NCBI GenBank assembly: GCA_016208165.1
Contig: JACQYL010000071.1
Coordinates: 14,207-75,140 of the forward strand
Length of the DNA: 60,934 nt
Direction: 5' to 3'
Origin: Deltaproteobacteria bacterium
Lineage (GTDB): Bacteria; Desulfobacterota; Desulfarculia; JACQYL01
The notes under the pieces: model-generated
Told to the model about the DNA's origin: nothing
Database searches by the model: none
What the model saw: the letters and a program-made list of their open reading frames with translations, nothing else
Shown here: positions 1-60,934 of the stretch, in pieces
How the letters are laid out: each line of letters opens with the position of its first letter
Position numbering within the stretch: position 1 is the first letter of the stretch
Program-made: the position numbers and the translations under genes

Positions 1-1173
1 AATCACTTCGTCTTCCATGAATCCCGGTTTCAAGATCCCGTTCAAAACCGAGTTGGACAGCAAGGTCACGTCATACGCCGCCAACTCCCCGAAATACTCG
101 ATGCGCACCGTCTGAATCTCGTCGCGATGCAACTGAACCATGAATTTCCCGAGTTGCTCGGCCAGAACGAGGTAGGGTTGGATCTTTTCGATGTCCTTCA
201 GCGCCTGTCCAGGCAGATTCACCGCGTTTCGTATCTTGCCGAAAAGCAGGAAATCCAGTACCTGCCGGGCAATCATGATGGCCACGTTGGCCTGAGACTG
301 GGTGCTGGACGCACCCAGGTGAGGAGTCAGAACCACATTGGGAAGCAGTAATAGCCCGTTGTCCGGGGAAGGAGGCTCCTCCTGATACACATCCAACGCC
401 GCTCCCGCCACTTTGCCTGACTTGAGAGCCCTCAAGAGCGCCTGTTCATCGACAATGCCGCCCCGCGCGCAGTTGATGATCCGGACGCCTTCTTTCATCT
501 TGGCTATGGTGTCTTCATTGATCAGATTCTGGGTGTCCCGCGTCAAGGGAGTATGTATGGTAATGAAATCGGAACGGGCAAAGAGCGTTTCGAGATCCAC
601 CAACTCGATCCCTTCCAGCCCGGCCTTGTCCTTCACGAAGAACGGATCAGAGGCCAGGACTTCCATCTTCAGGCCCCGAGCCAGTTCGGCCACCAGACGC
701 CCCACATTCCCCAGCCCGATGATTCCCAGGACATGGTTCCCCACCTCGGTGCCGACGAAATCCTTTCGTTTCCATTCACCGTTTCGCACCGAAGCCGTGG
801 CCGTCGGAATGTGGCGAGACATGGCCAGCATCATGGCGATCGTATGTTCCGCCGTGGCGCCGGCATTCGCGCCGGGCGTGTTCATCACGAGAACACCTCG
901 CCGGGTGGCGGCTTTGATGTCGATATTGTCCACGCCGCTGCCCGCGCGCGCCGCCACCTTGAGTTTCGGGGCCTTGGCCAGCACGTGTTCAGGCAATTTG
1001 GTGCGGCTCCTCACAATCACCGCATGATAGTCATGAATAATTTCGGCCAACTCTTCGGGCGAAACGCCCGTGCGATCGTCCACTTCAATACTGGATGTCT
1101 CCCGCAGAAGTTCCAGTCCCTCTTTCTGCAATCCGTCACAAATGAGGACCTTGTAGTTTTCGTTCACCGGCAT
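1..1173 (-). CDS. serA: D-3-phosphoglycerate dehydrogenase SerA (partial, C-terminus off the left edge)
   Basis: First enzyme of the phosphorylated serine pathway, oxidising 3-phosphoglycerate to 3-phosphohydroxypyruvate with NAD. The 391 visible codons read on the minus strand show a D-2-hydroxyacid dehydrogenase: ARAGSGVDNID, then the Rossmann motif GIIGLGNVGRLVA, then CARGGIVDEQALLRAL with the catalytic Arg, and TPHLGASS with the catalytic His. The reading frame continues past this into the start of the allosteric substrate-binding domain of the long (about 525-residue) SerA type, so roughly the last 130-140 residues, including any ACT domain, lie outside the window. The ATG at 1173 has a GGAGA directly against it; a GTG two codons later would have normal spacing and may be the true start. 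Family assignment is secure. Confidence 0.95.
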   Translation of the reverse strand, partial: MPVNENYKVLICDGLQKEGLELLRETSSIEVDDRTGVSPEELAEIIHDYHAVIVRSRTKLPEHVLAKAPKLKVAARAGSGVDNIDIKAATRRGVLVMNTPGANAGATAEHTIAMMLAMSRHIPTATASVRNGEWKRKDFVGTEVGNHVLGIIGLGNVGRLVAELARGLKMEVLASDPFFVKDKAGLEGIELVDLETLFARSDFITIHTPLTRDTQNLINEDTIAKMKEGVRIINCARGGIVDEQALLRALKSGKVAGAALDVYQEEPPSPDNGLLLLPNVVLTPHLGASSTQSQANVAIMIARQVLDFLLFGKIRNAVNLPGQALKDIEKIQPYLVLAEQLGKFMVQLHRDEIQTVRIEYFGELAAYDVTLLSNSVLNGILKPGFMEDEVI

Positions 1174-1301
1174 TCTCCGATAACTGCTGGGATTTTCGCT
1201 CGACGATTCACCAAAGACGAACCCGGTGGGTTATCCCATCCGGTAGAATCCACATTCGTTCCGATAAAGCGTTGGCAATAGGATCCGCGTACGCCCGGCG
1301 C

Positions 1302-3512
1302 TCATCGAGTCGCCGCCGGCCTGAACACCACCGCAGCCAGAGGCGGCAACGTGATCTCGACGGAACAAGGCCTCCCGTGCCACGGCTCCGGTTGCGCGAT
1401 GACCGCCCCCCGATTTCCCACGTTGCCGCCCCCATAAACCCCTGCATCCGTGTTCACCACTTCGTCGTACCGACCGGATTCCGGAACACCCAGTCTAAAT
1501 CCGTATCGAACGACGGGAGTGAAGTTGAGGACAAACACGAGAAACTTGGAGCGATCTCTGGAATATCGGATAAAACTCAGGGTGCTCTGGTCGGAGTCGT
1601 TTACATCGATCCATTCGAAACCCGCCGGATCGAAATCTATTTCGTACAGTGCGGGTTCGGAAACATACAATCGGTTCAGTTCACGAACGAGACGCTGAAC
1701 GCCCAGGTGATTTTCGTCCTGAAGTAAATCCCACTCCAGGCTGCGATCATGGCTCCATTCGGTCCACTGTCCAAACTCTCCCCCCATAAACAGCATCTGC
1801 TTGCCGGGGAATCCGAACATGTATCCATACAGCAGCCGGAGGTTGGCGAATTTCTGCCAGAGGTCTCCGGGCATTTTGCCGATCAGCGCCCGCTTGCCGT
1901 GGACCACTTCGTCGTGAGACAACGGCAAAATGAAGTTCTCGTGATACGCGTACAGCATGCCGAACGAAAGCAGGTTGTGATGAAATTTTCGATGAACCGG
2001 CTCTTTGGACATATACCGAAGCGTATCGTGCATCCATCCCATGTTCCATTTGAAGTTGAAGCCCAACCCGCCCAAATACGCCGGCTGCGTCACGCCGGGC
2101 CAGGCGGTGGATTCCTCCGCAATCATCAACGAGGATGGGTAATAGCTGAACACCACCTGGTTCATCTCTTTGAGAAAAGCCACGGCATCGAGGTTTTCAT
2201 TTCCCCCGTACTTATTTGGGATCCACTCGCCTGTCCGTCGGGAGTAGTCCAAGTATAACATGGACGCCACGGCATCCACGCGCAAACCGTCCACATGATA
2301 CCGGTCATGCCAAAACACCGCATTGGAGACGAGAAAATTGCGGACTTCATTTCGACCATAATTGAATATCAGTGTCTGCCAGTCCGGATGTTCTCCCTGT
2401 CTGGGATCCCCGTGTTCATAGAGGTGACTGCCGTCGAATCGTGACAATCCATGCGGATCTTTGGGAAAATGAGCGGGCACCCAGTCCAGAATGACGCCGA
2501 CGCCATGTTGGTGACAGGTGTCCACGAAATACATGAAATCGGCCGGCCGGCCGAATCGAGCCGTTGGAGCGAAGTATCCGGTAACCTGATATCCCCAGGA
2601 CGCGTCATAGGGATGAGACAAAACAGGCAGCAACTCGATGTGCGTAAAGCCCATCTCTTTCACATAACGCACCAGTGCGTCGGCCAATTCCAGATAGTTG
2701 TAAAAGGGTTCGTCCGGAGCGTTTTTGCGTTTCCAACTTCCGAGGTGCACTTCATAGATGGAAATCGCGGAGTCGTAAGGATTCCATTTCTTTTTCCGTG
2801 TCTGCCACTCGTGGTCGCCCCACTCGTACCGGTCCAGATCGTACACCGCGGAGGCGGTTCCCGGCCGCTTCTCACGGAAAAACGCATAGGGATCAGCCTT
2901 CACGAATGCTTCGCCGGTACACGGTTTGATCTCGAATTTGTACAGATCTCCATTTTTCAGCCCCGGCATGAAGAGTTCCCAGACCCCGGAGCCGCCCCGG
3001 ACGCGCATGAGATGCCTGCGACCGTCCCAATTGTTAAAGTCTCCCACCACGCTGACACGTTTGGCGGTTGGGGCCCATACGGCAAACGAAACGCCCTCGA
3101 CGCCCTCGACGGTCTTCGGATGCGCGCCGAGCCAGGTGTACGCGTGGTGGTGCCTGCCCTCGGAGAAAAGATGCAAATCGTATTCCGAGAGGACGGGCAG
3201 AAAGGAGTAGGGATCTTTCTGTGTTCGAATGGACCCGTTCCGATAGCGGGTCTGGAGTACATAGGGGAATACCCGCTCTCGATCCGGGACGATGAGTTCG
3301 AAAAAACCGTCCCTTACGTGCTTCATGGTCCACGAGGAGGTACGGTCCGAGTCGTCCAGGACACGTATCTGAACCGCATCCGGATTGTGGACGCGCCAGA
3401 CCACCCCTCCCCCTTCGCCTGAAGGAACCTCGTGAGCCCCCAGCACGGCGAAAGGGTCGTAGTGATCGGACCCGATGATCTTGTCGATATCTTCTTCAGG
3501 AGTGTGAGCCAT
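1302..3512 (-). CDS. glgB: 1,4-alpha-glucan branching enzyme GlgB
   Basis: Cytoplasmic glycogen branching enzyme, cutting alpha-1,4 chains and re-attaching them by alpha-1,6 bonds. At 736 residues it has the full bacterial length: an N-terminal beta-sandwich module, the CBM48 module (around residues 130-220, with VVGDFNNWDG), a GH13 barrel and a C-terminal all-beta domain. The GH13 signatures are intact: DWVPAHFP, GLRVDAVASM with nucleophile Asp near 413, MIAEEST with the acid/base Glu near 466, and LPLSHDEVVHGK. No other glycogen gene is adjacent. Downstream (minus strand) serA begins about 130 bases away, and the hydrolase-like gene lies 21 bases upstream, so the latter and glgB could share a transcript. 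Confidence 0.97.
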   Translation of the reverse strand: MAHTPEEDIDKIIGSDHYDPFAVLGAHEVPSGEGGGVVWRVHNPDAVQIRVLDDSDRTSSWTMKHVRDGFFELIVPDRERVFPYVLQTRYRNGSIRTQKDPYSFLPVLSEYDLHLFSEGRHHHAYTWLGAHPKTVEGVEGVSFAVWAPTAKRVSVVGDFNNWDGRRHLMRVRGGSGVWELFMPGLKNGDLYKFEIKPCTGEAFVKADPYAFFREKRPGTASAVYDLDRYEWGDHEWQTRKKKWNPYDSAISIYEVHLGSWKRKNAPDEPFYNYLELADALVRYVKEMGFTHIELLPVLSHPYDASWGYQVTGYFAPTARFGRPADFMYFVDTCHQHGVGVILDWVPAHFPKDPHGLSRFDGSHLYEHGDPRQGEHPDWQTLIFNYGRNEVRNFLVSNAVFWHDRYHVDGLRVDAVASMLYLDYSRRTGEWIPNKYGGNENLDAVAFLKEMNQVVFSYYPSSLMIAEESTAWPGVTQPAYLGGLGFNFKWNMGWMHDTLRYMSKEPVHRKFHHNLLSFGMLYAYHENFILPLSHDEVVHGKRALIGKMPGDLWQKFANLRLLYGYMFGFPGKQMLFMGGEFGQWTEWSHDRSLEWDLLQDENHLGVQRLVRELNRLYVSEPALYEIDFDPAGFEWIDVNDSDQSTLSFIRYSRDRSKFLVFVLNFTPVVRYGFRLGVPESGRYDEVVNTDAGVYGGGNVGNRGAVIAQPEPWHGRPCSVEITLPPLAAVVFRPAATR

Positions 3513-3533
3513 GACCGTTCATCGAAGTCGGGT

Positions 3534-4448
3534 TTATGACTTCGGCTGTCTCCAGTATCTCACTGCTTCTTTTATGTATACGGGGTTAGTGTAGAAGCCC
3601 GCGTGTCCTTCGGAACCTTTGCGGGTGCGCACCACGGTCGCCCCTGCCCTTTTCAGCATGGCCTCGCTCTGCTCGACTCCCGGACAGAGGACCCTTTCGT
3701 CCGTTTCTCCGCACCATAGGTAAAACCGTTTTCCAGCCAGGGGCTTCGATCCGTACGCACCATCCAGAAGTTTTTTCATAAAAGGCGCTCGCCTTCCCAG
3801 ATTCCCTGACACGGCTATGAACAGCTCAAAATAGGAACGATCGACGTTTCGGTCTAAATATGCAATCTGCGCACACAGTTGCGCCGCCTTACCGAAGCCG
3901 AGCCATGCCGAACGCCGTTTATCCACTCGATGGCGCGCTTCCATGTGGTCCAAAGCCCTGGTAATGGCGACATACAGCATCTCGGGGCGAACCTGACGGT
4001 ATTCCTTCCCATTTCCGAGGGGCCATTCCCAGGGCAAGGCCAGAAGGCCGAATCCATACTCACCTGCGGCGTTCTGCATCCGGAGTATTTGGCGAAAAGG
4101 ATTTCCTGTATGCCCGTGAATAAGCACCATGACCCGCTTCTCGGGCATCTCCTCGAAATTGGGGGGAAACCAATAGGCGAAAGACGAGGTCTTTCCGGGA
4201 AGCTCGACAACTTGGGTCCTCTGTTTCTTGGCTTCGAGGAAATCCGTGCGGGCCCGTTCGTCCATTCGTTGGAACCAACCTTCCCAGAGCTGCTCCGGAA
4301 CGGGCCGACGGTCCGATGTCTCCGCCGAAACCGGACCGCCTGATACTATTCCCACATCCAGTAAGCAGGCGACCGTGCACAGCAACGCGAATGAGGCAAA
4401 CCCTGAGAAAAGACGACGGACGCAAGGAACATGAAGGAAGGATGCCAT
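3534..4448 (-). CDS. Exported alpha/beta-hydrolase-like protein lacking the nucleophile serine
   Basis: A 304-residue protein. Residues about 11-43 form a hydrophobic export signal ending near an Ala-rich site, so it is probably periplasmic or secreted. The rest resembles an alpha/beta hydrolase: VMVLIHGHTGNP (105-117) fits the oxyanion loop, and GETDERV (Asp250) and EGHAG (His282) fit the acid and the base. The nucleophile elbow, however, reads GFGKAAQ at 184-190, with Gly186 where Ser is expected. The codon is GGT, one base from AGT. It may therefore be inactive or a binding protein. No substrate can be named. It sits just upstream of glgB on the same strand. Confidence 0.7.
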   Translation of the reverse strand: MASFLHVPCVRRLFSGFASFALLCTVACLLDVGIVSGGPVSAETSDRRPVPEQLWEGWFQRMDERARTDFLEAKKQRTQVVELPGKTSSFAYWFPPNFEEMPEKRVMVLIHGHTGNPFRQILRMQNAAGEYGFGLLALPWEWPLGNGKEYRQVRPEMLYVAITRALDHMEARHRVDKRRSAWLGFGKAAQLCAQIAYLDRNVDRSYFELFIAVSGNLGRRAPFMKKLLDGAYGSKPLAGKRFYLWCGETDERVLCPGVEQSEAMLKRAGATVVRTRKGSEGHAGFYTNPVYIKEAVRYWRQPKS

Positions 4449-4870
4449 TATTATGCTCCATTCGCGACTTGGGAGCCGCCCGATGCGCCCGCGTCACGTC
4501 CCCCGGTACGTATGGCCTCCGGTTCAATCCGTGGCTCCGGACAGATCGTCGATCCGGCTTCAGTTCGCACGGTATCATCGAGCACCCGCTTAACCTCCAA
4601 GTCCCGCATATCCCCGCCGTGCATTCTATCATCCATTTCATCCTCGATGGCTTGGCCCCTGGATCTCTTATGCAAGTTGCCACATTCCTTGAAAGCAGTC
4701 TGCTTTCGCTTTCTGTTATCCGGGATTGACTTCTACGGAGGATTATTCGAAGCTAACGGCTGGTCGGGAAACCATTCCCGAACTTGAAAGCATCGCTGTC
4801 ATTCCGAGTTATTTGTAAGCATATTCAAAATCCATACAGCGCTCAACTCTTTTTCAAGGAGCATACTTTC
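4449..4870. other. Divergent intergenic region between the hydrolase-like gene and tatD, with a small hairpin
   Basis: About 420 bases between divergently transcribed genes, so it must hold both promoters, although no convincing -35/-10 pair was found. Apart from the doubtful small frame at 4451-4675 it contains a perfect 7-bp inverted repeat, TCGGGAA/TTCCCGA, at 4764-4781 with a 4-base loop, about 90 bases before the tatD start. It has no T-run and could be an operator or a leader hairpin. Confidence 0.4.
4451..4675 (-). CDS. Possible small acidic protein upstream of the hydrolase-like gene
   Basis: A 74-codon frame ending two bases before the ATG of the hydrolase-like gene, an arrangement that would allow translational coupling. 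The product would be very charged (EDEMDDRMHGG near the start) and Gly/Ala/Ser rich at the end, with no recognisable domain, no signal peptide and no clear ribosome-binding site. It could be chance in GC-rich DNA. Nothing resembling it is known to me. Confidence 0.25.
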   Translation of the reverse strand: MHKRSRGQAIEDEMDDRMHGGDMRDLEVKRVLDDTVRTEAGSTICPEPRIEPEAIRTGGRDAGASGGSQVANGA

Positions 4871-5641
4871 ATGCTCATCGATTCCCACGCTCACCTGGAC
4901 GCTCCCTATTTTCAGGACAAGCTAGCCGCAGTGTTGTATAGAGCCAACCAATCCGGCGTAGAACGGGTCATTACCATTGGAGTAACGCCCGGCAGTTCAC
5001 AAAGATGTCTGGACATCGCCCGAAAGCGGCATTCCGTTTTCGCTACCGCGGGATATCATCCCCACTGGGCAAGTAAGTTCATTCCCGAACATCTTCAAGA
5101 AATAGAGCGTCTGGCCCGAGATCCCAAAGTGGTGGCCATTGGAGAAATCGGTTTGGATTATCACCATTTCCATTCTCCGAAAGAAGACCAAAGGCGTGTT
5201 TTCGTGTCGATGCTCGATCTGGCTTCGTCCATCGGTCTCCCCGTGGTGATTCACGACCGGAAGGCAAATAAGGACGTATCGGATCTGCTCTCAAACTTCA
5301 GACACAAGCTGACGGGCGTGGTCATACACTGTTTCTCGGGTGACTGGTCGCTCGCGCGAACCTTTCTGGACTGGGGATTCTATGTGTCCATACCCGGACC
5401 CGTTACCTATCCGCATTCTTCAGATCTTCGGGAAGTGGCTGAAAAGGCGCCTCTGGATCGCATCCTTCTGGAAACCGACGCTCCCCACCTGACGCCCGCA
5501 CCCAAGAAAGGCCATCGAAACGAACCGGCGTTTGTCAGATATACGGCAATCGAAGTGGCCGGTTTGAGAAAGATCTCTTTCGAGGAACTCGCGCGGGCTA
5601 CCACGCAGAACACACTCAAGGTGTTTGGGATGCAAACATAA
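4871..5641 (+). CDS. tatD: TatD family metal-dependent hydrolase (DNase)
   Basis: A 256-residue amidohydrolase-fold metal enzyme of the TatD/YcfH group, cytoplasmic 3'-5' exonucleases linked to DNA repair and RNA quality control. The protein begins MLIDSHAHLD with the first metal-binding His pair. Then follow GEIGLDYH (metal Glu), VIHDRKAN, HCFSGD and LLETDAPHLTP near the C-terminus. A longer frame exists upstream, but family members start exactly at this motif and AAGGAG lies at 4856-4861, nine bases before the ATG, which fixes the start. The next gene converges on its 3' end 37 bases downstream. Residues are intact and the length is typical. Confidence 0.95.
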   Translation: MLIDSHAHLDAPYFQDKLAAVLYRANQSGVERVITIGVTPGSSQRCLDIARKRHSVFATAGYHPHWASKFIPEHLQEIERLARDPKVVAIGEIGLDYHHFHSPKEDQRRVFVSMLDLASSIGLPVVIHDRKANKDVSDLLSNFRHKLTGVVIHCFSGDWSLARTFLDWGFYVSIPGPVTYPHSSDLREVAEKAPLDRILLETDAPHLTPAPKKGHRNEPAFVRYTAIEVAGLRKISFEELARATTQNTLKVFGMQT

Positions 5642-5678
5642 GCATTCGGGCGGCTTCCTGTTGGATTTCCAGGTCGTT

Positions 5679-7130
5679 TCATGCCTCCTCGAATTGCTCC
5701 CCCAGCTTCAGCGCCCGTTCGGCGAGCGCCAGGTTTCTTCCCACATAAAGAGCGTGGTTCAGATCCGAAATAGCCTCATCCCTCACCAGGTCGTGCTGGA
5801 TCCGCTCCGCGTGCTTCGAACGGTACTCCTTCAGCAGGACATTGTTGTAGAGATGACGCACCACAATCTGCCCTTCCTCCAATGTGATCCGAAAGAATCC
5901 ATGAGGGTCCTCGCGTAAACGATGTGCGCGAAGCTCGGCCACACTCAAGGCCTTACGGTATTTAATCTCATTGGTGGGGTCCAGACTGATGGAGTGACTG
6001 AATACCGTGAGAGCTCCCTTGGCCAGTCCGGATCGCTCACACACAAAGTCCAGGATCCGAATGAGGCCGTGCACGTTCTGGAGCCACGCGTCGATGGCAT
6101 TGTGAGTCCGGTAGGAAGCGGTCATGCCGAGGCGGCCTTCCGAGATCCGGAAAAACAGGGAAACCAGGCATGGATTCGCTTTACGATCTCGGAAATCCGC
6201 TGCGGTGTCCCAAAGCGAGATGAATTGATGGCGGCTTTCCGGATCGGATGCCAGACGTTCGGCGGCCAGACTCAACGTATCGACTCCGAAGTAGCTCCTC
6301 AGACGATTTCCGTATGTATACTCAAGCAGAGAAGGAAGCTCGCCGTCCATGATCTCGTCCCGATACCGGCTGAATTCCTCGGGAGAAAAGCCGTATTCAA
6401 CGAGCGCATCGTCCGGATCTGAGGTCGGGTCCGCGATGACGACTTTCAAGTTCTGCAGCTCTTTGCGTACCCCTTTTTTCAGCTCCACCTTTCGGCCGAA
6501 TCGAACCAACTTGAACATCAGCTGCTTCCACCCCTCCAGGGGAGTCTCTGAAAGAACGGTGTGTTGAAGCACCGAGCTCGGAAAATGGCCGATTGGCAGC
6601 GTCTTGGGAGGGATTTTAACTCGATCCGATTCAGTGAACCGGCGAGCGGGGTCCCGGCGAACCGATTGAAAATACCGTTTGAGACCGGAAAGGGATTCGG
6701 GCGTGGTCAAAGGACCCACAGCTTCCATTCTAGGCGGAAACTTAAAGAGTTCAGGCCGCAGAAGATCGTCGAGGATTCCCTCGGTGCCCTTGATCTTGTT
6801 GGCCCTGATGCCGAGAAACTCGACCTTCTCGACGCCCTCGGAGAAGAAATTGGTCAGTTCCCGAAAAGAAGACGACCGATTTCGGCCGCACACCACCAGG
6901 TGGGTGATCTGCGGATTGTACAGGAGGTTGCGAATCAGGTGGGGCAAGCCGTTACCATAAAGGGTGCCAAAGGCGACAATGGGCGACGTCGCGGGATTCA
7001 AGTCAATACCCTGCTCCCGAAACACGTCAAGGATCTTTTTCGGCCTTGACCAGAGGGTGATCACACCCACAAATCCGCACGAATTGATGCCTATGAGCTT
7101 GTTGCCGTAATGTAACGGTATAAACTTCAT
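5679..7130 (-). CDS. MtrA/DUF4346-like plus thymidylate-synthase-like fusion protein
   Basis: A 483-residue two-part protein. The first 90 or so residues (GFVGVITLWSRP, then HLIRNLLYNPQITHLVVCGR) resemble the N-terminal fold seen in MtrA of methanogen methyltransferase and in DUF4346 pterin-binding proteins. From about residue 265 it resembles thymidylate synthase: EYTYGNRLRSYFG, then ANPC with a Cys (about 321) in the place of the ThyA nucleophile, SYRTHNAIDAWLQN matching the Arg and Asn of the nucleotide pocket, and SHSISLDP where ThyA has THLYSNH. The active-site Cys is kept but the following His is replaced by Leu and the H-x-Y pair is altered. This suggests a pyrimidine (hydroxy)methylase on an unusual substrate or one-carbon carrier; that is inference. 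The ATG overlaps the stop of the ParB-like gene as ATGA. Confidence 0.7.
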   Translation of the reverse strand: MKFIPLHYGNKLIGINSCGFVGVITLWSRPKKILDVFREQGIDLNPATSPIVAFGTLYGNGLPHLIRNLLYNPQITHLVVCGRNRSSSFRELTNFFSEGVEKVEFLGIRANKIKGTEGILDDLLRPELFKFPPRMEAVGPLTTPESLSGLKRYFQSVRRDPARRFTESDRVKIPPKTLPIGHFPSSVLQHTVLSETPLEGWKQLMFKLVRFGRKVELKKGVRKELQNLKVVIADPTSDPDDALVEYGFSPEEFSRYRDEIMDGELPSLLEYTYGNRLRSYFGVDTLSLAAERLASDPESRHQFISLWDTAADFRDRKANPCLVSLFFRISEGRLGMTASYRTHNAIDAWLQNVHGLIRILDFVCERSGLAKGALTVFSHSISLDPTNEIKYRKALSVAELRAHRLREDPHGFFRITLEEGQIVVRHLYNNVLLKEYRSKHAERIQHDLVRDEAISDLNHALYVGRNLALAERALKLGEQFEEA

Positions 7131-7744
7131 GTACTTCGAGGCTTTTCGAAATGACCCCGCGGTCCTCCCACATTAGTAAATGCGGAATTGAAGTCCCGAT
7201 AGAGCATCTTGTTCTGTTCGATCCGATGCCATTTCTTGACGTAGCCCGAAGGAATGTCTTCCCGCACCTCCAGCTTCTCCCATCCCAAAGGAATGGGGAA
7301 AGCGTAATAAGGAAGTTCCTTGGGTACACCACGGACAAATACGACCTGGGGGATCTGCCATTCGAGGTAGGCCAGATAGATACGGTGCATTCCGTCGTTC
7401 ACGATCAAATGCAGCGACCCGTCCGCCTCGATGGACTCTTCCACGATAGGAGGCAATAGGTCTATGGGTTCTCCGAATCCCTCGATTGTCAAACGCAGGA
7501 ACCCGTCCAACCGAAAGAGATCAAATCCGCGCTCCTGAAGAGCCCATTTCAAGCTGCGGACCTTATCCAGTTCCGAACGCAGAATGTAGTATTGGGGAGG
7601 TGACAGATGTCTTGTCTGTATCTTTTCAAGTGATATGAACGTATTTCGGTATACGTACGTATCCCTGTCCTCGTGCATACAAACATCCCTCAGTCTCTGT
7701 ATCAACTCTGTTTCATCGAAGTGGTGGATCTCTTTGATTACCAT
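7127..7744 (-). CDS. ParB/sulfiredoxin-fold-like protein, partner of the thymidylate-synthase-like gene
   Basis: A 205-residue cytoplasmic protein with no membrane segment. Residues 100-126 (PPIVEESIEADGS, then IVNDGMHRIYLAY) carry the DGxHR signature of the ParB/Srx superfamily, whose members include DNA-binding CTPases, nucleases and small-molecule kinases such as the SerK/SbnI type. There is no helix-turn-helix domain as in chromosome-partitioning ParB, and no parA nearby, so partitioning is unlikely. The start has AAAGGA seven bases upstream. It is the first gene of an operon with the thymidylate-synthase-like fusion (4-base ATGA overlap), so the two products probably act in one pathway or complex. 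A kinase or nucleotide-binding role is inference. Confidence 0.65.
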   Translation of the reverse strand: MVIKEIHHFDETELIQRLRDVCMHEDRDTYVYRNTFISLEKIQTRHLSPPQYYILRSELDKVRSLKWALQERGFDLFRLDGFLRLTIEGFGEPIDLLPPIVEESIEADGSLHLIVNDGMHRIYLAYLEWQIPQVVFVRGVPKELPYYAFPIPLGWEKLEVREDIPSGYVKKWHRIEQNKMLYRDFNSAFTNVGGPRGHFEKPRST

Positions 7745-8145
7745 GTCCGTCCTTTGTGTTCCCTCACACTACGCGTGCGCCGGGGACTTTCCGCTTTCGG
7801 GATGTTCATCAAGGTTTTCGTTGCCTGCAACGAATGTTAAGTGTATCGGACTATTAAACAAAAGGAGTACCCTTTTTTGGAAGTACATCCTTCAAGGCAT
7901 GGAAGTGAGCGTCTCTCCGGCGAAACCCTCTCTCGCCGAGGCTCACCCGAACGGCCGGCTCCATACCTAAGGGAGAAAAGAGGGGCCGGAATCCGAGTGC
8001 CTGCGCGGGTTTTTTACGAGTGCGAAGTCGCCGGCATGAAAACCTCCAAGACCCGATCCTAGGTTCGCAGTAGACCGCCGTATTGGAGGCTTTCAGCCTT
8101 GGCCCCGATGAGCCCGGGCTGTCGAGATCTTCAAAGTCGTAGCGC
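7745..8145. other. Intergenic region upstream of the TS-like operon
   Basis: About 400 bases. It contains the palindrome at 7817-7834 and a small CGGCGA/TCGCCG inverted repeat near 7918-7940. The frames here have no ribosome-binding site and no recognisable sequence. I see no gene. Confidence 0.4.
7817..7834. promoter_or_regulatory. Perfect 8-2-8 palindrome upstream of the ParB-like/TS-like operon
   Basis: TTCGTTGC-CT-GCAACGAA is a perfect inverted repeat centred about 80 bases before the ATG at 7744. Its size, two-base spacer and position fit a dimeric repressor operator for this operon. No regulator gene is adjacent except, at some distance, the LysR gene at 9558. No convincing sigma-70 hexamers could be fixed around it. 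Confidence 0.45.
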
Positions 8146-8331
8146 TCACACTTCTTGTTGGGGTCCGGCGAGGTCGCGATGCTCGCATTGATCGCAGCGC
8201 CACCCCATCCATTTCTTGAGGATGGCGTGGTCCAGGCAATCCGTATAATACGGACATTTGAAGTTGCGGTCCGCCTCGCCGTTTGCAGCGATGGGATTTC
8301 TTGGTTTGGCGATTACAAAATCTCTGAGCAT
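8146..8331 (-). CDS. Small Cys-rich protein (C-x5-C, C-x2-C), paralogue of the gene at 9002
   Basis: About 61 residues with the core CPYYTDCLDHAILKKW followed by CDQC. The pattern C-x5-C-LD-x-A-x2-KKW-x4-C-x2-C is shared with the plus-strand gene at 9002-9232, which makes chance very unlikely and shows which frame is coding. Four cysteines in two pairs suggest a small zinc ribbon or treble-clef-like fold. The frame is open further upstream to an ATG at 8376; I chose the ATG at 8331 because GGAGAAG lies 7 bases before it, but 8337 and 8376 remain possible. Function unknown; no neighbour within 400 bases on the same strand. Confidence 0.55.
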   Translation of the reverse strand: MLRDFVIAKPRNPIAANGEADRNFKCPYYTDCLDHAILKKWMGWRCDQCEHRDLAGPQQEV

Positions 8332-8376
8332 CCCCATTCTTCTCCAACTCATCTCGGCCCTTGCCTGATACATCAA

Positions 8377-8990
8377 AAGGACCCTCTTCCGTCTGTTCCG
8401 GTTAAACGGTGAGGGCTGGTCTTCTTCTGCTTTGATTTGTCAGGGAAAAACGTTGGATTGATTAAAAACCGACCTCTTCATCTACCCTCGATCCGGTCGG
8501 CCTTCGAAAGCCTACAACACGGTGGATGTCTCGATATCATCACCGCGGGTCGTCGGCCACCCCCAAAAGGGCATGGAGCCATACCGGATCTGAGGGTCTG
8601 ACCTATATCTTAAACCAACTCGGTCGATTTTCGCAAGCATTCCTTGCTTGGACCGGTTTTTGCGTGTCACCGTCGTGGTTTTAGGGTAGAATAGATGTGC
8701 GGGTGGTATGGCATCCTACCCAGGATACCCGCTTTGGGGCTAGCTGTCTGTTGATCAGGCATGGGCAGGCTGAGAAGTTGATGCTCCTCTTGAGAGTATG
8801 AAAGTCATCCGAGTCCCTAGAAGCGGATTCTGCATTAAGTATGGCGCATAGATTATGTGAAAAGCAAATGAGAGGTCAAGGCCTCCTCCTCGGGGAGACA
8901 GGTAAATTGGGCGCCACGCAGGATCGGCTAGATATTTATTAAACCACCTGGTACCGATTGCGTCAAAAAGGATGAAGATCAGAACTTTCT
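8377..8990. other. Gene-poor stretch between the two small Cys-rich genes
   Basis: About 610 bases separating the divergently transcribed Cys-rich genes. No frame with a ribosome-binding site, no domain, no tRNA and no strong hairpin was recognised. Stop codons are frequent in all frames and the base composition is somewhat more AT-rich than in the coding blocks, as expected of non-coding or decayed DNA. Confidence 0.4.
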
Positions 8991-9001
8991 AGGAGACCGA
9001 A

Positions 9002-9232
9002 ATGGCAACGGTGCAAAAAGTACTTAGACCGATCAAGAGACTGGGATACAGGAACGTATTCTGCAAACTATATAACGATTGCCTCGACTTCGCGGTGGAT
9101 AAGAAGTGGTTACATTTCGCGTGCCCCAGGACGTGCCCTCTGATTGAGGACCAAGGAGAGCTTACAGTCAGGCCGTCAGGGAACGCGTCGCTGAGCCGCC
9201 GCAGACCCACCAAACTGGAGTTCGATGGTTAG
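9002..9232 (+). CDS. Small Cys-rich protein (C-x5-C, C-x3-C), paralogue of the gene at 8146
   Basis: A 76-residue protein with AGGAGA at 8991-8996, five bases before the ATG. The core FCKLYNDCLDFAVDKKW then CPRTC repeats the pattern of the minus-strand gene at 8146, with C-x3-C instead of C-x2-C in the second pair. The N-terminus is basic and the last 25 residues (after VRPSGN) look unstructured. Probably a small metal-binding protein; function unknown. The conserved Trp after KK and the LD-x-A helix between the Cys pairs suggest one short helix between two metal knuckles. That fold is inference. Confidence 0.65.
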   Translation: MATVQKVLRPIKRLGYRNVFCKLYNDCLDFAVDKKWLHFACPRTCPLIEDQGELTVRPSGNASLSRRRPTKLEFDG

Positions 9233-9278
9233 CGCGTGAATCGCTGAATCGCCTGGATCCGTGTTTCTGCTGTTGTGG

Positions 9279-9320
9279 GGGATCGGAGGGTGTCCTGAGT
9301 CACAGAGGAGATCCGATCCC
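9279..9320. repeat. 9-bp perfect inverted repeat (stem-loop)
   Basis: GGGATCGGA at 9279-9287 and TCCGATCCC at 9312-9320 with a 24-base loop. No T-run follows on either strand. It may form part of a structured RNA with the next stem-loop. Confidence 0.45.
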
Positions 9321-9324
9321 AAAC

Positions 9325-9364
9325 GCTGAAGTGCGTCCTTTGAAAGGTTGGTTTCAACTTCAGC
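9325..9364. repeat. Nested inverted repeat: 8-bp outer and 5-6-bp inner stem
   Basis: Outer arms GCTGAAGT (9325-9332) and ACTTCAGC (9357-9364) enclose an inner hairpin TGAAA/TTTCA (9341-9345, 9352-9356) with a 6-base loop. It starts four bases after the preceding stem-loop, giving two consecutive structures of about 40 bases each ahead of the LysR gene. Confidence 0.45.
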
Positions 9365-9557
9365 CTGATGCTTTGGCCCCTGTCCCTCCTAATGTATCAT
9401 ACCTCGCTATCGCCTTAGCCCCCACCTGAATCGATTTTCGCTTGTCATTGCCGCGCCGACGTTCGATAATACGATCGATCATTTCCTCCACGTCGCCCGG
9501 TGTATCGACTCGACGTCGCCTGGTGCGGGTTCGATTCAAACGCAAGAGAGGTTTTCC

Positions 9558-10466
9558 ATGGACCTACGCAAGTTGAGCGTGTTCTGCAAGGTTTACGAGC
9601 TGAGAAGTTTCTCCCGCGCAGGTGAAACAACGTACTTATCACAGCCCACGGTCAGCGGCCACATCAAATATCTGGAAGACATCCTCGATGTACAGCTTTT
9701 TGACCGGCTCGGCCGCGAGGTAATCCCGACCAAAGCCGGAGATATTCTATACCAGTACGCGGAAAAGATGATTCGGCTCCGCGACGAGGCCATCCAGGCC
9801 CTTCGGACGTATCTCGGCAGGATTCAGGGCGAATTGGTAATCGGAGGGAGCACCATACCCGGGGACTATATCTTGCCCCGGTTGCTGGGCGCGTTCAACG
9901 CCGGCTATCCGGACGTAAAGGTGCTCCTTCAGGTCTCGGACACCCGCGAGATCGTTAAGCGGATCCTTGAAGCCCGTGTCGAGATAGGGATGGTCGGAGC
10001 GCGTATTGAAGAGGATCGTATCGAATACATTCCTTTTATGTATGATCGTCTCATTCTGATTTCGCATCCTGAAGGCCCGCCTCCGCCGGGCGGCACGCTG
10101 TCTCCCGAAGAGTTGACGCAATTGCCTTTCATCGTCCGCGAGGCAGGATCGGGAACTCTCTTGGGCATTCAGAGGATTCTCAATTCCATGAATTTGGACT
10201 TGAAGGATCTGAGGATAGTAGCTGAATTGGGTAACACCGAGTCGGTTCGTCAGGGGGTAAAAGCAGGCCTCGGATTATCCATAATCTCAGACACTGCGGT
10301 GAAAGAAGATCTTGAGAACAATACATTGAGGATGGTCCCACTCAAGGGCTTGCCCATCCGGCGGGATTTTTATCTGGCCATGCATAGAGACAGAACCCAC
10401 TCTCCCATCTGCAAGGCGTTTCTTTCGTTCTGCGAAAAGCTGAAGGAGGAGAGTCTATCTGCCTAG
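9558..10466 (+). CDS. LysR family regulator of the selenium-metabolism-associated type
   Basis: A 302-residue LysR regulator. An N-terminal winged helix-turn-helix (residues 1-60: MDLRKLSVFCKVYE, then FSRAGETTYLSQPTVSGHI) precedes a periplasmic-binding-protein-like effector domain that opens with GGSTIPGDYILPRLLGAF. This opening and the start closely match the LysR subfamily annotated as selenium-metabolism associated in clostridia and Desulfobacterota; that name rests on my memory of the family and its effector is not established. No selA, selB or selD is in the window, though a NifS-like desulfurase lies 3 kb downstream. Its 3' end overlaps the convergent TlpA-like gene by 12 bases. Confidence 0.85.
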   Translation: MDLRKLSVFCKVYELRSFSRAGETTYLSQPTVSGHIKYLEDILDVQLFDRLGREVIPTKAGDILYQYAEKMIRLRDEAIQALRTYLGRIQGELVIGGSTIPGDYILPRLLGAFNAGYPDVKVLLQVSDTREIVKRILEARVEIGMVGARIEEDRIEYIPFMYDRLILISHPEGPPPPGGTLSPEELTQLPFIVREAGSGTLLGIQRILNSMNLDLKDLRIVAELGNTESVRQGVKAGLGLSIISDTAVKEDLENNTLRMVPLKGLPIRRDFYLAMHRDRTHSPICKAFLSFCEKLKEESLSA

Positions 10467-10982
10467 CAACCGGCTTGTGTCCCGGTCGAGTAATCCTGTG
10501 GCCTCAGGTCCGATATAGACGGTATCGATCAGCCCTTCTTGGTCGATGAGATACGTAACAGGTATGGCTCGGACCCTCCACTGTTTGCACAAGCGCTTGT
10601 CCCCTCTAAGAATGGGATAGGAAATTCCCCATTGTTTAGCAAAATCCTTGAGATATTGGTCCGGGCCGGAGTCCAGAGAAACGGCGAGCAACACGGCGTC
10701 CTCGTTTTCATACTTCTTGTGATAGGATCGGAGATGCGGTATTTCGGCCTTACATGACGGACAATATACGGCCCAAAAGGTCACGGCAACGACCTTGCCT
10801 TTGAAGTCGGAGAGAGAGACTTCATTCCCGCCCAGGTCGGGCAAGGTAAGATCCGGCGGCTTGTCACCCCGGCGCAAACTTGAGGCTCCAGCTTGAAGCG
10901 GAAACCCGGCGGAGACCAGAAAAAACGTTATTATCAAAATTGTGTTTACACGGCTCTGCTTCATAAAATGGGATGTTAACAC
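10455..10982 (-). CDS. TlpA-like thiol:disulfide oxidoreductase, exported
   Basis: A 175-residue AhpC/TSA-TlpA family protein. It has an N-terminal signal or anchor segment (TILIITFFLVSAGFPLQAGA), so it acts outside the cytoplasm. Next comes the family start PPDLTLPDLGGNEVSLSDFK, the active site WAVYCPSC and the cis-Pro loop RAIPVTYLID. Such proteins reduce disulfides during cytochrome c maturation or other envelope redox tasks. Neither possible start (10982 or the ATG at 10964) has a strong ribosome-binding site; the latter gives a more usual signal peptide. The gene overlaps the convergent LysR gene at its 3' end. Confidence 0.85.
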   Translation of the reverse strand: MLTSHFMKQSRVNTILIITFFLVSAGFPLQAGASSLRRGDKPPDLTLPDLGGNEVSLSDFKGKVVAVTFWAVYCPSCKAEIPHLRSYHKKYENEDAVLLAVSLDSGPDQYLKDFAKQWGISYPILRGDKRLCKQWRVRAIPVTYLIDQEGLIDTVYIGPEATGLLDRDTSRLLGR

Positions 10983-11058
10983 ATTCGAAATGGAAGGGCA
11001 AAATAAAATTACTTTCCTACTGAGGTCCTAAGTCGCCACCCGAACAAGGATTTCGTAC

Positions 11059-12048
11059 ATGCCTCACATCTTTATCAAGGATCTCAAATCGGGAGTCGAG
11101 ATCAAGCAGTTCTTCGTAATACAAAAACTGGAACTGCGAAACACCGCCAAAGGAGCCCCATTCTTGAACCTGCTCCTCTCCGACCGTTCCGGCATTATCG
11201 CCGCCAAGGTCTGGTCCGAACGTCTGCCTTCCGAAGAACAAGGGGTGGCTTCCGGCATTATCGCCGGCGTCCAGGGCCGGGTCGAACAGTTTCAAGAGGA
11301 ACTTCAGATCAATGTGAGCTATATCGCGGGCGCCGAGTTTCTCAAGGAAAAGGGGCGGAGCCTCAACGATTTGGACATTGACAATCTGCTTCCCCGGTCT
11401 CCGTTCGATATCGAGGAGATGTGGACCGAAATCATAACCGTGTGTCATGAACGGATTCACGGGGAACCCCTCAGAGATCTTACCCTCGAAGTGTTGGCCC
11501 GGAACGAGGAAGCGTTCAAAAACGCGCCGGCCGCTCTCCAATATCACCATGCCTACAGGGGCGGACTATTAGAGCACACCCGGCAGGTACTCCGGTACGT
11601 ACTGACCATCAGCGACGTTGAAAAGGAGTTGAACAGCGACGTCCTTATCGCCGGGGCGATATTGCACGACGTGGGAAAAATCTTTGAAATCGAAGGATCC
11701 ACAGCTTACACCCATTCCACCGCAGGTCGGCTCATCGGTCATCTCATTCTGGGACGCGATCTGGTCCGGGACACGGCTCTCGAAGTTGGAATCGACCCGA
11801 AAGATCTAAACCTGTTGCACATCGAACACGTCATTCTGAGCCACCACGGCGCCCTCGAATTGGGCTCTCCCGTGGTCCCTAAAAGCCCGGAGGCCCTCAT
11901 TGTACACGTCATGGACGACCTCAACGCCAAAATAAAGATGATCCAGGACCATTCGGAGAAACACAAAAAGGACAGCCTGTTCACCGAATATCACCGGGTG
12001 CTCAAACGGTCGTTTCTGCTGCCCTTGGCGGAGGCGGATGCGGATTGA
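11059..12048 (+). CDS. yhaM: YhaM-like 3'-5' exoribonuclease/HD phosphohydrolase
   Basis: A 329-residue cytoplasmic protein with an N-terminal OB fold (residues 1-110, FIKDLKSGVEIKQFFVIQKLEL) and an HD domain (from about 160: HHAYRGGLLEHT, AGAILHDVGKIFE with His203-Asp204, HIEHVILSHHG). This order and length are those of the YhaM/CBF1 family of 3'-5' exonucleases acting on RNA and single-stranded DNA. The metal ligands are present. AAGGA lies nine bases before the ATG. It stands alone on this strand between the TlpA-like gene and a small coiled-coil gene transcribed towards it. Confidence 0.88.
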   Translation: MPHIFIKDLKSGVEIKQFFVIQKLELRNTAKGAPFLNLLLSDRSGIIAAKVWSERLPSEEQGVASGIIAGVQGRVEQFQEELQINVSYIAGAEFLKEKGRSLNDLDIDNLLPRSPFDIEEMWTEIITVCHERIHGEPLRDLTLEVLARNEEAFKNAPAALQYHHAYRGGLLEHTRQVLRYVLTISDVEKELNSDVLIAGAILHDVGKIFEIEGSTAYTHSTAGRLIGHLILGRDLVRDTALEVGIDPKDLNLLHIEHVILSHHGALELGSPVVPKSPEALIVHVMDDLNAKIKMIQDHSEKHKKDSLFTEYHRVLKRSFLLPLAEADAD

Positions 12049-12078
12049 ATCACCATCGCAATAAAGGAACCACCGTGC

Positions 12079-12282
12079 TCACGATGCACGGCCCGAAAGA
12101 CCGCTCTTTTCCTTCTTGGCCTCCAGAATTTTCTTGAGATGATCGCGGTCCCGGCGCGCTTTCCAAAGTTCCGCCTCGATCCCGGAACGTTCCTCGAGGG
12201 GAGCGTTTTCGTACCTTTTCTCCAACGCCGCCACTCTCGTGATGGCCTCATACAGTTCTAACGCCAGATGTCTGATGGACAT
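12079..12282 (-). CDS. Small coiled-coil protein
   Basis: About 67 residues from the ATG at 12282, which has GAGAG about six bases upstream; an ATG at 12303 would add seven residues. The sequence is one long charged amphipathic helix (ITRVAALEKRYENAPLEERS, then ELWKARRDRDHLKKILEAKK) that should form a coiled coil. It is probably co-transcribed with the prmA remnant upstream on the same strand. No known function; length and composition recall small helical hairpin proteins that often accompany larger genes in this phylum. Confidence 0.5.
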   Translation of the reverse strand: MSIRHLALELYEAITRVAALEKRYENAPLEERSGIEAELWKARRDRDHLKKILEAKKEKSGLSGRAS

Positions 12283-12396
12283 GTCGCTCTCTCGGCGCAC
12301 CATTTCAAAATAAAGCGGGAGTCATAAACGCGTTCAGGCGGGACGCCGTCCAAAGCCTTCATCACAGGCCGTTTCATCGCGTTCAAACATGCCGCA

Positions 12397-12819
12397 TCAA
12401 ACAGACGGGGCCAGATTCCACAGAACGGAGAGAGCTTCGAGGCTCTCCCGCGTGGTGGGATGAAACCCCGCTCCAAACACGAGACCTGGATCCAGCGGCA
12501 CCCGGATCACGCCCGGTTTCGCCTCCACATCGATCCAGTAAGGGTGTAACAGGAACGGTCCCGCCTCCAGAGGCGCGAGAGCCTGGCCTCCTTGCCATTC
12601 CTCGTAGGACATGCGATAGCTCTCCACCAGGTTCACTCCTTCGAGCCCGGTCAGCAACCGGTCCACCGTTCCCTCGGAAGGATTGCTGAAGAACAGAAAC
12701 GAACAGTCGTCCTCCTTCCAGCATACCAGGGAAAATGGGGTCTTCGGCAGGCGATCCTTGGGTGGAACACCGTTCAAGTGGTATATATACAGATCTTTAT
12801 ATGGGGGCTCCGACGTCAT
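12397..12819 (-). pseudogene. prmA: Remnant of ribosomal protein L11 methyltransferase (prmA), N-terminal half only
   Basis: A 140-codon frame matching the first half of PrmA as found in this phylum: a YKDLYIYHLNG start, SYRMSYEEWQGG, then the diagnostic junction LDPGLVFGAGFHPTTRESL. A stop follows within ten residues, exactly where the SAM-binding motif (DLGTGTG type) should begin, and no such motif is found in any frame before the next gene. About 150 residues of methyltransferase domain are missing, so the product cannot methylate L11. The start has GAGG nine bases upstream and the frame is otherwise clean, so it might still make a short protein. A functional prmA may lie elsewhere. Confidence 0.7.
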
Positions 12820-12963
12820 ACGCGCGTCCTCGAATTACCAGCGTCGAATGTAACATATGCGTCTGCAAGACCGCAATCCGGTCCTTGAAGGCCTGTCCTG
12901 AACGCACTATAATCCGGCTGCCGCCTCAATGGGGGTTCCGTTTTCTCGAATGGGGTCGTTAAG

Positions 12964-13542
12964 ATGCGTCGTGGCAAGAAGAAACAGCCGACCGTTATCC
13001 TCGATCGCGATGGCGTCATCAATAAAGAGGGTATCGACTACGTAAAGAATTGGGACGAATTCGAGTTTCTGCCCGGAGTACTCGAAGCTCTGGCCATCCT
13101 GCACAGACAAGGCGTTCGCACTCTTGTGGCCACGAATCAGAGTTGCGTGGGCCGCGGTATCATCTCACGCGCCGATCTGGAAGAAATCCACACGAACATG
13201 CTTGCCCGGATACGGGACGCCGGAGGATATATCGAAAAGATTTACGTATGCCCGTGCAGACCCGAGGAAGGCTGCTCCTGCAGAAAACCGCTCCCGGGCA
13301 TGTTGGAGGAAGCATCTCGGGACTTCGACCTGGATCTCGGGGAATGCTTCTTTGTCGGCGATGCGCAGACCGACATCTCAGCCGGCCGCCGAGCGGGATG
13401 CCGCACCGTGCTCGTTCTTACCGGAAAAGGTGCGGATACCCTGAAGCGCGTTGAAAATGGAGAAACCGAACAGCCGGACATGGTGGCGGAAGATCTGCCG
13501 GCAGCCGTAAAGGCGCTGCAGACGCATCTTTTCCATGATTAG
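12964..13542 (+). CDS. gmhB: D-glycero-beta-D-manno-heptose-1,7-bisphosphate 7-phosphatase GmhB
   Basis: A 192-residue HAD phosphatase removing the 7-phosphate of heptose bisphosphate for LPS core or S-layer heptose. It shows VILDRDGVIN with nucleophile Asp14 and acid Asp16, TNQSCVGRG (motif 2), CRKPLPGM (Lys) and FVGDAQTDISAG (motif 4). The zinc loop reads CPCRPEEGCSCRKP, with Cys96, Cys98, Cys104 and Cys106. In characterised GmhB the second ligand is usually His, so this is an all-Cys variant. Length is normal. There is no other heptose gene nearby; it is flanked by convergent cysteine desulfurase on its 3' side. Confidence 0.9.
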   Translation: MRRGKKKQPTVILDRDGVINKEGIDYVKNWDEFEFLPGVLEALAILHRQGVRTLVATNQSCVGRGIISRADLEEIHTNMLARIRDAGGYIEKIYVCPCRPEEGCSCRKPLPGMLEEASRDFDLDLGECFFVGDAQTDISAGRRAGCRTVLVLTGKGADTLKRVENGETEQPDMVAEDLPAAVKALQTHLFHD

Positions 13543-13645
13543 GTGTTTTCATCATGTACTCATCCTATCCAACATGCTCGACCATCCGATTCGGCTATCT
13601 TGCAGCGGATAGACCTCCGGCAGAGTTGTCCCCTGCTCGATCTCT

Positions 13646-14788
13646 TCAGCGCTTGCCGGCTTTTCTTAGGGCGCTGTGGTAGGCCGACACGAGCATTTCC
13701 GCGGCAACCCCGATTTGCCCCTCCGTGGTAAGTCGCCCCAGCGTCAACCTCACGGCTCCCTTGCCTTGCTCCCGAGAAACGCCCATAGCGGCCAGAACAT
13801 GACTCAGTTTGACCTGATCGGAGTGGCATGCCGCTCCCGTGGAAGCAAATATCTCGGGCGCAGCCGCCAGAACCTCTTCGCCTGCGACTTCCGGGAATCC
13901 CATAAACAAGGTGTTGGGCAGACGATACTCCGGATGTCCAAAGATCCGAAGGCCAGGCACCTGTTCCTCGAGCAAGGACTGTAATCGATCCCTCCATTCC
14001 CGCAGACGCGGAGGCAGGCGGTCCAATTCCCGGGCCGCCGCCTCGCACGCCGCACCCAGGGCCACGTCAAAAATAACGTTCTCCGTACCGGCACGGCGCC
14101 CGGTTTCCTGGGCGGCTCCGAACATGAATCGCGGCATTTCGATACCCTCCCGGACATACAGGGCGCCGACCCCTTTGGGTGCATATAGTTTGTGTCCCGC
14201 CACGGAGAGGAAATCCACACATAGTTCATCCACTCGAGCACTCACTTTTCCCACGCTCTGAGCCGCATCCGTGTGAAACAGAATCCCGCGCTCGCGACAT
14301 TGACGACCGATCTCGGCGACAGGCATGAGTGTTCCCGTCTCGTTGTTGGCATGCATGACCGTGACCAGGAACGTCTCCGGACCCACGGCCGCCATTATGG
14401 CATCCGGATCGACTCGTCCCGTTTCGTCCACCGGCACAAAGGAAACCTCCCCCCCTCTGTTCATCCACTCGATGCAGGGTTCAATAATGGCGGGATGCTC
14501 TACCGCCGTAGTTACGATGTGCTTCTTTCGTCCCTTGAATCGAGCCCCCAGCCCGAGAACCACCGAGTTATTGGACTCCGTCCCGCCGGAAGTAAACACG
14601 ATTTCGCCGGGCCGGGCGCCAAGGGCGGAGGCCACCTGGGCGCGGGCCGTTTCCACGGCATCGTGCGCCTTCCGTCCCAGGGGCGTTTTGCTCGAGGGAT
14701 TGCCGAACTCATCATACAGGAAAGGCTGCATGGCCCTTCGAACTTCCCCGATTAAGGGCGTCGTCCCGTTATGATCCAGATATATCAT
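13646..14788 (-). CDS. NifS/IscS-like cysteine desulfurase
   Basis: A 380-residue PLP enzyme that strips sulfur (or selenium) from cysteine (selenocysteine). It begins MIYLDHNGTTPL, the usual class V start, with GGGAGA eight bases upstream; a longer frame to 14830 exists but lacks support. HANNETGT, FHTDAAQS and SVAGHKLYAPKG (PLP Lys200) are intact, and the mobile-loop Cys321 is in STGAACHSDQVKLSH. RRAGTEN is present. No iscU or nifU partner is adjacent, so it may serve as a general sulfur donor or, given the selenium-type LysR 3 kb away, a selenium donor; the latter is speculation. Confidence 0.93.
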   Translation of the reverse strand: MIYLDHNGTTPLIGEVRRAMQPFLYDEFGNPSSKTPLGRKAHDAVETARAQVASALGARPGEIVFTSGGTESNNSVVLGLGARFKGRKKHIVTTAVEHPAIIEPCIEWMNRGGEVSFVPVDETGRVDPDAIMAAVGPETFLVTVMHANNETGTLMPVAEIGRQCRERGILFHTDAAQSVGKVSARVDELCVDFLSVAGHKLYAPKGVGALYVREGIEMPRFMFGAAQETGRRAGTENVIFDVALGAACEAAARELDRLPPRLREWRDRLQSLLEEQVPGLRIFGHPEYRLPNTLFMGFPEVAGEEVLAAAPEIFASTGAACHSDQVKLSHVLAAMGVSREQGKGAVRLTLGRLTTEGQIGVAAEMLVSAYHSALRKAGKR

Positions 14789-14956
14789 GATCTTTCTCCC
14801 CCATGGATGCTCTCTATCTCGCCCGGTCACAGAACCCGCTGTACGAGCGGCAGATCGTTATCGATGCACTTCCGAAAACCGTACTCCGCGTACAAGCGGG
14901 CTCTTTTCGAGTTTCCACTCACCGCATTGGACAACATCTTGATACGTTATACAGAT

Positions 14957-16177
14957 TCAATCCATTTTTCTGAACAACAAACTCACCTGGGCGCCCCCGG
15001 AGGCGATTGCGTTCAGAAGCCCATATCCCATTTCCCTTTCTCGCTTTTGATCGGAAACACCCGTCAACTCCGGCATGGGATTACGCAGGCCAAAGGTGGG
15101 AGGGAGGACGCCTGTTTGCAGTGACAGAGTCATGGCCGCCGCGCGGATGCCCCCGGAACTGAAACTTTCTCCCAACGCTCCCTTGATGGACGTCACGAAC
15201 GGTTTCGGGTCCTTGCCAAATAATTTGCACAGAGCTCCGGCTTCGAGCGCGTCCAGTTTGATACCGCCGTTGGCTGCAGCGTACACGCAGTCCACGTCCT
15301 CCGCCTCTATGCCGCCGGTGGTAAAAGCCCTTTTCACAGCAAGCACGACTCCCCTGTCATCACCCGTCCAGTCCGTCAGAGGCGAAGGCGACGCGCTCAT
15401 TCCCCACCCCGCGACCTCGGCGTAAGCGGCTGCACCCCGGCTCTCGGCGTGTTCCAGAGCTTCCAGGCATAGGACTCCCGCGCCCTCACCAACAGTGTAT
15501 CCGTTTCTGCACACATCCAAGGGCCGGGCTTTTTCCTCTCCGCCTGCCGTAGGGGATAGAGCTCGAAAATGGGTCAAGGATTCGAAAAGCGTCTCTCCGA
15601 GTACATCCGCGCCTCCGGCCAGCATAACGTCCGCCGTTCCTTTACGAATCTCCGACACAGCGTAGGCAATAGCTGTTTCCGCGGAGACTTCCTTGTGGTT
15701 CACCGTGGTGTTGACTCCTCGGAAGCCGAGTTCAATCGAGGCGTGTCCGGCGGGAGCGTTCATCACCGTATTGGGTACGTGAAACGGATTGACCGCGTTC
15801 GGTCCTTCCTCGAACAGGGTTCTCGCCAGCCCGGCCGTGACCTCTGTGGATCCGAAAGCCACTCCGAGTATCATTCCGATCCGATCCCGATTCGAAGCGT
15901 CAATGGTGAGACCCGCATCGTCCAGAGCCATTCGGGCCGAACCCACCGCCATGCGGGAAAGCCGGTCCATTTTCCGAAGGTTCTTTGCCGAGATGAACTC
16001 CTTGGCCTGGTATTCGTTCACTTCAGCGCCTTGGTGGGACGGAAATCTGCCGGTATCGAAGGACCGGATCTCGCCAATCCCGCAGTCTCCCCGAACGAGA
16101 CGCTCGAAAAAGGCATCCTTTCCCACACCCAAAGGGGTGACCAAGCCCAGTCCGGTTATGACTGCCCTCCTACTCAT
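14957..16177 (-). CDS. Ketosynthase-like protein without catalytic residues (CLF/KS-beta type partner)
   Basis: A 406-residue FabF-fold protein starting MSRRAVITGLGLVTPLG. Aligned with its neighbour at 16170, all three catalytic residues of a ketosynthase are replaced: the nucleophile Cys by Glu163 (NHKEVSAET), the first His by Asn303 (AAANGG) and the second His by Glu337 (LGESFSSGG). The fold motifs VGEGAGVL and NPMPELTG are kept. In type II polyketide and aryl-polyene systems such a dead partner (chain length factor) pairs with an active ketosynthase, and that is the likely role here. The ATG overlaps the end of the active gene by eight bases (ATGAGTAG), pointing to coupled translation and a heterodimer. 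Confidence 0.8.
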   Translation of the reverse strand: MSRRAVITGLGLVTPLGVGKDAFFERLVRGDCGIGEIRSFDTGRFPSHQGAEVNEYQAKEFISAKNLRKMDRLSRMAVGSARMALDDAGLTIDASNRDRIGMILGVAFGSTEVTAGLARTLFEEGPNAVNPFHVPNTVMNAPAGHASIELGFRGVNTTVNHKEVSAETAIAYAVSEIRKGTADVMLAGGADVLGETLFESLTHFRALSPTAGGEEKARPLDVCRNGYTVGEGAGVLCLEALEHAESRGAAAYAEVAGWGMSASPSPLTDWTGDDRGVVLAVKRAFTTGGIEAEDVDCVYAAANGGIKLDALEAGALCKLFGKDPKPFVTSIKGALGESFSSGGIRAAAMTLSLQTGVLPPTFGLRNPMPELTGVSDQKREREMGYGLLNAIASGGAQVSLLFRKMD

Positions 16178-17423
16178 GGACGATCCCTTTTTCCGTAAAT
16201 CTCCCCAAGACGAGCGTAGTGTTGTTGCCTCCGAAAGCAAAGGAATTGGAGAGCGCGATTCGGATATCCCCGTATCGGGCCCGACCGGTCACGTAGTCCA
16301 GATCGCATTCGGGGTCGGCTTCCACGAGGTGTATGGTAGGCGGAACGAAACCCTGCTCGAGGACGCATACGCAGGCAATGCTCTCGATGGCGCCCGCGGC
16401 CCCCAATGCGTGGCCCGTCATGGACTTGGTCGAACTCACCGGTATTCGATAGGCGTGGTCTCCAAACACTTCCTTGATGGCTCTGGTTTCCATGAGATCG
16501 TTGGCCGGGGTGGCCGTCCCGTGAGCATTGATATAGTCCACTCGTCCGGGTGCGATTCCGGAGTCTTCGAGAGCGGCAATCATGGACCGGGCAGCTCCGG
16601 AGCCCGTCGGATCCGGGGCCGTCATGTGATGCGCGTCGCCCGTCACGCCATAGCCCAATACTTCGCCAAGAATACGAGCCCCCCGATCCCGCGCATGATC
16701 GAACGCCTCGATCACCATGATTCCGGCGCCCTCGCCGAGAGACAAGCCGCGCCGGCCCCTGTCGAAGGGTTTGCAGTAGTCGGGGTCCATGGCCCGCAAG
16801 GCATTGAACGAAGCGAAGGTGATTCTGGACAAAGGCTCCGTGCCGCCGGCCAGAACCAGGCTTGCCGCACCCATACGGATAAGGTCTCCGGCGAAACCAA
16901 TGGCCGTGGCGCTGGACGAGCATGCGGTCATTAAGGACGTTTTCGGCCCCATCAACCCGAGTTTCGAGGCAATGTGATCCGCGGTGGATGAACAATACAG
17001 CGATGACAGCTTCGAGAACCGTGCACGGCGGCCTTGGGTCCGAAGATAGCGGTCGAAGAAATCCTCCGCCTCCGGCATGCCCCCCGCTCCGCCGCCGATG
17101 ACCACCCCCGCATCTTCGCGCAGATGTTCGGGAAGCGGAAACAGCCCGGCCTGTGTCAAAGCCTCCACTGTCGCGGCCATGGCCATCCGGTCCGAGCGGG
17201 ACATCCGCTTCAAAGAGAACTCGACCGGTATGACTCTTGTCGGATCGAATTCTCTGACTTCTCCTGCAACCTGCGTTCTGTAGCCGGAAGTATCGAAAAG
17301 GGTCACCGGACCTATGCCACATTCGCCCGTCTTCAGCGCTTGTGAGAAATCCGGTACGTTCTTTCCGATCGAGTTCACGGTTCCCATGCCCGTGATGACC
17401 GCTCGCTGCGATGATCCGTCCAT
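16170..17423 (-). CDS. Beta-ketoacyl-ACP synthase (FabF/KS-alpha type)
   Basis: A 417-residue condensing enzyme that extends an acyl chain on an acyl carrier protein with malonyl-ACP. The catalytic triad is intact: Cys168 in SLMTACSSSATAIG, His301 in NAHGTATPAND and His338 in SMTGHALGAAGA. It also shows SLGEGAGIMVIE and the C-terminal NSFAFGGNN motif. The next gene downstream, overlapping by eight bases, encodes a ketosynthase-like protein with no triad, so the pair looks like KS-alpha/KS-beta rather than housekeeping FabF. No ACP, ketoreductase or acyltransferase gene is in the window, so the product cannot be predicted. AAGGAC precedes the ATG. Confidence 0.9.
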   Translation of the reverse strand: MDGSSQRAVITGMGTVNSIGKNVPDFSQALKTGECGIGPVTLFDTSGYRTQVAGEVREFDPTRVIPVEFSLKRMSRSDRMAMAATVEALTQAGLFPLPEHLREDAGVVIGGGAGGMPEAEDFFDRYLRTQGRRARFSKLSSLYCSSTADHIASKLGLMGPKTSLMTACSSSATAIGFAGDLIRMGAASLVLAGGTEPLSRITFASFNALRAMDPDYCKPFDRGRRGLSLGEGAGIMVIEAFDHARDRGARILGEVLGYGVTGDAHHMTAPDPTGSGAARSMIAALEDSGIAPGRVDYINAHGTATPANDLMETRAIKEVFGDHAYRIPVSSTKSMTGHALGAAGAIESIACVCVLEQGFVPPTIHLVEADPECDLDYVTGRARYGDIRIALSNSFAFGGNNTTLVLGRFTEKGIVHE

Positions 17424-17729
17424 GGTTGTCCTTATACCAAGTTACGAGTCAAATGATAAGGACTCTTGCCTTGATCTTCAAATCGGACCCGTACCTCGGA
17501 AAAGTTCCAGTGCATGCCGGGTCAGCCCGTGGAAACCATTCTCGTGGGTTGAATCGGACTCAAGGCTTGGAGATCAGAGGGCGGACGGGCTGGAAGCTTA
17601 AAGCGGGAGTGGATTAAGAACGCACGCCTGCGTGCAGAAATCCGGCCGTTCCGCCGGAGGCGGTGCGGCCGGGGTCAAGGGCCTTCCATGCCAAGGGGAC
17701 GCCGCTCTCCGGGCTTTTCTCGAACAAAG
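17424..17729. other. Intergenic region upstream of the ketosynthase pair
   Basis: About 300 bases between the start of the ketosynthase gene and the terminator of the chemoreceptor fragment. It should carry the promoter of the ketosynthase pair, but no clear -35/-10 or -24/-12 element was found. No gene seen. Confidence 0.35.
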
Positions 17730-17759
17730 CCGGGGGGCGACGTTTTCGACGCCCCCCGG
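17730..17759 (-). terminator. Intrinsic-type terminator after the chemoreceptor fragment
   Basis: CCGGGGGGCG (17730-17739) pairs with CGCCCCCCGG (17750-17759) around a 10-base loop. On the minus strand it lies 31 bases after the stop of the gene at 17790 and is followed by CTTTGTT, a short T-rich tail. Confidence 0.7.
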
Positions 17760-17789
17760 AAGAACCGCGTCTATCCTTGGAACGTGACA

Positions 17790-18452
17790 CTAGAAGTCTT
17801 CGAAATCCTTGTGGTCCAATGGTATGACCTGCTCGGGACGCGCCTTTTTCGCACCGCCCGCAGCCATCTTGTCCGCTCTTACCGCGGTACGGGGTCGTGA
17901 AAGTTCCGGAAGCCCGGACGCGCCCTTTGTTTTCGACTTGGGATTCCGACGAACCATTTTCCCCTTATGGGTCTGTTCTTCTATTCCCATCAAAGCGACC
18001 AGGTCACGAACCGAACCCATCATTTGCTGTGCCTGGGCATTCATCTCCCCGGAAGCCCTGGCCGCCTCAACAGCGGCATTCAGCGCGAGGAGATTGGTCT
18101 GGAAAGCAATTTCGTCAATGGTTTTTATAATCTTCGACGTTGCTTCACTGGCCGTTGAAATGTCGTGCATGGAAGCAATCAACAGGGTCATGGACTCGTT
18201 GGCCTTGGAAACCACTTCAGCCGTCCGTTTCATCAGTTTGTCGGCCTGGGAGGCGTTCTCGGCGTTCTGCCGGGTCATGCTCGCCATCTCTTCCATGCAA
18301 GAAGACGTCTCCTCCGGAGAAGCGGCTTGCTGGGAAGCCCCCTCGGCCATGGAATGGCTTGAGGAAGCGACTTGATCCGAGGCGGAATCCACCTGTTTTG
18401 CGCCTTCGGACAGGGAATCGGATCGGCAGGAAGCATTTCGTGATCGCAGCAT
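17790..18452 (-). pseudogene. Fragment of a methyl-accepting chemotaxis protein with an internal deletion
   Basis: A 220-codon frame that is clearly the cytoplasmic part of a chemoreceptor: the lead-in helix ASDQVASSSHSMAEGASQQ, then the hairpin tip IDEIAFQTNLLALNAAVEAARA. Directly after EAARA it jumps to SGEMNAQAQQMMGSVRDLV, the segment that normally lies about 90-100 residues later, so the receptor's return helix is missing in frame. The membrane and sensor region is also gone: no transmembrane segment exists in or above the frame. The C-terminal tail of about 60 basic residues is retained. Without the return helix the four-helix bundle cannot form, so this is most likely a decayed receptor. 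It lies downstream of the CheD-HDOD gene on the same strand. Confidence 0.8.
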
Positions 18453-18594
18453 TCGGAGCAGGAGATGTCTCTAAGACTATCCTCTTCTTTCGGTGTATCA
18501 AATCGGATATTTTGGACAGAATTTAAGCGTTTTTCATGCAGGTTAGGAAAAAGGCCGATGGGAACACGGCCTGGATCCTACCGTTATCTTCATT

Positions 18595-19932
18595 TCACCT
18601 CTCGAGCACGCTTCGAGCCAGCGTCACCACCAGGAGGGGAAATTGATTCGGCTTCAAGCCGATTCTGGACAACCGTGACGCCAGACGTTCCGTTTCCATG
18701 TTCTCCAGTTCCCGGCCTGCATGGAATCTGCCCATAAGCAAGTCCGCAAAATAGACGATGTGAGCCAATTCCGGGTCGTCCTCGGAGTCTTCCGGCGAGT
18801 GGTGATGCGCGATGACGTCGAGGAGACGGCCGGGAAAACCCCATTTGTCCGCCATGAGCCCGCCCATGGCAGCGTGATCGATGCCCAACGTATCCGATTC
18901 CACCAACAGGAGACTCTCGTTTCCTTCTTGCATTCTCCGGTAAAACAGCGGATAAGCGTCGGCGATGTACTGGTCCATGGCCACCTTTCCGATGTCATGC
19001 AGAAGGCCGGCGGTGTATGCCACATCGGGAGACGAGACCTTCAGCAGCCTCGCCATCTGGGCTGCAACCGTCCCCGTACCCACGGCGTGCTGATAGAGGC
19101 CTCCTTTGATCAGTGAATACCCGAGTTCGTACGGCTCGAAAAACCCCTCGAGAGATGCGGAGCAGACCAGCCGCAACAGTTCCTTCTGCCCAAGCATGGT
19201 CAGGGCGCGGTCAATGGAGTCGATCTTTCCTCGAATGCCGATCAGCGCGGAATTGCAGAGATGCAGAACCCGACCGGCAATGACCTGGTCCGATCGCACG
19301 TCCGCGGACAAGTCGCCGAGATCGTAGGCGTCGTCGTTGATCATCCGTACGATTTTCAGGACCAATTGGGGGATGGGCCGCAATCGACTCAAAATGAAGT
19401 GGATATCTTCCCGGGAAAACTTCTTGAAGTTTTTCATCTCCGGTTTCAACCGCAACCCCACGGGCTCGATCCGGGTCTCCCAGTTCCTCAAGTCAAGGCT
19501 CAAACAGCACCCCAAGTGGCCGCCGGTCTCAGATTGTTCTATTTTGATGGAGGCATCGCGGAGGCGCTTCTCCACAATCTCCGTGGTGCGTCCGCCGATA
19601 TCCAGGAATAGATCCGCCTCGGTCAACTTGCCCACCAAGGCGCCCCCGGCCACACAAGCACGGAGATGTTCCCGTCTCGCACCCGCCTTCTCGAGCGATT
19701 GAATAAACAAGGGCATTCCCGTGGTCGCGTAACGTTCGGGATGACGTTCTTTGTCAAAACCGACGGGTTCAGGGAGAATCAAATGAAGCAAACCACCCAC
19801 ACCGGCTTCCGGATCGCACATGGTTATGCCGACACAACTCCCAAGGTAAGCCTCCAAGACGGCCTCATCTTGCTTGCTTACCGCATAATCCCCGCTGGAG
19901 ACGATCCGCTTGTGCATAGCAGTCCTCATCAA
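18595..19932 (-). CDS. CheD-HDOD fusion protein
   Basis: A 445-residue protein joining two signalling domains. Residues 1-165 are CheD-like (receptor glutamine deamidase): AYLGSCVGITMCD with Cys33 and GVGGLLHLILPE with His50, later CVAGGALVGK. The Thr that completes the CheD triad, six residues before the Cys, is Glu27 here. Residues about 180-440 are an HDOD domain (LRPIPQLVLKIVRMINDD, VLHLCNSALIGI, AGLLHDIGKVAMD, IAHHHSPED). HDOD proteins bind partners or nucleotides in signalling and cell-cycle control. The fusion suggests deamidase action tied to an HDOD signal; that is inference. A broken chemoreceptor gene lies downstream and the hybrid kinase beyond its upstream side. Confidence 0.85.
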   Translation of the reverse strand: MMRTAMHKRIVSSGDYAVSKQDEAVLEAYLGSCVGITMCDPEAGVGGLLHLILPEPVGFDKERHPERYATTGMPLFIQSLEKAGARREHLRACVAGGALVGKLTEADLFLDIGGRTTEIVEKRLRDASIKIEQSETGGHLGCCLSLDLRNWETRIEPVGLRLKPEMKNFKKFSREDIHFILSRLRPIPQLVLKIVRMINDDAYDLGDLSADVRSDQVIAGRVLHLCNSALIGIRGKIDSIDRALTMLGQKELLRLVCSASLEGFFEPYELGYSLIKGGLYQHAVGTGTVAAQMARLLKVSSPDVAYTAGLLHDIGKVAMDQYIADAYPLFYRRMQEGNESLLLVESDTLGIDHAAMGGLMADKWGFPGRLLDVIAHHHSPEDSEDDPELAHIVYFADLLMGRFHAGRELENMETERLASRLSRIGLKPNQFPLLVVTLARSVLER

Positions 19933-20257
19933 TAAGTGGATTCATTCCGGACTACCCTCTCAGACAGGTCAATTCATCCCGATCCCATCATCGGGGAGCG
20001 CCCATTTCTTGAACAACAAGGATCATCGGTTACTACAAGGAAAACGCCAAGCCCAACGAGCGCATGGGCAAAATGATGGATCGTATCGGGCTCGATGCAT
20101 TCACGACCGGTGTCCTCGGTCAGTGACAATCGGTTGGGAGATCCATCGAGCATGGCCGTGGGGCTCCCGGCTGGAAGGGATTCGGCCGGGGAAAGAACCA
20201 GCGGCCGGGGGCCCGGCCAAAACCGCTGCGGCCGTGCGCGCAGTGTGAAAAACACCT
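19933..20257. other. Intergenic region upstream of the CheD-HDOD gene
   Basis: About 325 bases between the terminator of the hybrid kinase and the start of cheD-HDOD (same strand). It presumably contains the cheD-HDOD promoter. No gene or strong element seen. Confidence 0.35.
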
Positions 20258-20284
20258 CAGGGAGACGTTTTTCGCGTCTCCCTG
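20258..20284 (-). terminator. Rho-independent terminator of the hybrid histidine kinase gene
   Basis: CAGGGAGACG (20258-20267) and CGTCTCCCTG (20275-20284) form a 10-bp stem with a 7-base loop. On the minus strand it begins about 15 bases after the kinase stop codon and is followed by AGGTGTTTTTC. Confidence 0.8.
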
Positions 20285-20298
20285 ACCACCTCCAAAAC

Positions 20299-23247
20299 CT
20301 AGCGCCTGTCCAGAGCCGTTCTGATCTTCTTGAGCAGGTCTTTGAAGCGGTAAGGCTTGTCAATAAATTCCAGCGCCCCCGCTTCGGCGCATTTCCTCTT
20401 CCACTCATCCGCCGTGTATCCGCTGGCGACAAGCACCTTGGCTTTCGGGTCCACCGCCATCATTCGATCCAGCGCTCTTAGACCGCCCATCCCCGGCATA
20501 CCGAGATCCATGACCACCAGATCGATGTTGTTTCCCCTCTCCCTGTAATACTCAAGGGCTTCCTCTCCACTGGATACGTCAATAACGGAATAGCCGTAGC
20601 GTTCGAGAAATTGTCGTGCAACTTCTACCAGATCTTTCTCGTCATCCGCGACCAGAATGGTTTCATCTCCGCCCACCACGTGCTTTTCGAAGACTTCCTC
20701 TTCTTCGGCGTGTTGCACATCCGCATCCTTGAGAACGGGAAGTCGAATAAAGAAGGTCGTTCCCCGATATAGCTCGGACTCACAGGTTATCTCTCCCCCA
20801 TGGTTCTTGACGATGCCGTAGACCGTGGAAAGCCCCAAGCCCGTTCCTTTGCCGACTTCCTTGGTGGAATAAAAGGGTTCGAAAGCATGTTTCAGCGTTT
20901 CCGGCCGCATACCCTGGCCGGTGTCCGAAACCTTGATCCGGACGTACCACCCTGTTCCGGACTGCGTATCCGTACGATCAGAATCCCGTTCCGGCGATAT
21001 GTTTTCGGTCGAAAAAGCGAGCGTTCCCCCTTTAGGCATGGCGTCACTGGCATTGGCGCCCAGGTTCAGTAAGAGCTGCTGCAGTTGGGTTACGTCTCCG
21101 TTAATCGGTCTCAGGTCCTCGGCAAGCATTGTCTCAATTCGAATCATCTTGGGAATCGTTCTCTTCAGCATCTCAACGGCCTGAATCACGGATAGGTTGA
21201 GGTCCATGGGTTTCAGTACCGGCTCGATCCTGCGCCCGAAGGTCAACAGCCGCCGTACCAGATCGGAAGCTCGACCCACGGCTCGGTCGATCTGCTCGAG
21301 ATATTCCCCGGAGCCCTCGAACTCTGCCTTGGAAGCCGACGCCATCTGGACGTATCCGCTGATGGCTTGCAGGATGTTGTTAAAATCGTGGGCAATGCCG
21401 CTGGCCAGAGTACCCACCGCTTCCATCTTTTGGGACTGTTGCAGTTGTGCTTCCAGCCCGGCCTTCTCCTCTTCAGCTTGTTTCCGCTCGGTAACATCCA
21501 GAATCTGAGCCACGGTCTGAACGTTTCCCGCCGAATCCTTGACAATCGAGGCGCTGACCTCGACGGTTCTCTTCTCGCCGCCCCTCCGCACCAGCTTTAT
21601 TTCGAATCTCGAAGGGGCGTCTTGAGTTCCCCTCTGTCCTTTCACGTAATACCGGACAGCCATCCGCCTGTCGGCCTCGTCCACAAATGTTCTGAAATCC
21701 TTCCCAATGACTTCCGCCGGCTTGTAGTCGATGATCCTGCAGAGTTCTTCATTGACATATATCAGCTTAAACGCATCATCGACGATAATGATGCCGTCGT
21801 GGGAATGTTCGACGATGGAACGGAACCTGGCCTCGCTCTCTCGGAGGGCTTGCTCGGCTTGCCTGCGTTCGGTCAGGTCCCGGACCACAACGGTTCTGAC
21901 CCTTCGGCCGCCCAGAAGAAGATTCCTCGGATGGACCTCGATGGGAAAAGTGCTCCCATCTTTTCTTTTTGCTAATACGTCATAGGATTCTTCGCCTCCT
22001 TGCCGAACATGTCTGAGCAACACACGGCGAGATTCGGGAGCAATGGTATCCACCGGATCCAAACCGATCAGCTCTTCTCGAGTGTATCCGTACATCTTGG
22101 CAAAGGGCTCGCTGACGTAAAGAATCCTCCCTCTCTCGTGTATTATGATGCCGTCCAACGAGGCCTCGTCCGAAAATTTTCGAAACTTCTCTTCGCTCTC
22201 CCTCAGCGCTTCTTCCCCTCGCTTCCGGTCGGTTACATCCCGAACCACGCCGACGGCATGCCATTTGCCACGAAGTTTCAGGGAGGAGATCGAGATCTCG
22301 ACGGGAAATTCCTCTCCGTTCTTTTTCAATGCGGAGAGCTCGAGGGTTTTGCCCACGGCCGGCCCTTCACCTGTCTCTTTGAATGCGCTGAACGCCGTGT
22401 AGTATGACTCATGATAGATCTCGGGCGCCAGGAGCAAATGCAGCTCTCTTCCCAAGGCCTCTTCCGGGCTGTATCCGAACATGGCTTCCGCTGCTTTATT
22501 CCAGAAGGAGATTTTGCCTTCAGCGTCGATCATCATGATGCCGTCCAGGGCCCCCCCACTGATGCTCCGGAATTTCTCCTCACTTTCTCTCAATGCGCAC
22601 TCGATGGATCTACGCTCCCGGATTTCCTGCTGCAACTTCTCGTTCGCTCGGGACAGCTCAATGGTGCGTTGCTCGACCATCCTCTCGAGAACCGTATGGG
22701 CCTTGCGAAGGGCGCACTCCTGCTTCAACTTTGCGCTCAAAGCCGAGGCCAGTTGATATATTTCCGCAAGATTAAAAGGCTTTTGCACATACACCAGTTT
22801 GTGGGACGGCGGAACACGGCGTACGATTTCTTTGGGGTGAACATCGGAAAATCCGGTGACGATCACGATCTCGACGTCCGGATCGATCTCTCTGATGCGT
22901 TCCGCCGCCCATATCCCGTCCGGTCCGGGTGGCATCCGTACATCGAGAAAGACAACGGCAAAAGGCTTCCCTCCCTGCACCGCCTCCCGAACAAGTTGTA
23001 CGGCTTCATCCCCTTGAGAGCACACGATCAATTCGAAAGGCGCCTGCTCCGATTCGGACCACTCTCCTTCGAAGACCGTTCCGGACAGGACCACGGCCTC
23101 GGAAAGCAACCCGCCATCCTCTTTCATTGGCGCCAGGAGCTGCACGTACAGCTCCAGAATCGACTTCTCGTCATCTACCGCAAGGATTCGTAAACCGCTC
23201 GGTCGACCGTTTTGCTTATCCGGATGTTCGCTTCCAATAGGATTCAT
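20299..23247 (-). CDS. Hybrid sensor histidine kinase (REC-PAS-PAS-PAS-HisKA-HATPase-REC)
   Basis: A 982-residue cytoplasmic hybrid kinase with no transmembrane helix. In order: receiver (about 18-165, phospho-Asp102 in FLDVRMPPG), a coiled coil, three PAS domains (about 215-345, 350-460, 475-590; each preceded by ALRESE), HisKA with His620 in GIAHDFNNIL, HATPase (LLLNLGANASDAM, SDTGQGM, GKGTGLGLS) and a C-terminal receiver (Asp914 in VVMDLGMPG). An ATG at 23319 would add 24 residues, but they match no domain; neither start has a strong ribosome-binding site. It probably relays to a separate phosphotransfer protein or output regulator not in this window. The esterase gene lies upstream on the same strand. 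Confidence 0.93.
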   Translation of the reverse strand: MNPIGSEHPDKQNGRPSGLRILAVDDEKSILELYVQLLAPMKEDGGLLSEAVVLSGTVFEGEWSESEQAPFELIVCSQGDEAVQLVREAVQGGKPFAVVFLDVRMPPGPDGIWAAERIREIDPDVEIVIVTGFSDVHPKEIVRRVPPSHKLVYVQKPFNLAEIYQLASALSAKLKQECALRKAHTVLERMVEQRTIELSRANEKLQQEIRERRSIECALRESEEKFRSISGGALDGIMMIDAEGKISFWNKAAEAMFGYSPEEALGRELHLLLAPEIYHESYYTAFSAFKETGEGPAVGKTLELSALKKNGEEFPVEISISSLKLRGKWHAVGVVRDVTDRKRGEEALRESEEKFRKFSDEASLDGIIIHERGRILYVSEPFAKMYGYTREELIGLDPVDTIAPESRRVLLRHVRQGGEESYDVLAKRKDGSTFPIEVHPRNLLLGGRRVRTVVVRDLTERRQAEQALRESEARFRSIVEHSHDGIIIVDDAFKLIYVNEELCRIIDYKPAEVIGKDFRTFVDEADRRMAVRYYVKGQRGTQDAPSRFEIKLVRRGGEKRTVEVSASIVKDSAGNVQTVAQILDVTERKQAEEEKAGLEAQLQQSQKMEAVGTLASGIAHDFNNILQAISGYVQMASASKAEFEGSGEYLEQIDRAVGRASDLVRRLLTFGRRIEPVLKPMDLNLSVIQAVEMLKRTIPKMIRIETMLAEDLRPINGDVTQLQQLLLNLGANASDAMPKGGTLAFSTENISPERDSDRTDTQSGTGWYVRIKVSDTGQGMRPETLKHAFEPFYSTKEVGKGTGLGLSTVYGIVKNHGGEITCESELYRGTTFFIRLPVLKDADVQHAEEEEVFEKHVVGGDETILVADDEKDLVEVARQFLERYGYSVIDVSSGEEALEYYRERGNNIDLVVMDLGMPGMGGLRALDRMMAVDPKAKVLVASGYTADEWKRKCAEAGALEFIDKPYRFKDLLKKIRTALDRR

Positions 23248-23380
23248 GCTGAAATGTCTCTCGCCCAAAACAGGGCCAAGCGTAAATAGCGGTATCTTTT
23301 TGCCTCTATCTTCCCACATGGGTCATGCGCCCATCACCGTCTCACAACCTCGGGACCGATTCATGAGACAAGGCCACGAT

Positions 23381-25267
23381 TCAAGGAGTATCCTCGAACA
23401 CGAGGGCCACCTCCCCGGAATAAGCCTCGCCCGGCAAGGCGGCGTCCAATCTCCCGTGGACGCCATCGGTCGTTTCCAGCTCCGCAGTGTAACCCTGCCC
23501 ACCGACGTCGTCGCTCGCATGGATTCCGCCGCCGCACTCCGGAACCTGGTAAGCTACAAAAGTTTGAGCATCCCGGGTGCAGACCATGACGCATGAACCG
23601 CTTTCATACTTCTGCAGGTAAAAAGAGGGACCCCCGGACAGACTGTCTACCGGCTTCCAAATGCCGTTTGCCGGCTCAACGGAAGAGGAGCCGGTACCGG
23701 CCCTGTCCGCAAAAGCCCGCTGAACCGCTCCGGTAAATCGTCCATTCGCCAATGTTACGTCGATCTGTCCTTCCGTTTGGCTGGTCAGCGCGAGCGACAA
23801 GCTGAACCCTCGACCTCCCAGGTCGTCTTCCGCGCCGATGCCGTCGTTGACATCGAGGTCCTGAAAAGCAACGAAGGACCGCCCGTCCGTGGTGAAAACG
23901 AGGATACAACTGCCGCCCGTGTATTTCTGCAGGTAAAATGGGATCGATGCCTCATCCTGCTGGAGCTTCCAGATCCCGTTCAGCGGGACGATGGGCGGCT
24001 GAAACGATCGGGACTCGATCCAATCGACAATCATGTCCGTCGGATTTTTGTAGGGTCCCGGTTTCGGATTGGGTCCGAAATCCTGAAAGCACGAAGTGGG
24101 CGGCATCCCGTCCGGATCGCCCAGCGCCGCGGTCAACGGCTCCGTGCTTCCCGTGTACTGAATGGCCATCATTTCCGTCACGTGCGTAAATTTCTCCAGG
24201 TACGATCGAGTCACATCTAAATTGAGATCCGTCAGCGCCTGCTCGAACGCCAAGGTTTGGGCCGTGAACTCTGGAAGATCTTGCTCTGCGTGAAGGATAT
24301 GGAACGGTGGGAGCGTTATGCCTTGCTCCACATAATAGAGAGGCGAAGCCTCATCCAACACGGCATCCGTGCACTTCGGCTCCAGATTATGCCCGCATCC
24401 CTTGAACAACTGATCGAGGAGGTCATGGTACAGCGCGTCCGACAGGTTTTTCAGCGAATACACTCCACTCATACTGATCGCTCCTCTTATCCGATCTCTC
24501 AGGCTGTAAGTTTCCGAGCCCTGCCCGTAACGCTTTTCGTCAAATTTTGGGTGCGTGGCCAACAGCGAAACGAGATGGCCTCCGGCCGAGTGTCCGAAAA
24601 CAAAGATATTCCGGGTATCTCCATAGTAGGGAGGCGCCGAGATGTGGTCCACGACCCATTCCAGAGCTTCGGCCACATCATCCATGTTGTCCGGGTACCA
24701 GGCCGCTTTGGATCGATCGGTGTATTCGGGAGGTACTCCCGACTTCTCCCATGGGTCCGGGGCGTCCGCACCTTCGCACGCCTCCCGGGTGGGGCAGGTA
24801 GCGGCCGTAAACGTTTCGTCCGCAACGAGCCGATAGTTGATTACCACCGTGACCCACCCTTTCTCTCCGGTGAACACGGTGGGGACAAAGCGGTACCATT
24901 CCTTATATCCGCCCTCCCAGCCTCCTCCGTGCACATAGAAGACGACGGTCCTCGAAACGGACGCATCATCCGGATAATAGATATCGAGGCTCCTGGTATT
25001 GTAAGCAACCATCTCCTCGTACAGATCCACGTCATCATTGCTGCAGTCCGGAGGGTCTTCCTCGGCATCATCCGCCCAAGCGCTTCGCAGTTCGGTTACC
25101 GGGAACGGCTCCCCGTACGCCACATCCCAATCACATTTGAATCCGACTCCCAGACCGGAGCAGTCGTCACATAAGGCCGGCCAAGGAGCCGGCGCCACGG
25201 CGGTAAATGCAACGACGAAAGCAATCATGGTCAGGAACGATGGCCGCTTCTCAGCATGCATATTCAC
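23381..25267 (-). CDS. Exported carboxylesterase (HSL/BD-FAE type) with a duplicated C-terminal module
   Basis: A 628-residue secreted protein. Residues about 9-32 form a signal peptide. Residues 105-410 are an alpha/beta hydrolase: YVHGGGWEGG (113-116 oxyanion), NIFVFGHSAGGH with nucleophile Ser227, and the acid/base region around HAEQDLPE and KFTHVTEMM. This resembles the hormone-sensitive-lipase/feruloyl-esterase-like group; many Cys suggest disulfides. The last 200 residues hold two copies of a module of about 95 residues (from 430 and 534) sharing NGIWK, FYLQKY, GSC, FVA(F/Y)Q and DD-GG-G. I do not recognise this module; it may bind surface or substrate. The substrate is unknown. The hybrid kinase follows on the same strand. 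Confidence 0.85.
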   Translation of the reverse strand: MNMHAEKRPSFLTMIAFVVAFTAVAPAPWPALCDDCSGLGVGFKCDWDVAYGEPFPVTELRSAWADDAEEDPPDCSNDDVDLYEEMVAYNTRSLDIYYPDDASVSRTVVFYVHGGGWEGGYKEWYRFVPTVFTGEKGWVTVVINYRLVADETFTAATCPTREACEGADAPDPWEKSGVPPEYTDRSKAAWYPDNMDDVAEALEWVVDHISAPPYYGDTRNIFVFGHSAGGHLVSLLATHPKFDEKRYGQGSETYSLRDRIRGAISMSGVYSLKNLSDALYHDLLDQLFKGCGHNLEPKCTDAVLDEASPLYYVEQGITLPPFHILHAEQDLPEFTAQTLAFEQALTDLNLDVTRSYLEKFTHVTEMMAIQYTGSTEPLTAALGDPDGMPPTSCFQDFGPNPKPGPYKNPTDMIVDWIESRSFQPPIVPLNGIWKLQQDEASIPFYLQKYTGGSCILVFTTDGRSFVAFQDLDVNDGIGAEDDLGGRGFSLSLALTSQTEGQIDVTLANGRFTGAVQRAFADRAGTGSSSVEPANGIWKPVDSLSGGPSFYLQKYESGSCVMVCTRDAQTFVAYQVPECGGGIHASDDVGGQGYTAELETTDGVHGRLDAALPGEAYSGEVALVFEDTP

Positions 25268-25356
25268 TTCTTTCCATTACATAAAGGGTACGGTTTGCGC
25301 CAAGGCCTCCACCCTTGCAGGAATCGACCTTCACTTCACGTCGGATCGAGCCTCCT

Positions 25357-26577
25357 TCAGGAAGGTCTGCCGTCTTTACCAATGACCACACCGCTCGCTT
25401 CAGGCAGACGGGCTGCCTCGTTTTCTTTGGCTCCCAAAAATTCGGAGACGCCTTTTTGATCCAGGCGCCGGATTTCGTCGCTATGGTCGATCGCCCATTC
25501 CGACAGATCCTTCGGATCCGACGCTTCGTCACATCTGTCCAGCTTAGCCAGAATCTCGCTCCAGTATTTGGCAGGATACAACTGAGGGATAAAATGAACC
25601 GAATAGTGACGGCCGCCGGCCGACTTCGGCGCGCCTTCCGCGGTGAACCGGTCCTCTTTTCCCGATTCGTTCAACTGCGGGTGTATTTCCAGGAAGTAGG
25701 TCCGCCCGGCAACGACATTGGCTTCCAGTATGTCGACCGACTGCTGTTCGAGGGAAAAAAGCTTCAGCAAGTGCTTTCCCGGACTGCAATTGTAGGCATA
25801 CATGGTCCGAGGAGCCAAGCTCACTACAGGAGTGACGCCGTCGAGGATCACGGTTCGAAACGGGAATTCCATTCCGGAAGGTCTGTAGAAAACGATGACG
25901 ACGCTGTCTTTAGACGCGGATAATTCCGGAGCGGCGGGTGTTTTTGGGACCCCGGCGGCTGAACTCTTAGCTACCGCCCGCTTCTGGGTATCGGGAATGA
26001 CAATTCCGGACTCCGCCTTCAAACGCTTCCTGTTGGACTCAGGTTCCGCCAAAAAACTGCTCGACCCAGTCTTGTTCAGCCGGTCCAGCCGCGTTCGATA
26101 ATCCTCCACAAACTCCTTCACCTGACTTTTCGGTATCGATCTCTCTTCGCAGTCATTGACTTCCTCCATCAGCTTGCCGAAACCGAAGTTTTCACTGTGT
26201 TCCGGTTTGAAACGAACTTCGAACATGCTCGAAGTGAGCAGCACGAAGTAGGTTCTTCCGGGCAGCAGATCGGCGCCCATGAAATCCACCGAGTTTACCG
26301 AGAACAATTTGAAAAGATGTTTTCCCGGCGACGTGACGTAGGTGTACCTATGTTTCTTGTGAAACGTCATTAGCGGTTTATCCCCATCGTACACGATGGT
26401 TTTTCGAGTAACCCCGATGGACGGAGGGCGGTAGAAAACGACGACGGACGCGTCTTTTGGGGCCCTCGGCGACTGGGACTCGGACGCCGCAGCCTGACCT
26501 GCGTCGGACCACAAAGAGCCCACGAACAGGAGGGCGAGGAACGCGACACACATCGAACTCGAACGACGTTTTGCCAT
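25357..26577 (-). CDS. Exported protein with two DUF2846-like domains
   Basis: A 406-residue protein with an N-terminal signal peptide (CVAFLALLFVGSLW, cleavage near AGQAAA) and no lipobox Cys, so probably periplasmic. Two related domains follow: about 43-170 (VVVFYRPPSIG, SPGKHLFKLFS, LLPGRTYFV) and about 223-365 (VVIVFYRPSGM, SPGKHLLKLFS, VVAGRTYFL). Both have the YRP, PGKH and G-R-TYF signature of DUF2846-like proteins, usually single-domain lipoproteins of unknown function. A strong GGAGGTGA precedes the ATG. It lies just upstream of the esterase on the same strand, so the two may be one envelope-related transcription unit. Confidence 0.75.
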   Translation of the reverse strand: MAKRRSSSMCVAFLALLFVGSLWSDAGQAAASESQSPRAPKDASVVVFYRPPSIGVTRKTIVYDGDKPLMTFHKKHRYTYVTSPGKHLFKLFSVNSVDFMGADLLPGRTYFVLLTSSMFEVRFKPEHSENFGFGKLMEEVNDCEERSIPKSQVKEFVEDYRTRLDRLNKTGSSSFLAEPESNRKRLKAESGIVIPDTQKRAVAKSSAAGVPKTPAAPELSASKDSVVIVFYRPSGMEFPFRTVILDGVTPVVSLAPRTMYAYNCSPGKHLLKLFSLEQQSVDILEANVVAGRTYFLEIHPQLNESGKEDRFTAEGAPKSAGGRHYSVHFIPQLYPAKYWSEILAKLDRCDEASDPKDLSEWAIDHSDEIRRLDQKGVSEFLGAKENEAARLPEASGVVIGKDGRPS

Positions 26578-27214
26578 AGGTGCTCACCTCCAAAGAGCTT
26601 AAACGGGTTGATAAAACGGATTTCAGGTTGGTGCGGCCGCCCCTAGCTATTCTTGATGGATTGGAGATTGCCGTCTTTGACAATTACCTGCCTATTTCTT
26701 GAACGCTCCATTACGTTTTTTCAACCCCGATTTTTCGGCCGGCCAACAGTCGACATCGCCGGCCGCGACTTTCCTGCCCCCTGGAATCGCCGGAATATCT
26801 TCTTTCCCGAATGAGATCCTGTCCGCCTGCTGCTCGCCGGGCGCCCCCTCATTCATCCGGCAGAGAATGGACGATCACCGGCGCCACATACGTTCCGGGT
26901 TCCCGATACTCGATGTCACCGACTTCAACCGGCGCCGAAGGGGCCTTTGTCCCCTTTAATCCGAAAACCCATAAAGGAATATCGGCACAACGTAGGGAAA
27001 CCTGAGACCAATTTACAGGCGCCAAGGGGAGTAACGATCCGGACCAGGCACAGAATTGTAAAGACAGCTTTTCCCCTTTTTGCTATACGATACAGCGAGC
27101 ATTCGTGCGGTGGAAAGAATGCTTGAAGCACGGGTCCAATACCCCAAACCTTTGAACCCGTCCGCGCAGCGCGAACGGACATCCCGTGAACCCTTCAGCC
27201 CAGCCTGGGTACCC
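26578..27214. other. Divergent intergenic region between the DUF2846-like gene and the TVP38 gene
   Basis: Up to 640 bases, depending on the TVP38 start. Contains a weak 6-bp hairpin AAGGGG/CCCCTT at 26938-26956 followed by a short T stretch. No convincing gene; the plus-strand frames have no ribosome-binding site. Promoters for both neighbours should lie here but were not identified. Confidence 0.35.
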
Positions 27215-27973
27215 ATGAAGGCGGAAAGCGACAATCCAACATCTCCAGCCGGCGCCGACGGTCGCAGAAGCCTGTTTCAGGAGCGGAACGACCATCCGGG
27301 TCCTTCGCCCCGACTCTTGTCCCTCCAGAAGCGCACCATCCTCAGAGGCCTGGTGTTCATCTTGGTCTTAGTTCTTGTCGGGTTCCTGATCGAGGCGACC
27401 GGCTTGAAGCGAATCCTGGACGCTCAATGGGTCGATGGGCAAATACGAGAGAAAGGTGTCACCGGATGGGCTATGTTTGTGGGCGTATCCGGACTGCTGA
27501 TCGCTGTGGGATTGCCGCGCCAGGTTCCCTCCTTCTTCGGGGGGTACGCTTTTGGAGCGGCGGGGGGAGCCCTCCTGGCGCTGATCGCCTGTGGTTTCGG
27601 TTGCGCGATTATTTTCGGCTACGCCCGCTTTTTGTGTCGGGGTTTTCTGGCCAACCGTTTGGGTAAGAGAGCCAGGGATCTGGACTCGCTGTTGTGCCGG
27701 AATCCGTTTTTCATGACCGTCGTCATTCGCTTTATGCCGGTGGGCAGCAACTTGCTCACCAGCTCGGTCGCGGGAATGAGTTCCGTTCCCTTTTCACCGT
27801 TTTTTTTCGGCTCGATGGTAGGGTATACGCCTCAAGTGCTCATTTTTTCCTTGTTGGGCAGCGGGATACGCGTCGATCCCACCCTTCGAATCAGTGTGGC
27901 CGTTCTGTTGTTCGTTATTTCCATGTGCGCCGGTTTTGCGCTTTACCGGAAGTACTGCGATCAAAAAGGGTGA
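27215..27973 (+). CDS. TVP38/TMEM64 (SNARE-associated, DedA-like) membrane protein
   Basis: An integral inner-membrane protein of about 252 residues with five or six hydrophobic segments (GLVFILVLVLVGFLIEATG; AMFVGVSGLLIAVGLP; GGALLALIACGFGCAIIFGY; and a last one LLFVISMCAGFALYR). The family core is visible: PSFFGGYAFGAAGG and VIRFMPVGSNLLTSSVAG. Members are thought to act as lipid scramblases or transporters. The start is uncertain: the frame is open to 27080, with ATGs at 27119 (GGAAAG near) and 27215; I chose the last because family members have short N-termini. It converges on acoX with a 48-base gap. Confidence 0.82.
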   Translation: MKAESDNPTSPAGADGRRSLFQERNDHPGPSPRLLSLQKRTILRGLVFILVLVLVGFLIEATGLKRILDAQWVDGQIREKGVTGWAMFVGVSGLLIAVGLPRQVPSFFGGYAFGAAGGALLALIACGFGCAIIFGYARFLCRGFLANRLGKRARDLDSLLCRNPFFMTVVIRFMPVGSNLLTSSVAGMSSVPFSPFFFGSMVGYTPQVLIFSLLGSGIRVDPTLRISVAVLLFVISMCAGFALYRKYCDQKG

Positions 27974-28021
27974 GCGGACGCAGGCGGACCAACACCTCCG
28001 GTTTACGGCTTTTCCACATGC

Positions 28022-29002
28022 TTATGATGTCAGAACGTTCCTCTTCATGGCCGCGGTCATGGCTTTGTGCACGTCGACCACGATGGGACCTTCATTGGTG
28101 AGGCGGATGACGGCTCGACGACCGGGGGAAACCTCCAATTCCCGTTCTCCGTCCAACGCCAGGACACAGGGAACGAAGCGGATCTCCATTTCATCACCCA
28201 TGTGCATGACCTTTTGGGTTGTTACGAACACCTTCTTTATCATTCCCGGAGCCACGGGAGCCGTTACGGGTCTGCCGCCGGCCCCAAGTTCCAGGTACAA
28301 CCCCCTGGGTTCGTCCGGCGTTATGGGTTCAAGCAATCCGCCGATGGACGAGAGGCCTATGCTGTCCGGTCTGGCTCGCGTGAGGAAAAGCTGTTTCACC
28401 TTTTCCATGTCCCAGACGGCCCTGGAAGCCACGAAGCGATCGTCGTACACCACGGCGTCCACAAGCGCCAAATCCGTTTCCTCTCCATCCAATATCACTG
28501 CCAGCTTCTTGCACCGATAAGAACACTCGCTCAAAGGAACCAGTTTTCTTGCCACGATACCGGCCGCCAACCCGGCAATGGTCCCTTCGATCATGGATGG
28601 GAAAACATTGTTCGTTCCCGTGGAAATGGGTACAATCGGCACGTTGACGCTCCCTTTGGCGGCTGCTCGGTTGGTGCCGTCCCCTCCGACGGTCAGGATA
28701 CAGGTTGCGCCTCGCTTCTCCATGATCGCGGCGGCTTGAACCGTGTCCTGCTGATTTCCCATGGGTTTGAAGTTCGCCGGATAGACACGGGCGGTCATGT
28801 TGAGTCGGCTGCAAGCACGCTCCACGATGCCGAAATAGTCCGGCATGTAGCACACTTCTTCAACCCCTACGGCTTCGAGGCCCAGGAGGACCCGCCGGAC
28901 GATACGCACCTTTTCCTGATTGTCAAACACGCTTCCGTGGGCTACCAGCCTTCGTATGTCCTTACCGGAAGCCGGGTTCGCTATGATACCAACGATCGAC
29001 AA
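28022..29002 (-). CDS. acoX: ATP-NAD kinase-like protein AcoX
   Basis: A protein of about 326 residues related to NAD/diacylglycerol kinases: IVGIIANPASGKDIRRL at the start and ILTVGGDGTNRAAAKG with the GGDGT nucleotide motif, then PISTGTNNVFPS. Its place as third gene after E1-alpha and E1-beta is that of acoX in acetoin dehydrogenase operons, whose exact role is not settled. I favour the TTG at 29002, nine bases after AAGGA, because the family starts with this strand; an ATG at 29074 would add 24 residues. The 300-base gap to acoB is unusually wide for an operon. Converges with the TVP38 gene. Confidence 0.8.
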   Translation of the reverse strand: MSIVGIIANPASGKDIRRLVAHGSVFDNQEKVRIVRRVLLGLEAVGVEEVCYMPDYFGIVERACSRLNMTARVYPANFKPMGNQQDTVQAAAIMEKRGATCILTVGGDGTNRAAAKGSVNVPIVPISTGTNNVFPSMIEGTIAGLAAGIVARKLVPLSECSYRCKKLAVILDGEETDLALVDAVVYDDRFVASRAVWDMEKVKQLFLTRARPDSIGLSSIGGLLEPITPDEPRGLYLELGAGGRPVTAPVAPGMIKKVFVTTQKVMHMGDEMEIRFVPCVLALDGERELEVSPGRRAVIRLTNEGPIVVDVHKAMTAAMKRNVLTS

Positions 29003-29300
29003 TATGCTTTTCCTTTCTTCAGATTTCCTCTGATCCCAACCTCGATTCCGTATCCAAATCCCGCTGCGCTGCAATCGATCGGAAGCCGAACCTCAGGCTC
29101 CTCATTTTCTTTTAAGCGTCGCCGGGGTCGATCTTTGTCTCGTTGCCGGTTTCAAGATAGGGTTCGCCGTGCGGGACGGAGATACTCGATCCCGCACGAG
29201 GGGTTCGGACGTTTGGGAACGTCGTTTAGCGAGGACGGTGGGAAACCCGGGCCCGCCTCCAAAGGCATCGAGGAATCCGGCCCGGCAAGACACACGGCTG

Positions 29301-30278
29301 TTATTGACCCATCACCGTTCTTATCGCCTTCGTGATCTTCTCCTCACTCGGGATGAACTCCATTTCGAGCGGCGGGGAGAAGGGAACGGGCGTAAAGGGT
29401 CCGGCCACGCGAAGTATGGGCGCATCCAGGTAGTCGAAAGCCTTTTCAGCGACAAGGGCCGCGATTTCAGCTCCAGACCCCGCAAACTTGACCTCTTCAT
29501 GTACAATGACCAGACGGTGGGTCTTACGAACGGAATCCAGGATGGCCTCTTCGTCCAGCGGCGAAAGGGTTCGAGGGTCCAGGACCTCGACACTAATCCC
29601 CTCGCCGGCAAGCTTCTCAGCGGCCTTCAGAGACCTATGCGTCATCTGACCTGTGGCCACGACGGTTACGTCGGAGCCTTCCCGCTTGATATCCGCTTTT
29701 CCCAGCGGAATGGTGTATGCTCCCGCCGGCACTTCACCTTCCATGCCGTAAAGCATCTTATGCTCCAGGAACACGACGGGATTGTCGTCTCTGATGGACG
29801 AAATGAGCAGCCCCTTGGCATCGTAGGGTGTGCTGGGAAAAACGACTTTCAGCCCCGGCACATGCATGAACCACGCCTCCAGACACTGGGAATGCTGAGC
29901 CGCGGCGCCCATTCCCGCGCCGCACGTGGCCCGGAGCACCAGAGGAATTTTCGCCTTGCCGCCAAACATGTACTTCATTTTGGCCGCTTGATTGTAGAGT
30001 TGGTCCAGCGCGACTCCGATGAAATCGACGAACATCAACTCGATCACCGGTCGAAGGCCCGCCGAGGCGGCGCCCACGGCGGTTCCGATGATGGCGCTTT
30101 CCGTAATCGGCGTATCCCGGACGCGCTTGGAGCCAAATCGATTCAGCAGCCCGCCGGTGACGCCGAAAATACCTCCATACACGCCCACATCTTCTCCAGC
30201 GACGTATATGTTCGGATCCCGCTCCATCTCGATGACATGGGCATCGTTCAAAGCTTGAGCAATATTCATGGTCGGCAT
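29301..30278 (-). CDS. acoB: 2-oxoacid/acetoin dehydrogenase E1 component, beta subunit
   Basis: A 325-residue transketolase-like E1-beta subunit: VAGEDVGVYGGIFGVTGGL, then ITESAIIGTAVGAASAGLRP, YNQAAKMKYMFGG, RATCGAGMGAAAQHSQ with the catalytic His, and the C-terminal transketolase domain VLDPRTLSPLDEEA. Together with the alpha subunit it binds ThDP and decarboxylates a 2-oxoacid or cleaves acetoin. GGGAGG lies eight bases before the ATG. The presence of acoX downstream favours acetoin over pyruvate or branched-chain substrates, but sequence alone does not settle it. The E2 and E3 genes are not within 15 kb. Confidence 0.9.
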   Translation of the reverse strand: MPTMNIAQALNDAHVIEMERDPNIYVAGEDVGVYGGIFGVTGGLLNRFGSKRVRDTPITESAIIGTAVGAASAGLRPVIELMFVDFIGVALDQLYNQAAKMKYMFGGKAKIPLVLRATCGAGMGAAAQHSQCLEAWFMHVPGLKVVFPSTPYDAKGLLISSIRDDNPVVFLEHKMLYGMEGEVPAGAYTIPLGKADIKREGSDVTVVATGQMTHRSLKAAEKLAGEGISVEVLDPRTLSPLDEEAILDSVRKTHRLVIVHEEVKFAGSGAEIAALVAEKAFDYLDAPILRVAGPFTPVPFSPPLEMEFIPSEEKITKAIRTVMGQ

Positions 30279-30345
30279 AGAAACATCCTCCCTTCTTTGT
30301 AACGTGCGCGGCCTGGGTTGTGGAAAACCGCAGGCGCTTGACCCA

Positions 30346-31308
30346 TCAGATTGTGTATACGTCCGTCAGGACGTCGCTCGGATCCGGCAGCGGGCTTTCT
30401 TTTGCAAAACGACTCGCCTCGTCCAGTTCCTTGCGGATGGAGCTTTTGATCTCGTCGATTTTTTTCGGATTCAACACGCCCATTTCCGTCAGCTTCTTTT
30501 CGAAACGGGGTATAGGATCCTTTTGTTTCCACTCTTGGAGTTCTTCATCATTTCTGTATGCGCAAGGGTCTCCCTCGAAATGGCCCCTGTGGCGGTACGT
30601 CTTGCACTCGATCAGCGACGGCCCTTCTCCGGCCCGGGCCCTCTTAACAGCCTCGACAGCCGCCTCGTGGACGGCTGTCACATCGTTTCCATCCACCACC
30701 ACACCGGGCATATCATAGGCTGCGGCCCTGTCGGCAATGTCCGCCACGCACATGGAATTGATGGTGCAGGACGATATGCCGTAAAGGTTGTTCTCATTGA
30801 CGAATACGACCGGCAGTTTCCAGCAGGACGCCAGGTTCATGGCTTCGTGCGTGGTCCCCTGGTTGGCTGCGCCGTCACCGAAAAAACAGACGGCCACTGC
30901 GTCCGTTCCCAGATACTGGCACGCCAATGCGGCCCCTGAAGCCAGCGGAGGGCCTCCTCCTACAATACCGTTGGCCCCCAGTATGCCCAAGTCCACATCG
31001 GCAATGTGCATCGAGCCGCCCTTGCCTTTACAGTATCCCGTGCGCCTGCCGAAAAGCTCGGCCATCATCAACTTGACATCTCCCCCTTTGGAAATGAGAT
31101 GTCCATGGCCTCGATGCGTGCTCGTAATGTAGTCTTTGTCGGTCAGTGTCGCACAGACCCCTGTGGCAACGGCCTCCTCTCCCACGTAGAGGTGGACAAA
31201 TCCCGGAATCTTCCCTTCGGCGAAATACTCCGCGACCTGCTCCTCGAACATGCGGATTTTCATCATGGTCGAATACAATTCGATCATTTTTTCGTCGGTA
31301 AGACTCAT
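30346..31308 (-). CDS. acoA: 2-oxoacid/acetoin dehydrogenase E1 component, alpha subunit
   Basis: A 320-residue E1-alpha subunit. It shows GFVHLYVGEEAVATG, STHRGHGHLISKGGD, GSMHIAD and GANGIVGGG, and the ThDP/Mg motif from GDGAANQG to VNENN. The phosphorylation loop HRGHFEGDP is present. Length and motifs fit AcoA or a PDH E1-alpha of the Gram-positive type. AGGAGG is placed eight bases before the ATG. It is the first gene of the acoA-acoB-acoX unit, with a 330-base non-coding region upstream that should hold the promoter. Confidence 0.9.
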   Translation of the reverse strand: MSLTDEKMIELYSTMMKIRMFEEQVAEYFAEGKIPGFVHLYVGEEAVATGVCATLTDKDYITSTHRGHGHLISKGGDVKLMMAELFGRRTGYCKGKGGSMHIADVDLGILGANGIVGGGPPLASGAALACQYLGTDAVAVCFFGDGAANQGTTHEAMNLASCWKLPVVFVNENNLYGISSCTINSMCVADIADRAAAYDMPGVVVDGNDVTAVHEAAVEAVKRARAGEGPSLIECKTYRHRGHFEGDPCAYRNDEELQEWKQKDPIPRFEKKLTEMGVLNPKKIDEIKSSIRKELDEASRFAKESPLPDPSDVLTDVYTI

Positions 31309-31639
31309 TTTCCCAAACCTCCTGTGTTTCGGGTAAGAAAACCAAATAGGTCGGTCCTACGGGTATGATGTTGCCTTGTCAGGCGTTATCCCTCCTTTCC
31401 GTGCTGAATAGGTGTGGGTACGTTTCACCTTCAGACTAAAAAACACTATCAAACGGCTGATCCCTGAATGTATTCCTTTTTGATTATGCGGGAATAGGAT
31501 GTGTTTGTCAGCAACAAACTCTCGAATCAGCTCCAACAAACGGGGCTCTCATCGACTATGGACGAGTGTACCACAGACACACGGCGTTCGGTAAAAAAAA
31601 CCGGCCGCGGACCATCTCGATCCTTTCGCGATCCGCCGT
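31309..31639. other. Intergenic region between glnE and acoA, with possible glnE terminator
   Basis: About 330 bases. Near the glnE end the minus strand has a G+C-rich stretch followed by eight T residues (complement of 31593-31600), preceded only by a weak 5-bp stem (31607-31611 with 31632-31636): a possible terminator. No -24/-12 element of the kind expected for AcoR control was found, and no gene. Confidence 0.4.
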
Positions 31640-34600
31640 TTACGATTCGCCGGCCAGAAACTCCCGATACGCCTTCTGAACGCGCTGCAGGCATCCGTCC
31701 AGTTGCGCCGTGAACGCTTCCGCATCCGAGTTTACCCCCAGCATTCGTTTGGCCAGGGCTGTAAGTTCTTCCGGGCGCTGGGGCACTGCGTGAATCTGCC
31801 GGTCCTCCATGATTTGTAAGCAGTGTTCGACTCGCCTCAGAAATAGGTAATCCTCCCTCAGTTGGGACGCGACGTCCTGCGGCAGCAACCCCCTTTCACA
31901 GAGGGCGTCAAGAGCGGTCAGACTGTTTCCACCCAATAGTTCGGGATGGTCCGAGGCATATATGAGTTGGAGACCCTGAACGAGAAACTCGATGTCTCGG
32001 AGTCCGCCCAGGCCGGTCTTAACATCCGTGCCCGACACGAGGCCTCCCCAGAGCTTCTTCACGGCTGTTTTTCGCAGCTTCTCGATCGAGGCCACCACCG
32101 CATCCCGGTCGCGCCGCTCCATCAAGATGGGCCGGACCTGTTCCATGATTCGATCCCCAAGCCGCATATCCCCGGCAATTGGCCTTAGTTTCAAAAGCGC
32201 CTGTATTTCCCAGGGAGACGCTTTGTGCCGGTAGTAGTTGACCAGGCTGGATAAGGACGGCACCAGTTCGCCGGATCGACCGTAAGGTCTCAGCCTCAGA
32301 TCGACACGATACGCATAGCCCGCGTCCGTGTGTGACGAAAGGTCCGATCGAAGCCGATCCACCGCCAGGGCGAAGAGATCCTTTTTCACTGCCCACGGCG
32401 GGGCCGGGTCTTTCCCGCCCGGAGATGAGTCGTCAAACACGGAGAGCAGGTCGATGTCCGAACTGTAATTCAGTTCGTCTCCACCCAATTTGCCCAGCGC
32501 CAACACGCAGAGCCGTTCCCGTGGAGGCAGGGTATCGTCCGGAATTCGGCCCTGTTCCTGCAACGTCTCCCATACGTTTTCGAGGGCGACCCGAACCAGC
32601 GCTTCGGCCAGGATGGATAGCTCATGGGTGATAACCTTCGTGGAAACATTGAACACCATATCCCGGGTTCCGATGCGTAGCAGTTCCCTCGTTCTCAGTC
32701 TCCTAAGCTCCTTGAGCCATTCCTTTTGATTCGGACCGGCCGACCGGAAGATTCTAAGCTCCTCTTCCAGATCCGCCTTTTTTCGGGTTTCGTACAAGTT
32801 CTTCGGCACGGTCAACCAGTCCATGAGGCCGGGATCGCGAATCACCGTATCCGCCAGGAACTGGCTTCCTGCGAGTATCCTCAACAACACATCGAGCCGC
32901 ATAGGCTGAGATAGCAGCTGACGGTATCTGGACTCCGGGCTCGCCACCATGCGCATATATCGCTCCAGGTTGTTCAACGCCATATCGGGGTCAGGCGTAT
33001 TGCGAAGCATGTCGAAGGCTAGTATGGCCAGACGGGCAAAGGCGTCCTGGCGGCTTCCGGTACCGGACAGATTTCGAATATTCACGTAGGCCCGTTCCAC
33101 GTCCTTAAAGCCTGAATCCTCGAGAATGCGATTGCGGAGGTCCGCAGAGGGGTCTTCCGAGAGCACCAGGTCGGCCACTCCCCCGACGCGAACATCCGGA
33201 AGCGATTCACGGCCGAAATGCCGTTCAACGAAGGCGCGCACCGCAGCGGTATGCGTTTCGAAGTGTATGCGGAGCTGGTGAGCCGGGCCCAGGGCTCCTC
33301 CTCTCTCGTATCCCATTCGCCGGGCCAGATGGGCGAATTCCTCCGAACCCGGAGACGGAACAACCAGATCCTCCGCCGAGCCACGAAGCATGCGCAGGCC
33401 GTTGATGAGCTTGCGGAAGAAACCGTAGGCTTCCAAGAGACGGACGGCGTCCTGGGGAGTCAGGAGCGCTTCGTCGGACAAGGCGCACAGGGCCTCGTGG
33501 ATACTGGCCGTCCTGAGGGAAGGCAGCTCCTCCCCGTACATCACCTGTAGGATCTGCACGGCGTATTCCAGGTCCACTAGACCGCCTGGACTGAATTTCG
33601 CGTTCAAATAGTCACCGCGCACCTTCACGTCGCACTGTTTTTTCCTCAATTTCAATACTTCTTGCACGTCCACGCTGTCCGATACGTATACAATCTGGTC
33701 CCGGATTCGTTCCAGCCGGGACCCCAGGGCTCCGTTTCCACCGATGGTCCGGAGGCGTACCAGCGCCAGCCGCTCATAAGCGTGAGCGGGTCCTCCTTTG
33801 GCATAATAGCGGGAAAAGCTCTCCAAGCTGCAGGCCAACGGCCCATCGTTCCCATAGGGGCGAAGTCTCAGATCGAGCCGGAAAATGCCTTCACGTTTTG
33901 CCTGAATAAACTCCCTGATCCCTTTGACAAATCGGTCAAAGAATTCAGAGTTTTCCAGGGGCTCGTCTCCGTCCGTCCGACCGTTATCGCTGTAGACAAA
34001 CAGCAATTCAATGTCGGATGCGTATCCCAGAGCCGTCCCCCCCACCTTGCCAAGTCCCATGATAGCATATTCGGTTTCGATGCCGCCCACGGTCCGGGGA
34101 ACCCCGAAGCGCCGGACCAGGTGGCCATACGTGAGCCTGGCGGCTGCATTCACCACGCTCTCGGCAAGACGGGTCAGCTTTTCGGAGAACGCCCGAAAAT
34201 CCATACCTGTTTCCAGAATGTAGTCCAGATCGATAAGAAAGAGTTCTCGATCCTTGAAGGCATTCAACTGCTTGCGTTGCCGCCCGACATCGGAAATCCC
34301 TTTCAGTGCTTCGGAAAGCCGATGGGGCAGCGTCTTCGAGGGATGGCTTAGGCTGTGACCTTTCATCTGGGGCTTCAGCATGGGAAGCAACGTCTCGTAT
34401 TGAAGCCGGATGAAGTCCTCCCACAGATAGGTGCTGGCTCCCAGAAGCCTCGCCAGATCTTTCAAGGTTTCCGGGTTCGAAAGCAGTTCGAGCCACTTCC
34501 CTTCTTTGGGCAGACGCAATACGTCCTCGACCAGGTGTCCGAAACGGCTCAAAGCGGTATGCGCGTCAGGGGCCTTTTCCAGGAAATAGGTGAATTGCTT

Positions 34601-35449
34601 GGTGAGCAAGACGGACAACCGGATCTGATCGAGAATATTCGGATCTTCGATTTTACGATTCCGGACGTCCACAAAATCAATTTCGTCTTCTATCCGTCCG
34701 TCCGTGGTTCGTATTTTAACCTGTTCAATGGAGATTTTGTTAAAGGAGAGAGCGGCGGTCAGGGTGTACAAGAACGCGATCGTATCCTCGGACACCACTT
34801 TCATACGGGTGTAGGGGCCGCTGACGTTGTCAATGTCGATTTCAACGGGATAGAGAACCGGATTGGCGGCAAATCGGCGACTGGCCAGTTTCTTCACCAC
34901 CATCTCGTTGACGAGTTGCTTCGCCCGAACTACGGCCTCCCCGCTCCCATTCTCGAGCTCGAGCAGAACCGCCTCGACCGTATATCTGAACTCCTGAGCC
35001 CAACTCCGAAAAGGAAGCGTAGTATCGATCCTTCCAAAAAAATGATCGATAATTTTTCGTTTCGGCGGCTTCCGAATCGACCGCGGACTTCCAAACTGCC
35101 GGCCCTTTCGTTTAGGAAGCTCCTCGAGAGAGGCGGATCCATATGTGAACACGTTGCCGTATAGAATGTTGAATCCCATTCCCGCCAGTACGCCGGCCAG
35201 CAGGGAGAACAGGTTAGGGTAGTCGAAACCTAGCACCGTGCAATCCACGTGCGATTCACCCAGGTCTTCCAGCAAGACCTCTACGGGATGTTCCGGCGAA
35301 AGGCCGGAGAGCCCCGTCAGATGGTTGCAGATCTCGTTCACGTCGAAGATCTCGAAATACCGGTCGTCCAGGCGGGAGACATGCTCGGCCACCAAGGCTT
35401 CATCGACTTCGGGACAGGCGCTCTTTATCTCATTCGCGTCGGGTTTCAT
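31640..35449 (-). CDS. glnE: Bifunctional glutamine-synthetase adenylyltransferase/deadenylase GlnE with ACT-like N-terminal extension
   Basis: Adds or removes AMP on the GS tyrosine in response to PII and glutamine. The 1269 residues are about 300 more than a normal GlnE. The two nucleotidyltransferase domains are intact: GLGKVGGTALGYASDIELLF (about 465-484) for deadenylation and ALGKLGGDELNYSSDIDLLS later for adenylylation, each with its RLDLRLRPYG helix. The extra first 290 residues hold two ACT-like segments (CTVLGFDYPNLFSLLAGVLA around 70-90; VVSEDTIAFLYTLTAALSFN around 218-237), like the sensor end of GlnD. This may give direct amino-acid sensing; that is inference. It follows glnA on the same strand. 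Confidence 0.92.
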   Translation of the reverse strand: MKPDANEIKSACPEVDEALVAEHVSRLDDRYFEIFDVNEICNHLTGLSGLSPEHPVEVLLEDLGESHVDCTVLGFDYPNLFSLLAGVLAGMGFNILYGNVFTYGSASLEELPKRKGRQFGSPRSIRKPPKRKIIDHFFGRIDTTLPFRSWAQEFRYTVEAVLLELENGSGEAVVRAKQLVNEMVVKKLASRRFAANPVLYPVEIDIDNVSGPYTRMKVVSEDTIAFLYTLTAALSFNKISIEQVKIRTTDGRIEDEIDFVDVRNRKIEDPNILDQIRLSVLLTKQFTYFLEKAPDAHTALSRFGHLVEDVLRLPKEGKWLELLSNPETLKDLARLLGASTYLWEDFIRLQYETLLPMLKPQMKGHSLSHPSKTLPHRLSEALKGISDVGRQRKQLNAFKDRELFLIDLDYILETGMDFRAFSEKLTRLAESVVNAAARLTYGHLVRRFGVPRTVGGIETEYAIMGLGKVGGTALGYASDIELLFVYSDNGRTDGDEPLENSEFFDRFVKGIREFIQAKREGIFRLDLRLRPYGNDGPLACSLESFSRYYAKGGPAHAYERLALVRLRTIGGNGALGSRLERIRDQIVYVSDSVDVQEVLKLRKKQCDVKVRGDYLNAKFSPGGLVDLEYAVQILQVMYGEELPSLRTASIHEALCALSDEALLTPQDAVRLLEAYGFFRKLINGLRMLRGSAEDLVVPSPGSEEFAHLARRMGYERGGALGPAHQLRIHFETHTAAVRAFVERHFGRESLPDVRVGGVADLVLSEDPSADLRNRILEDSGFKDVERAYVNIRNLSGTGSRQDAFARLAILAFDMLRNTPDPDMALNNLERYMRMVASPESRYRQLLSQPMRLDVLLRILAGSQFLADTVIRDPGLMDWLTVPKNLYETRKKADLEEELRIFRSAGPNQKEWLKELRRLRTRELLRIGTRDMVFNVSTKVITHELSILAEALVRVALENVWETLQEQGRIPDDTLPPRERLCVLALGKLGGDELNYSSDIDLLSVFDDSSPGGKDPAPPWAVKKDLFALAVDRLRSDLSSHTDAGYAYRVDLRLRPYGRSGELVPSLSSLVNYYRHKASPWEIQALLKLRPIAGDMRLGDRIMEQVRPILMERRDRDAVVASIEKLRKTAVKKLWGGLVSGTDVKTGLGGLRDIEFLVQGLQLIYASDHPELLGGNSLTALDALCERGLLPQDVASQLREDYLFLRRVEHCLQIMEDRQIHAVPQRPEELTALAKRMLGVNSDAEAFTAQLDGCLQRVQKAYREFLAGES

Positions 35450-35545
35450 GATTTCCGGGTTTCTTCAGTTCAGCGATAGAACAACCGTTGGTCGGCATAG
35501 CCCGTTCTCCAATGGTGATTATACCCGATGCACCCGGAAGCACCA

Positions 35546-35584
35546 AAGGAAAAGGGGACCCCTTGATGTTCCAAGGAGTCCCCT
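35546..35584 (-). terminator. Rho-independent terminator after glnA
   Basis: Arms at 35553-35565 and 35572-35584 form a 13-bp stem with one mismatch and a 6-base loop. On the minus strand it is followed by TTTTCCTTT. It lies between glnA and glnE, so most glnA transcripts should stop here and glnE would depend on read-through or its own promoter. Confidence 0.75.
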
Positions 35585-35689
35585 GAACTCGTGTTGAATC
35601 AGATATCGTCCGGAAAACTAGGCCACCGGATTTCCCGCACGGTTCCTCTTCACCGGGGAAGTTGACACGGACCTGAAAATCCCCGTGTA

Positions 35690-37117
35690 TCAGATATCGT
35701 AATACAGAGCGAATTCCCACGGATGTGGTCTCAAATCCACAGCCTGGACCTCGTTTTTCATCTTGTAGGAAATCCAGGTTTCAATCACATCCGGCGTAAA
35801 CACGTCGCCCTTCAAGAGGTATTCGTAATCGTTCTCGAGAGCGTTCAGGGACTCCCTCAAGCTTCCCGGCGTGTGCGGAACCGTTGCCAGCTCTTCCGGC
35901 GGCAGGTCGTAAATATCCTTATCCAGCGGTTCGCCCGGATCGATCTTGTTCTGAATGCCGTCCAACACAGCCATCAGAATGGCCGAAAACGCTAGGTAAC
36001 CGTTGCAACTCGGATCCGGACAGCGAAACTCGAAGCGTTTGGCGCTAGGGCTTGGCGAGTACATCGGAATACGCACCGCTGCGCTTCGGTTGCGGCTTGA
36101 ATACGCCAGGTTAACGGGAGCCTCGAAACCCGGCACCAGTCGTTTATAGCTGTTCGTCGTAGGGCTGCAAAACGCCAGCAGAGAAGGGGTATGCTTCAAC
36201 ACGCCGCCTATGGCGTAAAGGGCCATCTCGGACATACCGGCGTATCTGTCTCCTGCGAACAGATTCACATCATCCTTCCAGAGAGACACGTGCACGTGCA
36301 TTCCGCTTCCGTTATCGTTGAACAGCGGTTTAGGCATAAAGGTCACGGTCTTTCCGTGCTTTCTCGCAACGTTCTTGATCACGTACTTGTATTTAAGCAG
36401 CTTGTCGCCCATAGCTACCAGGGACGAGAACCTCATGTCGATCTCGGCCTGGCCGCCGCTGGCCACTTCATGATGCTGCGCTTCAATGGCGACCCCGATC
36501 TGTTCCAACAGCAACACCATCTCACTTCGGATATCCTGCTGGCTGTCCGTTGGCGGAACCGGGAAGTAGCCTTCTTTGTAGCGGGGCTTGTAGCCCAAGT
36601 TCGGACTCTCTATTCGCCCGGCATTCCATCGGCCTTCGATGGAATCCAGGTGATAGTACCCTTCATGTTCGTTCTGGTCGAACCGGACGTCGTCGAAGAT
36701 GAAAAATTCGGCTTCCGGACCAATGTAAGCGGTCTCCGCGATGCCCGTGGTTTTCAGATAGGCTTCAGCCTTGCGTGCGATATTTCTAGGATCCCGCGTA
36801 TAGTCTTCGCCCGTAATGGGGTCGCAGATGTTGCAGATCATGACCAGCGTCTTGGCCTCGAAAAACGGATCGATAAACGCCGATTCCGGAACCGGCTTCA
36901 CCAGCATGTCCGATTCGTTTATGGCTTGCCAGCCGCGGATGCTCGATCCATCGAACCCCAGACCCGCTTCGAACGTCTCTAACGAGATCTCTCTGGGCGG
37001 CACGGAGAAGTGCTGCCAAAGGCCCGGAAAGTCCATGAATCTGAGATCCACCATCTTAACGTCTTCTTTCTCTATCATACGTGTTACGTCTTTGGGAGTT
37101 AATGCGTTGTCACTCAT
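35690..37117 (-). CDS. glnA: Glutamine synthetase type I (GSI-beta, adenylylatable)
   Basis: Makes glutamine from glutamate, ammonia and ATP. The 475-residue protein starts [11 protein letters not shown], with AAGGAGG eight bases upstream, which excludes the longer frame to 37183. It shows FDGSSIRGW, the metal site [29 protein letters not shown], and the active loop NRSAAVRIP. The tyrosine in [10 protein letters not shown] (about 403) is the adenylylation site of GSI-beta enzymes, which matches the presence of glnE just downstream. In a 12-subunit dodecamer this allows graded activity control. Confidence 0.97.
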
Positions 37118-37153
37118 ATTGTTCCCTCCTTGGTGTCGTGTTCTTAAGCGCTG

Positions 37154-37184
37154 CATTCCGATGGATGTTCCCGGAATGTCCATC
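37154..37184. repeat. Interleaved inverted repeats in the glnA leader
   Basis: CATTCCG (37154-37160)/CGGAATG (37172-37178) and GATGGA (37160-37165)/TCCATC (37179-37184) interleave as a-b-a'-b', so the two stems either exclude each other or form a pseudoknot. The element lies about 40 bases upstream of the glnA start. Short stems make this uncertain. Confidence 0.3.
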
Positions 37185-37329
37185 GTCGCAGCTTTTAAGT
37201 TTCAGCTCTCGGAAAAGACCCTATGTCCGAATCCCGGGACTATAGGGCGCCCACGGTTGTTGCACTTGATTGTTTGAGGTCCTCGAACATGTTTTCGCCT
37301 TTACCGTCCCAAAAACAAGCCGTCGTATC

Positions 37330-38985
37330 TCAGTACACGGCCGGCAAACGGGCCAAGGGATATCGGCGGCCGTATCCAAACGCCCTCGTGGTCACCTTCA
37401 GTACGGGCGGCGCCTGCCATCGTTTATACTCACTCAAATCCATGGCTCTCAGCATCTCCCGCACGGTTTTCTCATCGTGTCCCCTTGCGACGATTTCCGC
37501 TAAACCCAGGTTCAGCTCCACGGCCGAGTACAGAATGCCGTCCAACACCTCGTATGGAGGCAGACTGTCCTGGTCTTGCTGATTCGGCCTGAGTTCCGCG
37601 CTGGGCGGCCTCGTCAGCACGCGTTGGGGGATCACGTCCCTTTCTTCGTTGATTCGCCTGCACAAATCGTAGCACAGGGTTTTAGGCACGTCGGCAATGA
37701 CCGCCAAAGCTCCGCACATATCCCCATAGAGCGTGCAATAGCCCACCGACATTTCCGACTTGTTACCGGTGGACAGCAGCAACGAGCCGAATTTGTTGCT
37801 GAACGCCATCAGAATGTTGCCGCGAATACGGGCTTGAACGTTCTCTTCGGTTACATCCGCGATCAGCCCTTTGAAATAGGGAGCCAGCGTGCTCTCAAAG
37901 CATTCCATCAACGGGCCGATGGGTATCTCTTCGAATCGAATGCCCAAGTTCCGGGCCAGAGTCCGGGCGTCCTCTTTACTCATCTCCGACGTGTACGGTG
38001 AGGGCATGCCGACCCCAAGCACGTTTCCCGCTCCCAGCGCCCGAGCCGCAATGCACGCCACCAGGGACGAATCGACGCCGCCGCTCAGCCCGACAAGGGC
38101 CCTGCGAAAACCGCACTTCTGAACATAATCCCTGAGCCCCATTTCCAAGGCCTTAAGGACGGACGCCTCTTCATTATCGGACCGTTCCCGAATCTCCCCT
38201 CCGTCGGTATCACTGTCCCAGACAACGAGGTCGGACTCGAACTCCGCGGCCCTGGCCGTAAGAGTTCCCTCTCTGTCGAACGCCATGCTGACGCCGTCAA
38301 ACAGCAGTTCGTCCATCCCACCCACCTGATTCAGGTAGAGGAAGGGCACTTTGTATTTTCGGGCCAGAGCGGCCAGCATACGCTCCCGGAAGGAGATCTT
38401 GCCTTTGTAATAAGGAGAGGCCGAGACGTTCACAAGGAGGTCAATTCCCCTTTGGCAGAGATCCTGGACGGGATCTTCCCTGTAAATGGGCCGCTTCCAA
38501 AAGTCTTTGTCGTTCCATACGTCCTCGCATACGGTGAACCCGATACGCAAGCCGTCGAGCTTGTAGATCAGCGGGGATCCGAACGGCTCGAAGTAACGCG
38601 TTTCATCGAACACATCGTAGGAAGGAAGCAGGTTCTTGCCGCCTTGAGCCACAAACCTACCGTCATCAACCAGGGCCAGCGCATTGATGTTCGGCTTTCC
38701 GGAACTCCTGGGATTCCGCGCCACGTATCCGATGAGAGCGGCGATCCCCCTGGTTTCGGGGATCAGGGCTTCCAGGGCCCGAAGGTTGGCCTCGACGAAT
38801 GCGGTCCGTTCCAGCAAATCCCGCAACGGATATCCCACCAGACTCAACTCCGGAAACAGGACCAGCCGGCAACCCAGTTCGCGGGCGTCACGGATGCCCT
38901 CCCGGATCAATTCCGAATTCTTATCCAGATCCCCTACCACCGGGTCGGTCTGAACCATCGCGATACGCAAGACATGCCCTTTCAA
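37330..38985 (-). CDS. nadE: Glutamine-dependent NAD+ synthetase NadE
   Basis: Last step of NAD synthesis, amidating nicotinic acid adenine dinucleotide with glutamine nitrogen. Of 551 residues, 1-265 are a nitrilase-fold glutaminase with Glu46 (LFPELSLVGYP), Lys117 and Cys153 (TVCEDVWND); the rest is the synthetase with the P-loop SGGVDSS at 301-307. The start is a TTG at 38985, immediately after the stop of the GltD-like gene, with no spacer; a second TTG at 38970 is also possible. Such tight packing means it is the last gene of the glutamate synthase operon, so NAD synthesis would follow nitrogen control. Function itself is secure. Confidence 0.94.
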   Translation of the reverse strand: MKGHVLRIAMVQTDPVVGDLDKNSELIREGIRDARELGCRLVLFPELSLVGYPLRDLLERTAFVEANLRALEALIPETRGIAALIGYVARNPRSSGKPNINALALVDDGRFVAQGGKNLLPSYDVFDETRYFEPFGSPLIYKLDGLRIGFTVCEDVWNDKDFWKRPIYREDPVQDLCQRGIDLLVNVSASPYYKGKISFRERMLAALARKYKVPFLYLNQVGGMDELLFDGVSMAFDREGTLTARAAEFESDLVVWDSDTDGGEIRERSDNEEASVLKALEMGLRDYVQKCGFRRALVGLSGGVDSSLVACIAARALGAGNVLGVGMPSPYTSEMSKEDARTLARNLGIRFEEIPIGPLMECFESTLAPYFKGLIADVTEENVQARIRGNILMAFSNKFGSLLLSTGNKSEMSVGYCTLYGDMCGALAVIADVPKTLCYDLCRRINEERDVIPQRVLTRPPSAELRPNQQDQDSLPPYEVLDGILYSAVELNLGLAEIVARGHDEKTVREMLRAMDLSEYKRWQAPPVLKVTTRAFGYGRRYPLARLPAVY

Positions 38986-41307
38986 TCAGCCGGACAGCTC
39001 GTTTTCCCTCAAATGCCAAATTCCGCAGGGGCATGCAGCCACGCAGAAACCGCAGCCTATACACCTCTCCGCAATCACGGAAAGAATGGGTTCCCCCTTC
39101 TCCTCTTTCCGGTCGATGGCGGTCATGGGACAAATGGTCTGACAAATTCCACAGTCGCGGCAAGCGCCACACGATGCGCAAGAGCGGGCCTGAGACGTGA
39201 GATCTCCTTCGACCGCTTTGGCTTCGAAATAAAACGGTTTCACAAACGAGGTATCGACCTTTTCCTTTTTCGGCGCCACGTACTCCCGGCCTTTGGTCAA
39301 AGCGTCGATTTTTTCGGCGGCCACTCTCCCCATGCCGATGGCATCCGTTATCAGGCCGGGTTTTACCACGTCGCCGATGGCAAACACCTGAGGATCCGTG
39401 GTTTGAAACGTGTCGTCCACCAGGATGAAACCACGTTCCGTTTTAATCTTTTCCGGAATGAATTCCAAGACCGGAACGTCACCGATGGCCATGATTACCG
39501 TGTCCGCGGGCAGGCGATCCCCATCCGTAAACCATACTGCTTCCTTGTCGACTTTTTCCACAAATTTCGGCCAGATGAAGCGGGCGCCCGCCGCTTCCGC
39601 GGCCCTGCGTTCCTTGCCAAACGAAGCGGGCTCCTGGATGTCCGCCAATGCGATGCTCTCGGCCCCGTATCGTCCGGCTTGAGCGGCCGCGTCGCAGCCC
39701 ACGTTTCCGGCGCCGATGACCACGACGCTCTTTCCGACATCGAGGAGGCCCCCGGACCTGGCTTTTCGAAGGAATTCAAGAGAATTCACGATCCGCTCTC
39801 CACCGGGGATGGGAAGAGTTCTTGGCGCATGGGCTCCCGTAGCAATTACGATGTATTCATACTGCTGTTTCATGCGGTCGAAGGACTCGGCCGTGACCTC
39901 GACACCCATCCTGAACTCGGCGATGACGCCATGCATACGATGCAACTCCGCGTCCAGGACGTCCTGCGGTATCCTTTCTTCGGGGATGACCAGGTGAATC
40001 TTCCCTCCGATGCTCTGCTCCCTGTCCACCACAGTGACCCTGTGTCCTTTAAGCGCCAACTGCCAGGCCACGGACAACCCTCCGGGCCCGCTTCCTATAA
40101 CCGCAATCTCATGGCCGGTAGGCGGCTCGGTTGCGGGAGGAACGGCGTTTACACTGGCCTGCCCGAGCGTCGTTACATTTACCGGCTCCATGAGGTTTTC
40201 ACCCCGAGTGCAGCTTTGCATGCACAGGTTCGGGCACAGGTAGCCGCAAACCGTGGCCGGCAGGGGGGTATAGTTGAGGGACAGGTCTAAAGCTTCCTGA
40301 ACCTTGCCCTCTCGAATCAGGGCCCAGCGACGATGCACCGGAATCCCGCTCGGACAACTGAACTGGCAGGGCGGCATCGCCTTGGCATGGTCCCATGTAG
40401 GTCTGTATCGTCGAAGATCACCGGTTACGATCAGGGGGATCTGTCCGGCCTCTTCAACGAGATCGCCGATCATTCCCCCCTTCCCGAGCTCCGCTTCCCA
40501 GACCTGCCGCCGGAAATTAGCCATGGGGCGGCGCGCTTTCTCCTTCTTTTCGAAAGGCGTCCTCGCAACCAGTAGCCGCCATTCCCTTCGATTCAGCAAG
40601 GTTTCCGACAGGTCCGCACGGTGAATCTTCTGCAAGAACACGGGCAAGCGCGTTTCCAGCCATGTCCAGTGGTCTTCATCCACGTCAACGAGTTTAGCGT
40701 CGTGTTCGCTGAACGATGCCTGCCGCCCCCGGAAAAAGATCTTCCCGCCCACCATGCCCACGCAAGGCCGATATCCCAGCACATGCTCGGGATCGTGCGG
40801 TTCCACGCCGCATATAACCGCGATTCCGCCCGCCATGAATTCCGCAAAAGAGTCGCCGGCGGATCCCAATACCCATAACTCGGGCGAGTCGAAGCGCGGA
40901 TTGTGTTTGGTCATGGTCATTCCGCGGGCGCCGATCTTTCCACCCACGTAGACACGACCCTGGGCCATGGCATTGGCCGTCCCATTGGTGGCGTTCCCGT
41001 GGACGGTGATTTCCGCGCCCACATTCAGCCAGCCGGTATCGTCCGACGCCGGGCCCATGCATTCAATGCGCGTATTCGGAAAACCCATGGAGCCAAGACG
41101 CTGCCCGGGATAGCCGGTAACCTGAAGATAGACCTCCTGATCTCCGGCCCGCCAGAGTCGCCCCCCGATGCCATGTTGGCCGTGGGCGGCCACTTGGAGC
41201 CGGCGCTCGCCGTTGTTCAGCGCTTCCTGAATTTCCTCCTCCAGGGCGCGGGTAGATATCCGCTCGCCTTCAATGAATCCCTTTATCACATAAAGCTCTT
41301 GCTTCAC
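38986..41307 (-). CDS. Glutamate synthase fusion: GXGXG domain, GltD-like FAD/NAD(P) oxidoreductase, 2[4Fe-4S] ferredoxin
   Basis: A 773-residue fusion. Residues 1-235 are the GXGXG beta-helix found at the end of GltB (ATNGTANAMAQGRVYVGGKIG). Residues about 320-690 are GltD-like: N-terminal Cys clusters (CQFSCPSGIPVHRRWALIREG; CGYLCPNLCMQSC), FAD site IAVIGSGPGGLS, NAD(P) site VVVIGAGNVGCDAA. The C-terminus carries two ferredoxin clusters (CASCGACRDCGICQTICP and CIGCGFCVAACPCG). It would carry electrons to the FMN subunit. Start is GTG with GAGGAA upstream. It lies between the FMN subunit gene and nadE in one operon. Confidence 0.9.
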   Translation of the reverse strand: MKQELYVIKGFIEGERISTRALEEEIQEALNNGERRLQVAAHGQHGIGGRLWRAGDQEVYLQVTGYPGQRLGSMGFPNTRIECMGPASDDTGWLNVGAEITVHGNATNGTANAMAQGRVYVGGKIGARGMTMTKHNPRFDSPELWVLGSAGDSFAEFMAGGIAVICGVEPHDPEHVLGYRPCVGMVGGKIFFRGRQASFSEHDAKLVDVDEDHWTWLETRLPVFLQKIHRADLSETLLNRREWRLLVARTPFEKKEKARRPMANFRRQVWEAELGKGGMIGDLVEEAGQIPLIVTGDLRRYRPTWDHAKAMPPCQFSCPSGIPVHRRWALIREGKVQEALDLSLNYTPLPATVCGYLCPNLCMQSCTRGENLMEPVNVTTLGQASVNAVPPATEPPTGHEIAVIGSGPGGLSVAWQLALKGHRVTVVDREQSIGGKIHLVIPEERIPQDVLDAELHRMHGVIAEFRMGVEVTAESFDRMKQQYEYIVIATGAHAPRTLPIPGGERIVNSLEFLRKARSGGLLDVGKSVVVIGAGNVGCDAAAQAGRYGAESIALADIQEPASFGKERRAAEAAGARFIWPKFVEKVDKEAVWFTDGDRLPADTVIMAIGDVPVLEFIPEKIKTERGFILVDDTFQTTDPQVFAIGDVVKPGLITDAIGMGRVAAEKIDALTKGREYVAPKKEKVDTSFVKPFYFEAKAVEGDLTSQARSCASCGACRDCGICQTICPMTAIDRKEEKGEPILSVIAERCIGCGFCVAACPCGIWHLRENELSG

Positions 41308-41328
41308 GATCTATTTACTTCCTCGGTG

Positions 41329-42960
41329 CTAGCAAACATAAGAGATCTTTAATCGTTCGGCCGCGTTTGCATCCGCGATACCCAAAGCGTCCGACATACC
41401 GATGGGCAGAGAGGTCGAACGACCGAGCGGAGCCACGATTTTCTTAAGCTCCGTATCAAAAGAGACAAACATATCGACCAGCCGTTCCGCCACATGTTCG
41501 GGATTCAGCCTCCGGTAAATTCGAGGATCCTGAGAGGTGATTCCCTTGGGACAAAGCCCGACATTGCAGATGTTGCAACGATCCCCCTCTGAACCCAGAC
41601 AACCGGCCGAAGCCTGCATGACGACCTTGCCCACTTGAACCGCACTGGCGCCGAGCATGATCAAGGCAGCCGCATTGGACGCCGGATTGCCGCTTTTTCC
41701 GACCCCACCCGCCGCAAACAACGGCAGTTCGTTCTGCTTTCCGATGTGGGCCAGCGTCAAATAAGCGTCCCGGATGTTACTGGCGATGGGATGTCCCGTG
41801 GCGTTGAGAGACACATTATACGCCGCGCCCGTACCGCCGTCTTCTCCGTCCACGGCCAGACCGGCGGCGAACGTGTTCCTGGCCAGGTTGTTCAGCACGG
41901 CCAGGGTGGTCTTCGTAGCCGATATCTTCGGATAGACCGGTACTCGGAATCCCCAGGCCATATACATGGATTGGATCATCTTGGCCACGGATTCCTCGAT
42001 CGAGTATTTGGTCTGATGCGTAGGCGGGCTGGGGAGGCTGACCCCCACGGGTACGCCTCTTATGGCTGAAATGAGCTTGTTCACTTTGTACCACATCAGC
42101 AATCCGCCATCGCCGGGTTTGGCGCCCTGCCCGTATTTGATCTCCACCGCGCACGGATCCTCTTTCATTTCAGGAATGGCGTGCAGAATCTCGTCCCAAC
42201 CGAAATACCCGCTCGCAATCTGCAGAATCATGTACTTCAGGAATCGCGATCTCAGGAAACGGGGCGGAACCCCGCCTTCGCCGCTGGCCATACGCACCGG
42301 CATACCGAGCTCTTCGTTGAGATACGCGATGCCCATCTGCAGGCCTTCCCACATCGTGGGGGACAGGGCTCCGAACGACATGCTGCCGATGATCAGCGGA
42401 TAGATCTCCCGGACAGGAAGGCTCCATCCGTGCTCTTCCACATGAGAAAGCATGTCTTCCGGCGGCAGGATACGGCCCAGGAGGGTCCTCAGTTCAAATT
42501 CGTGACGCCCCGCATCCAGAGCCGGGTCCGTCAGCATCGATATGCGGGTGAACTTGATCTGGTCCAGCAGTGTGCCGGGCGAGTTACGCCGGCCGCCCCG
42601 CTTCCTGGGCTCACCGCCCTGATCGATGTGAAACCGCAACTTGTCCATTTCATCGGACCGAAGAGGATAGATCGCGCGATTGGGACAAACCAGATCGCAC
42701 ATGGCGCATCCGATGCATGCCCGAGCCACCTCGGTCTGCTGTTTGATCCCGTAATAGATGGTATACACATTGGAGGCCGCGCTTCTGTCGTTGACGTCCA
42801 CGTTTACGATTCTTTTTCGGAAGACGCCCATCTCGATGGCCCGTACGGGGCATACCGAAGTACACCGTCCGCAGAGGGTGCACTTCTCCTTATCCCAGTA
42901 GATCTGCCAAGGCAGATCCTTAACGCTCAGGCTGCTCGGGTTAATGTATATCGATCCCAT
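41329..42960 (-). CDS. Glutamate synthase FMN/Fe-S catalytic subunit (archaeal-type GltB core)
   Basis: A 543-residue protein with two ferredoxin-type clusters at the front (CTLCGRCTSVCP and CIGCAMCDLVCP) followed by the FMN-binding synthase barrel: IIGSMSFGALSP, MASGEGGVPP, EIKYGQGAKPGDGG, VDGEDGGTGAA, AAGGVGKSG, ALGASAVQVG-like, and the cluster CNICNVGLCPKGIT. It makes glutamate from 2-oxoglutarate and ammonia delivered by the amidotransferase subunit. The ATG at 42960 has GGAG in TTTGGAGCCA and lies within the end of the amidotransferase gene (34-base overlap). Confidence 0.93.
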   Translation of the reverse strand: MGSIYINPSSLSVKDLPWQIYWDKEKCTLCGRCTSVCPVRAIEMGVFRKRIVNVDVNDRSAASNVYTIYYGIKQQTEVARACIGCAMCDLVCPNRAIYPLRSDEMDKLRFHIDQGGEPRKRGGRRNSPGTLLDQIKFTRISMLTDPALDAGRHEFELRTLLGRILPPEDMLSHVEEHGWSLPVREIYPLIIGSMSFGALSPTMWEGLQMGIAYLNEELGMPVRMASGEGGVPPRFLRSRFLKYMILQIASGYFGWDEILHAIPEMKEDPCAVEIKYGQGAKPGDGGLLMWYKVNKLISAIRGVPVGVSLPSPPTHQTKYSIEESVAKMIQSMYMAWGFRVPVYPKISATKTTLAVLNNLARNTFAAGLAVDGEDGGTGAAYNVSLNATGHPIASNIRDAYLTLAHIGKQNELPLFAAGGVGKSGNPASNAAALIMLGASAVQVGKVVMQASAGCLGSEGDRCNICNVGLCPKGITSQDPRIYRRLNPEHVAERLVDMFVSFDTELKKIVAPLGRSTSLPIGMSDALGIADANAAERLKISYVC

Positions 42961-44069
42961 TGGCTCCAAAGCCGCATCTCCTTTCCATCCTCGCCAACCG
43001 TGACCATGTCCGCGCCCATGGGCTGTATGTCCCTGGTCTTATCGCGATTCGGAACCATATACTCCAGACCGCACATCTCCGAGGAGAACACGAACCGGCC
43101 CGGCCGCCCTCCGCATACGCCCGGACGCAGCTTTTTGCTGTCCTGCACCATGAGCAGCGTATGATCCGGCAGACATCCGATGACGCAATTGGGCCCGTCA
43201 ATGATCAGGGGGCGCATCACGTGTTTCAGTTTGCGCAGTTCCTCCCCATCCGGATGAGCGCTCAACGATTCGTCCTTCAAAGGCGTTATGACGTGCTTGT
43301 ACGTTTCCAGATTCAGCCCCAACCGCCTGTGCACGTAATGGAGAATATGAGTAAACACCTCTGAGTCGGATTCGTATCCCACATATCCGGGAACTCTTCT
43401 GGATGAGAGGAATTCCCGGATCGGACCAAACGCCGTGTTCTCCCCGTTGGTCATCGTGGCGTAACCTTGGACAAAAAACGGATGGCAGGCGTATAAGGTA
43501 ATGGCGTAGTTGGTATTCTGGCGGCCCTGCGCCAGAATGATCCTGGCGGACAGGCCCTCCCGATCCAACCCGAGGTACCGCGCCACCTCCACCGGATCGC
43601 CAATTTCTTTGATCATGACCGCGTCCGGCCAAAAAGAGTACGCGATGATGGATTCGTCCGCTAAGCCCATTTCCCGGAGGGCCAGGCGGATCTCGATGTA
43701 TCGGTCCTGACGCTCCTGTTCCGTCAGCACATCCCATTCCAGGTTTTTGGGCGTATCGTACACGCGAACCAGGTACATTTCCCGTTTGGGCGTAAAGGGG
43801 GACAATGAAGCGCCCCTTTCGAACGAAACCTGGTGCAAAGGCGTGAAACCCTTTTCGGACATGCACTGGTCCACCTTCTCGAGACCCCGTGACGTGACGA
43901 TTCCGGACAGGATCGGCAAGTTCTTGTATCTCTCGAGTTCGCCTCCCAGACCGGTCATGAACAACCCGACGCCCGAACCGTCGTGACCTTCTTTCATGAC
44001 GTTTAGAGCGTCGACGGCTCTCATGGGAGATAACGGCGCATCGGACGTAACAGCAAACAAGCGACACAT
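42927..44069 (-). CDS. Glutamate synthase class II glutamine amidotransferase subunit
   Basis: A 380-residue protein that begins MCRLFAVTSD: after Met removal Cys becomes the N-terminal nucleophile, as in all class II amidotransferases, which fixes the start at 44069 (CGGAG upstream) rather than the longer frame to 44111. EGHDGSGVGLF is the next signature. It hydrolyses glutamine and passes ammonia to the FMN subunit. It is the first gene of the operon and overlaps the FMN gene. Upstream lie a terminator (44174-44207) and a sigma-54 promoter (44403-44418) on the same strand. Confidence 0.92.
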   Translation of the reverse strand: MCRLFAVTSDAPLSPMRAVDALNVMKEGHDGSGVGLFMTGLGGELERYKNLPILSGIVTSRGLEKVDQCMSEKGFTPLHQVSFERGASLSPFTPKREMYLVRVYDTPKNLEWDVLTEQERQDRYIEIRLALREMGLADESIIAYSFWPDAVMIKEIGDPVEVARYLGLDREGLSARIILAQGRQNTNYAITLYACHPFFVQGYATMTNGENTAFGPIREFLSSRRVPGYVGYESDSEVFTHILHYVHRRLGLNLETYKHVITPLKDESLSAHPDGEELRKLKHVMRPLIIDGPNCVIGCLPDHTLLMVQDSKKLRPGVCGGRPGRFVFSSEMCGLEYMVPNRDKTRDIQPMGADMVTVGEDGKEMRLWSQWDRYTLTRAA

Positions 44070-44173
44070 TTTACACTCCGTTATATTTCTCGCGGCAGCC
44101 GGGACCGGCATTCACTGCGCGGCGGCAACGGCTTCCGTCTTTCCATCATAGCCAGGATCATACGAAAACGTTC

Positions 44174-44207
44174 AAAAAAAATGGAGAGCCGGTGATACAG
44201 GCTCCCC
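44174..44207 (-). terminator. Intrinsic terminator in the leader of the glutamate synthase operon (possible attenuator)
   Basis: On the minus strand GGGGAGCC (44200-44207) pairs with GGCTCTCC (44183-44190), one mismatch and a 9-base loop, and is followed by eight T residues (complement of 44174-44181). It lies about 100 bases before the first gene and about 200 bases after the sigma-54 promoter, so it would stop transcripts before the operon unless overcome. Confidence 0.7.
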
Positions 44208-44402
44208 TTCTACCCATATGTTTGAATTCCTAACTCATCTCGGCCATAATTACAAACTCACAGGCAAAACGAAGGCGCTCCTGTATCGCTCTGGGGCAAG
44301 AGGAAAGCCGGATGAGGGGCGTACGCGGGAGCCGTTTTCATTGAAACAGATTCGTTTCCACGGACCCTGATGCCTCTCTGTTCCGAGTATGCGCTACATA
44401 TG

Positions 44403-44418
44403 AGCAATTAATATGCCA
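44403..44418 (-). promoter_or_regulatory. Sigma-54 (-24/-12) promoter for the glutamate synthase operon
   Basis: On the minus strand TGGCATATTAATTGCT fits TGGCAYRNNNNTTGCW at every fixed position. It points at the amidotransferase gene, with the expected start about 320 bases upstream of its ATG, and lies beside a divergently transcribed sigma-54 activator gene. Only one such match was noticed in the intergenic regions examined. Confidence 0.75.
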
Positions 44419-44551
44419 TTGCGGTTGATGGGGAGTAAGCAAACCATTTCAACCAATTAGCCCATTAAAGGCTCCGGACCGCCAAACAGTGAAGAAACAT
44501 TTTTGTATCGCTTCTTTACTTCGATACATTTTTGTAGTAGAGTTCGTCCTT

Positions 44552-46111
44552 ATGGAATATGAATTGAACCAAGAATCGTTTCGCAAAGAAGAACTGGAAA
44601 CCCTGTATCGCGTGGCCCGAGCCATCAATACCTCGGAAGACCTCGAGTCTTGCTTCCGACACGTGTTGGATCTGCTCAAACAAGGAATGGGCCTCGAGCG
44701 GGGCATGATCTCCGTGCTCCGGAGGGATCTCGACGAAGTCCATCTGGTGGTGGGGCACGGATTGAGTCCGGACGCGCAGTTCCGCGGTCGCTATTTGTTG
44801 GGCGAGGGGGTCACCGGCCGCGTGGCAAAAACCGGCCGCCCCATGGCTTTCTATGACCTGGACAAGGAACCGCTTTTCCTGGACCGGACCGGAGCGCGCC
44901 GGACCGTCGATCGTACCGAACTGGCCTTCATCTGCGTACCCATTGTATACGAAGACAATGTGGTCGGAGTGCTTTCCACCGACAAACTATCGAGATTGGT
45001 AGCCGATCTGGGGGCCGAAGTCCGCTTCCTCTCGGCCGTGGCTGAACTCATTGCCCGAAAAGTGTTCACACGGTCCGTGGTGGAAGAAAACGCTCGACTC
45101 AAAGAATTGTTTTCTCAAACGCGGCCTCTGGACGGCAATATGATCGGCAATTCCAAGCGCATGAAGGAAATCAACGTTCTTATCAGCCAGGTGGCCGACA
45201 GTCGCGCCACGGTTCTGATCAGCGGAGAGACCGGAACCGGCAAGGAACTCGTCGCCGAAACCATCCACAATCTCAGTTCGAGAAGGGACGGCCCGTTCGT
45301 AAAGGTAAACTGCGCCGCTCTGCCGGACAGCCTGATCGAAAGCGAGCTTTTCGGGCATACCAAGGGAGCATTTACCGGTGCGGTCTCGTCCAATCCCGGA
45401 CGTTTCGAACTCGCCGAAGGGGGCACGATCTTTCTCGACGAAGTGGGAGAACTCTCCCCTCTGGCTCAAGCCAAAGTGCTTCGAGTGCTTCAGGAAGGAG
45501 AAATCCAACGGGTGGGCTCGTCGAAGACGATCAAGGTGGACGTCCGCGTTATCGCCGCCACCAATCAGGATCTGATGGTGCTTATGGAGCAGGGCCGGTT
45601 CCGATCGGATCTCTATTATCGTCTTAACGTGTTTCCCATCATGGCCCCTGCCCTGAGGGAACGCGGCGCCGACATCCTTTTGCTGGCCGACTATTTCGCG
45701 GAAAAGTACGCCGGCAACATGGGCAAGAACATACACCGGATTTCAACCTCGGCCATCGATCTCCTTACCACCTACCGCTGGCCGGGCAATGTGCGGGAGT
45801 TGGAGAACTGCATGGAACGGGCGGTGCTTCTGGCTAGAGGAGACGTCATCGAGGCGCAGCACCTTCCCCCTACGCTGCAGGTTAAGTCGGGTTCCGAGCA
45901 TGATGTCCCCAGAGGCGAATTGAAACAATTGGTGGCCGCTTACGAGATGGAACTGATTACGGACGCATTGAAAGCATGCAATGGTAATCAGACCAAAGCG
46001 GCCGAGTCGCTGGGCACCACCAAGCGGATCATTCAGTACAAAATCTCCAAATACAATATCCCCTATTCCCGGTTCCGTTATGCGGAGCCATCCGAACGTG
46101 CGGTAGCCTGA
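44552..46111 (+). CDS. Sigma-54-dependent activator (GAF-AAA+-HTH), NifA-like architecture
   Basis: A 519-residue enhancer-binding protein. A GAF sensor (about 15-175) leads into an AAA+ domain with Walker A GETGTGKE, the sigma-54 contact loop ESELFGHTKGAFTGA, Walker B GGTIFLDEVGEL and the GNVRELEN segment. A Fis-type helix-turn-helix closes it (CNGNQTKAAESLGTTKRII). The order matches NifA, but no nif gene is present. A GTG at 44489 could add 21 residues; I prefer the ATG before EYELNQESF, though its ribosome site is weak. Divergence from the glutamate synthase operon and a sigma-54 promoter between them suggest that it controls that operon. Confidence 0.92.
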   Translation: MEYELNQESFRKEELETLYRVARAINTSEDLESCFRHVLDLLKQGMGLERGMISVLRRDLDEVHLVVGHGLSPDAQFRGRYLLGEGVTGRVAKTGRPMAFYDLDKEPLFLDRTGARRTVDRTELAFICVPIVYEDNVVGVLSTDKLSRLVADLGAEVRFLSAVAELIARKVFTRSVVEENARLKELFSQTRPLDGNMIGNSKRMKEINVLISQVADSRATVLISGETGTGKELVAETIHNLSSRRDGPFVKVNCAALPDSLIESELFGHTKGAFTGAVSSNPGRFELAEGGTIFLDEVGELSPLAQAKVLRVLQEGEIQRVGSSKTIKVDVRVIAATNQDLMVLMEQGRFRSDLYYRLNVFPIMAPALRERGADILLLADYFAEKYAGNMGKNIHRISTSAIDLLTTYRWPGNVRELENCMERAVLLARGDVIEAQHLPPTLQVKSGSEHDVPRGELKQLVAAYEMELITDALKACNGNQTKAAESLGTTKRIIQYKISKYNIPYSRFRYAEPSERAVA

Positions 46112-46143
46112 ACATCGATACGGAGTATGATCGGAGCACGACA

Positions 46144-46455
46144 ATGAGTCAGTTTCCCGAACTCACGGCAGAACAGTTGGAAAAGATACGCGCTTTGGAG
46201 AAGGAACTGGGGGATGTGTGTTTACTCGCCGTGCGGCGGGCTGAAGCCATGTACGCGGTTGAAGTCAAGATCGATAAGAATCACTGGAAGCCTGTTGACG
46301 AGGTGTATTCAGAGATCCAGGGCATCCGGTCTTATTATTTGTCCAGAGACGACGCCAAAAAGGCGAAAGACAGCCTGAAAAGCCTGATTATGAGCAAGGC
46401 GGGTCAACAATTGGAGAAACGCCCCATCCGCGTGCAGAAGCTGTCCGAAGGGTAG
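46144..46455 (+). CDS. Conserved small hypothetical protein
   Basis: A 103-residue protein 32 bases after the sigma-54 activator gene and probably co-transcribed. GGAG lies seven bases before the ATG. The protein begins with an acidic helix (LTAEQLEKIRALEKELGDV), then a short beta-rich part (CLLAVRRAEAMYAVEVKI), then Lys-rich helices. No signal peptide, membrane helix or known motif. It may be a partner of the activator, but that rests on position only. Confidence 0.6.
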   Translation: MSQFPELTAEQLEKIRALEKELGDVCLLAVRRAEAMYAVEVKIDKNHWKPVDEVYSEIQGIRSYYLSRDDAKKAKDSLKSLIMSKAGQQLEKRPIRVQKLSEG

Positions 46456-47076
46456 CGGATGGCGGGGTCCCGATCCGGGAGCCTCCTCCGGGCCGCTTAC
46501 CGTGTTTAGGAGGAGGCGGAGCGGGAAAGAGTTCCGCTAGGTAAGGATGCAGGATCTGCGTTCTTTCTGTTGCGGCCGCTCCAGGGTGATCGAGCCCCAT
46601 TCAGGAGCTTTGCGCCTGCACATTCTGATCTGTTACATCTTGACACAGCGACGTTCCGGATCCGTCACGTCTCCGAAGCGATGGGCAATACAACCAGGAC
46701 CGCAGTTCCCTGTTCCGGCCGGCTCTCCAATGAAACCGCCCTTCCGACAGGTCTCAGATATCCCGGTCTCTTCTGTTGGGGCAGGATCACGCCGTAGAGG
46801 TGGTCTAAAAAGGAAAAGCTCTGGTATCTGTTCAGAGGGCATTTGGGGGTGCAGGCTCAAAGACTTCCCCCACGCGGCAATTACCCTGTGGGCGCCTCCC
46901 GCAGGGGTGGCGCCGAGCTGAGAAGTTTTTAAAGGAGGGTACGGGAGGAAAACTTTTTCAAAAGTTTTCCTCCCGTGAACACTTACAAGCTCTGTTTTCG
47001 CATGAACGGTCGGGGCTCCGGAAGAACTCCGGCGAAACGGCCGGCATGGGATTCCGAGGCAGCGTGCGAAGGTTCT
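46456..47076. other. Intergenic region between the small hypothetical and the MBL-fold gene, containing hairpins
   Basis: About 620 bases between convergent genes. It begins with a 9-bp stem GCCTCCTCC/GGAGGAGGC (46481-46489 and 46509-46517) without a T-run, just after the small hypothetical gene, and ends with the long palindrome listed at 46941-46976. The middle part holds no recognisable gene; the frames there have no ribosome-binding site. Confidence 0.45.
46941..46976. terminator. Bidirectional terminator-like perfect 17-bp palindrome
   Basis: ACGGGAGGAAAACTTTT and its exact complement are separated by only TC. Each arm carries its own T- or A-tract, so it can end transcripts from both sides: the activator unit on the plus strand and the MBL-fold gene (100 bases away) on the minus strand. 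The preceding AGAAGTTTTTAAAGGAGGG resembles the lead-in of palindromes I associate with repeated elements in Desulfobacterota genomes. Confidence 0.65.
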
Positions 47077-48054
47077 CTACAAGGAAGAACCGAGTTTGTA
47101 GGTGATGGTTGGGGTTCCCGTTTCTCTGACGACCCGCCCTTCCTCCTCGAGGAATCTCAGGTGGGAAATGGCCTCGCCGGTGGCGAACCATTTCTGCGCT
47201 ACGGGGAACTGCTCCCACGAGTCGCAGGCAATATCCCACGTCATGTAGGAAGCTGCTCCATAGGCGTTTTTCGGTCCCCGGGCAAGGATCTCCATGACCT
47301 CCTCGACGCGATTCCGATGATGTTCTTTCAACTCCAGGATGCGCCCCCTGCAGTCCGTGAAACGCCTCCTGTGGCCGGGCAATACCAGATCTACTTCCAT
47401 CTCTTGGACTCTCTCGAGGCTCGACAGGTAGTTTTTCAAGGGGTTCTCGTGGTCCCACCAGCACTGGATGTTGGGAGTGATGTCGTGAAGGATATGGTCC
47501 CCTGAAAACAGGATCCTCTTATCCTGCTCATACAGACAAATATGACCCCTGGTGTGGCCGGGCGTCTGTATGCACAGGAGCAGGTAGCCTCCGGCACGGA
47601 TCGTGTCGCCGTCGTCCAGGAACGTCAGCTCGGGGATGAATTCAGGGCCGTATTTGATGCCGGGATGATTGCTGATGAGAGACCGAAGCCCGTCTTCAGG
47701 AAACCCGTTCATGGCCGCGTAGGTTATGATAGGCTCCCAGTCTCCCAGATTCTGCATGGCTTCCGCGTCGGGCCGATTGAAGTAGATCCTGGAGGTATCG
47801 GACGCCAGTTTCGCGGCAAGTCCGAAATGATCCGCATGAAGGTGCGTGATGAGAAGATCGGTCCTCTGAAGATCCACGTCGAGCTCCTTGAGGCCTCGCG
47901 TCATGGCGTCCAAACATTCCGGCCGATTGAAGCCCGTATCGATCACCAGATTCCTTTCCGGATCCAGTATGACATACGAATTCGTGAACTTGAGTGGGCT
48001 TTCCGGGAGAGGGATTTCCATGCGAAACAGGTTCTCACGTATCGGCTCGATCAT
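47077..48054 (-). CDS. Metallo-beta-lactamase-fold hydrolase
   Basis: A 325-residue MBL-fold protein of the glyoxalase II/thioesterase-like group. The start at 48054 (AAAGGAG seven bases upstream) is chosen over the frame to 48129. It shows the metal site LLITHLHADHFGLA (His71, His73, Asp75, His76), then CIQTPGHTRGHICLY and LFSGDHILHD (metal His and Asp). A helical C-terminal domain of about 90 residues follows, as in the LACTB2 group. Its place beside etfBA and the beta-oxidation genes suggests a thioesterase-like or detoxifying role on acyl-CoA, which is inference. Confidence 0.88.
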   Translation of the reverse strand: MIEPIRENLFRMEIPLPESPLKFTNSYVILDPERNLVIDTGFNRPECLDAMTRGLKELDVDLQRTDLLITHLHADHFGLAAKLASDTSRIYFNRPDAEAMQNLGDWEPIITYAAMNGFPEDGLRSLISNHPGIKYGPEFIPELTFLDDGDTIRAGGYLLLCIQTPGHTRGHICLYEQDKRILFSGDHILHDITPNIQCWWDHENPLKNYLSSLERVQEMEVDLVLPGHRRRFTDCRGRILELKEHHRNRVEEVMEILARGPKNAYGAASYMTWDIACDSWEQFPVAQKWFATGEAISHLRFLEEEGRVVRETGTPTITYKLGSSL

Positions 48055-48182
48055 GAAAACGCTCCTTTCAGGTCGGTTGGGTCGACGTACATAGAGTACG
48101 TCGCAGTGACGAGGGATGAAGAGCAACACCGTAAATCGCGTTTTTCAACGGCCTGTAACAACCCGGCCGTTTCAACGGGCTG

Positions 48183-49187
48183 TCAAGACGCTGTGGGAAT
48201 GCATTCATTCCTGACTTGTTTTTCATACCGATCGATCAGGACCGGGATGAAGGATGTCAGATCTTCGACAATACAGACATCGGCGAACTTGAAAATCGCC
48301 GCGTACGGATCTTTGTTTATGGCAACAACGAATTCCGATTCTCTCATCCCCACAATGTGTTGCGATGCTCCGGATATGCCGCAAGCAATGTAGAGCTTTG
48401 GCTTTACGGTGGCCCCGGTGAGACCCACCTGCTGTTTGTGCTCCATCCATCCTGCGTCTACTACCCACCTGGAGCCGGCGACAGCGGATTTGGGGAACAG
48501 GGCCGCCAATCGTTTCACCAGTTCAATATTTTCCCTCTTGCCGATCCCCTTCCCGGCCGCCACAATGACATCGGCATCCGCCAATGCGGTATTCCGATCT
48601 TTGGACCTTTTAATACCCACTGTGCGCGAGGACGAAGGGGGGATCGATACGGATCGGAGTTCGACGGCGCCGGGCGCGTTCGCCCCAAATGGAAATCCGG
48701 AGAAGGATCCCGGCTGCACCGTAAGTACAGTGGTTTCAACACATGGGGTGACCTCGGCGAGGAGCTTTCCGCCATGGATCGATCGGGTGAGAAGGACCCG
48801 ACTCGGATCGCCGCCGACGTGTTCTATTCCCGTAACACATGCCGCCCCGAGCGTCACTGAGAGGCCGGGAGCGAATTCCATGCCTTCGAGGGTATGACCG
48901 ACACACACGTAGGACGGAGCAAGATCGGCAAGAACTCCTTTCAGAGCGCTTTTCCAATGTTCGCCATTGTAGTCGCGGAGCGCCGGATTTTCGATTCCAA
49001 GGACGGAAACGCCGTACATCCCGGCCGTTTCATGCGCCAGGCCGGCGATGTCGCGCCCGAGGATCACCGCCGTTATTCGGCCGGACAGGAGACGCCGGAG
49101 TATCGAGGCGCAGGCCATCAAATCCCTTGTGACGGGCCTGAGTTTACCTTCATGATGCTCGACAACCACCACGACGTTCCGGCTCAT
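48183..49187 (-). CDS. etfA: Electron transfer flavoprotein subunit alpha EtfA
   Basis: A 334-residue ETF alpha subunit. The N-terminal Rossmann-like domain (VVVVEHHEGKLRPVTRDLM) is followed by the FAD-binding C-terminal domain with VAGKGIGKRENIELV-like start, VAGSRWVVDAGWMEH, QVGLTGATVKPKLYIACGIS and GMRESEFVVAINKDPYAAIF. With EtfB it takes electrons from acyl-CoA dehydrogenase. No extra Fe-S domain is seen, so it is the simple form. It lies 13 bases after etfB on the same strand and 128 bases before the MBL gene. Confidence 0.95.
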   Translation of the reverse strand: MSRNVVVVVEHHEGKLRPVTRDLMACASILRRLLSGRITAVILGRDIAGLAHETAGMYGVSVLGIENPALRDYNGEHWKSALKGVLADLAPSYVCVGHTLEGMEFAPGLSVTLGAACVTGIEHVGGDPSRVLLTRSIHGGKLLAEVTPCVETTVLTVQPGSFSGFPFGANAPGAVELRSVSIPPSSSRTVGIKRSKDRNTALADADVIVAAGKGIGKRENIELVKRLAALFPKSAVAGSRWVVDAGWMEHKQQVGLTGATVKPKLYIACGISGASQHIVGMRESEFVVAINKDPYAAIFKFADVCIVEDLTSFIPVLIDRYEKQVRNECIPTAS

Positions 49188-49200
49188 GATTTCAAGACCT

Positions 49201-49977
49201 TCAAAGAAGCGCTTTTCCGCGCAGGAAATTCAGGAGTTCGACGGCTTTTTGTTCTCCTGTCCCCTGCAGGATCGTTCCGGAGCGCGATTTTCGGGGAGGG
49301 TGCAGGCGCAAGACAACGTCACGGGGTGCAGGCTGCTCGAACGATCCCGCATCCACGATCTCCAGTTCCTGGTTCTTTGCGCGCAGAATGTTCGACAGCG
49401 AGGGATACCGCGGCTTGCCGACGCCGATCTGTACCGCCACCACGGCCGGTAACTCGAGTTCCGCCTCGATTCGCATCCCGCCCTCCACTTCCTTTTCCAC
49501 GTAGACCCGTTTCTTCTCGATGGATGGGTCCAGAACGACGGCTGCTATGGCGCAGGGACGGGAGAGCATTTCCGCAATGATCGGTCCCACCTGGGCATGC
49601 ATGCCGTCCTCCGTCATCATGCCGGTGACAATGAGGTCGTAGGACGCCTTCCGTGCATACGAGGCGATCCGGCAGGCGACGGTGAAAGGGCTCGGTTCCG
49701 CTTCCCCGGTCGTGGAGATGTGGATACCCCGGTCCGCTCCCATGCCCAGTGCTTTCCTCAGGGCATCAGCGGCCCGGTTCGGACCCACGGAAACAACGTC
49801 GACGGTGGTTGCCGGGATGGTATCTTTGAGACGGAGACATTCCTCAACGGCAAACAGGTCGAATGGGTTCACCTTGGTGGGAGTCGTCCCTCCGGGCGTG
49901 ATCGCGTGCGCACGCGTATCCCTAGGGACGGCGGCTTCAAAGTCAAGAATCTGTTTGACACACGCGAGTAGTTTCAT
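49201..49977 (-). CDS. etfB: Electron transfer flavoprotein subunit beta EtfB
   Basis: A 258-residue ETF beta subunit: MKLLACVKQILD start, NPFDLFAVEECLRLKD, VVSVGPNRAADALRKALGMG, DLIVTGMMTEDGMHAQVGP and the adenine-binding end. First gene of the etfB-etfA unit. The acyl-CoA dehydrogenase operon is transcribed away from it across a 379-base region, so both halves of the electron path are controlled from the same DNA. Confidence 0.95.
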   Translation of the reverse strand: MKLLACVKQILDFEAAVPRDTRAHAITPGGTTPTKVNPFDLFAVEECLRLKDTIPATTVDVVSVGPNRAADALRKALGMGADRGIHISTTGEAEPSPFTVACRIASYARKASYDLIVTGMMTEDGMHAQVGPIIAEMLSRPCAIAAVVLDPSIEKKRVYVEKEVEGGMRIEAELELPAVVAVQIGVGKPRYPSLSNILRAKNQELEIVDAGSFEQPAPRDVVLRLHPPRKSRSGTILQGTGEQKAVELLNFLRGKALL

Positions 49978-50102
49978 GGTTCGCCAAGAGACCTGGGGAG
50001 CGATGAAGGAAGATGGAATTCATCGGGCCGGCAGATGTGTTAAATTGTATCCCCGTGTCGGATCCCGATCAAGAAAAAAAGCGAACGTTCGGTAGAAATT
50101 TC

Positions 50103-50132
50103 TTGACGTCGATCAACACATCTTATTATATA
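50103..50132 (+). promoter_or_regulatory. Sigma-70-type promoter for the beta-oxidation operon
   Basis: TTGACG at 50103-50108, then 17-18 bases, then TTATAT/TATATA at 50126-50132. It points toward the histidine phosphatase gene 225 bases away. Confidence 0.55.
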
Positions 50133-50145
50133 GTGATCCAACGTA

Positions 50146-50157
50146 TCGAACATTCGA
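50146..50157. promoter_or_regulatory. Operator-like inverted repeat near the promoter start point
   Basis: TCGAA-CA-TTCGA lies about 15 bases after the -10 element at 50126-50132, a place where bound repressor would block transcription. Short; could be chance. Confidence 0.3.
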
Positions 50158-50293
50158 ACGGATGTCCAACCCCGTTTCCTTCTGAACGCTCAAACACGAC
50201 CGGATATTCGCCGGGGCATCGATCCTCCGGCATGACTGGCTTCTCGATGAGAAACACCTTGCGAAACGCAAGAATGTGGCATAAAAACGTATA

Positions 50294-50307
50294 TACATTC
50301 TAATGTA
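50294..50307. promoter_or_regulatory. Palindromic operator candidate TACATT-CT-AATGTA
   Basis: A perfect 6-2-6 palindrome of AT-rich sequence, 50 bases before the histidine phosphatase start, in the region shared with etfB. Size and symmetry fit a TetR-family site; a TetR gene is the third gene of the operon (52407). Confidence 0.45.
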
Positions 50308-50356
50308 AACACTTCAGAGAAAACGCGGCAGCCGACACTTTCCACAGTGGGCACTC

Positions 50357-51064
50357 ATGAGCCTGATTTATCTGATTCGACACGGCCAGGCATCCTTCGG
50401 ACACGAGAACTACGATCGTCTCTCCGAACTGGGCCGTAAGCAATCCCAAATCCTCGGCGATTATTTCGCCCGGTCAGGGGTGGTCTTCGACGCCGTGTAC
50501 GCCGGATCCCTCCAACGGCAACAGGCGACCGCACGGAACGTCATGGCCAGGATCTCTACCGGCAACGGAAAACCGCCTTTTCACATCCGTCCCGAATTCA
50601 ACGAACACGATACCTTTTCCATCATCCGGGCCCAGGCTCCCGCCATGATTCGGGAAGACGCTTCCCTGTCTCCGGCGTTCGAATCGGTGTTCACGGACCC
50701 TCGTTCCTTTCAGAAAATTCAGGAAACGGCCATGCTTCGCTGGATGTCCGGAATGTCCGATATACCGGGGGTGGAGACGTGGGAGTCCTTTACCCGACGG
50801 GTTCAATCAGGAATCACCCAAGTGATGGCGGAGAACGGGCGACGTAAATCCATTGCGATTTTCACTTCGGGAGGCGCCATCTGCGCCGTCATGCGCATGG
50901 TCCTGGGACTCTCGAATGAAATCACCATCACACTCGCCAGGAGTATCCGCAACACGTCGGTGTCTCTCGTTCAATACAACGACCAACGTCTAGGTCTTTC
51001 CTTTTTCAATTCGTCAGCCCATCTCGAACTGCACAATCAACCGGAACTGCTCACGTACGGATAG
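50357..51064 (+). CDS. Histidine phosphatase family protein (phosphoglycerate-mutase-like)
   Basis: A 235-residue cytoplasmic phosphatase of the histidine acid type. YLIRHGQASFGHENYDRLSE gives the phospho-His in RHG; SGGAICAVMRMVLG carries the second catalytic region (Gly-Gly in place of the usual Gly-His, so the second His should be checked). It is the first gene of the acyl-CoA operon, 27 bases before the dehydrogenase gene. Similar genes accompany acyl-CoA dehydrogenase genes elsewhere, but a defined role is not known to me. Ribosome-binding site weak. Confidence 0.85.
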   Translation: MSLIYLIRHGQASFGHENYDRLSELGRKQSQILGDYFARSGVVFDAVYAGSLQRQQATARNVMARISTGNGKPPFHIRPEFNEHDTFSIIRAQAPAMIREDASLSPAFESVFTDPRSFQKIQETAMLRWMSGMSDIPGVETWESFTRRVQSGITQVMAENGRRKSIAIFTSGGAICAVMRMVLGLSNEITITLARSIRNTSVSLVQYNDQRLGLSFFNSSAHLELHNQPELLTYG

Positions 51065-51091
51065 AAGCCGACACACCAAAAGGAACACATC

Positions 51092-52297
51092 ATGGACTTT
51101 GCCATATCGGAAAAAATGCAGGTCATCATCGATATGATGAACGAGTTCGTGGAAAAGGAACTCATACCTATGGAGCCGGCGTTCCTGACCCGACCGTTCT
51201 CCGAACTGCTGCCCGAACTCGAGGAAAAGCGTCGAATGGTCCGCAAGATGGAGTTATGGGCCCCTCCCCACCCTCGTGAATATGGAGGCATGGGACTCGA
51301 TGTCGTGGAATTCGGTCTGGCTTCCGAGGTCCTGGGAAGGTGTCCGCTGGCGCATTATGTCTTTGGGTGCCAGTTTCCGGACGCCGGCAACAACGAGATT
51401 CTGCACACCTACGGCACTCAAGAACAGAAAGAACTCTATCTCCGGCCGGTGGTTGAAGGAAAAATCAGAGGCTGCTTTTCCATGACGGAAGTGGATACGC
51501 CGGGTTCAAACCCGGTCATGCTGAAAACCACGGCGGTCAAGGACGGCGCGGACTACGTGATCAACGGACAGAAATGGTATACCACGGCGGCGGACGGCGC
51601 CGCCTTCGCCATTGTCATGGCCGTCACCAACCCGGATGCGCCCCCTCACTACCGTGCAAGCATGATCATCGTCCCCACCGATACGCCGGGTTTCAATCTG
51701 GTACGAAATATTCCGGTCATGGGCCATGCCGGTTCCGATTGGGCCAGTCACGCGGAGATACTCTACCAGTCGTGCAGAGTACCGCAAACCAACCTTCTGG
51801 GTCAGGAAGGGCACGGATTTGTCATTGCTCAGCAACGACTCGGCCCGGGCAGAATTCACCACTGTATGCGCTGGATCGCCATCTGCAATCGCGCCTTCGA
51901 CCTGATGTGCTCTCGGGCTCTGACGAGACCTATCGGCCCGGATGAAACCCTGAGCAACAAACAGATCGTCCAATCCTGGATCGCCGACAGTGCGGCCGGT
52001 ATTAAGGCGGCCAGGCTGCTGGTCCTCCATGCAGCCTGGAAGATGCAAAACAAGGGAGTTAAAGAGGCCCGCGAGGAAATCTCGTTGATCAAATTCTTCG
52101 TGGCCAACGTGCTGCAACAAGTCGTTGATCGGGCTCTTCAGGTGCACGGCGGCCTCGGCATGACCGACGACACGATACTGGCCTATTTTTTCCGGCACGA
52201 GCGCGCCGCCCGTATCCTGGACGGGGCGGATGAAGTCCATCAGATGTCGGTGGCCAGACGGATCCTTCGCGAATACGCGGGCAAGCGGCTAAGTTGA
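51092..52297 (+). CDS. Acyl-CoA dehydrogenase
   Basis: A 401-residue flavoprotein of the acyl-CoA dehydrogenase family. It has an N-terminal helical domain, the flavin strand region GCFSMTEVDTPGSNPVML with the FAD-contacting Thr, KWYTTAADGA, and the C-terminal helical domain ending in QVHGGLGMTDDTILAYFFRHERA. The type (ACAD10/11-like versus medium chain) is suggested by the neighbouring ACAD10-type phosphotransferase. It introduces the first double bond of beta-oxidation and passes electrons to EtfAB, encoded across the intergenic region. AAGGA precedes the ATG. Confidence 0.93.
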   Translation: MDFAISEKMQVIIDMMNEFVEKELIPMEPAFLTRPFSELLPELEEKRRMVRKMELWAPPHPREYGGMGLDVVEFGLASEVLGRCPLAHYVFGCQFPDAGNNEILHTYGTQEQKELYLRPVVEGKIRGCFSMTEVDTPGSNPVMLKTTAVKDGADYVINGQKWYTTAADGAAFAIVMAVTNPDAPPHYRASMIIVPTDTPGFNLVRNIPVMGHAGSDWASHAEILYQSCRVPQTNLLGQEGHGFVIAQQRLGPGRIHHCMRWIAICNRAFDLMCSRALTRPIGPDETLSNKQIVQSWIADSAAGIKAARLLVLHAAWKMQNKGVKEAREEISLIKFFVANVLQQVVDRALQVHGGLGMTDDTILAYFFRHERAARILDGADEVHQMSVARRILREYAGKRLS

Positions 52298-52406
52298 CGT
52301 CGCAGGGATATGCATTTGACCCGGTCGGGAACTCCAAGACCGGGGAAAAGCGCTGCCGGGGCCGGGGAATGCACGGATTCCGGCGGAGGAGGAGCGTTAG
52401 TACGAC

Positions 52407-53183
52407 ATGACTTTTTCGGATTTTCAGGAACTCGTGAACCTTTCCAGGCAAGAGATCTACCAGGAGACGTATGCCGAGAACAGGGAAACGATCCGGATAA
52501 AAAAAGAAAAGACCATTGTCAAGAACCTGGCGCATATCCTGGACGCCGCTCTCAGGATCAGCAATCTGAAAGGGTTCCAGGCCATGAGCATGAGGGACCT
52601 CAGCCGGGAAACCGGAATGAGTACGGGTTCGCTCTATGCCTACTTTTCCAGCAAGGAAGAGTTGGCTGAAATTCTGCAGAGCACCGGCAGAGCCATCACT
52701 CTGAGGCTTCTAAGAGAACTTTCCGAAGAGGAAAGCACGCCAAGAGCGAAGTTGCGTGCAGCCATACGCACACACGTGTATTTGAGCGAAGTCATGCGTC
52801 CGTGGTTTTATTTTTCGTACATGGAGGCCAGGAACCTGAGCAAAGAGGAAAGGAAAAAGGCTATTTCAAGCGAGTTGGACACGGAGAAAGTGTTCTCGGA
52901 CATCATCAGTCTGGGACAGGAAGAAGGCGTGTTCGTCCGGCGCGACAGCCGACTGGCGGCCGGCATGATCAAAGCGATGGTGCAGGATTGGTATCTCAAG
53001 AGATGGAAGTACGCTCGCAGAGACGTCTCCGTGGATCGGTTCGCAGATTTTGTCATTGACGCCGTAGAAGCGATCTGTCTGAAAAGAGACCAGGTCGATC
53101 CGAACATGGAAGAGGAACAGGAGCATGAGCTTCACCGACACAGCGACACTCATGAGAACGGGAGAAGAACTGGATGCCTCTAA
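52407..53183 (+). CDS. TetR/AcrR family transcriptional regulator
   Basis: A 258-residue repressor. The helix-turn-helix lies at about 43-90 (ILDAALRISNLKGFQAMSMR, then GMSTGSLYAYFSSKEEL), with an unusually long lead of 35 residues. The rest is the ligand-binding domain, expected to sense acyl-CoA by analogy with FadR-type TetR proteins. It sits inside the operon it may control. The last 59 bases overlap the start of the next gene in another frame. Candidate operators are the palindromes at 50146 and 50294. Confidence 0.9.
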   Translation: MTFSDFQELVNLSRQEIYQETYAENRETIRIKKEKTIVKNLAHILDAALRISNLKGFQAMSMRDLSRETGMSTGSLYAYFSSKEELAEILQSTGRAITLRLLRELSEEESTPRAKLRAAIRTHVYLSEVMRPWFYFSYMEARNLSKEERKKAISSELDTEKVFSDIISLGQEEGVFVRRDSRLAAGMIKAMVQDWYLKRWKYARRDVSVDRFADFVIDAVEAICLKRDQVDPNMEEEQEHELHRHSDTHENGRRTGCL

Positions 53184-54192
53184 GATCGAGGCATTCTTGA
53201 AGGATTGCATACCCGGCCTCGATGGATCCATTACAGTGCGGCAGTTTCCCAGCGGACACTCCAACCTTACCTATCTCCTCGCCGTGGGAAACAGGGAACT
53301 GGTGCTTCGACGGCCGCCCTTCGGCACCAAGGCGGCCACGGCTCACGACATGGGGCGGGAGTATCGGATTCTGAACGCGTTGCATTCGACGTTTCCATAT
53401 TGCCCGACTCCCCTTGCCTACACCGATGACCCGTCCGTCATGGGATCGCCTTTCTACGTAATGGAACGATTGCGCGGCATCGTCCTTCGGAAGGATCTCC
53501 CACCGGGCCTCGCGTTTTCCCCCGAACAGGCGCGGGAGCTGTCCGAGAACTTCCTCAGGGTGTTGGTGGAGCTTCACTCCATCGATTATAAAAGCGTTGG
53601 GCTGGAAAGCTTCGGTAAACCCCAAGGGTACGTAAAAAGGCAAGTGGAAGGGTGGGTCAAGCGATACCGGGCCGCCCGAACTCCGGATGCTCCGGAGCAG
53701 GAAGACATCATGGAGTGGTTATTGGAAAAAATGCCTCCCGACTCGGACCGACCTGGAATCGTCCATAATGACTACCGGCTGGATAATGTTGTACTGGACG
53801 AACAAGATCCCACGAAAATTGTCGGTGTCCTGGACTGGGAGATGGCTACGATCGGGGATCCGCTCCTGGATTTCGGCAATTCGCTCTGCTACTGGATCCG
53901 GCACGACGATCCGGAGGAGTTGCATGTAGCGCGTCTGGTGCCGACGAACATGAAAGGTGTGCCCACGCGGGAAGAAGTGGTTCGGTTCTACGAGCAGAAT
54001 TCCGGACGTAGCATCGCCAATTGCGATTTCTATTCCTGCTTCGGACTGTTCCGTCTGGGCGCCATCTTCCAGCAGATCTACTACCGCTACTACCACGGAG
54101 AGACGCAAGACGAGCGATTCAAGAGTCTCATCGGGGGAGTGAAGGCTCTGGAGTGGGCCACCCGCAGGGTTGTCGAGCGGTCGGAGCTTTAG
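53125..54192 (+). CDS. Phosphotransferase family protein, ACAD10-type (APH fold)
   Basis: A 355-residue aminoglycoside-phosphotransferase-fold kinase. Signatures: FPSGHSNLTYLL, the Lys region LVLRRPP, Brenner motif GIVHNDYRLDNVVLD (His214, Asp216, Asn221) and the metal Asp in VLDWEMATIGDPLLD. This subgroup is fused to or paired with acyl-CoA dehydrogenases (ACAD10/11), where the kinase phosphorylates 4-hydroxyacyl-CoA for removal. A role in hydroxy fatty acid use is thus likely but not proved. The gene starts within the TetR gene. Confidence 0.9.
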   Translation: MSFTDTATLMRTGEELDASKIEAFLKDCIPGLDGSITVRQFPSGHSNLTYLLAVGNRELVLRRPPFGTKAATAHDMGREYRILNALHSTFPYCPTPLAYTDDPSVMGSPFYVMERLRGIVLRKDLPPGLAFSPEQARELSENFLRVLVELHSIDYKSVGLESFGKPQGYVKRQVEGWVKRYRAARTPDAPEQEDIMEWLLEKMPPDSDRPGIVHNDYRLDNVVLDEQDPTKIVGVLDWEMATIGDPLLDFGNSLCYWIRHDDPEELHVARLVPTNMKGVPTREEVVRFYEQNSGRSIANCDFYSCFGLFRLGAIFQQIYYRYYHGETQDERFKSLIGGVKALEWATRRVVERSEL

Positions 54193-54403
54193 GAGATAAG
54201 CACGGTCGGGCGCGTCCGGTTTCCCGAACGCGGTGTTCGGCGGCATATAGTCCGGGGTTCCTTCAAATCGGACCCTACGTTCTTACGGTCCGTACGGCCG
54301 CCCGGTATGGTCGACCATGCTGTGACGTAGGTGATTCCGGCAACTTCGCCTGTCGGGCGACTGGATCGGAGACAGGCTAAACCATTTATAGGAGGAGTAG
54401 ATA

Positions 54404-55690
54404 ATGTCCTTAAGACGTGTAGCCGTTATTGCAGGGTATCGCACCCCTTTTGTCCGCGTGGGTACCGACTTTGTGGAGATGACGGCGATAGACCTAGCCA
54501 AGAATGCGATGGCCGAACTGGTGAACCGGACGGAGATACCTCTTAAAGAGATTGACGAGGTCGCCATGGGAATCTCGGTCCCGAAACCGAGCACCGGCAA
54601 CCTGGCCCGCATTGCCGCATTGGGTATCGGCATTCCGAAGAACGTTCACTGCTATCACATGCAGCTCGCTTGTGCCTCGAGCATCCTCACTTCGGCCACC
54701 GTGGCCATGAGTATCGCCACGGGTCAAGCCGACGTGGGCATCGCCGGGGGCGCCGAAAGCCTGAGCGACATGCCGATCATGGTCGGAGAACCGGTTCGTA
54801 AGGCCGTCATGGCCGCCCAAGCCAAGAAAACCGTAGAGGAACAATTCATGACCATCGGTTCGGTGCCGCTCATGCATTTCATTCCCCAGCCGCCACCGCT
54901 TCAGGAGGCTTATACGGGTCTCACCATGGGCGAGCATACCGAATTGATGGTTCAGGAATGGGGCGTTACTCGGGAAGAGCAGGACGATTATGCTTTCCGG
55001 ACACACAAGCTGGCGGGAGAAGCCATAGCGGACGGCCGGATTCCCCTTGAGGTGGCTCCGGTGATCGCTCCTCCCAATTTCGTACCGGTGACCAAAGACA
55101 ATCTTGTACGGCCCAATCCGGATCGCGCCAAAATGGCCATGCTTCCCCCTGCGTTCGACAAGGTGGTGGGAACCATTACGGCCGCCAACTCCAGCCCACT
55201 CACGGACGGTGCGGCAGTCGTCTTGCTGATGGCGGAAGAAAAGGCGAAGGCCCTGGGGTATACGCCTATAGCGTTCATCAAGTCCTTCGGATTCTCGGGA
55301 GTCGACCTGGATGTGGGCATGTTGTTCGGACCGGCCTACAGTACGCCCAGGGCCCTGAAAAACGCGGGACTCAAGCTGTCCGATATTGATTTGGTCGAGA
55401 TGCACGAGGCGTTCGCGGGCCAGGTATTGTGCAATCTCAAGGCGTTCACGGCCAAAGATTGGCTCGAGAAAAACGTAGGTCTGAGTGAACCCATCGGAGA
55501 GGTGAATATGGATCGATTCAACATGATGGGTGGATCCATTTCTCTGGGTCATCCTTTCGGCGCAACGGGGGCGCGCATGATCACGACGTGCGCGAATCAA
55601 CTGCCCCGGGTGGGCGGAACATACGGTTTGCTGACCGCCTGCGCTGCAAACGGTACGGGCGGGGCCATGATGTTGGAACGAGCGAGTTGA
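54404..55690 (+). CDS. fadI: Acetyl-CoA acyltransferase (FadI-type thiolase)
   Basis: A 428-residue thiolase cleaving 3-ketoacyl-CoA at the last step of beta-oxidation. Catalytic Cys90 is in MQLACASS, the base His in SISLGHPFGATG, and the second Cys in TACAANGTGG. Length and the extended loop PQPPPLQEAYTGLTMGEH mark the FadI/HADHB group, which forms a complex with a FadJ-type partner. AGGAGG stands before the ATG, and fadJ follows 34 bases later. A 210-base gap separates it from the phosphotransferase gene. Confidence 0.93.
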   Translation: MSLRRVAVIAGYRTPFVRVGTDFVEMTAIDLAKNAMAELVNRTEIPLKEIDEVAMGISVPKPSTGNLARIAALGIGIPKNVHCYHMQLACASSILTSATVAMSIATGQADVGIAGGAESLSDMPIMVGEPVRKAVMAAQAKKTVEEQFMTIGSVPLMHFIPQPPPLQEAYTGLTMGEHTELMVQEWGVTREEQDDYAFRTHKLAGEAIADGRIPLEVAPVIAPPNFVPVTKDNLVRPNPDRAKMAMLPPAFDKVVGTITAANSSPLTDGAAVVLLMAEEKAKALGYTPIAFIKSFGFSGVDLDVGMLFGPAYSTPRALKNAGLKLSDIDLVEMHEAFAGQVLCNLKAFTAKDWLEKNVGLSEPIGEVNMDRFNMMGGSISLGHPFGATGARMITTCANQLPRVGGTYGLLTACAANGTGGAMMLERAS

Positions 55691-55724
55691 ACAAGGGCAT
55701 AGGAATAGACGGAGGAGAAACCGT

Positions 55725-57845
55725 ATGAGCGATCAGAGAATCATCACAATGGAAAAAGACGGGCAAGGTGTTGCGGTGCTGAATTACGACGTGCCGGGCG
55801 CACCTATGAATACGCTGAACGGTCAGGCCGAGAAGGAATTGCTGGATTGCGTCGAGAAAATATCCTCGGATCCTGAAATAAAGGTAGCCGTTCTTTTCGG
55901 AAAACCGACTAATTTTCTGGCCGGCGCGGATATCACCATGATCCGTGGTGTTACGGAAGAAGAACAGGCCTACCAGATGTCACGGCGGACCCAGGCCGCC
56001 TTCGAGAAGATCGAGAAGTTGGGAAAACCGATCATCGCGGCCATCCACGGCCCGGCCCTGGGAGGCGGACTCGAACTCGCCATGGCGTGCCACTACCGTA
56101 TAGTGACCAAGTCTCCCAAGACCATCCTGGGGCTGCCCGAGGTGAAACTGGGGCTCCTGCCCGGAGGAGGAGGCACCCAGAGGTTGCCCAGGTTGGTGCC
56201 GCTCCAGGAAGCAATGGACGCCATTCTAACCGGAAAGAACATCGCCGCCGACGAGGCGGTAAGCCTTGGGCTGGCGGACGAAATCGTCTTGCCTTATCAA
56301 CTCAAGGAAAAGGCCATGGAACGGGCCCGGCAGATCGCGAAGGGCGTGTTTTCCATCCAGCGGAAACGGCTGGCTTTGCCCCCGGCAAAGATGATGCCGG
56401 CCCTGTACGAGCAAGCCAAAGGCACGATCCTCAAGAAGACCAAAGGCGTGCTGCCCGCGCCTCTGGAGATTCTAGAGAGCGTGTACATGGGCATTACGCA
56501 AGGCCTGGAAGCGGGCTATGAAGAGGAAGCGAAGCGGTTTGGAAAGCTGGCGGTATCCAAGGAGGCCTCTTCCCTGATCCATCTGTTCTTTGCGGACACG
56601 GCGGCAAAAAAGGACATGGGCGCCGCAAAAGGGGTCAAACCGGCGCCGGTCAAGAAGATCGGAGTCCTGGGAGCCGGCATTATGGGGCACGGCATAGCAG
56701 CCGTCAAGGCGGACGCCGACTATATGGTCCGAATGAAAGACCGCGACCTGCAAGCCGCGGGACTAGGACTCAAGGCGGCTTCCAAAGTGCTCCAAGGCAA
56801 ATGGATGAACCGGCCCCGGGGCGAATTCGAGTACAGGCGTCGTTTCGACCTGATCAGCGTGACGGACGATTACAGCGGATTCAAGGCCATCGATATGTGC
56901 ATCGAGGCCGTCTTCGAGGACGTTGGTTTGAAGCACCGGATCATCAAAGATGTGGAAGCTGTAATGCCCGAGAGAGCGATATTTGCCTCGAACACCTCGG
57001 CCATTCCCATTACCCGCCTGGCCGAGGCTTCCGTACGCAAGGAGAACTTCCTCGGAATGCACTATTTCTCGCCGGTTCACCTCATGCCCTTGATCGAGAT
57101 CATCGCGACCAAGCACACGTCCAAACAAGCTCTGGCGACGGCGTACGATCTATGCGTGAAGTGCAAGAAGACCCCGATCATTGTGAACGACGGGGTCGGC
57201 TTCTACACTTCCCGGGTCATTTCCCGCTACCTCCAGGAAGCCATGTTCATGCTGGACGAAGGGGCTAAAATCGAGGACATCGATCAGACGGCGGTCAAAA
57301 CGGGCTTTCCCGTCGGTCCCGTTATTGTCAGCGACGAAGTGGGATTGGACACCGCTGTAAAGGTGGGGAAAGTACTTGAGGAAGTGTTTTCGAACCGCTT
57401 CACCCCCTCGGCCATCTTGAGCAAGGTGGTGGGGGATGGAAGATACGGGCGGAAAAACGAGAAGGGATTCTACGAATACAAGGCTGGCAAGAAGATCGGC
57501 CCCGATGCGACGGTCTACGACTTCACGGAGGCCGGACGAAGCCGGACTGCCGTGACTCCCAAAGAGATTGCCGACCGGCTCTTGCTGGCCTTCTGCCTCG
57601 AGTCCACTCTCTGCCTCGAGGAAAACGTCCTCCGCAATCCGCGAGACGGTGATGTGGGAGGCGTCATGGGAATCGGCTTCCCCGCCAATCTAGGCGGTCC
57701 TTTCCATTACATGGACGCCAGGGGCATCCAGGATGTGGTGGACAGCCTCGGTCGCCTCGAGGAGCGATTCGGAGCTCGATTCGCGGTACCGCAGAGCCTG
57801 AAAGACATGACGTCTGCAGGGAAAAAGTTCTTCCCGGAGGAATAA
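55725..57845 (+). CDS. fadJ: FadJ-type multifunctional enoyl-CoA hydratase/3-hydroxyacyl-CoA dehydrogenase
   Basis: A 706-residue two-function enzyme. Residues 1-190 are crotonase-fold: FLAGADITMI, the oxyanion hole region HGPALGGGLELAMAC with Glu117, and GLPEVKLGLLPGGGG with Glu139; both hydratase Glu are present. From about 311 comes 3-hydroxyacyl-CoA dehydrogenase: NAD motif GVLGAGIMGHG, SNTSAIPIT, catalytic His in GMHYFSPVH, then GPVIVSDEVGLDT, and a second C-terminal domain. It pairs with the thiolase upstream (34 bases) as a trifunctional-protein-like complex. GGAGGAG precedes the ATG. Confidence 0.95.
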   Translation: MSDQRIITMEKDGQGVAVLNYDVPGAPMNTLNGQAEKELLDCVEKISSDPEIKVAVLFGKPTNFLAGADITMIRGVTEEEQAYQMSRRTQAAFEKIEKLGKPIIAAIHGPALGGGLELAMACHYRIVTKSPKTILGLPEVKLGLLPGGGGTQRLPRLVPLQEAMDAILTGKNIAADEAVSLGLADEIVLPYQLKEKAMERARQIAKGVFSIQRKRLALPPAKMMPALYEQAKGTILKKTKGVLPAPLEILESVYMGITQGLEAGYEEEAKRFGKLAVSKEASSLIHLFFADTAAKKDMGAAKGVKPAPVKKIGVLGAGIMGHGIAAVKADADYMVRMKDRDLQAAGLGLKAASKVLQGKWMNRPRGEFEYRRRFDLISVTDDYSGFKAIDMCIEAVFEDVGLKHRIIKDVEAVMPERAIFASNTSAIPITRLAEASVRKENFLGMHYFSPVHLMPLIEIIATKHTSKQALATAYDLCVKCKKTPIIVNDGVGFYTSRVISRYLQEAMFMLDEGAKIEDIDQTAVKTGFPVGPVIVSDEVGLDTAVKVGKVLEEVFSNRFTPSAILSKVVGDGRYGRKNEKGFYEYKAGKKIGPDATVYDFTEAGRSRTAVTPKEIADRLLLAFCLESTLCLEENVLRNPRDGDVGGVMGIGFPANLGGPFHYMDARGIQDVVDSLGRLEERFGARFAVPQSLKDMTSAGKKFFPEE

Positions 57846-57909
57846 CAAAGTGCGCGGTGGAGCGCTGCAAACCGGCGGCGTTCGTCCGTAGAGGCCCCCC
57901 CTCACACTC

Positions 57910-57934
57910 CCCTCTCCCCCGCCGGGGGAGAGGG
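57910..57934. terminator. Hairpin after the beta-oxidation operon
   Basis: CCCTCTCCCCC and GGGGGAGAGGG (11 bp, 3-base loop) lie 65 bases after fadJ. No T-run follows. The same kind of C-rich/G-rich palindrome is frequent between genes in many proteobacteria, so it may be a repeated element as well as a terminator. Confidence 0.5.
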
Positions 57935-58771
57935 AATCAGTTCTGTGATCCGGCGGCTAGGATGGTTCTATCTCCTCTGTTTTCGAGATGGATAATCTCC
58001 CTCTCACTTTAGAAGAGGGCCGGTATGAGGGATCTGTCGGCGCGCCCGGCGCACCTCGCATTGGCGAGCGCAAGTTGGGTTGAGAATCGAAACTGAACAA
58101 GTGCGGTTAAAACAGCATGCCCACTCCTTTTGGGGAGGTGATGTCTATGGTCTGAAGTCCTTCGTTGCTCCTTCGTGACATCTCTCGCGCGTTTTGAAGA
58201 CGTATGGGCGAAAAACAGCAAGGCTGCCATATGAAACCGCTCACGGAAGCAGTAGCTTGACGGGGCTTTGAATTTGGAGCCGAGACGGTTGCTCCCAAGG
58301 CGCCGCTACCCCGGCCCAGAGGATTCTCCGGGGATGTGTTTGTTTCATTCCCTGATCGGGTACCTCTGAATCCGGTTAGAGGCAGGCCTTGGGAAGACAC
58401 GCCGGGATTGGATAAGAGATGGAAACGAGTACCCCCCTCTTTGTTACCCTTCAAGCGACTGACCGATCGCCGCACGAAAAGAATGCGGGAATAAGGACGC
58501 CGGATTGCGCCGGCTCTCTGAAACGCCATGACCGGAACCAATTCTTTGTTGAGCAAAAGAACCAAGAGAAATCGAAAGTGCAAAGCGGCCGACACGACAT
58601 GGAGAAGAAGCCGAACGTTGTGAGGACCCAAGCCTCACGGATACGGCCCGGTTCAACTTGTCGGGTCGTGGGCCGACTACGGCGTTGTGGGGTCGCGGAC
58701 TTTCGAAGGATGAAGTGTCCGTTTTTCTGGCCCACTAAAATCCTGACTTACTAAACAAAGTAGGAGGGCAC
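57935..58771. other. Gene-free region before the ThDP enzyme
   Basis: About 840 bases without a supported gene. The plus-strand frame at 58419-58754 ends 17 bases before the next start but has low-complexity basic content, no ribosome-binding site and no known motif. No tRNA or sigma-54 element found. The promoter for the next unit should be here. Confidence 0.4.
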
Positions 58772-60724
58772 ATGGGATCGTTAGTATGGGGACCGCAGAT
58801 CTTGGTGCGGGCATTGATGGAGGAAGGCATCCACGTCAATTTCGGCATCACCGGCGGTCATATGAACAGTTTCGACGACTACTGGTGTATGTATGGGAAC
58901 CGTCTAGTCCACTGCCGCCACGAGGCCTCCGCGGGTTACGCAGCGGAGGCGTACGCCAAGGTGACGGGCAAGATCGGACTCGTTCAAGCTACGGTGGGGC
59001 CCGGCACGGCCAACCTGGTTCCTGCGGTGAACCAGGCGGCGTTGAGCAACACGCCTATGATCTGTATGTTGGGTCAGACCATCCTTTCCGACAAGGAACG
59101 GTATGCTTTTCAACATCTGGACGGTACTTCCATATACAAGGTGTTCTGCAAATGGGCCAAGTTCGTGGACGATCCATCCACGTTCTCGTACTGGATTCGG
59201 AAAGCGGCCCGGGAATGCACGGCCTATCCTCCCTCCCCCGTCGCGCTCGAGATCGCTCTTAATTTCATCGAGTTCGCGCCGCAGGCCTTGATGGATCCGG
59301 CTTTTCAGGTGAACTATCGACCGGAGATGAGGCATCGCAGCCCGGAGGCATTGCCCCAGCCGGCGCCCAGCGACAGCGAGATCGACAGCATCGTCGGATG
59401 GCTTCTGGAAGCGGAGCGGCCTCTGGTGGTGGTCGGGCACGGGGGAAGATGGCCGGACTGCGGAGCGGCCCTGAAAGAATTCACGGAACTTACCAACATC
59501 CCCATTCATCAACGGCGGGCCTGTCGGGGGAGCGTACCCGAGAATCATCCCCACCACGTGGCCGGAGAGGCGCGCGGCAAGGCTTTCGCTATGGCGGACC
59601 GTTATCTTACCATGGGTCTGCGCTTCGACATTCTCGAGCAATTCGGCCAATGGGGGCCGGATAAACGGTTCGTGCAGGTTACGGAAGAACCGATGGAGAT
59701 CTGGCCCGAAATCGCCACGGACATCGAGGCCATCGGGAATGTCAACGCCACGTTGAAGAAATTGAACCAGGTCATACGGGCGAAGTATCGCGACCGCTTC
59801 GCATCGAAGACCGCCTGGCGGGATCAGATCCTGGAAATGAAGAAACAGGCGGACCAGAAGATGCGCAAGCGTGTGGAGGAATCGAAGGGTAAGTACACTC
59901 TGCCCAGGCAGATCAACCCGGACGTGGCTTCCACCATGATTTCGGATTACCTCCATCGGGCGGCGCCGGAAAGCACCATCGTCCTGGATTCCTTTACCTT
60001 TTCTCCGTACATGAGCGAGAAATTCGAATCCCGGGTCACGGGAGGCGTTCTGGATGCGGGCATTCAGGGAGGTATCGGCCATGGAGTGGGCATGGGAATC
60101 GGGGCTCAAGTAGGCCGTCCCGGCAAACCCATCGTGGTCTTCCTGGGCGACGCGGGCATCGGCGCTCTGGGCGGGGATATCGAAACGGCCCGGAGAGAGA
60201 ACCTTCCCGTCGTTTACGTGGTTCACAACAACGGCGCCTGGATCGGCGGATGGAACGCCATGTACGGTCGAGACTGGCACGGGGCCCAGAACCCCCATGC
60301 GCGCGATACGGACCGGGGTATGGGAACCCTGGAAGGACGCATCCCCTACGCGGAAATGTACAAGCTGATGGATTGCCATGGCGAAACGGTAACCACGTAC
60401 GATGAAATCGTTCCCGCCATGGAAAGGGCGCTGCAATCGGGGAAAACGGCGGTGGTGGACATCCAGGGAGACCCGGATTCCTACCATACCCTGTGGGATC
60501 GGGCGACTTACGAGAACCTGTTCTTCGTGATGCTGCACCATATACCCGAAGACCTGTGGACCGGGATGGACAGCTTCAAGGAACGAACTCGGACCATCTT
60601 CCAGGCATTGGGATACGAGAAATGGCCCAAAACGCCGAGACTGTTTCCGCCCTTTGACGAAAAAGAGGATTTCGAGTGGCTGATCGGTCCTCCGCCCAAG
60701 TTTTTCAAAAAGGAAACCGCCTGA
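58772..60724 (+). CDS. Thiamine diphosphate-dependent enzyme (acetolactate-synthase/decarboxylase superfamily), substrate unknown
   Basis: A 650-residue enzyme, about 80-100 longer than typical acetolactate synthase or benzoylformate decarboxylase. The N-terminal pyrimidine-binding domain has the activating Glu51 in HCRHEASAGYAAEAYA; the central domain is degenerate; the C-terminal domain holds the Mg/ThDP motif from GDAGIGALGG to VHNN and then GAWIGGWNAMYG. Possible activities include decarboxylation, 2-hydroxyacyl-CoA lyase-like cleavage or condensation. The closest biological precedent I know is a ThDP enzyme implicated in acetone use by Desulfococcus; that link is tentative. AGGAGG precedes the ATG. 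A zinc-ribbon protein follows, so the enzyme may be a subunit. Confidence 0.85.
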   Translation: MGSLVWGPQILVRALMEEGIHVNFGITGGHMNSFDDYWCMYGNRLVHCRHEASAGYAAEAYAKVTGKIGLVQATVGPGTANLVPAVNQAALSNTPMICMLGQTILSDKERYAFQHLDGTSIYKVFCKWAKFVDDPSTFSYWIRKAARECTAYPPSPVALEIALNFIEFAPQALMDPAFQVNYRPEMRHRSPEALPQPAPSDSEIDSIVGWLLEAERPLVVVGHGGRWPDCGAALKEFTELTNIPIHQRRACRGSVPENHPHHVAGEARGKAFAMADRYLTMGLRFDILEQFGQWGPDKRFVQVTEEPMEIWPEIATDIEAIGNVNATLKKLNQVIRAKYRDRFASKTAWRDQILEMKKQADQKMRKRVEESKGKYTLPRQINPDVASTMISDYLHRAAPESTIVLDSFTFSPYMSEKFESRVTGGVLDAGIQGGIGHGVGMGIGAQVGRPGKPIVVFLGDAGIGALGGDIETARRENLPVVYVVHNNGAWIGGWNAMYGRDWHGAQNPHARDTDRGMGTLEGRIPYAEMYKLMDCHGETVTTYDEIVPAMERALQSGKTAVVDIQGDPDSYHTLWDRATYENLFFVMLHHIPEDLWTGMDSFKERTRTIFQALGYEKWPKTPRLFPPFDEKEDFEWLIGPPPKFFKKETA

Positions 60725-60787
60725 GAAGAATGGGACCCGTACGAAATTCCATAAAATGCTCCTTAGCGACGAGAGGAGGTTATACAC

Positions 60788-60934
60788 ATGCCCAAATTCA
60801 AATGCCCGAGTTGCGGCCTTGAACAAGACGTGCCCTTTGGCGGCTGGCATTGGGAAGGCGCAGAGCCAGGCAAGCAACATTTCACTCACCGCGGCTACCT
60901 GGTTCCGGATCCCAAGGACCCCCTGCGGCTTGTA
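60788..60934 (+). CDS. Zinc-ribbon protein, partial (cut by right edge)
   Basis: The first 49 codons of a gene 63 bases after the ThDP enzyme, with AGGAGG at 60774-60779 and eight bases to the ATG. It begins MPKFKCPSCGLEQDVPFGG: a C-x2-C half-ribbon, then a Trp- and His-rich stretch (WHWEGAEPGKQHFTH). No second Cys pair occurs in the visible part. It is probably a small accessory protein or subunit of the ThDP enzyme. No function can be given. Confidence 0.75.
   Translation, partial: MPKFKCPSCGLEQDVPFGGWHWEGAEPGKQHFTHRGYLVPDPKDPLRLV

What the first reader, a model, noticed from the sequence alone, without database searches (positions are those of the whole stretch)
5679..7834. Two-gene operon: ParB-fold-like protein plus MtrA/TS-like fusion, behind a palindromic operator
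The fusion keeps a Cys (about 321) and Arg/Asn in the right order of thymidylate synthase but replaces the His after the nucleophile and the H-x-Y pair, and carries an extra N-terminal module like the pterin-linked DUF4346/MtrA family. Its partner has the DGxHR signature of ParB/Srx proteins, some of which are small-molecule kinases. The genes overlap by 4 bases. Together they suggest synthesis of a modified pyrimidine nucleotide (methylated or hydroxymethylated, then perhaps phosphorylated) or a free-standing nucleotide modification. The order and shared regulation are seen; the pathway is inference.
Basis: partly seen in the sequence, partly recalled or inferred. Interest (0 to 1): 0.75.

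Follow-up and report, generated by a model that had tools for sequence, protein, structure and literature searches.

The report
Unrecognised two-protein thymidylate synthase
These two adjacent bacterial genes very probably form an unrecognised kind of thymidylate synthase, the enzyme that makes the DNA letter T, in many bacteria that lack both known versions of that enzyme.

Summary
Both genes are real. The 483-aa protein (5679-7130, minus) has an MtrA-like N-terminus, a thymidylate-synthase (TS) core and a C-terminal DUF4346 domain. The 205-aa partner (7127-7744, minus) has a ParB/sulfiredoxin-type fold. The genes overlap by ATGA. The palindrome exists but is not conserved.

The host genome (95.5% complete) has no ThyX, no other ThyA and no FolA dihydrofolate reductase. 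Of 50 fusion-bearing genomes (Firmicutes, Armatimonadota, Desulfobacterota, Nitrospirota, Proteobacteria and others), 46 lack both ThyA and ThyX. The ParB partner is present in 49, even where unlinked, and in 0 of 14 control genomes. In the host's class, fusion and ThyX largely exclude each other. A dCMP deaminase, which makes the TS substrate dUMP, sits nearby in 37 of 84 loci. One phage fusion follows ribonucleotide reductase genes.

I conclude that the pair is the de novo thymidylate synthase of these organisms, not a modified-base pathway. Catalytic Cys, Arg and Asn are kept. The residues contacting pterin (Asp169) and sugar 3'-OH (His207/Tyr209) are replaced throughout the bacterial family. 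With FolA mostly absent, this suggests altered chemistry. The ParB partner's role, perhaps ATP-dependent phosphotransfer, is inferred. No biochemistry exists, and I found no description in the open literature.

The parts
5679..7130 (-). Fusion gene, 483 aa: MtrA-like domain, archaeal-type thymidylate-synthase core, DUF4346 domain; proposed catalytic component
6657..7130 (-). MtrA-like N-terminal domain (residues 1 to about 158); the His that follows Gly in MtrA's 'GH' motif is Ser/Ala here
   Evidence: A4 profile against MtrA 8q3v E 2.6e-7; NCBIfam MtrA models; residue counts
5925..6563 (-). Thymidylate-synthase fold core (about residues 190-402)
   Evidence: AlphaFold2 pLDDT 93.8; VIA Z 23.7 to 9iqu, 21.7 to MilA, about 19-20 to ThyA
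6168..6170 (-). Cys321 codon, equivalent of the TS nucleophile (E. coli Cys146), invariant in 63/63
6099..6101 (-). Asn344 codon, at the position of E. coli Asp169 (pterin contact); Asn in 63/63 bacterial members
5979..5987 (-). Codons 382-384 (Ser-Leu-Asp) at the position of the E. coli His207/Tyr209 pair
5688..5912 (-). DUF4346 domain (PF14251, residues 407-481); it follows the part of the core that aligns to E. coli ThyA residues 1-224, so the last 40 residues of ThyA have no aligned counterpart
   Evidence: aligned ranges
7127..7744 (-). Partner gene, 205 aa, PF24392 Parb-CE; ParB/Srx-type fold, invariant E102, E106, D117-G-x-H120-R121, K170-K171
7817..7834 (.). Perfect palindrome TTCGTTGC-CT-GCAACGAA, 73 nt upstream of the partner's start codon; candidate operator, not seen upstream of relatives

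Best explanation
The two genes encode a two-protein de novo thymidylate synthase that replaces ThyA and ThyX. The fusion's TS core is proposed to attack C6 of dUMP with Cys321, as ThyA does, and to transfer a one-carbon unit from a reduced pterin; the flanking MtrA-like and DUF4346 parts are proposed to hold that pterin. Because Asp169, His207 and Tyr209 equivalents are replaced and FolA is usually absent, the reaction probably does not follow the classical route in which the pterin is also the reductant and dihydrofolate is released. The ParB/Srx-fold partner is proposed to be an obligate ATP-dependent component, most simply a small-molecule phosphotransferase acting on substrate, pterin or the enzyme; an associated HAD-family hydrolase found in many relatives would undo or finish that step. 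Shown: genes, folds, conserved residues, co-occurrence, absence of alternatives, operon partners. Inferred: product dTMP, pterin donor, DHFR independence, and the partner's activity. The confidence given is for the dTMP role of the pair; the details of the chemistry are much less certain.
For: (a) The only TS homologue in its own 95.5%-complete genome; no ThyX; no FolA. (b) Class survey of 63 genomes: fusion in 28, ThyX in 28, both in 4; Fisher p 2.8e-5. Fusion with Parb-CE in 26 of 28, p 2.7e-14. (c) 50 further fusion genomes: ThyX in 1, canonical ThyA in 3 (all actinobacteria), Parb-CE in 49, including many where it lies elsewhere in the genome. 46 lack ThyA and ThyX; in 42 the fusion is the only TS candidate, including the finished chromosome of Desulfonema magnum. 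(d) dCMP deaminase within 3 kb in 37 of 84 loci, HAD hydrolase in 37, two natural fusions of HAD to the TS fusion. (e) Viral contigs carry it: after NrdA/NrdB with a DNA polymerase downstream (L178), near NrdA (L177), and as HAD > Parb-CE > deaminase > fusion (L175). (f) Cys146, Arg166, Arg126, Asn177, Tyr94 equivalents 63/63; TS fold Z about 20. (g) FolA in only 11 of 57 carriers.
Against: No activity has been measured. H207, Y209 and D169, which contact dUMP's sugar and the pterin in ThyA, are replaced in every bacterial member. Three actinobacteria keep canonical ThyA, within about 1-11 kb of the fusion, so the two can coexist. Four class genomes have both fusion and ThyX (one ThyX hit broken). 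G016 (96% complete) has no detected TS of any kind, so absence alone does not prove replacement. The 50 genomes were picked by presence of the fusion, and class genomes are related, so the p-values overstate independence. Thymidine salvage genes were not searched.
Confidence: 0.78

Rival explanations
1. The fusion makes a modified pyrimidine nucleotide (hydroxymethyl- or methyl-, perhaps a ribonucleotide) for a cofactor, antibiotic or modified DNA; Asp384 might favour a ribose diol.
For: Nearest solved structures are a flavin-dependent phage dCMP hydroxylase (9iqu, Z 23.7) and the CMP hydroxymethylase MilA (Z 21.7), ahead of ThyA at about 20; sugar- and pterin-contact residues are changed.
Against: 46 of 50 carriers have no other ThyA or ThyX, which a side pathway would not explain; no nucleotide-modification genes are conserved next to it; Asn177, which selects uracil over cytosine in ThyA (from memory), is kept; a dCMP deaminase is a frequent neighbour.
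Confidence: 0.13
2. The pair is a nucleotide-targeting defence or conflict module (my guess at the 'CE' in Parb-CE), with the TS core acting as a sensor.
For: The Pfam name; [quoted passage not shown] phages carry Parb-CE.
Against: Housekeeping-like distribution, mostly one copy per genome, across whole families; coupling to loss of ThyA/ThyX; invariant catalytic Cys; no defence genes conserved nearby.
Confidence: 0.04
3. Same product (dTMP), plainer chemistry: the fusion is a classical DHFR-coupled thymidylate synthase, the ParB protein is a non-enzymatic chaperone or regulator, and an unrecognised dihydrofolate reductase replaces FolA. This overlaps with the best explanation on the role and differs on the mechanism.
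For: TS fold and catalytic Cys/Arg/Asn; archaeal-type TS also occurs alone (L075, L077, L079); the ParB fold can act as a binding switch (PMC12704722).
Against: D169, H207 and Y209 replaced; FolA absent in 46 of 57 carriers; partner keeps an invariant DGxHR motif and glutamates, as kinases of this fold do (kinase motif from memory).
Confidence: 0.25

Closest known systems
ThyA thymidylate synthase (PF00303)
   Same: Fold (Z about 19-20), nucleophilic Cys and Arg126/Arg166/Asn177/Tyr94 equivalents
   Different: About 14-16% identity over the core; Asp169, His207, Tyr209 replaced; no aligned counterpart of the ThyA C-terminus, DUF4346 follows instead; extra MtrA-like domain; ParB-fold partner in nearly every carrier; FolA usually absent
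Methanogen/archaeal thymidylate synthase (TIGR03283)
   Same: Best sequence match to a named TS family, E 1.8e-32 over 183 residues
   Different: 112.5 bits, below the equivalog cut-off of 174.55; fused to two further domains. Standalone relatives in the same class (L075, L077, L079) keep D, H and Y
ThyX flavin-dependent thymidylate synthase (PF02511)
   Same: Same presumed product; both can occur in genomes without FolA
   Different: Unrelated fold and sequence; fusion and ThyX largely exclude each other in the class
Phage dCMP hydroxylase AfhB (9iqu) and CMP hydroxymethylase MilA
   Same: TS superfamily; closest solved folds
   Different: Different substrate; deposited as TS-fold proteins of 217-319 residues without MtrA or DUF4346 parts. 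Whether the fusion binds flavin is unknown
MtrA, tetrahydromethanopterin S-methyltransferase subunit A
   Same: N-terminal domain homology, E 2.6e-7 to 8q3v
   Different: His of the MtrA 'GH' motif (the cobalt ligand, from memory) is Ser/Ala/Val/Thr/Gly in this family, so corrinoid binding is unlikely
ParB/Srx superfamily: sulfiredoxin, SerK and SbnI serine kinases, ParB CTPases
   Same: Fold (Z 6.7 to Srx, 6.2 to SerK) and DGxHR motif
   Different: Met in place of the sulfiredoxin Cys (from memory); 205 aa, too short for ParB's DNA-binding and dimerisation domains

Membership tests
ThyA (PF00303) | Profile score above the curated cut-off | tested here: met
   24.8 bits against 24.3, so only just; in 45 of 50 carrier genomes some match passes the cut-off, which in three is also a separate canonical ThyA
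ThyA (PF00303) | Catalytic Cys and Arg/Asn of the active site | tested here: met
   63/63
ThyA (PF00303) | His207 and Tyr209 (3'-OH of dUMP) and Asp169 (pterin) | tested here: not met
   Ser382/Asp384 and Asn344; replaced in all 63
ThyA (PF00303) | Functional coupling to FolA | tested here: not met
   FolA in 11 of 57 carriers, none in G000; coupling described in PMC9931769
ThyA (PF00303) | dUMP to dTMP activity | not testable with these tools
   needs assay or complementation
TIGR03283 methanogen thymidylate synthase | Score above the equivalog cut-off | tested here: not met
   112.5 against 174.55 bits
ThyX | PF02511 match | tested here: not met
   no match in the whole genome
MtrA | Sequence homology of the N-terminal domain | tested here: met
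MtrA | Cobalt-ligand His | tested here: not met
   Aligned position (window residue 88) is Ser/Ala/Val/Thr/Gly in 63 members, never His
Parb-CE (PF24392) | Profile score above the cut-off | tested here: met
   230 against 23 bits
ParB/Srx superfamily | Fold | tested here: met
   AlphaFold2 pLDDT 93.9; Foldseek E about 2e-3 to Srx; VIA Z 6.7, with Srx, SerK, SbnI and ParB together at the top; each Z modest
Sulfiredoxin | Catalytic Cys before HR | tested here: not met
   Met119 in that place
Free serine kinase (SerK/SbnI) | ATP/ADP-dependent kinase activity | not testable with these tools
   motif and glutamates only

The most novel reading that the evidence does not exclude
A third mechanistic class of thymidylate synthase: a ThyA-fold enzyme whose pterin and sugar sites have been rebuilt, which works without dihydrofolate reductase and only together with a ParB-fold phosphotransferase (and often a HAD phosphatase), on a phosphorylated or otherwise activated substrate or cofactor.
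Probability: 0.4. Interest if true: 0.92.

Novelty: new variant of a known kind. Interest (0 to 1): 0.82.

Why it matters
Cells that make DNA precursors de novo need dTMP, and only ThyA and ThyX are known to make it in bacteria. These data point to a third arrangement in lineages where the gene appears to be missing, with a small ParB-type protein as an unexpected constant partner. That would fill a gap in metabolic models of many sulfate reducers, Magnetococci, sulfur bacteria and Armatimonadota, give a first functional setting for Parb-CE and DUF4346, and offer an enzyme whose altered pterin and sugar sites can be tested directly.

Tried and rejected
Open literature for Parb-CE, DUF4346 with TS, MtrA with TS, genomes lacking both synthases, and a third TS: nothing describes this pair; the subscription literature was not searchable. 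Sulfiredoxin-type repair of the TS cysteine: rejected because the partner has Met where Srx has Cys. Corrinoid chemistry in the MtrA-like domain: disfavoured, the His ligand is missing. Palindrome as a conserved operator: not seen upstream in 14 relatives; it could still be a local regulatory site. Searching the PDB with the DUF4346 part gave nothing. The MAFFT match of E. coli Arg21 to Arg170 and the Glu58 column are unreliable and not used. The MtrA-TS-DUF4346 proteins with intact D169/H207/Y209 in viral contigs L176, L178-L180 have no Parb-CE in the contig, but the contigs may be fragments. No tRNA or Rfam family lies in the window.

Full report
WHAT IS THERE. On the minus strand, gene 1 (7127-7744, 205 aa) is followed by gene 2 (5679-7130, 483 aa) with an ATGA overlap. 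Gene 2 carries, in order, an MtrA-like domain, a TS core and a DUF4346 domain. Searched on its own as a family profile, the N-terminal part finds MtrA structures (8q3v, E 2.6e-7). The AlphaFold2 model is confident (mean pLDDT 93.8), and residues 185-402 superpose on TS-superfamily structures: phage dCMP hydroxylase 9iqu at Z 23.7, MilA at 21.7, ThyA at about 19-20. The ThyA alignments end at E. coli residue 224, so the last 40 residues of ThyA have no aligned counterpart; DUF4346 begins there. Gene 1 is Pfam Parb-CE (E 1.1e-68). Its model (pLDDT 93.9) matches sulfiredoxin, SerK/SbnI serine kinases and ParB, all with modest Z of about 5-7.

ACTIVE SITE. In an alignment with E. coli ThyA, Tyr94, Arg126, Cys146, Arg166 and Asn177 are kept in 63 of 63 family members (window Y273, R300, C321, R341, N352). 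Asp169, which contacts the pterin, is Asn in 63 of 63. His207 and Tyr209, which contact the sugar 3'-OH, are Ser/Thr/Gly/Ala and Asp/Asn/Ser/Gln (roles of these residues from general knowledge of ThyA). Leu after the nucleophile is not a peculiarity: the standalone archaeal-type enzymes L075, L077 and L079 have it too, yet keep D, H and Y. Four divergent viral homologues with the same architecture (L176, L178, L179, L180) also keep D, H and Y. They form one well-supported clade in a quick tree, apart from the bacterial proteins, and no Parb-CE was found in their contigs. One possible reading, not shown, is that the change of these residues and the ParB partner arose together. Against a strict link, three further viral contigs (L172, L173, L177) have altered residues and no Parb-CE, possibly because they are incomplete or use the host's.

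WHERE IT OCCURS AND WHAT IS MISSING. The window's genome has no other TS-family match, no ThyX and no FolA. In the 63 genomes held for the class, the fusion is in 28, ThyX in 28, both in 4 (one ThyX broken); Parb-CE is in 26 of the 28 fusion genomes and in 1 other. Five genomes without the fusion, four of them also without ThyX, have the standalone archaeal-type TS. Seven have no TS at all; most are incomplete, but G016 is 96% complete. A scan of 84,980 species genomes returned 80 loci: Desulfofundulus, Desulfovirgula, Armatimonadota, Desulfobacca, Desulfacinum, Desulfonema magnum, Syntrophobacterales, Nitrospirota, Thiomargarita and relatives, Magnetococcales, Azospirillum, Roseomonas, Phycicoccus, Solirubrobacter and others. 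In 50 of these genomes ThyX occurs once, canonical ThyA three times, and Parb-CE in 49, although many of the loci had none within several kb. Four more genomes have a second weak TS match in a short frame. In 42 of 50 the fusion is therefore the only candidate. ThyA and ThyX are reported in about 65% and 35% of microbial genomes (PMC9931769), so this absence is unusual. FolA, which is functionally coupled to ThyA (PMC9931769), is found in 11 of 57 carriers.

NEIGHBOURS. Within 3 kb of the fusion, 51 of 84 loci have Parb-CE, 37 a dCMP deaminase, and 37 a HAD-family hydrolase of about 230 aa; in two the hydrolase is fused to the TS protein (L124, L139). The class's second family mostly has the order Parb-CE, deaminase, fusion, UvrD-type helicase. 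dCMP deaminase makes dUMP, the substrate of thymidylate synthase. In viral contigs the fusion follows NrdA and NrdB with a DNA polymerase downstream (L178), lies near NrdA (L177), or forms the set hydrolase, Parb-CE, deaminase, fusion (L175). Phages are known to carry dNTP-supply genes in such clusters. In the three actinobacteria with canonical ThyA, thyA lies within about 1-11 kb of the pair (coordinates), with folA beside thyA in two.

HOW IT PROBABLY WORKS. The simplest account of absence, neighbours and fold is that the pair makes dTMP from dUMP. The kept Cys, Arg and Asn support a ThyA-like start of the reaction. The changed pterin and sugar contacts and the usual lack of FolA suggest that the rest differs: perhaps the pterin is only a carbon donor, the reductant is something else, and the partner supplies a phosphotransfer or activation step. 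The partner's fold includes ATP-using free serine kinases (PMC12704722), and it keeps an invariant DGxHR motif and two glutamates. These last steps are inference; I hold the dTMP role at about 0.78 and a truly new mechanism at about 0.4.

CAUTIONS. The 50 genomes were chosen by presence of the fusion, class genomes are related, and many are metagenome bins. The finished Desulfonema magnum chromosome (G094) and the Smac51 chromosome (G002, listed at 93% completeness) speak against gaps as the cause. Salvage was not examined. The literature search covered open-licence papers only, so 'undescribed' means not found there.

Noticed in passing
L079:8045-8800 (also L075, L077, L078): Other families of the class carry a standalone archaeal-type thymidylate synthase of about 240 aa that keeps the classical residues; in L079 it sits in a cluster with HisG, HisI and an RlmN-like radical-SAM protein.
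   Followed up: partly
L046:3980-6142: A UvrD-type helicase lies directly downstream of the fusion in most loci of the class's second family.
   Followed up: no
L182, L183, L185, L186: Phage contigs carry Parb-CE with no fusion found nearby, next to terminase/portal genes or a clamp-loader gene.
   Followed up: partly
L138:9409-12559: Solirubrobacter has two Parb-CE domains in tandem, the second at the end of an 857-aa ORF of otherwise unknown content.
   Followed up: no
G016 (class survey): A 96%-complete genome in which ThyA, ThyX and the fusion are all undetected.
   Followed up: no
L087:9398-10264: In some Armatimonadota and related loci an RNase H-like exonuclease (PF13482) follows the fusion.
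   Followed up: no
L183:9598-12078: Terminase large subunit gene with an inserted intein/LAGLIDADG element.
   Followed up: no
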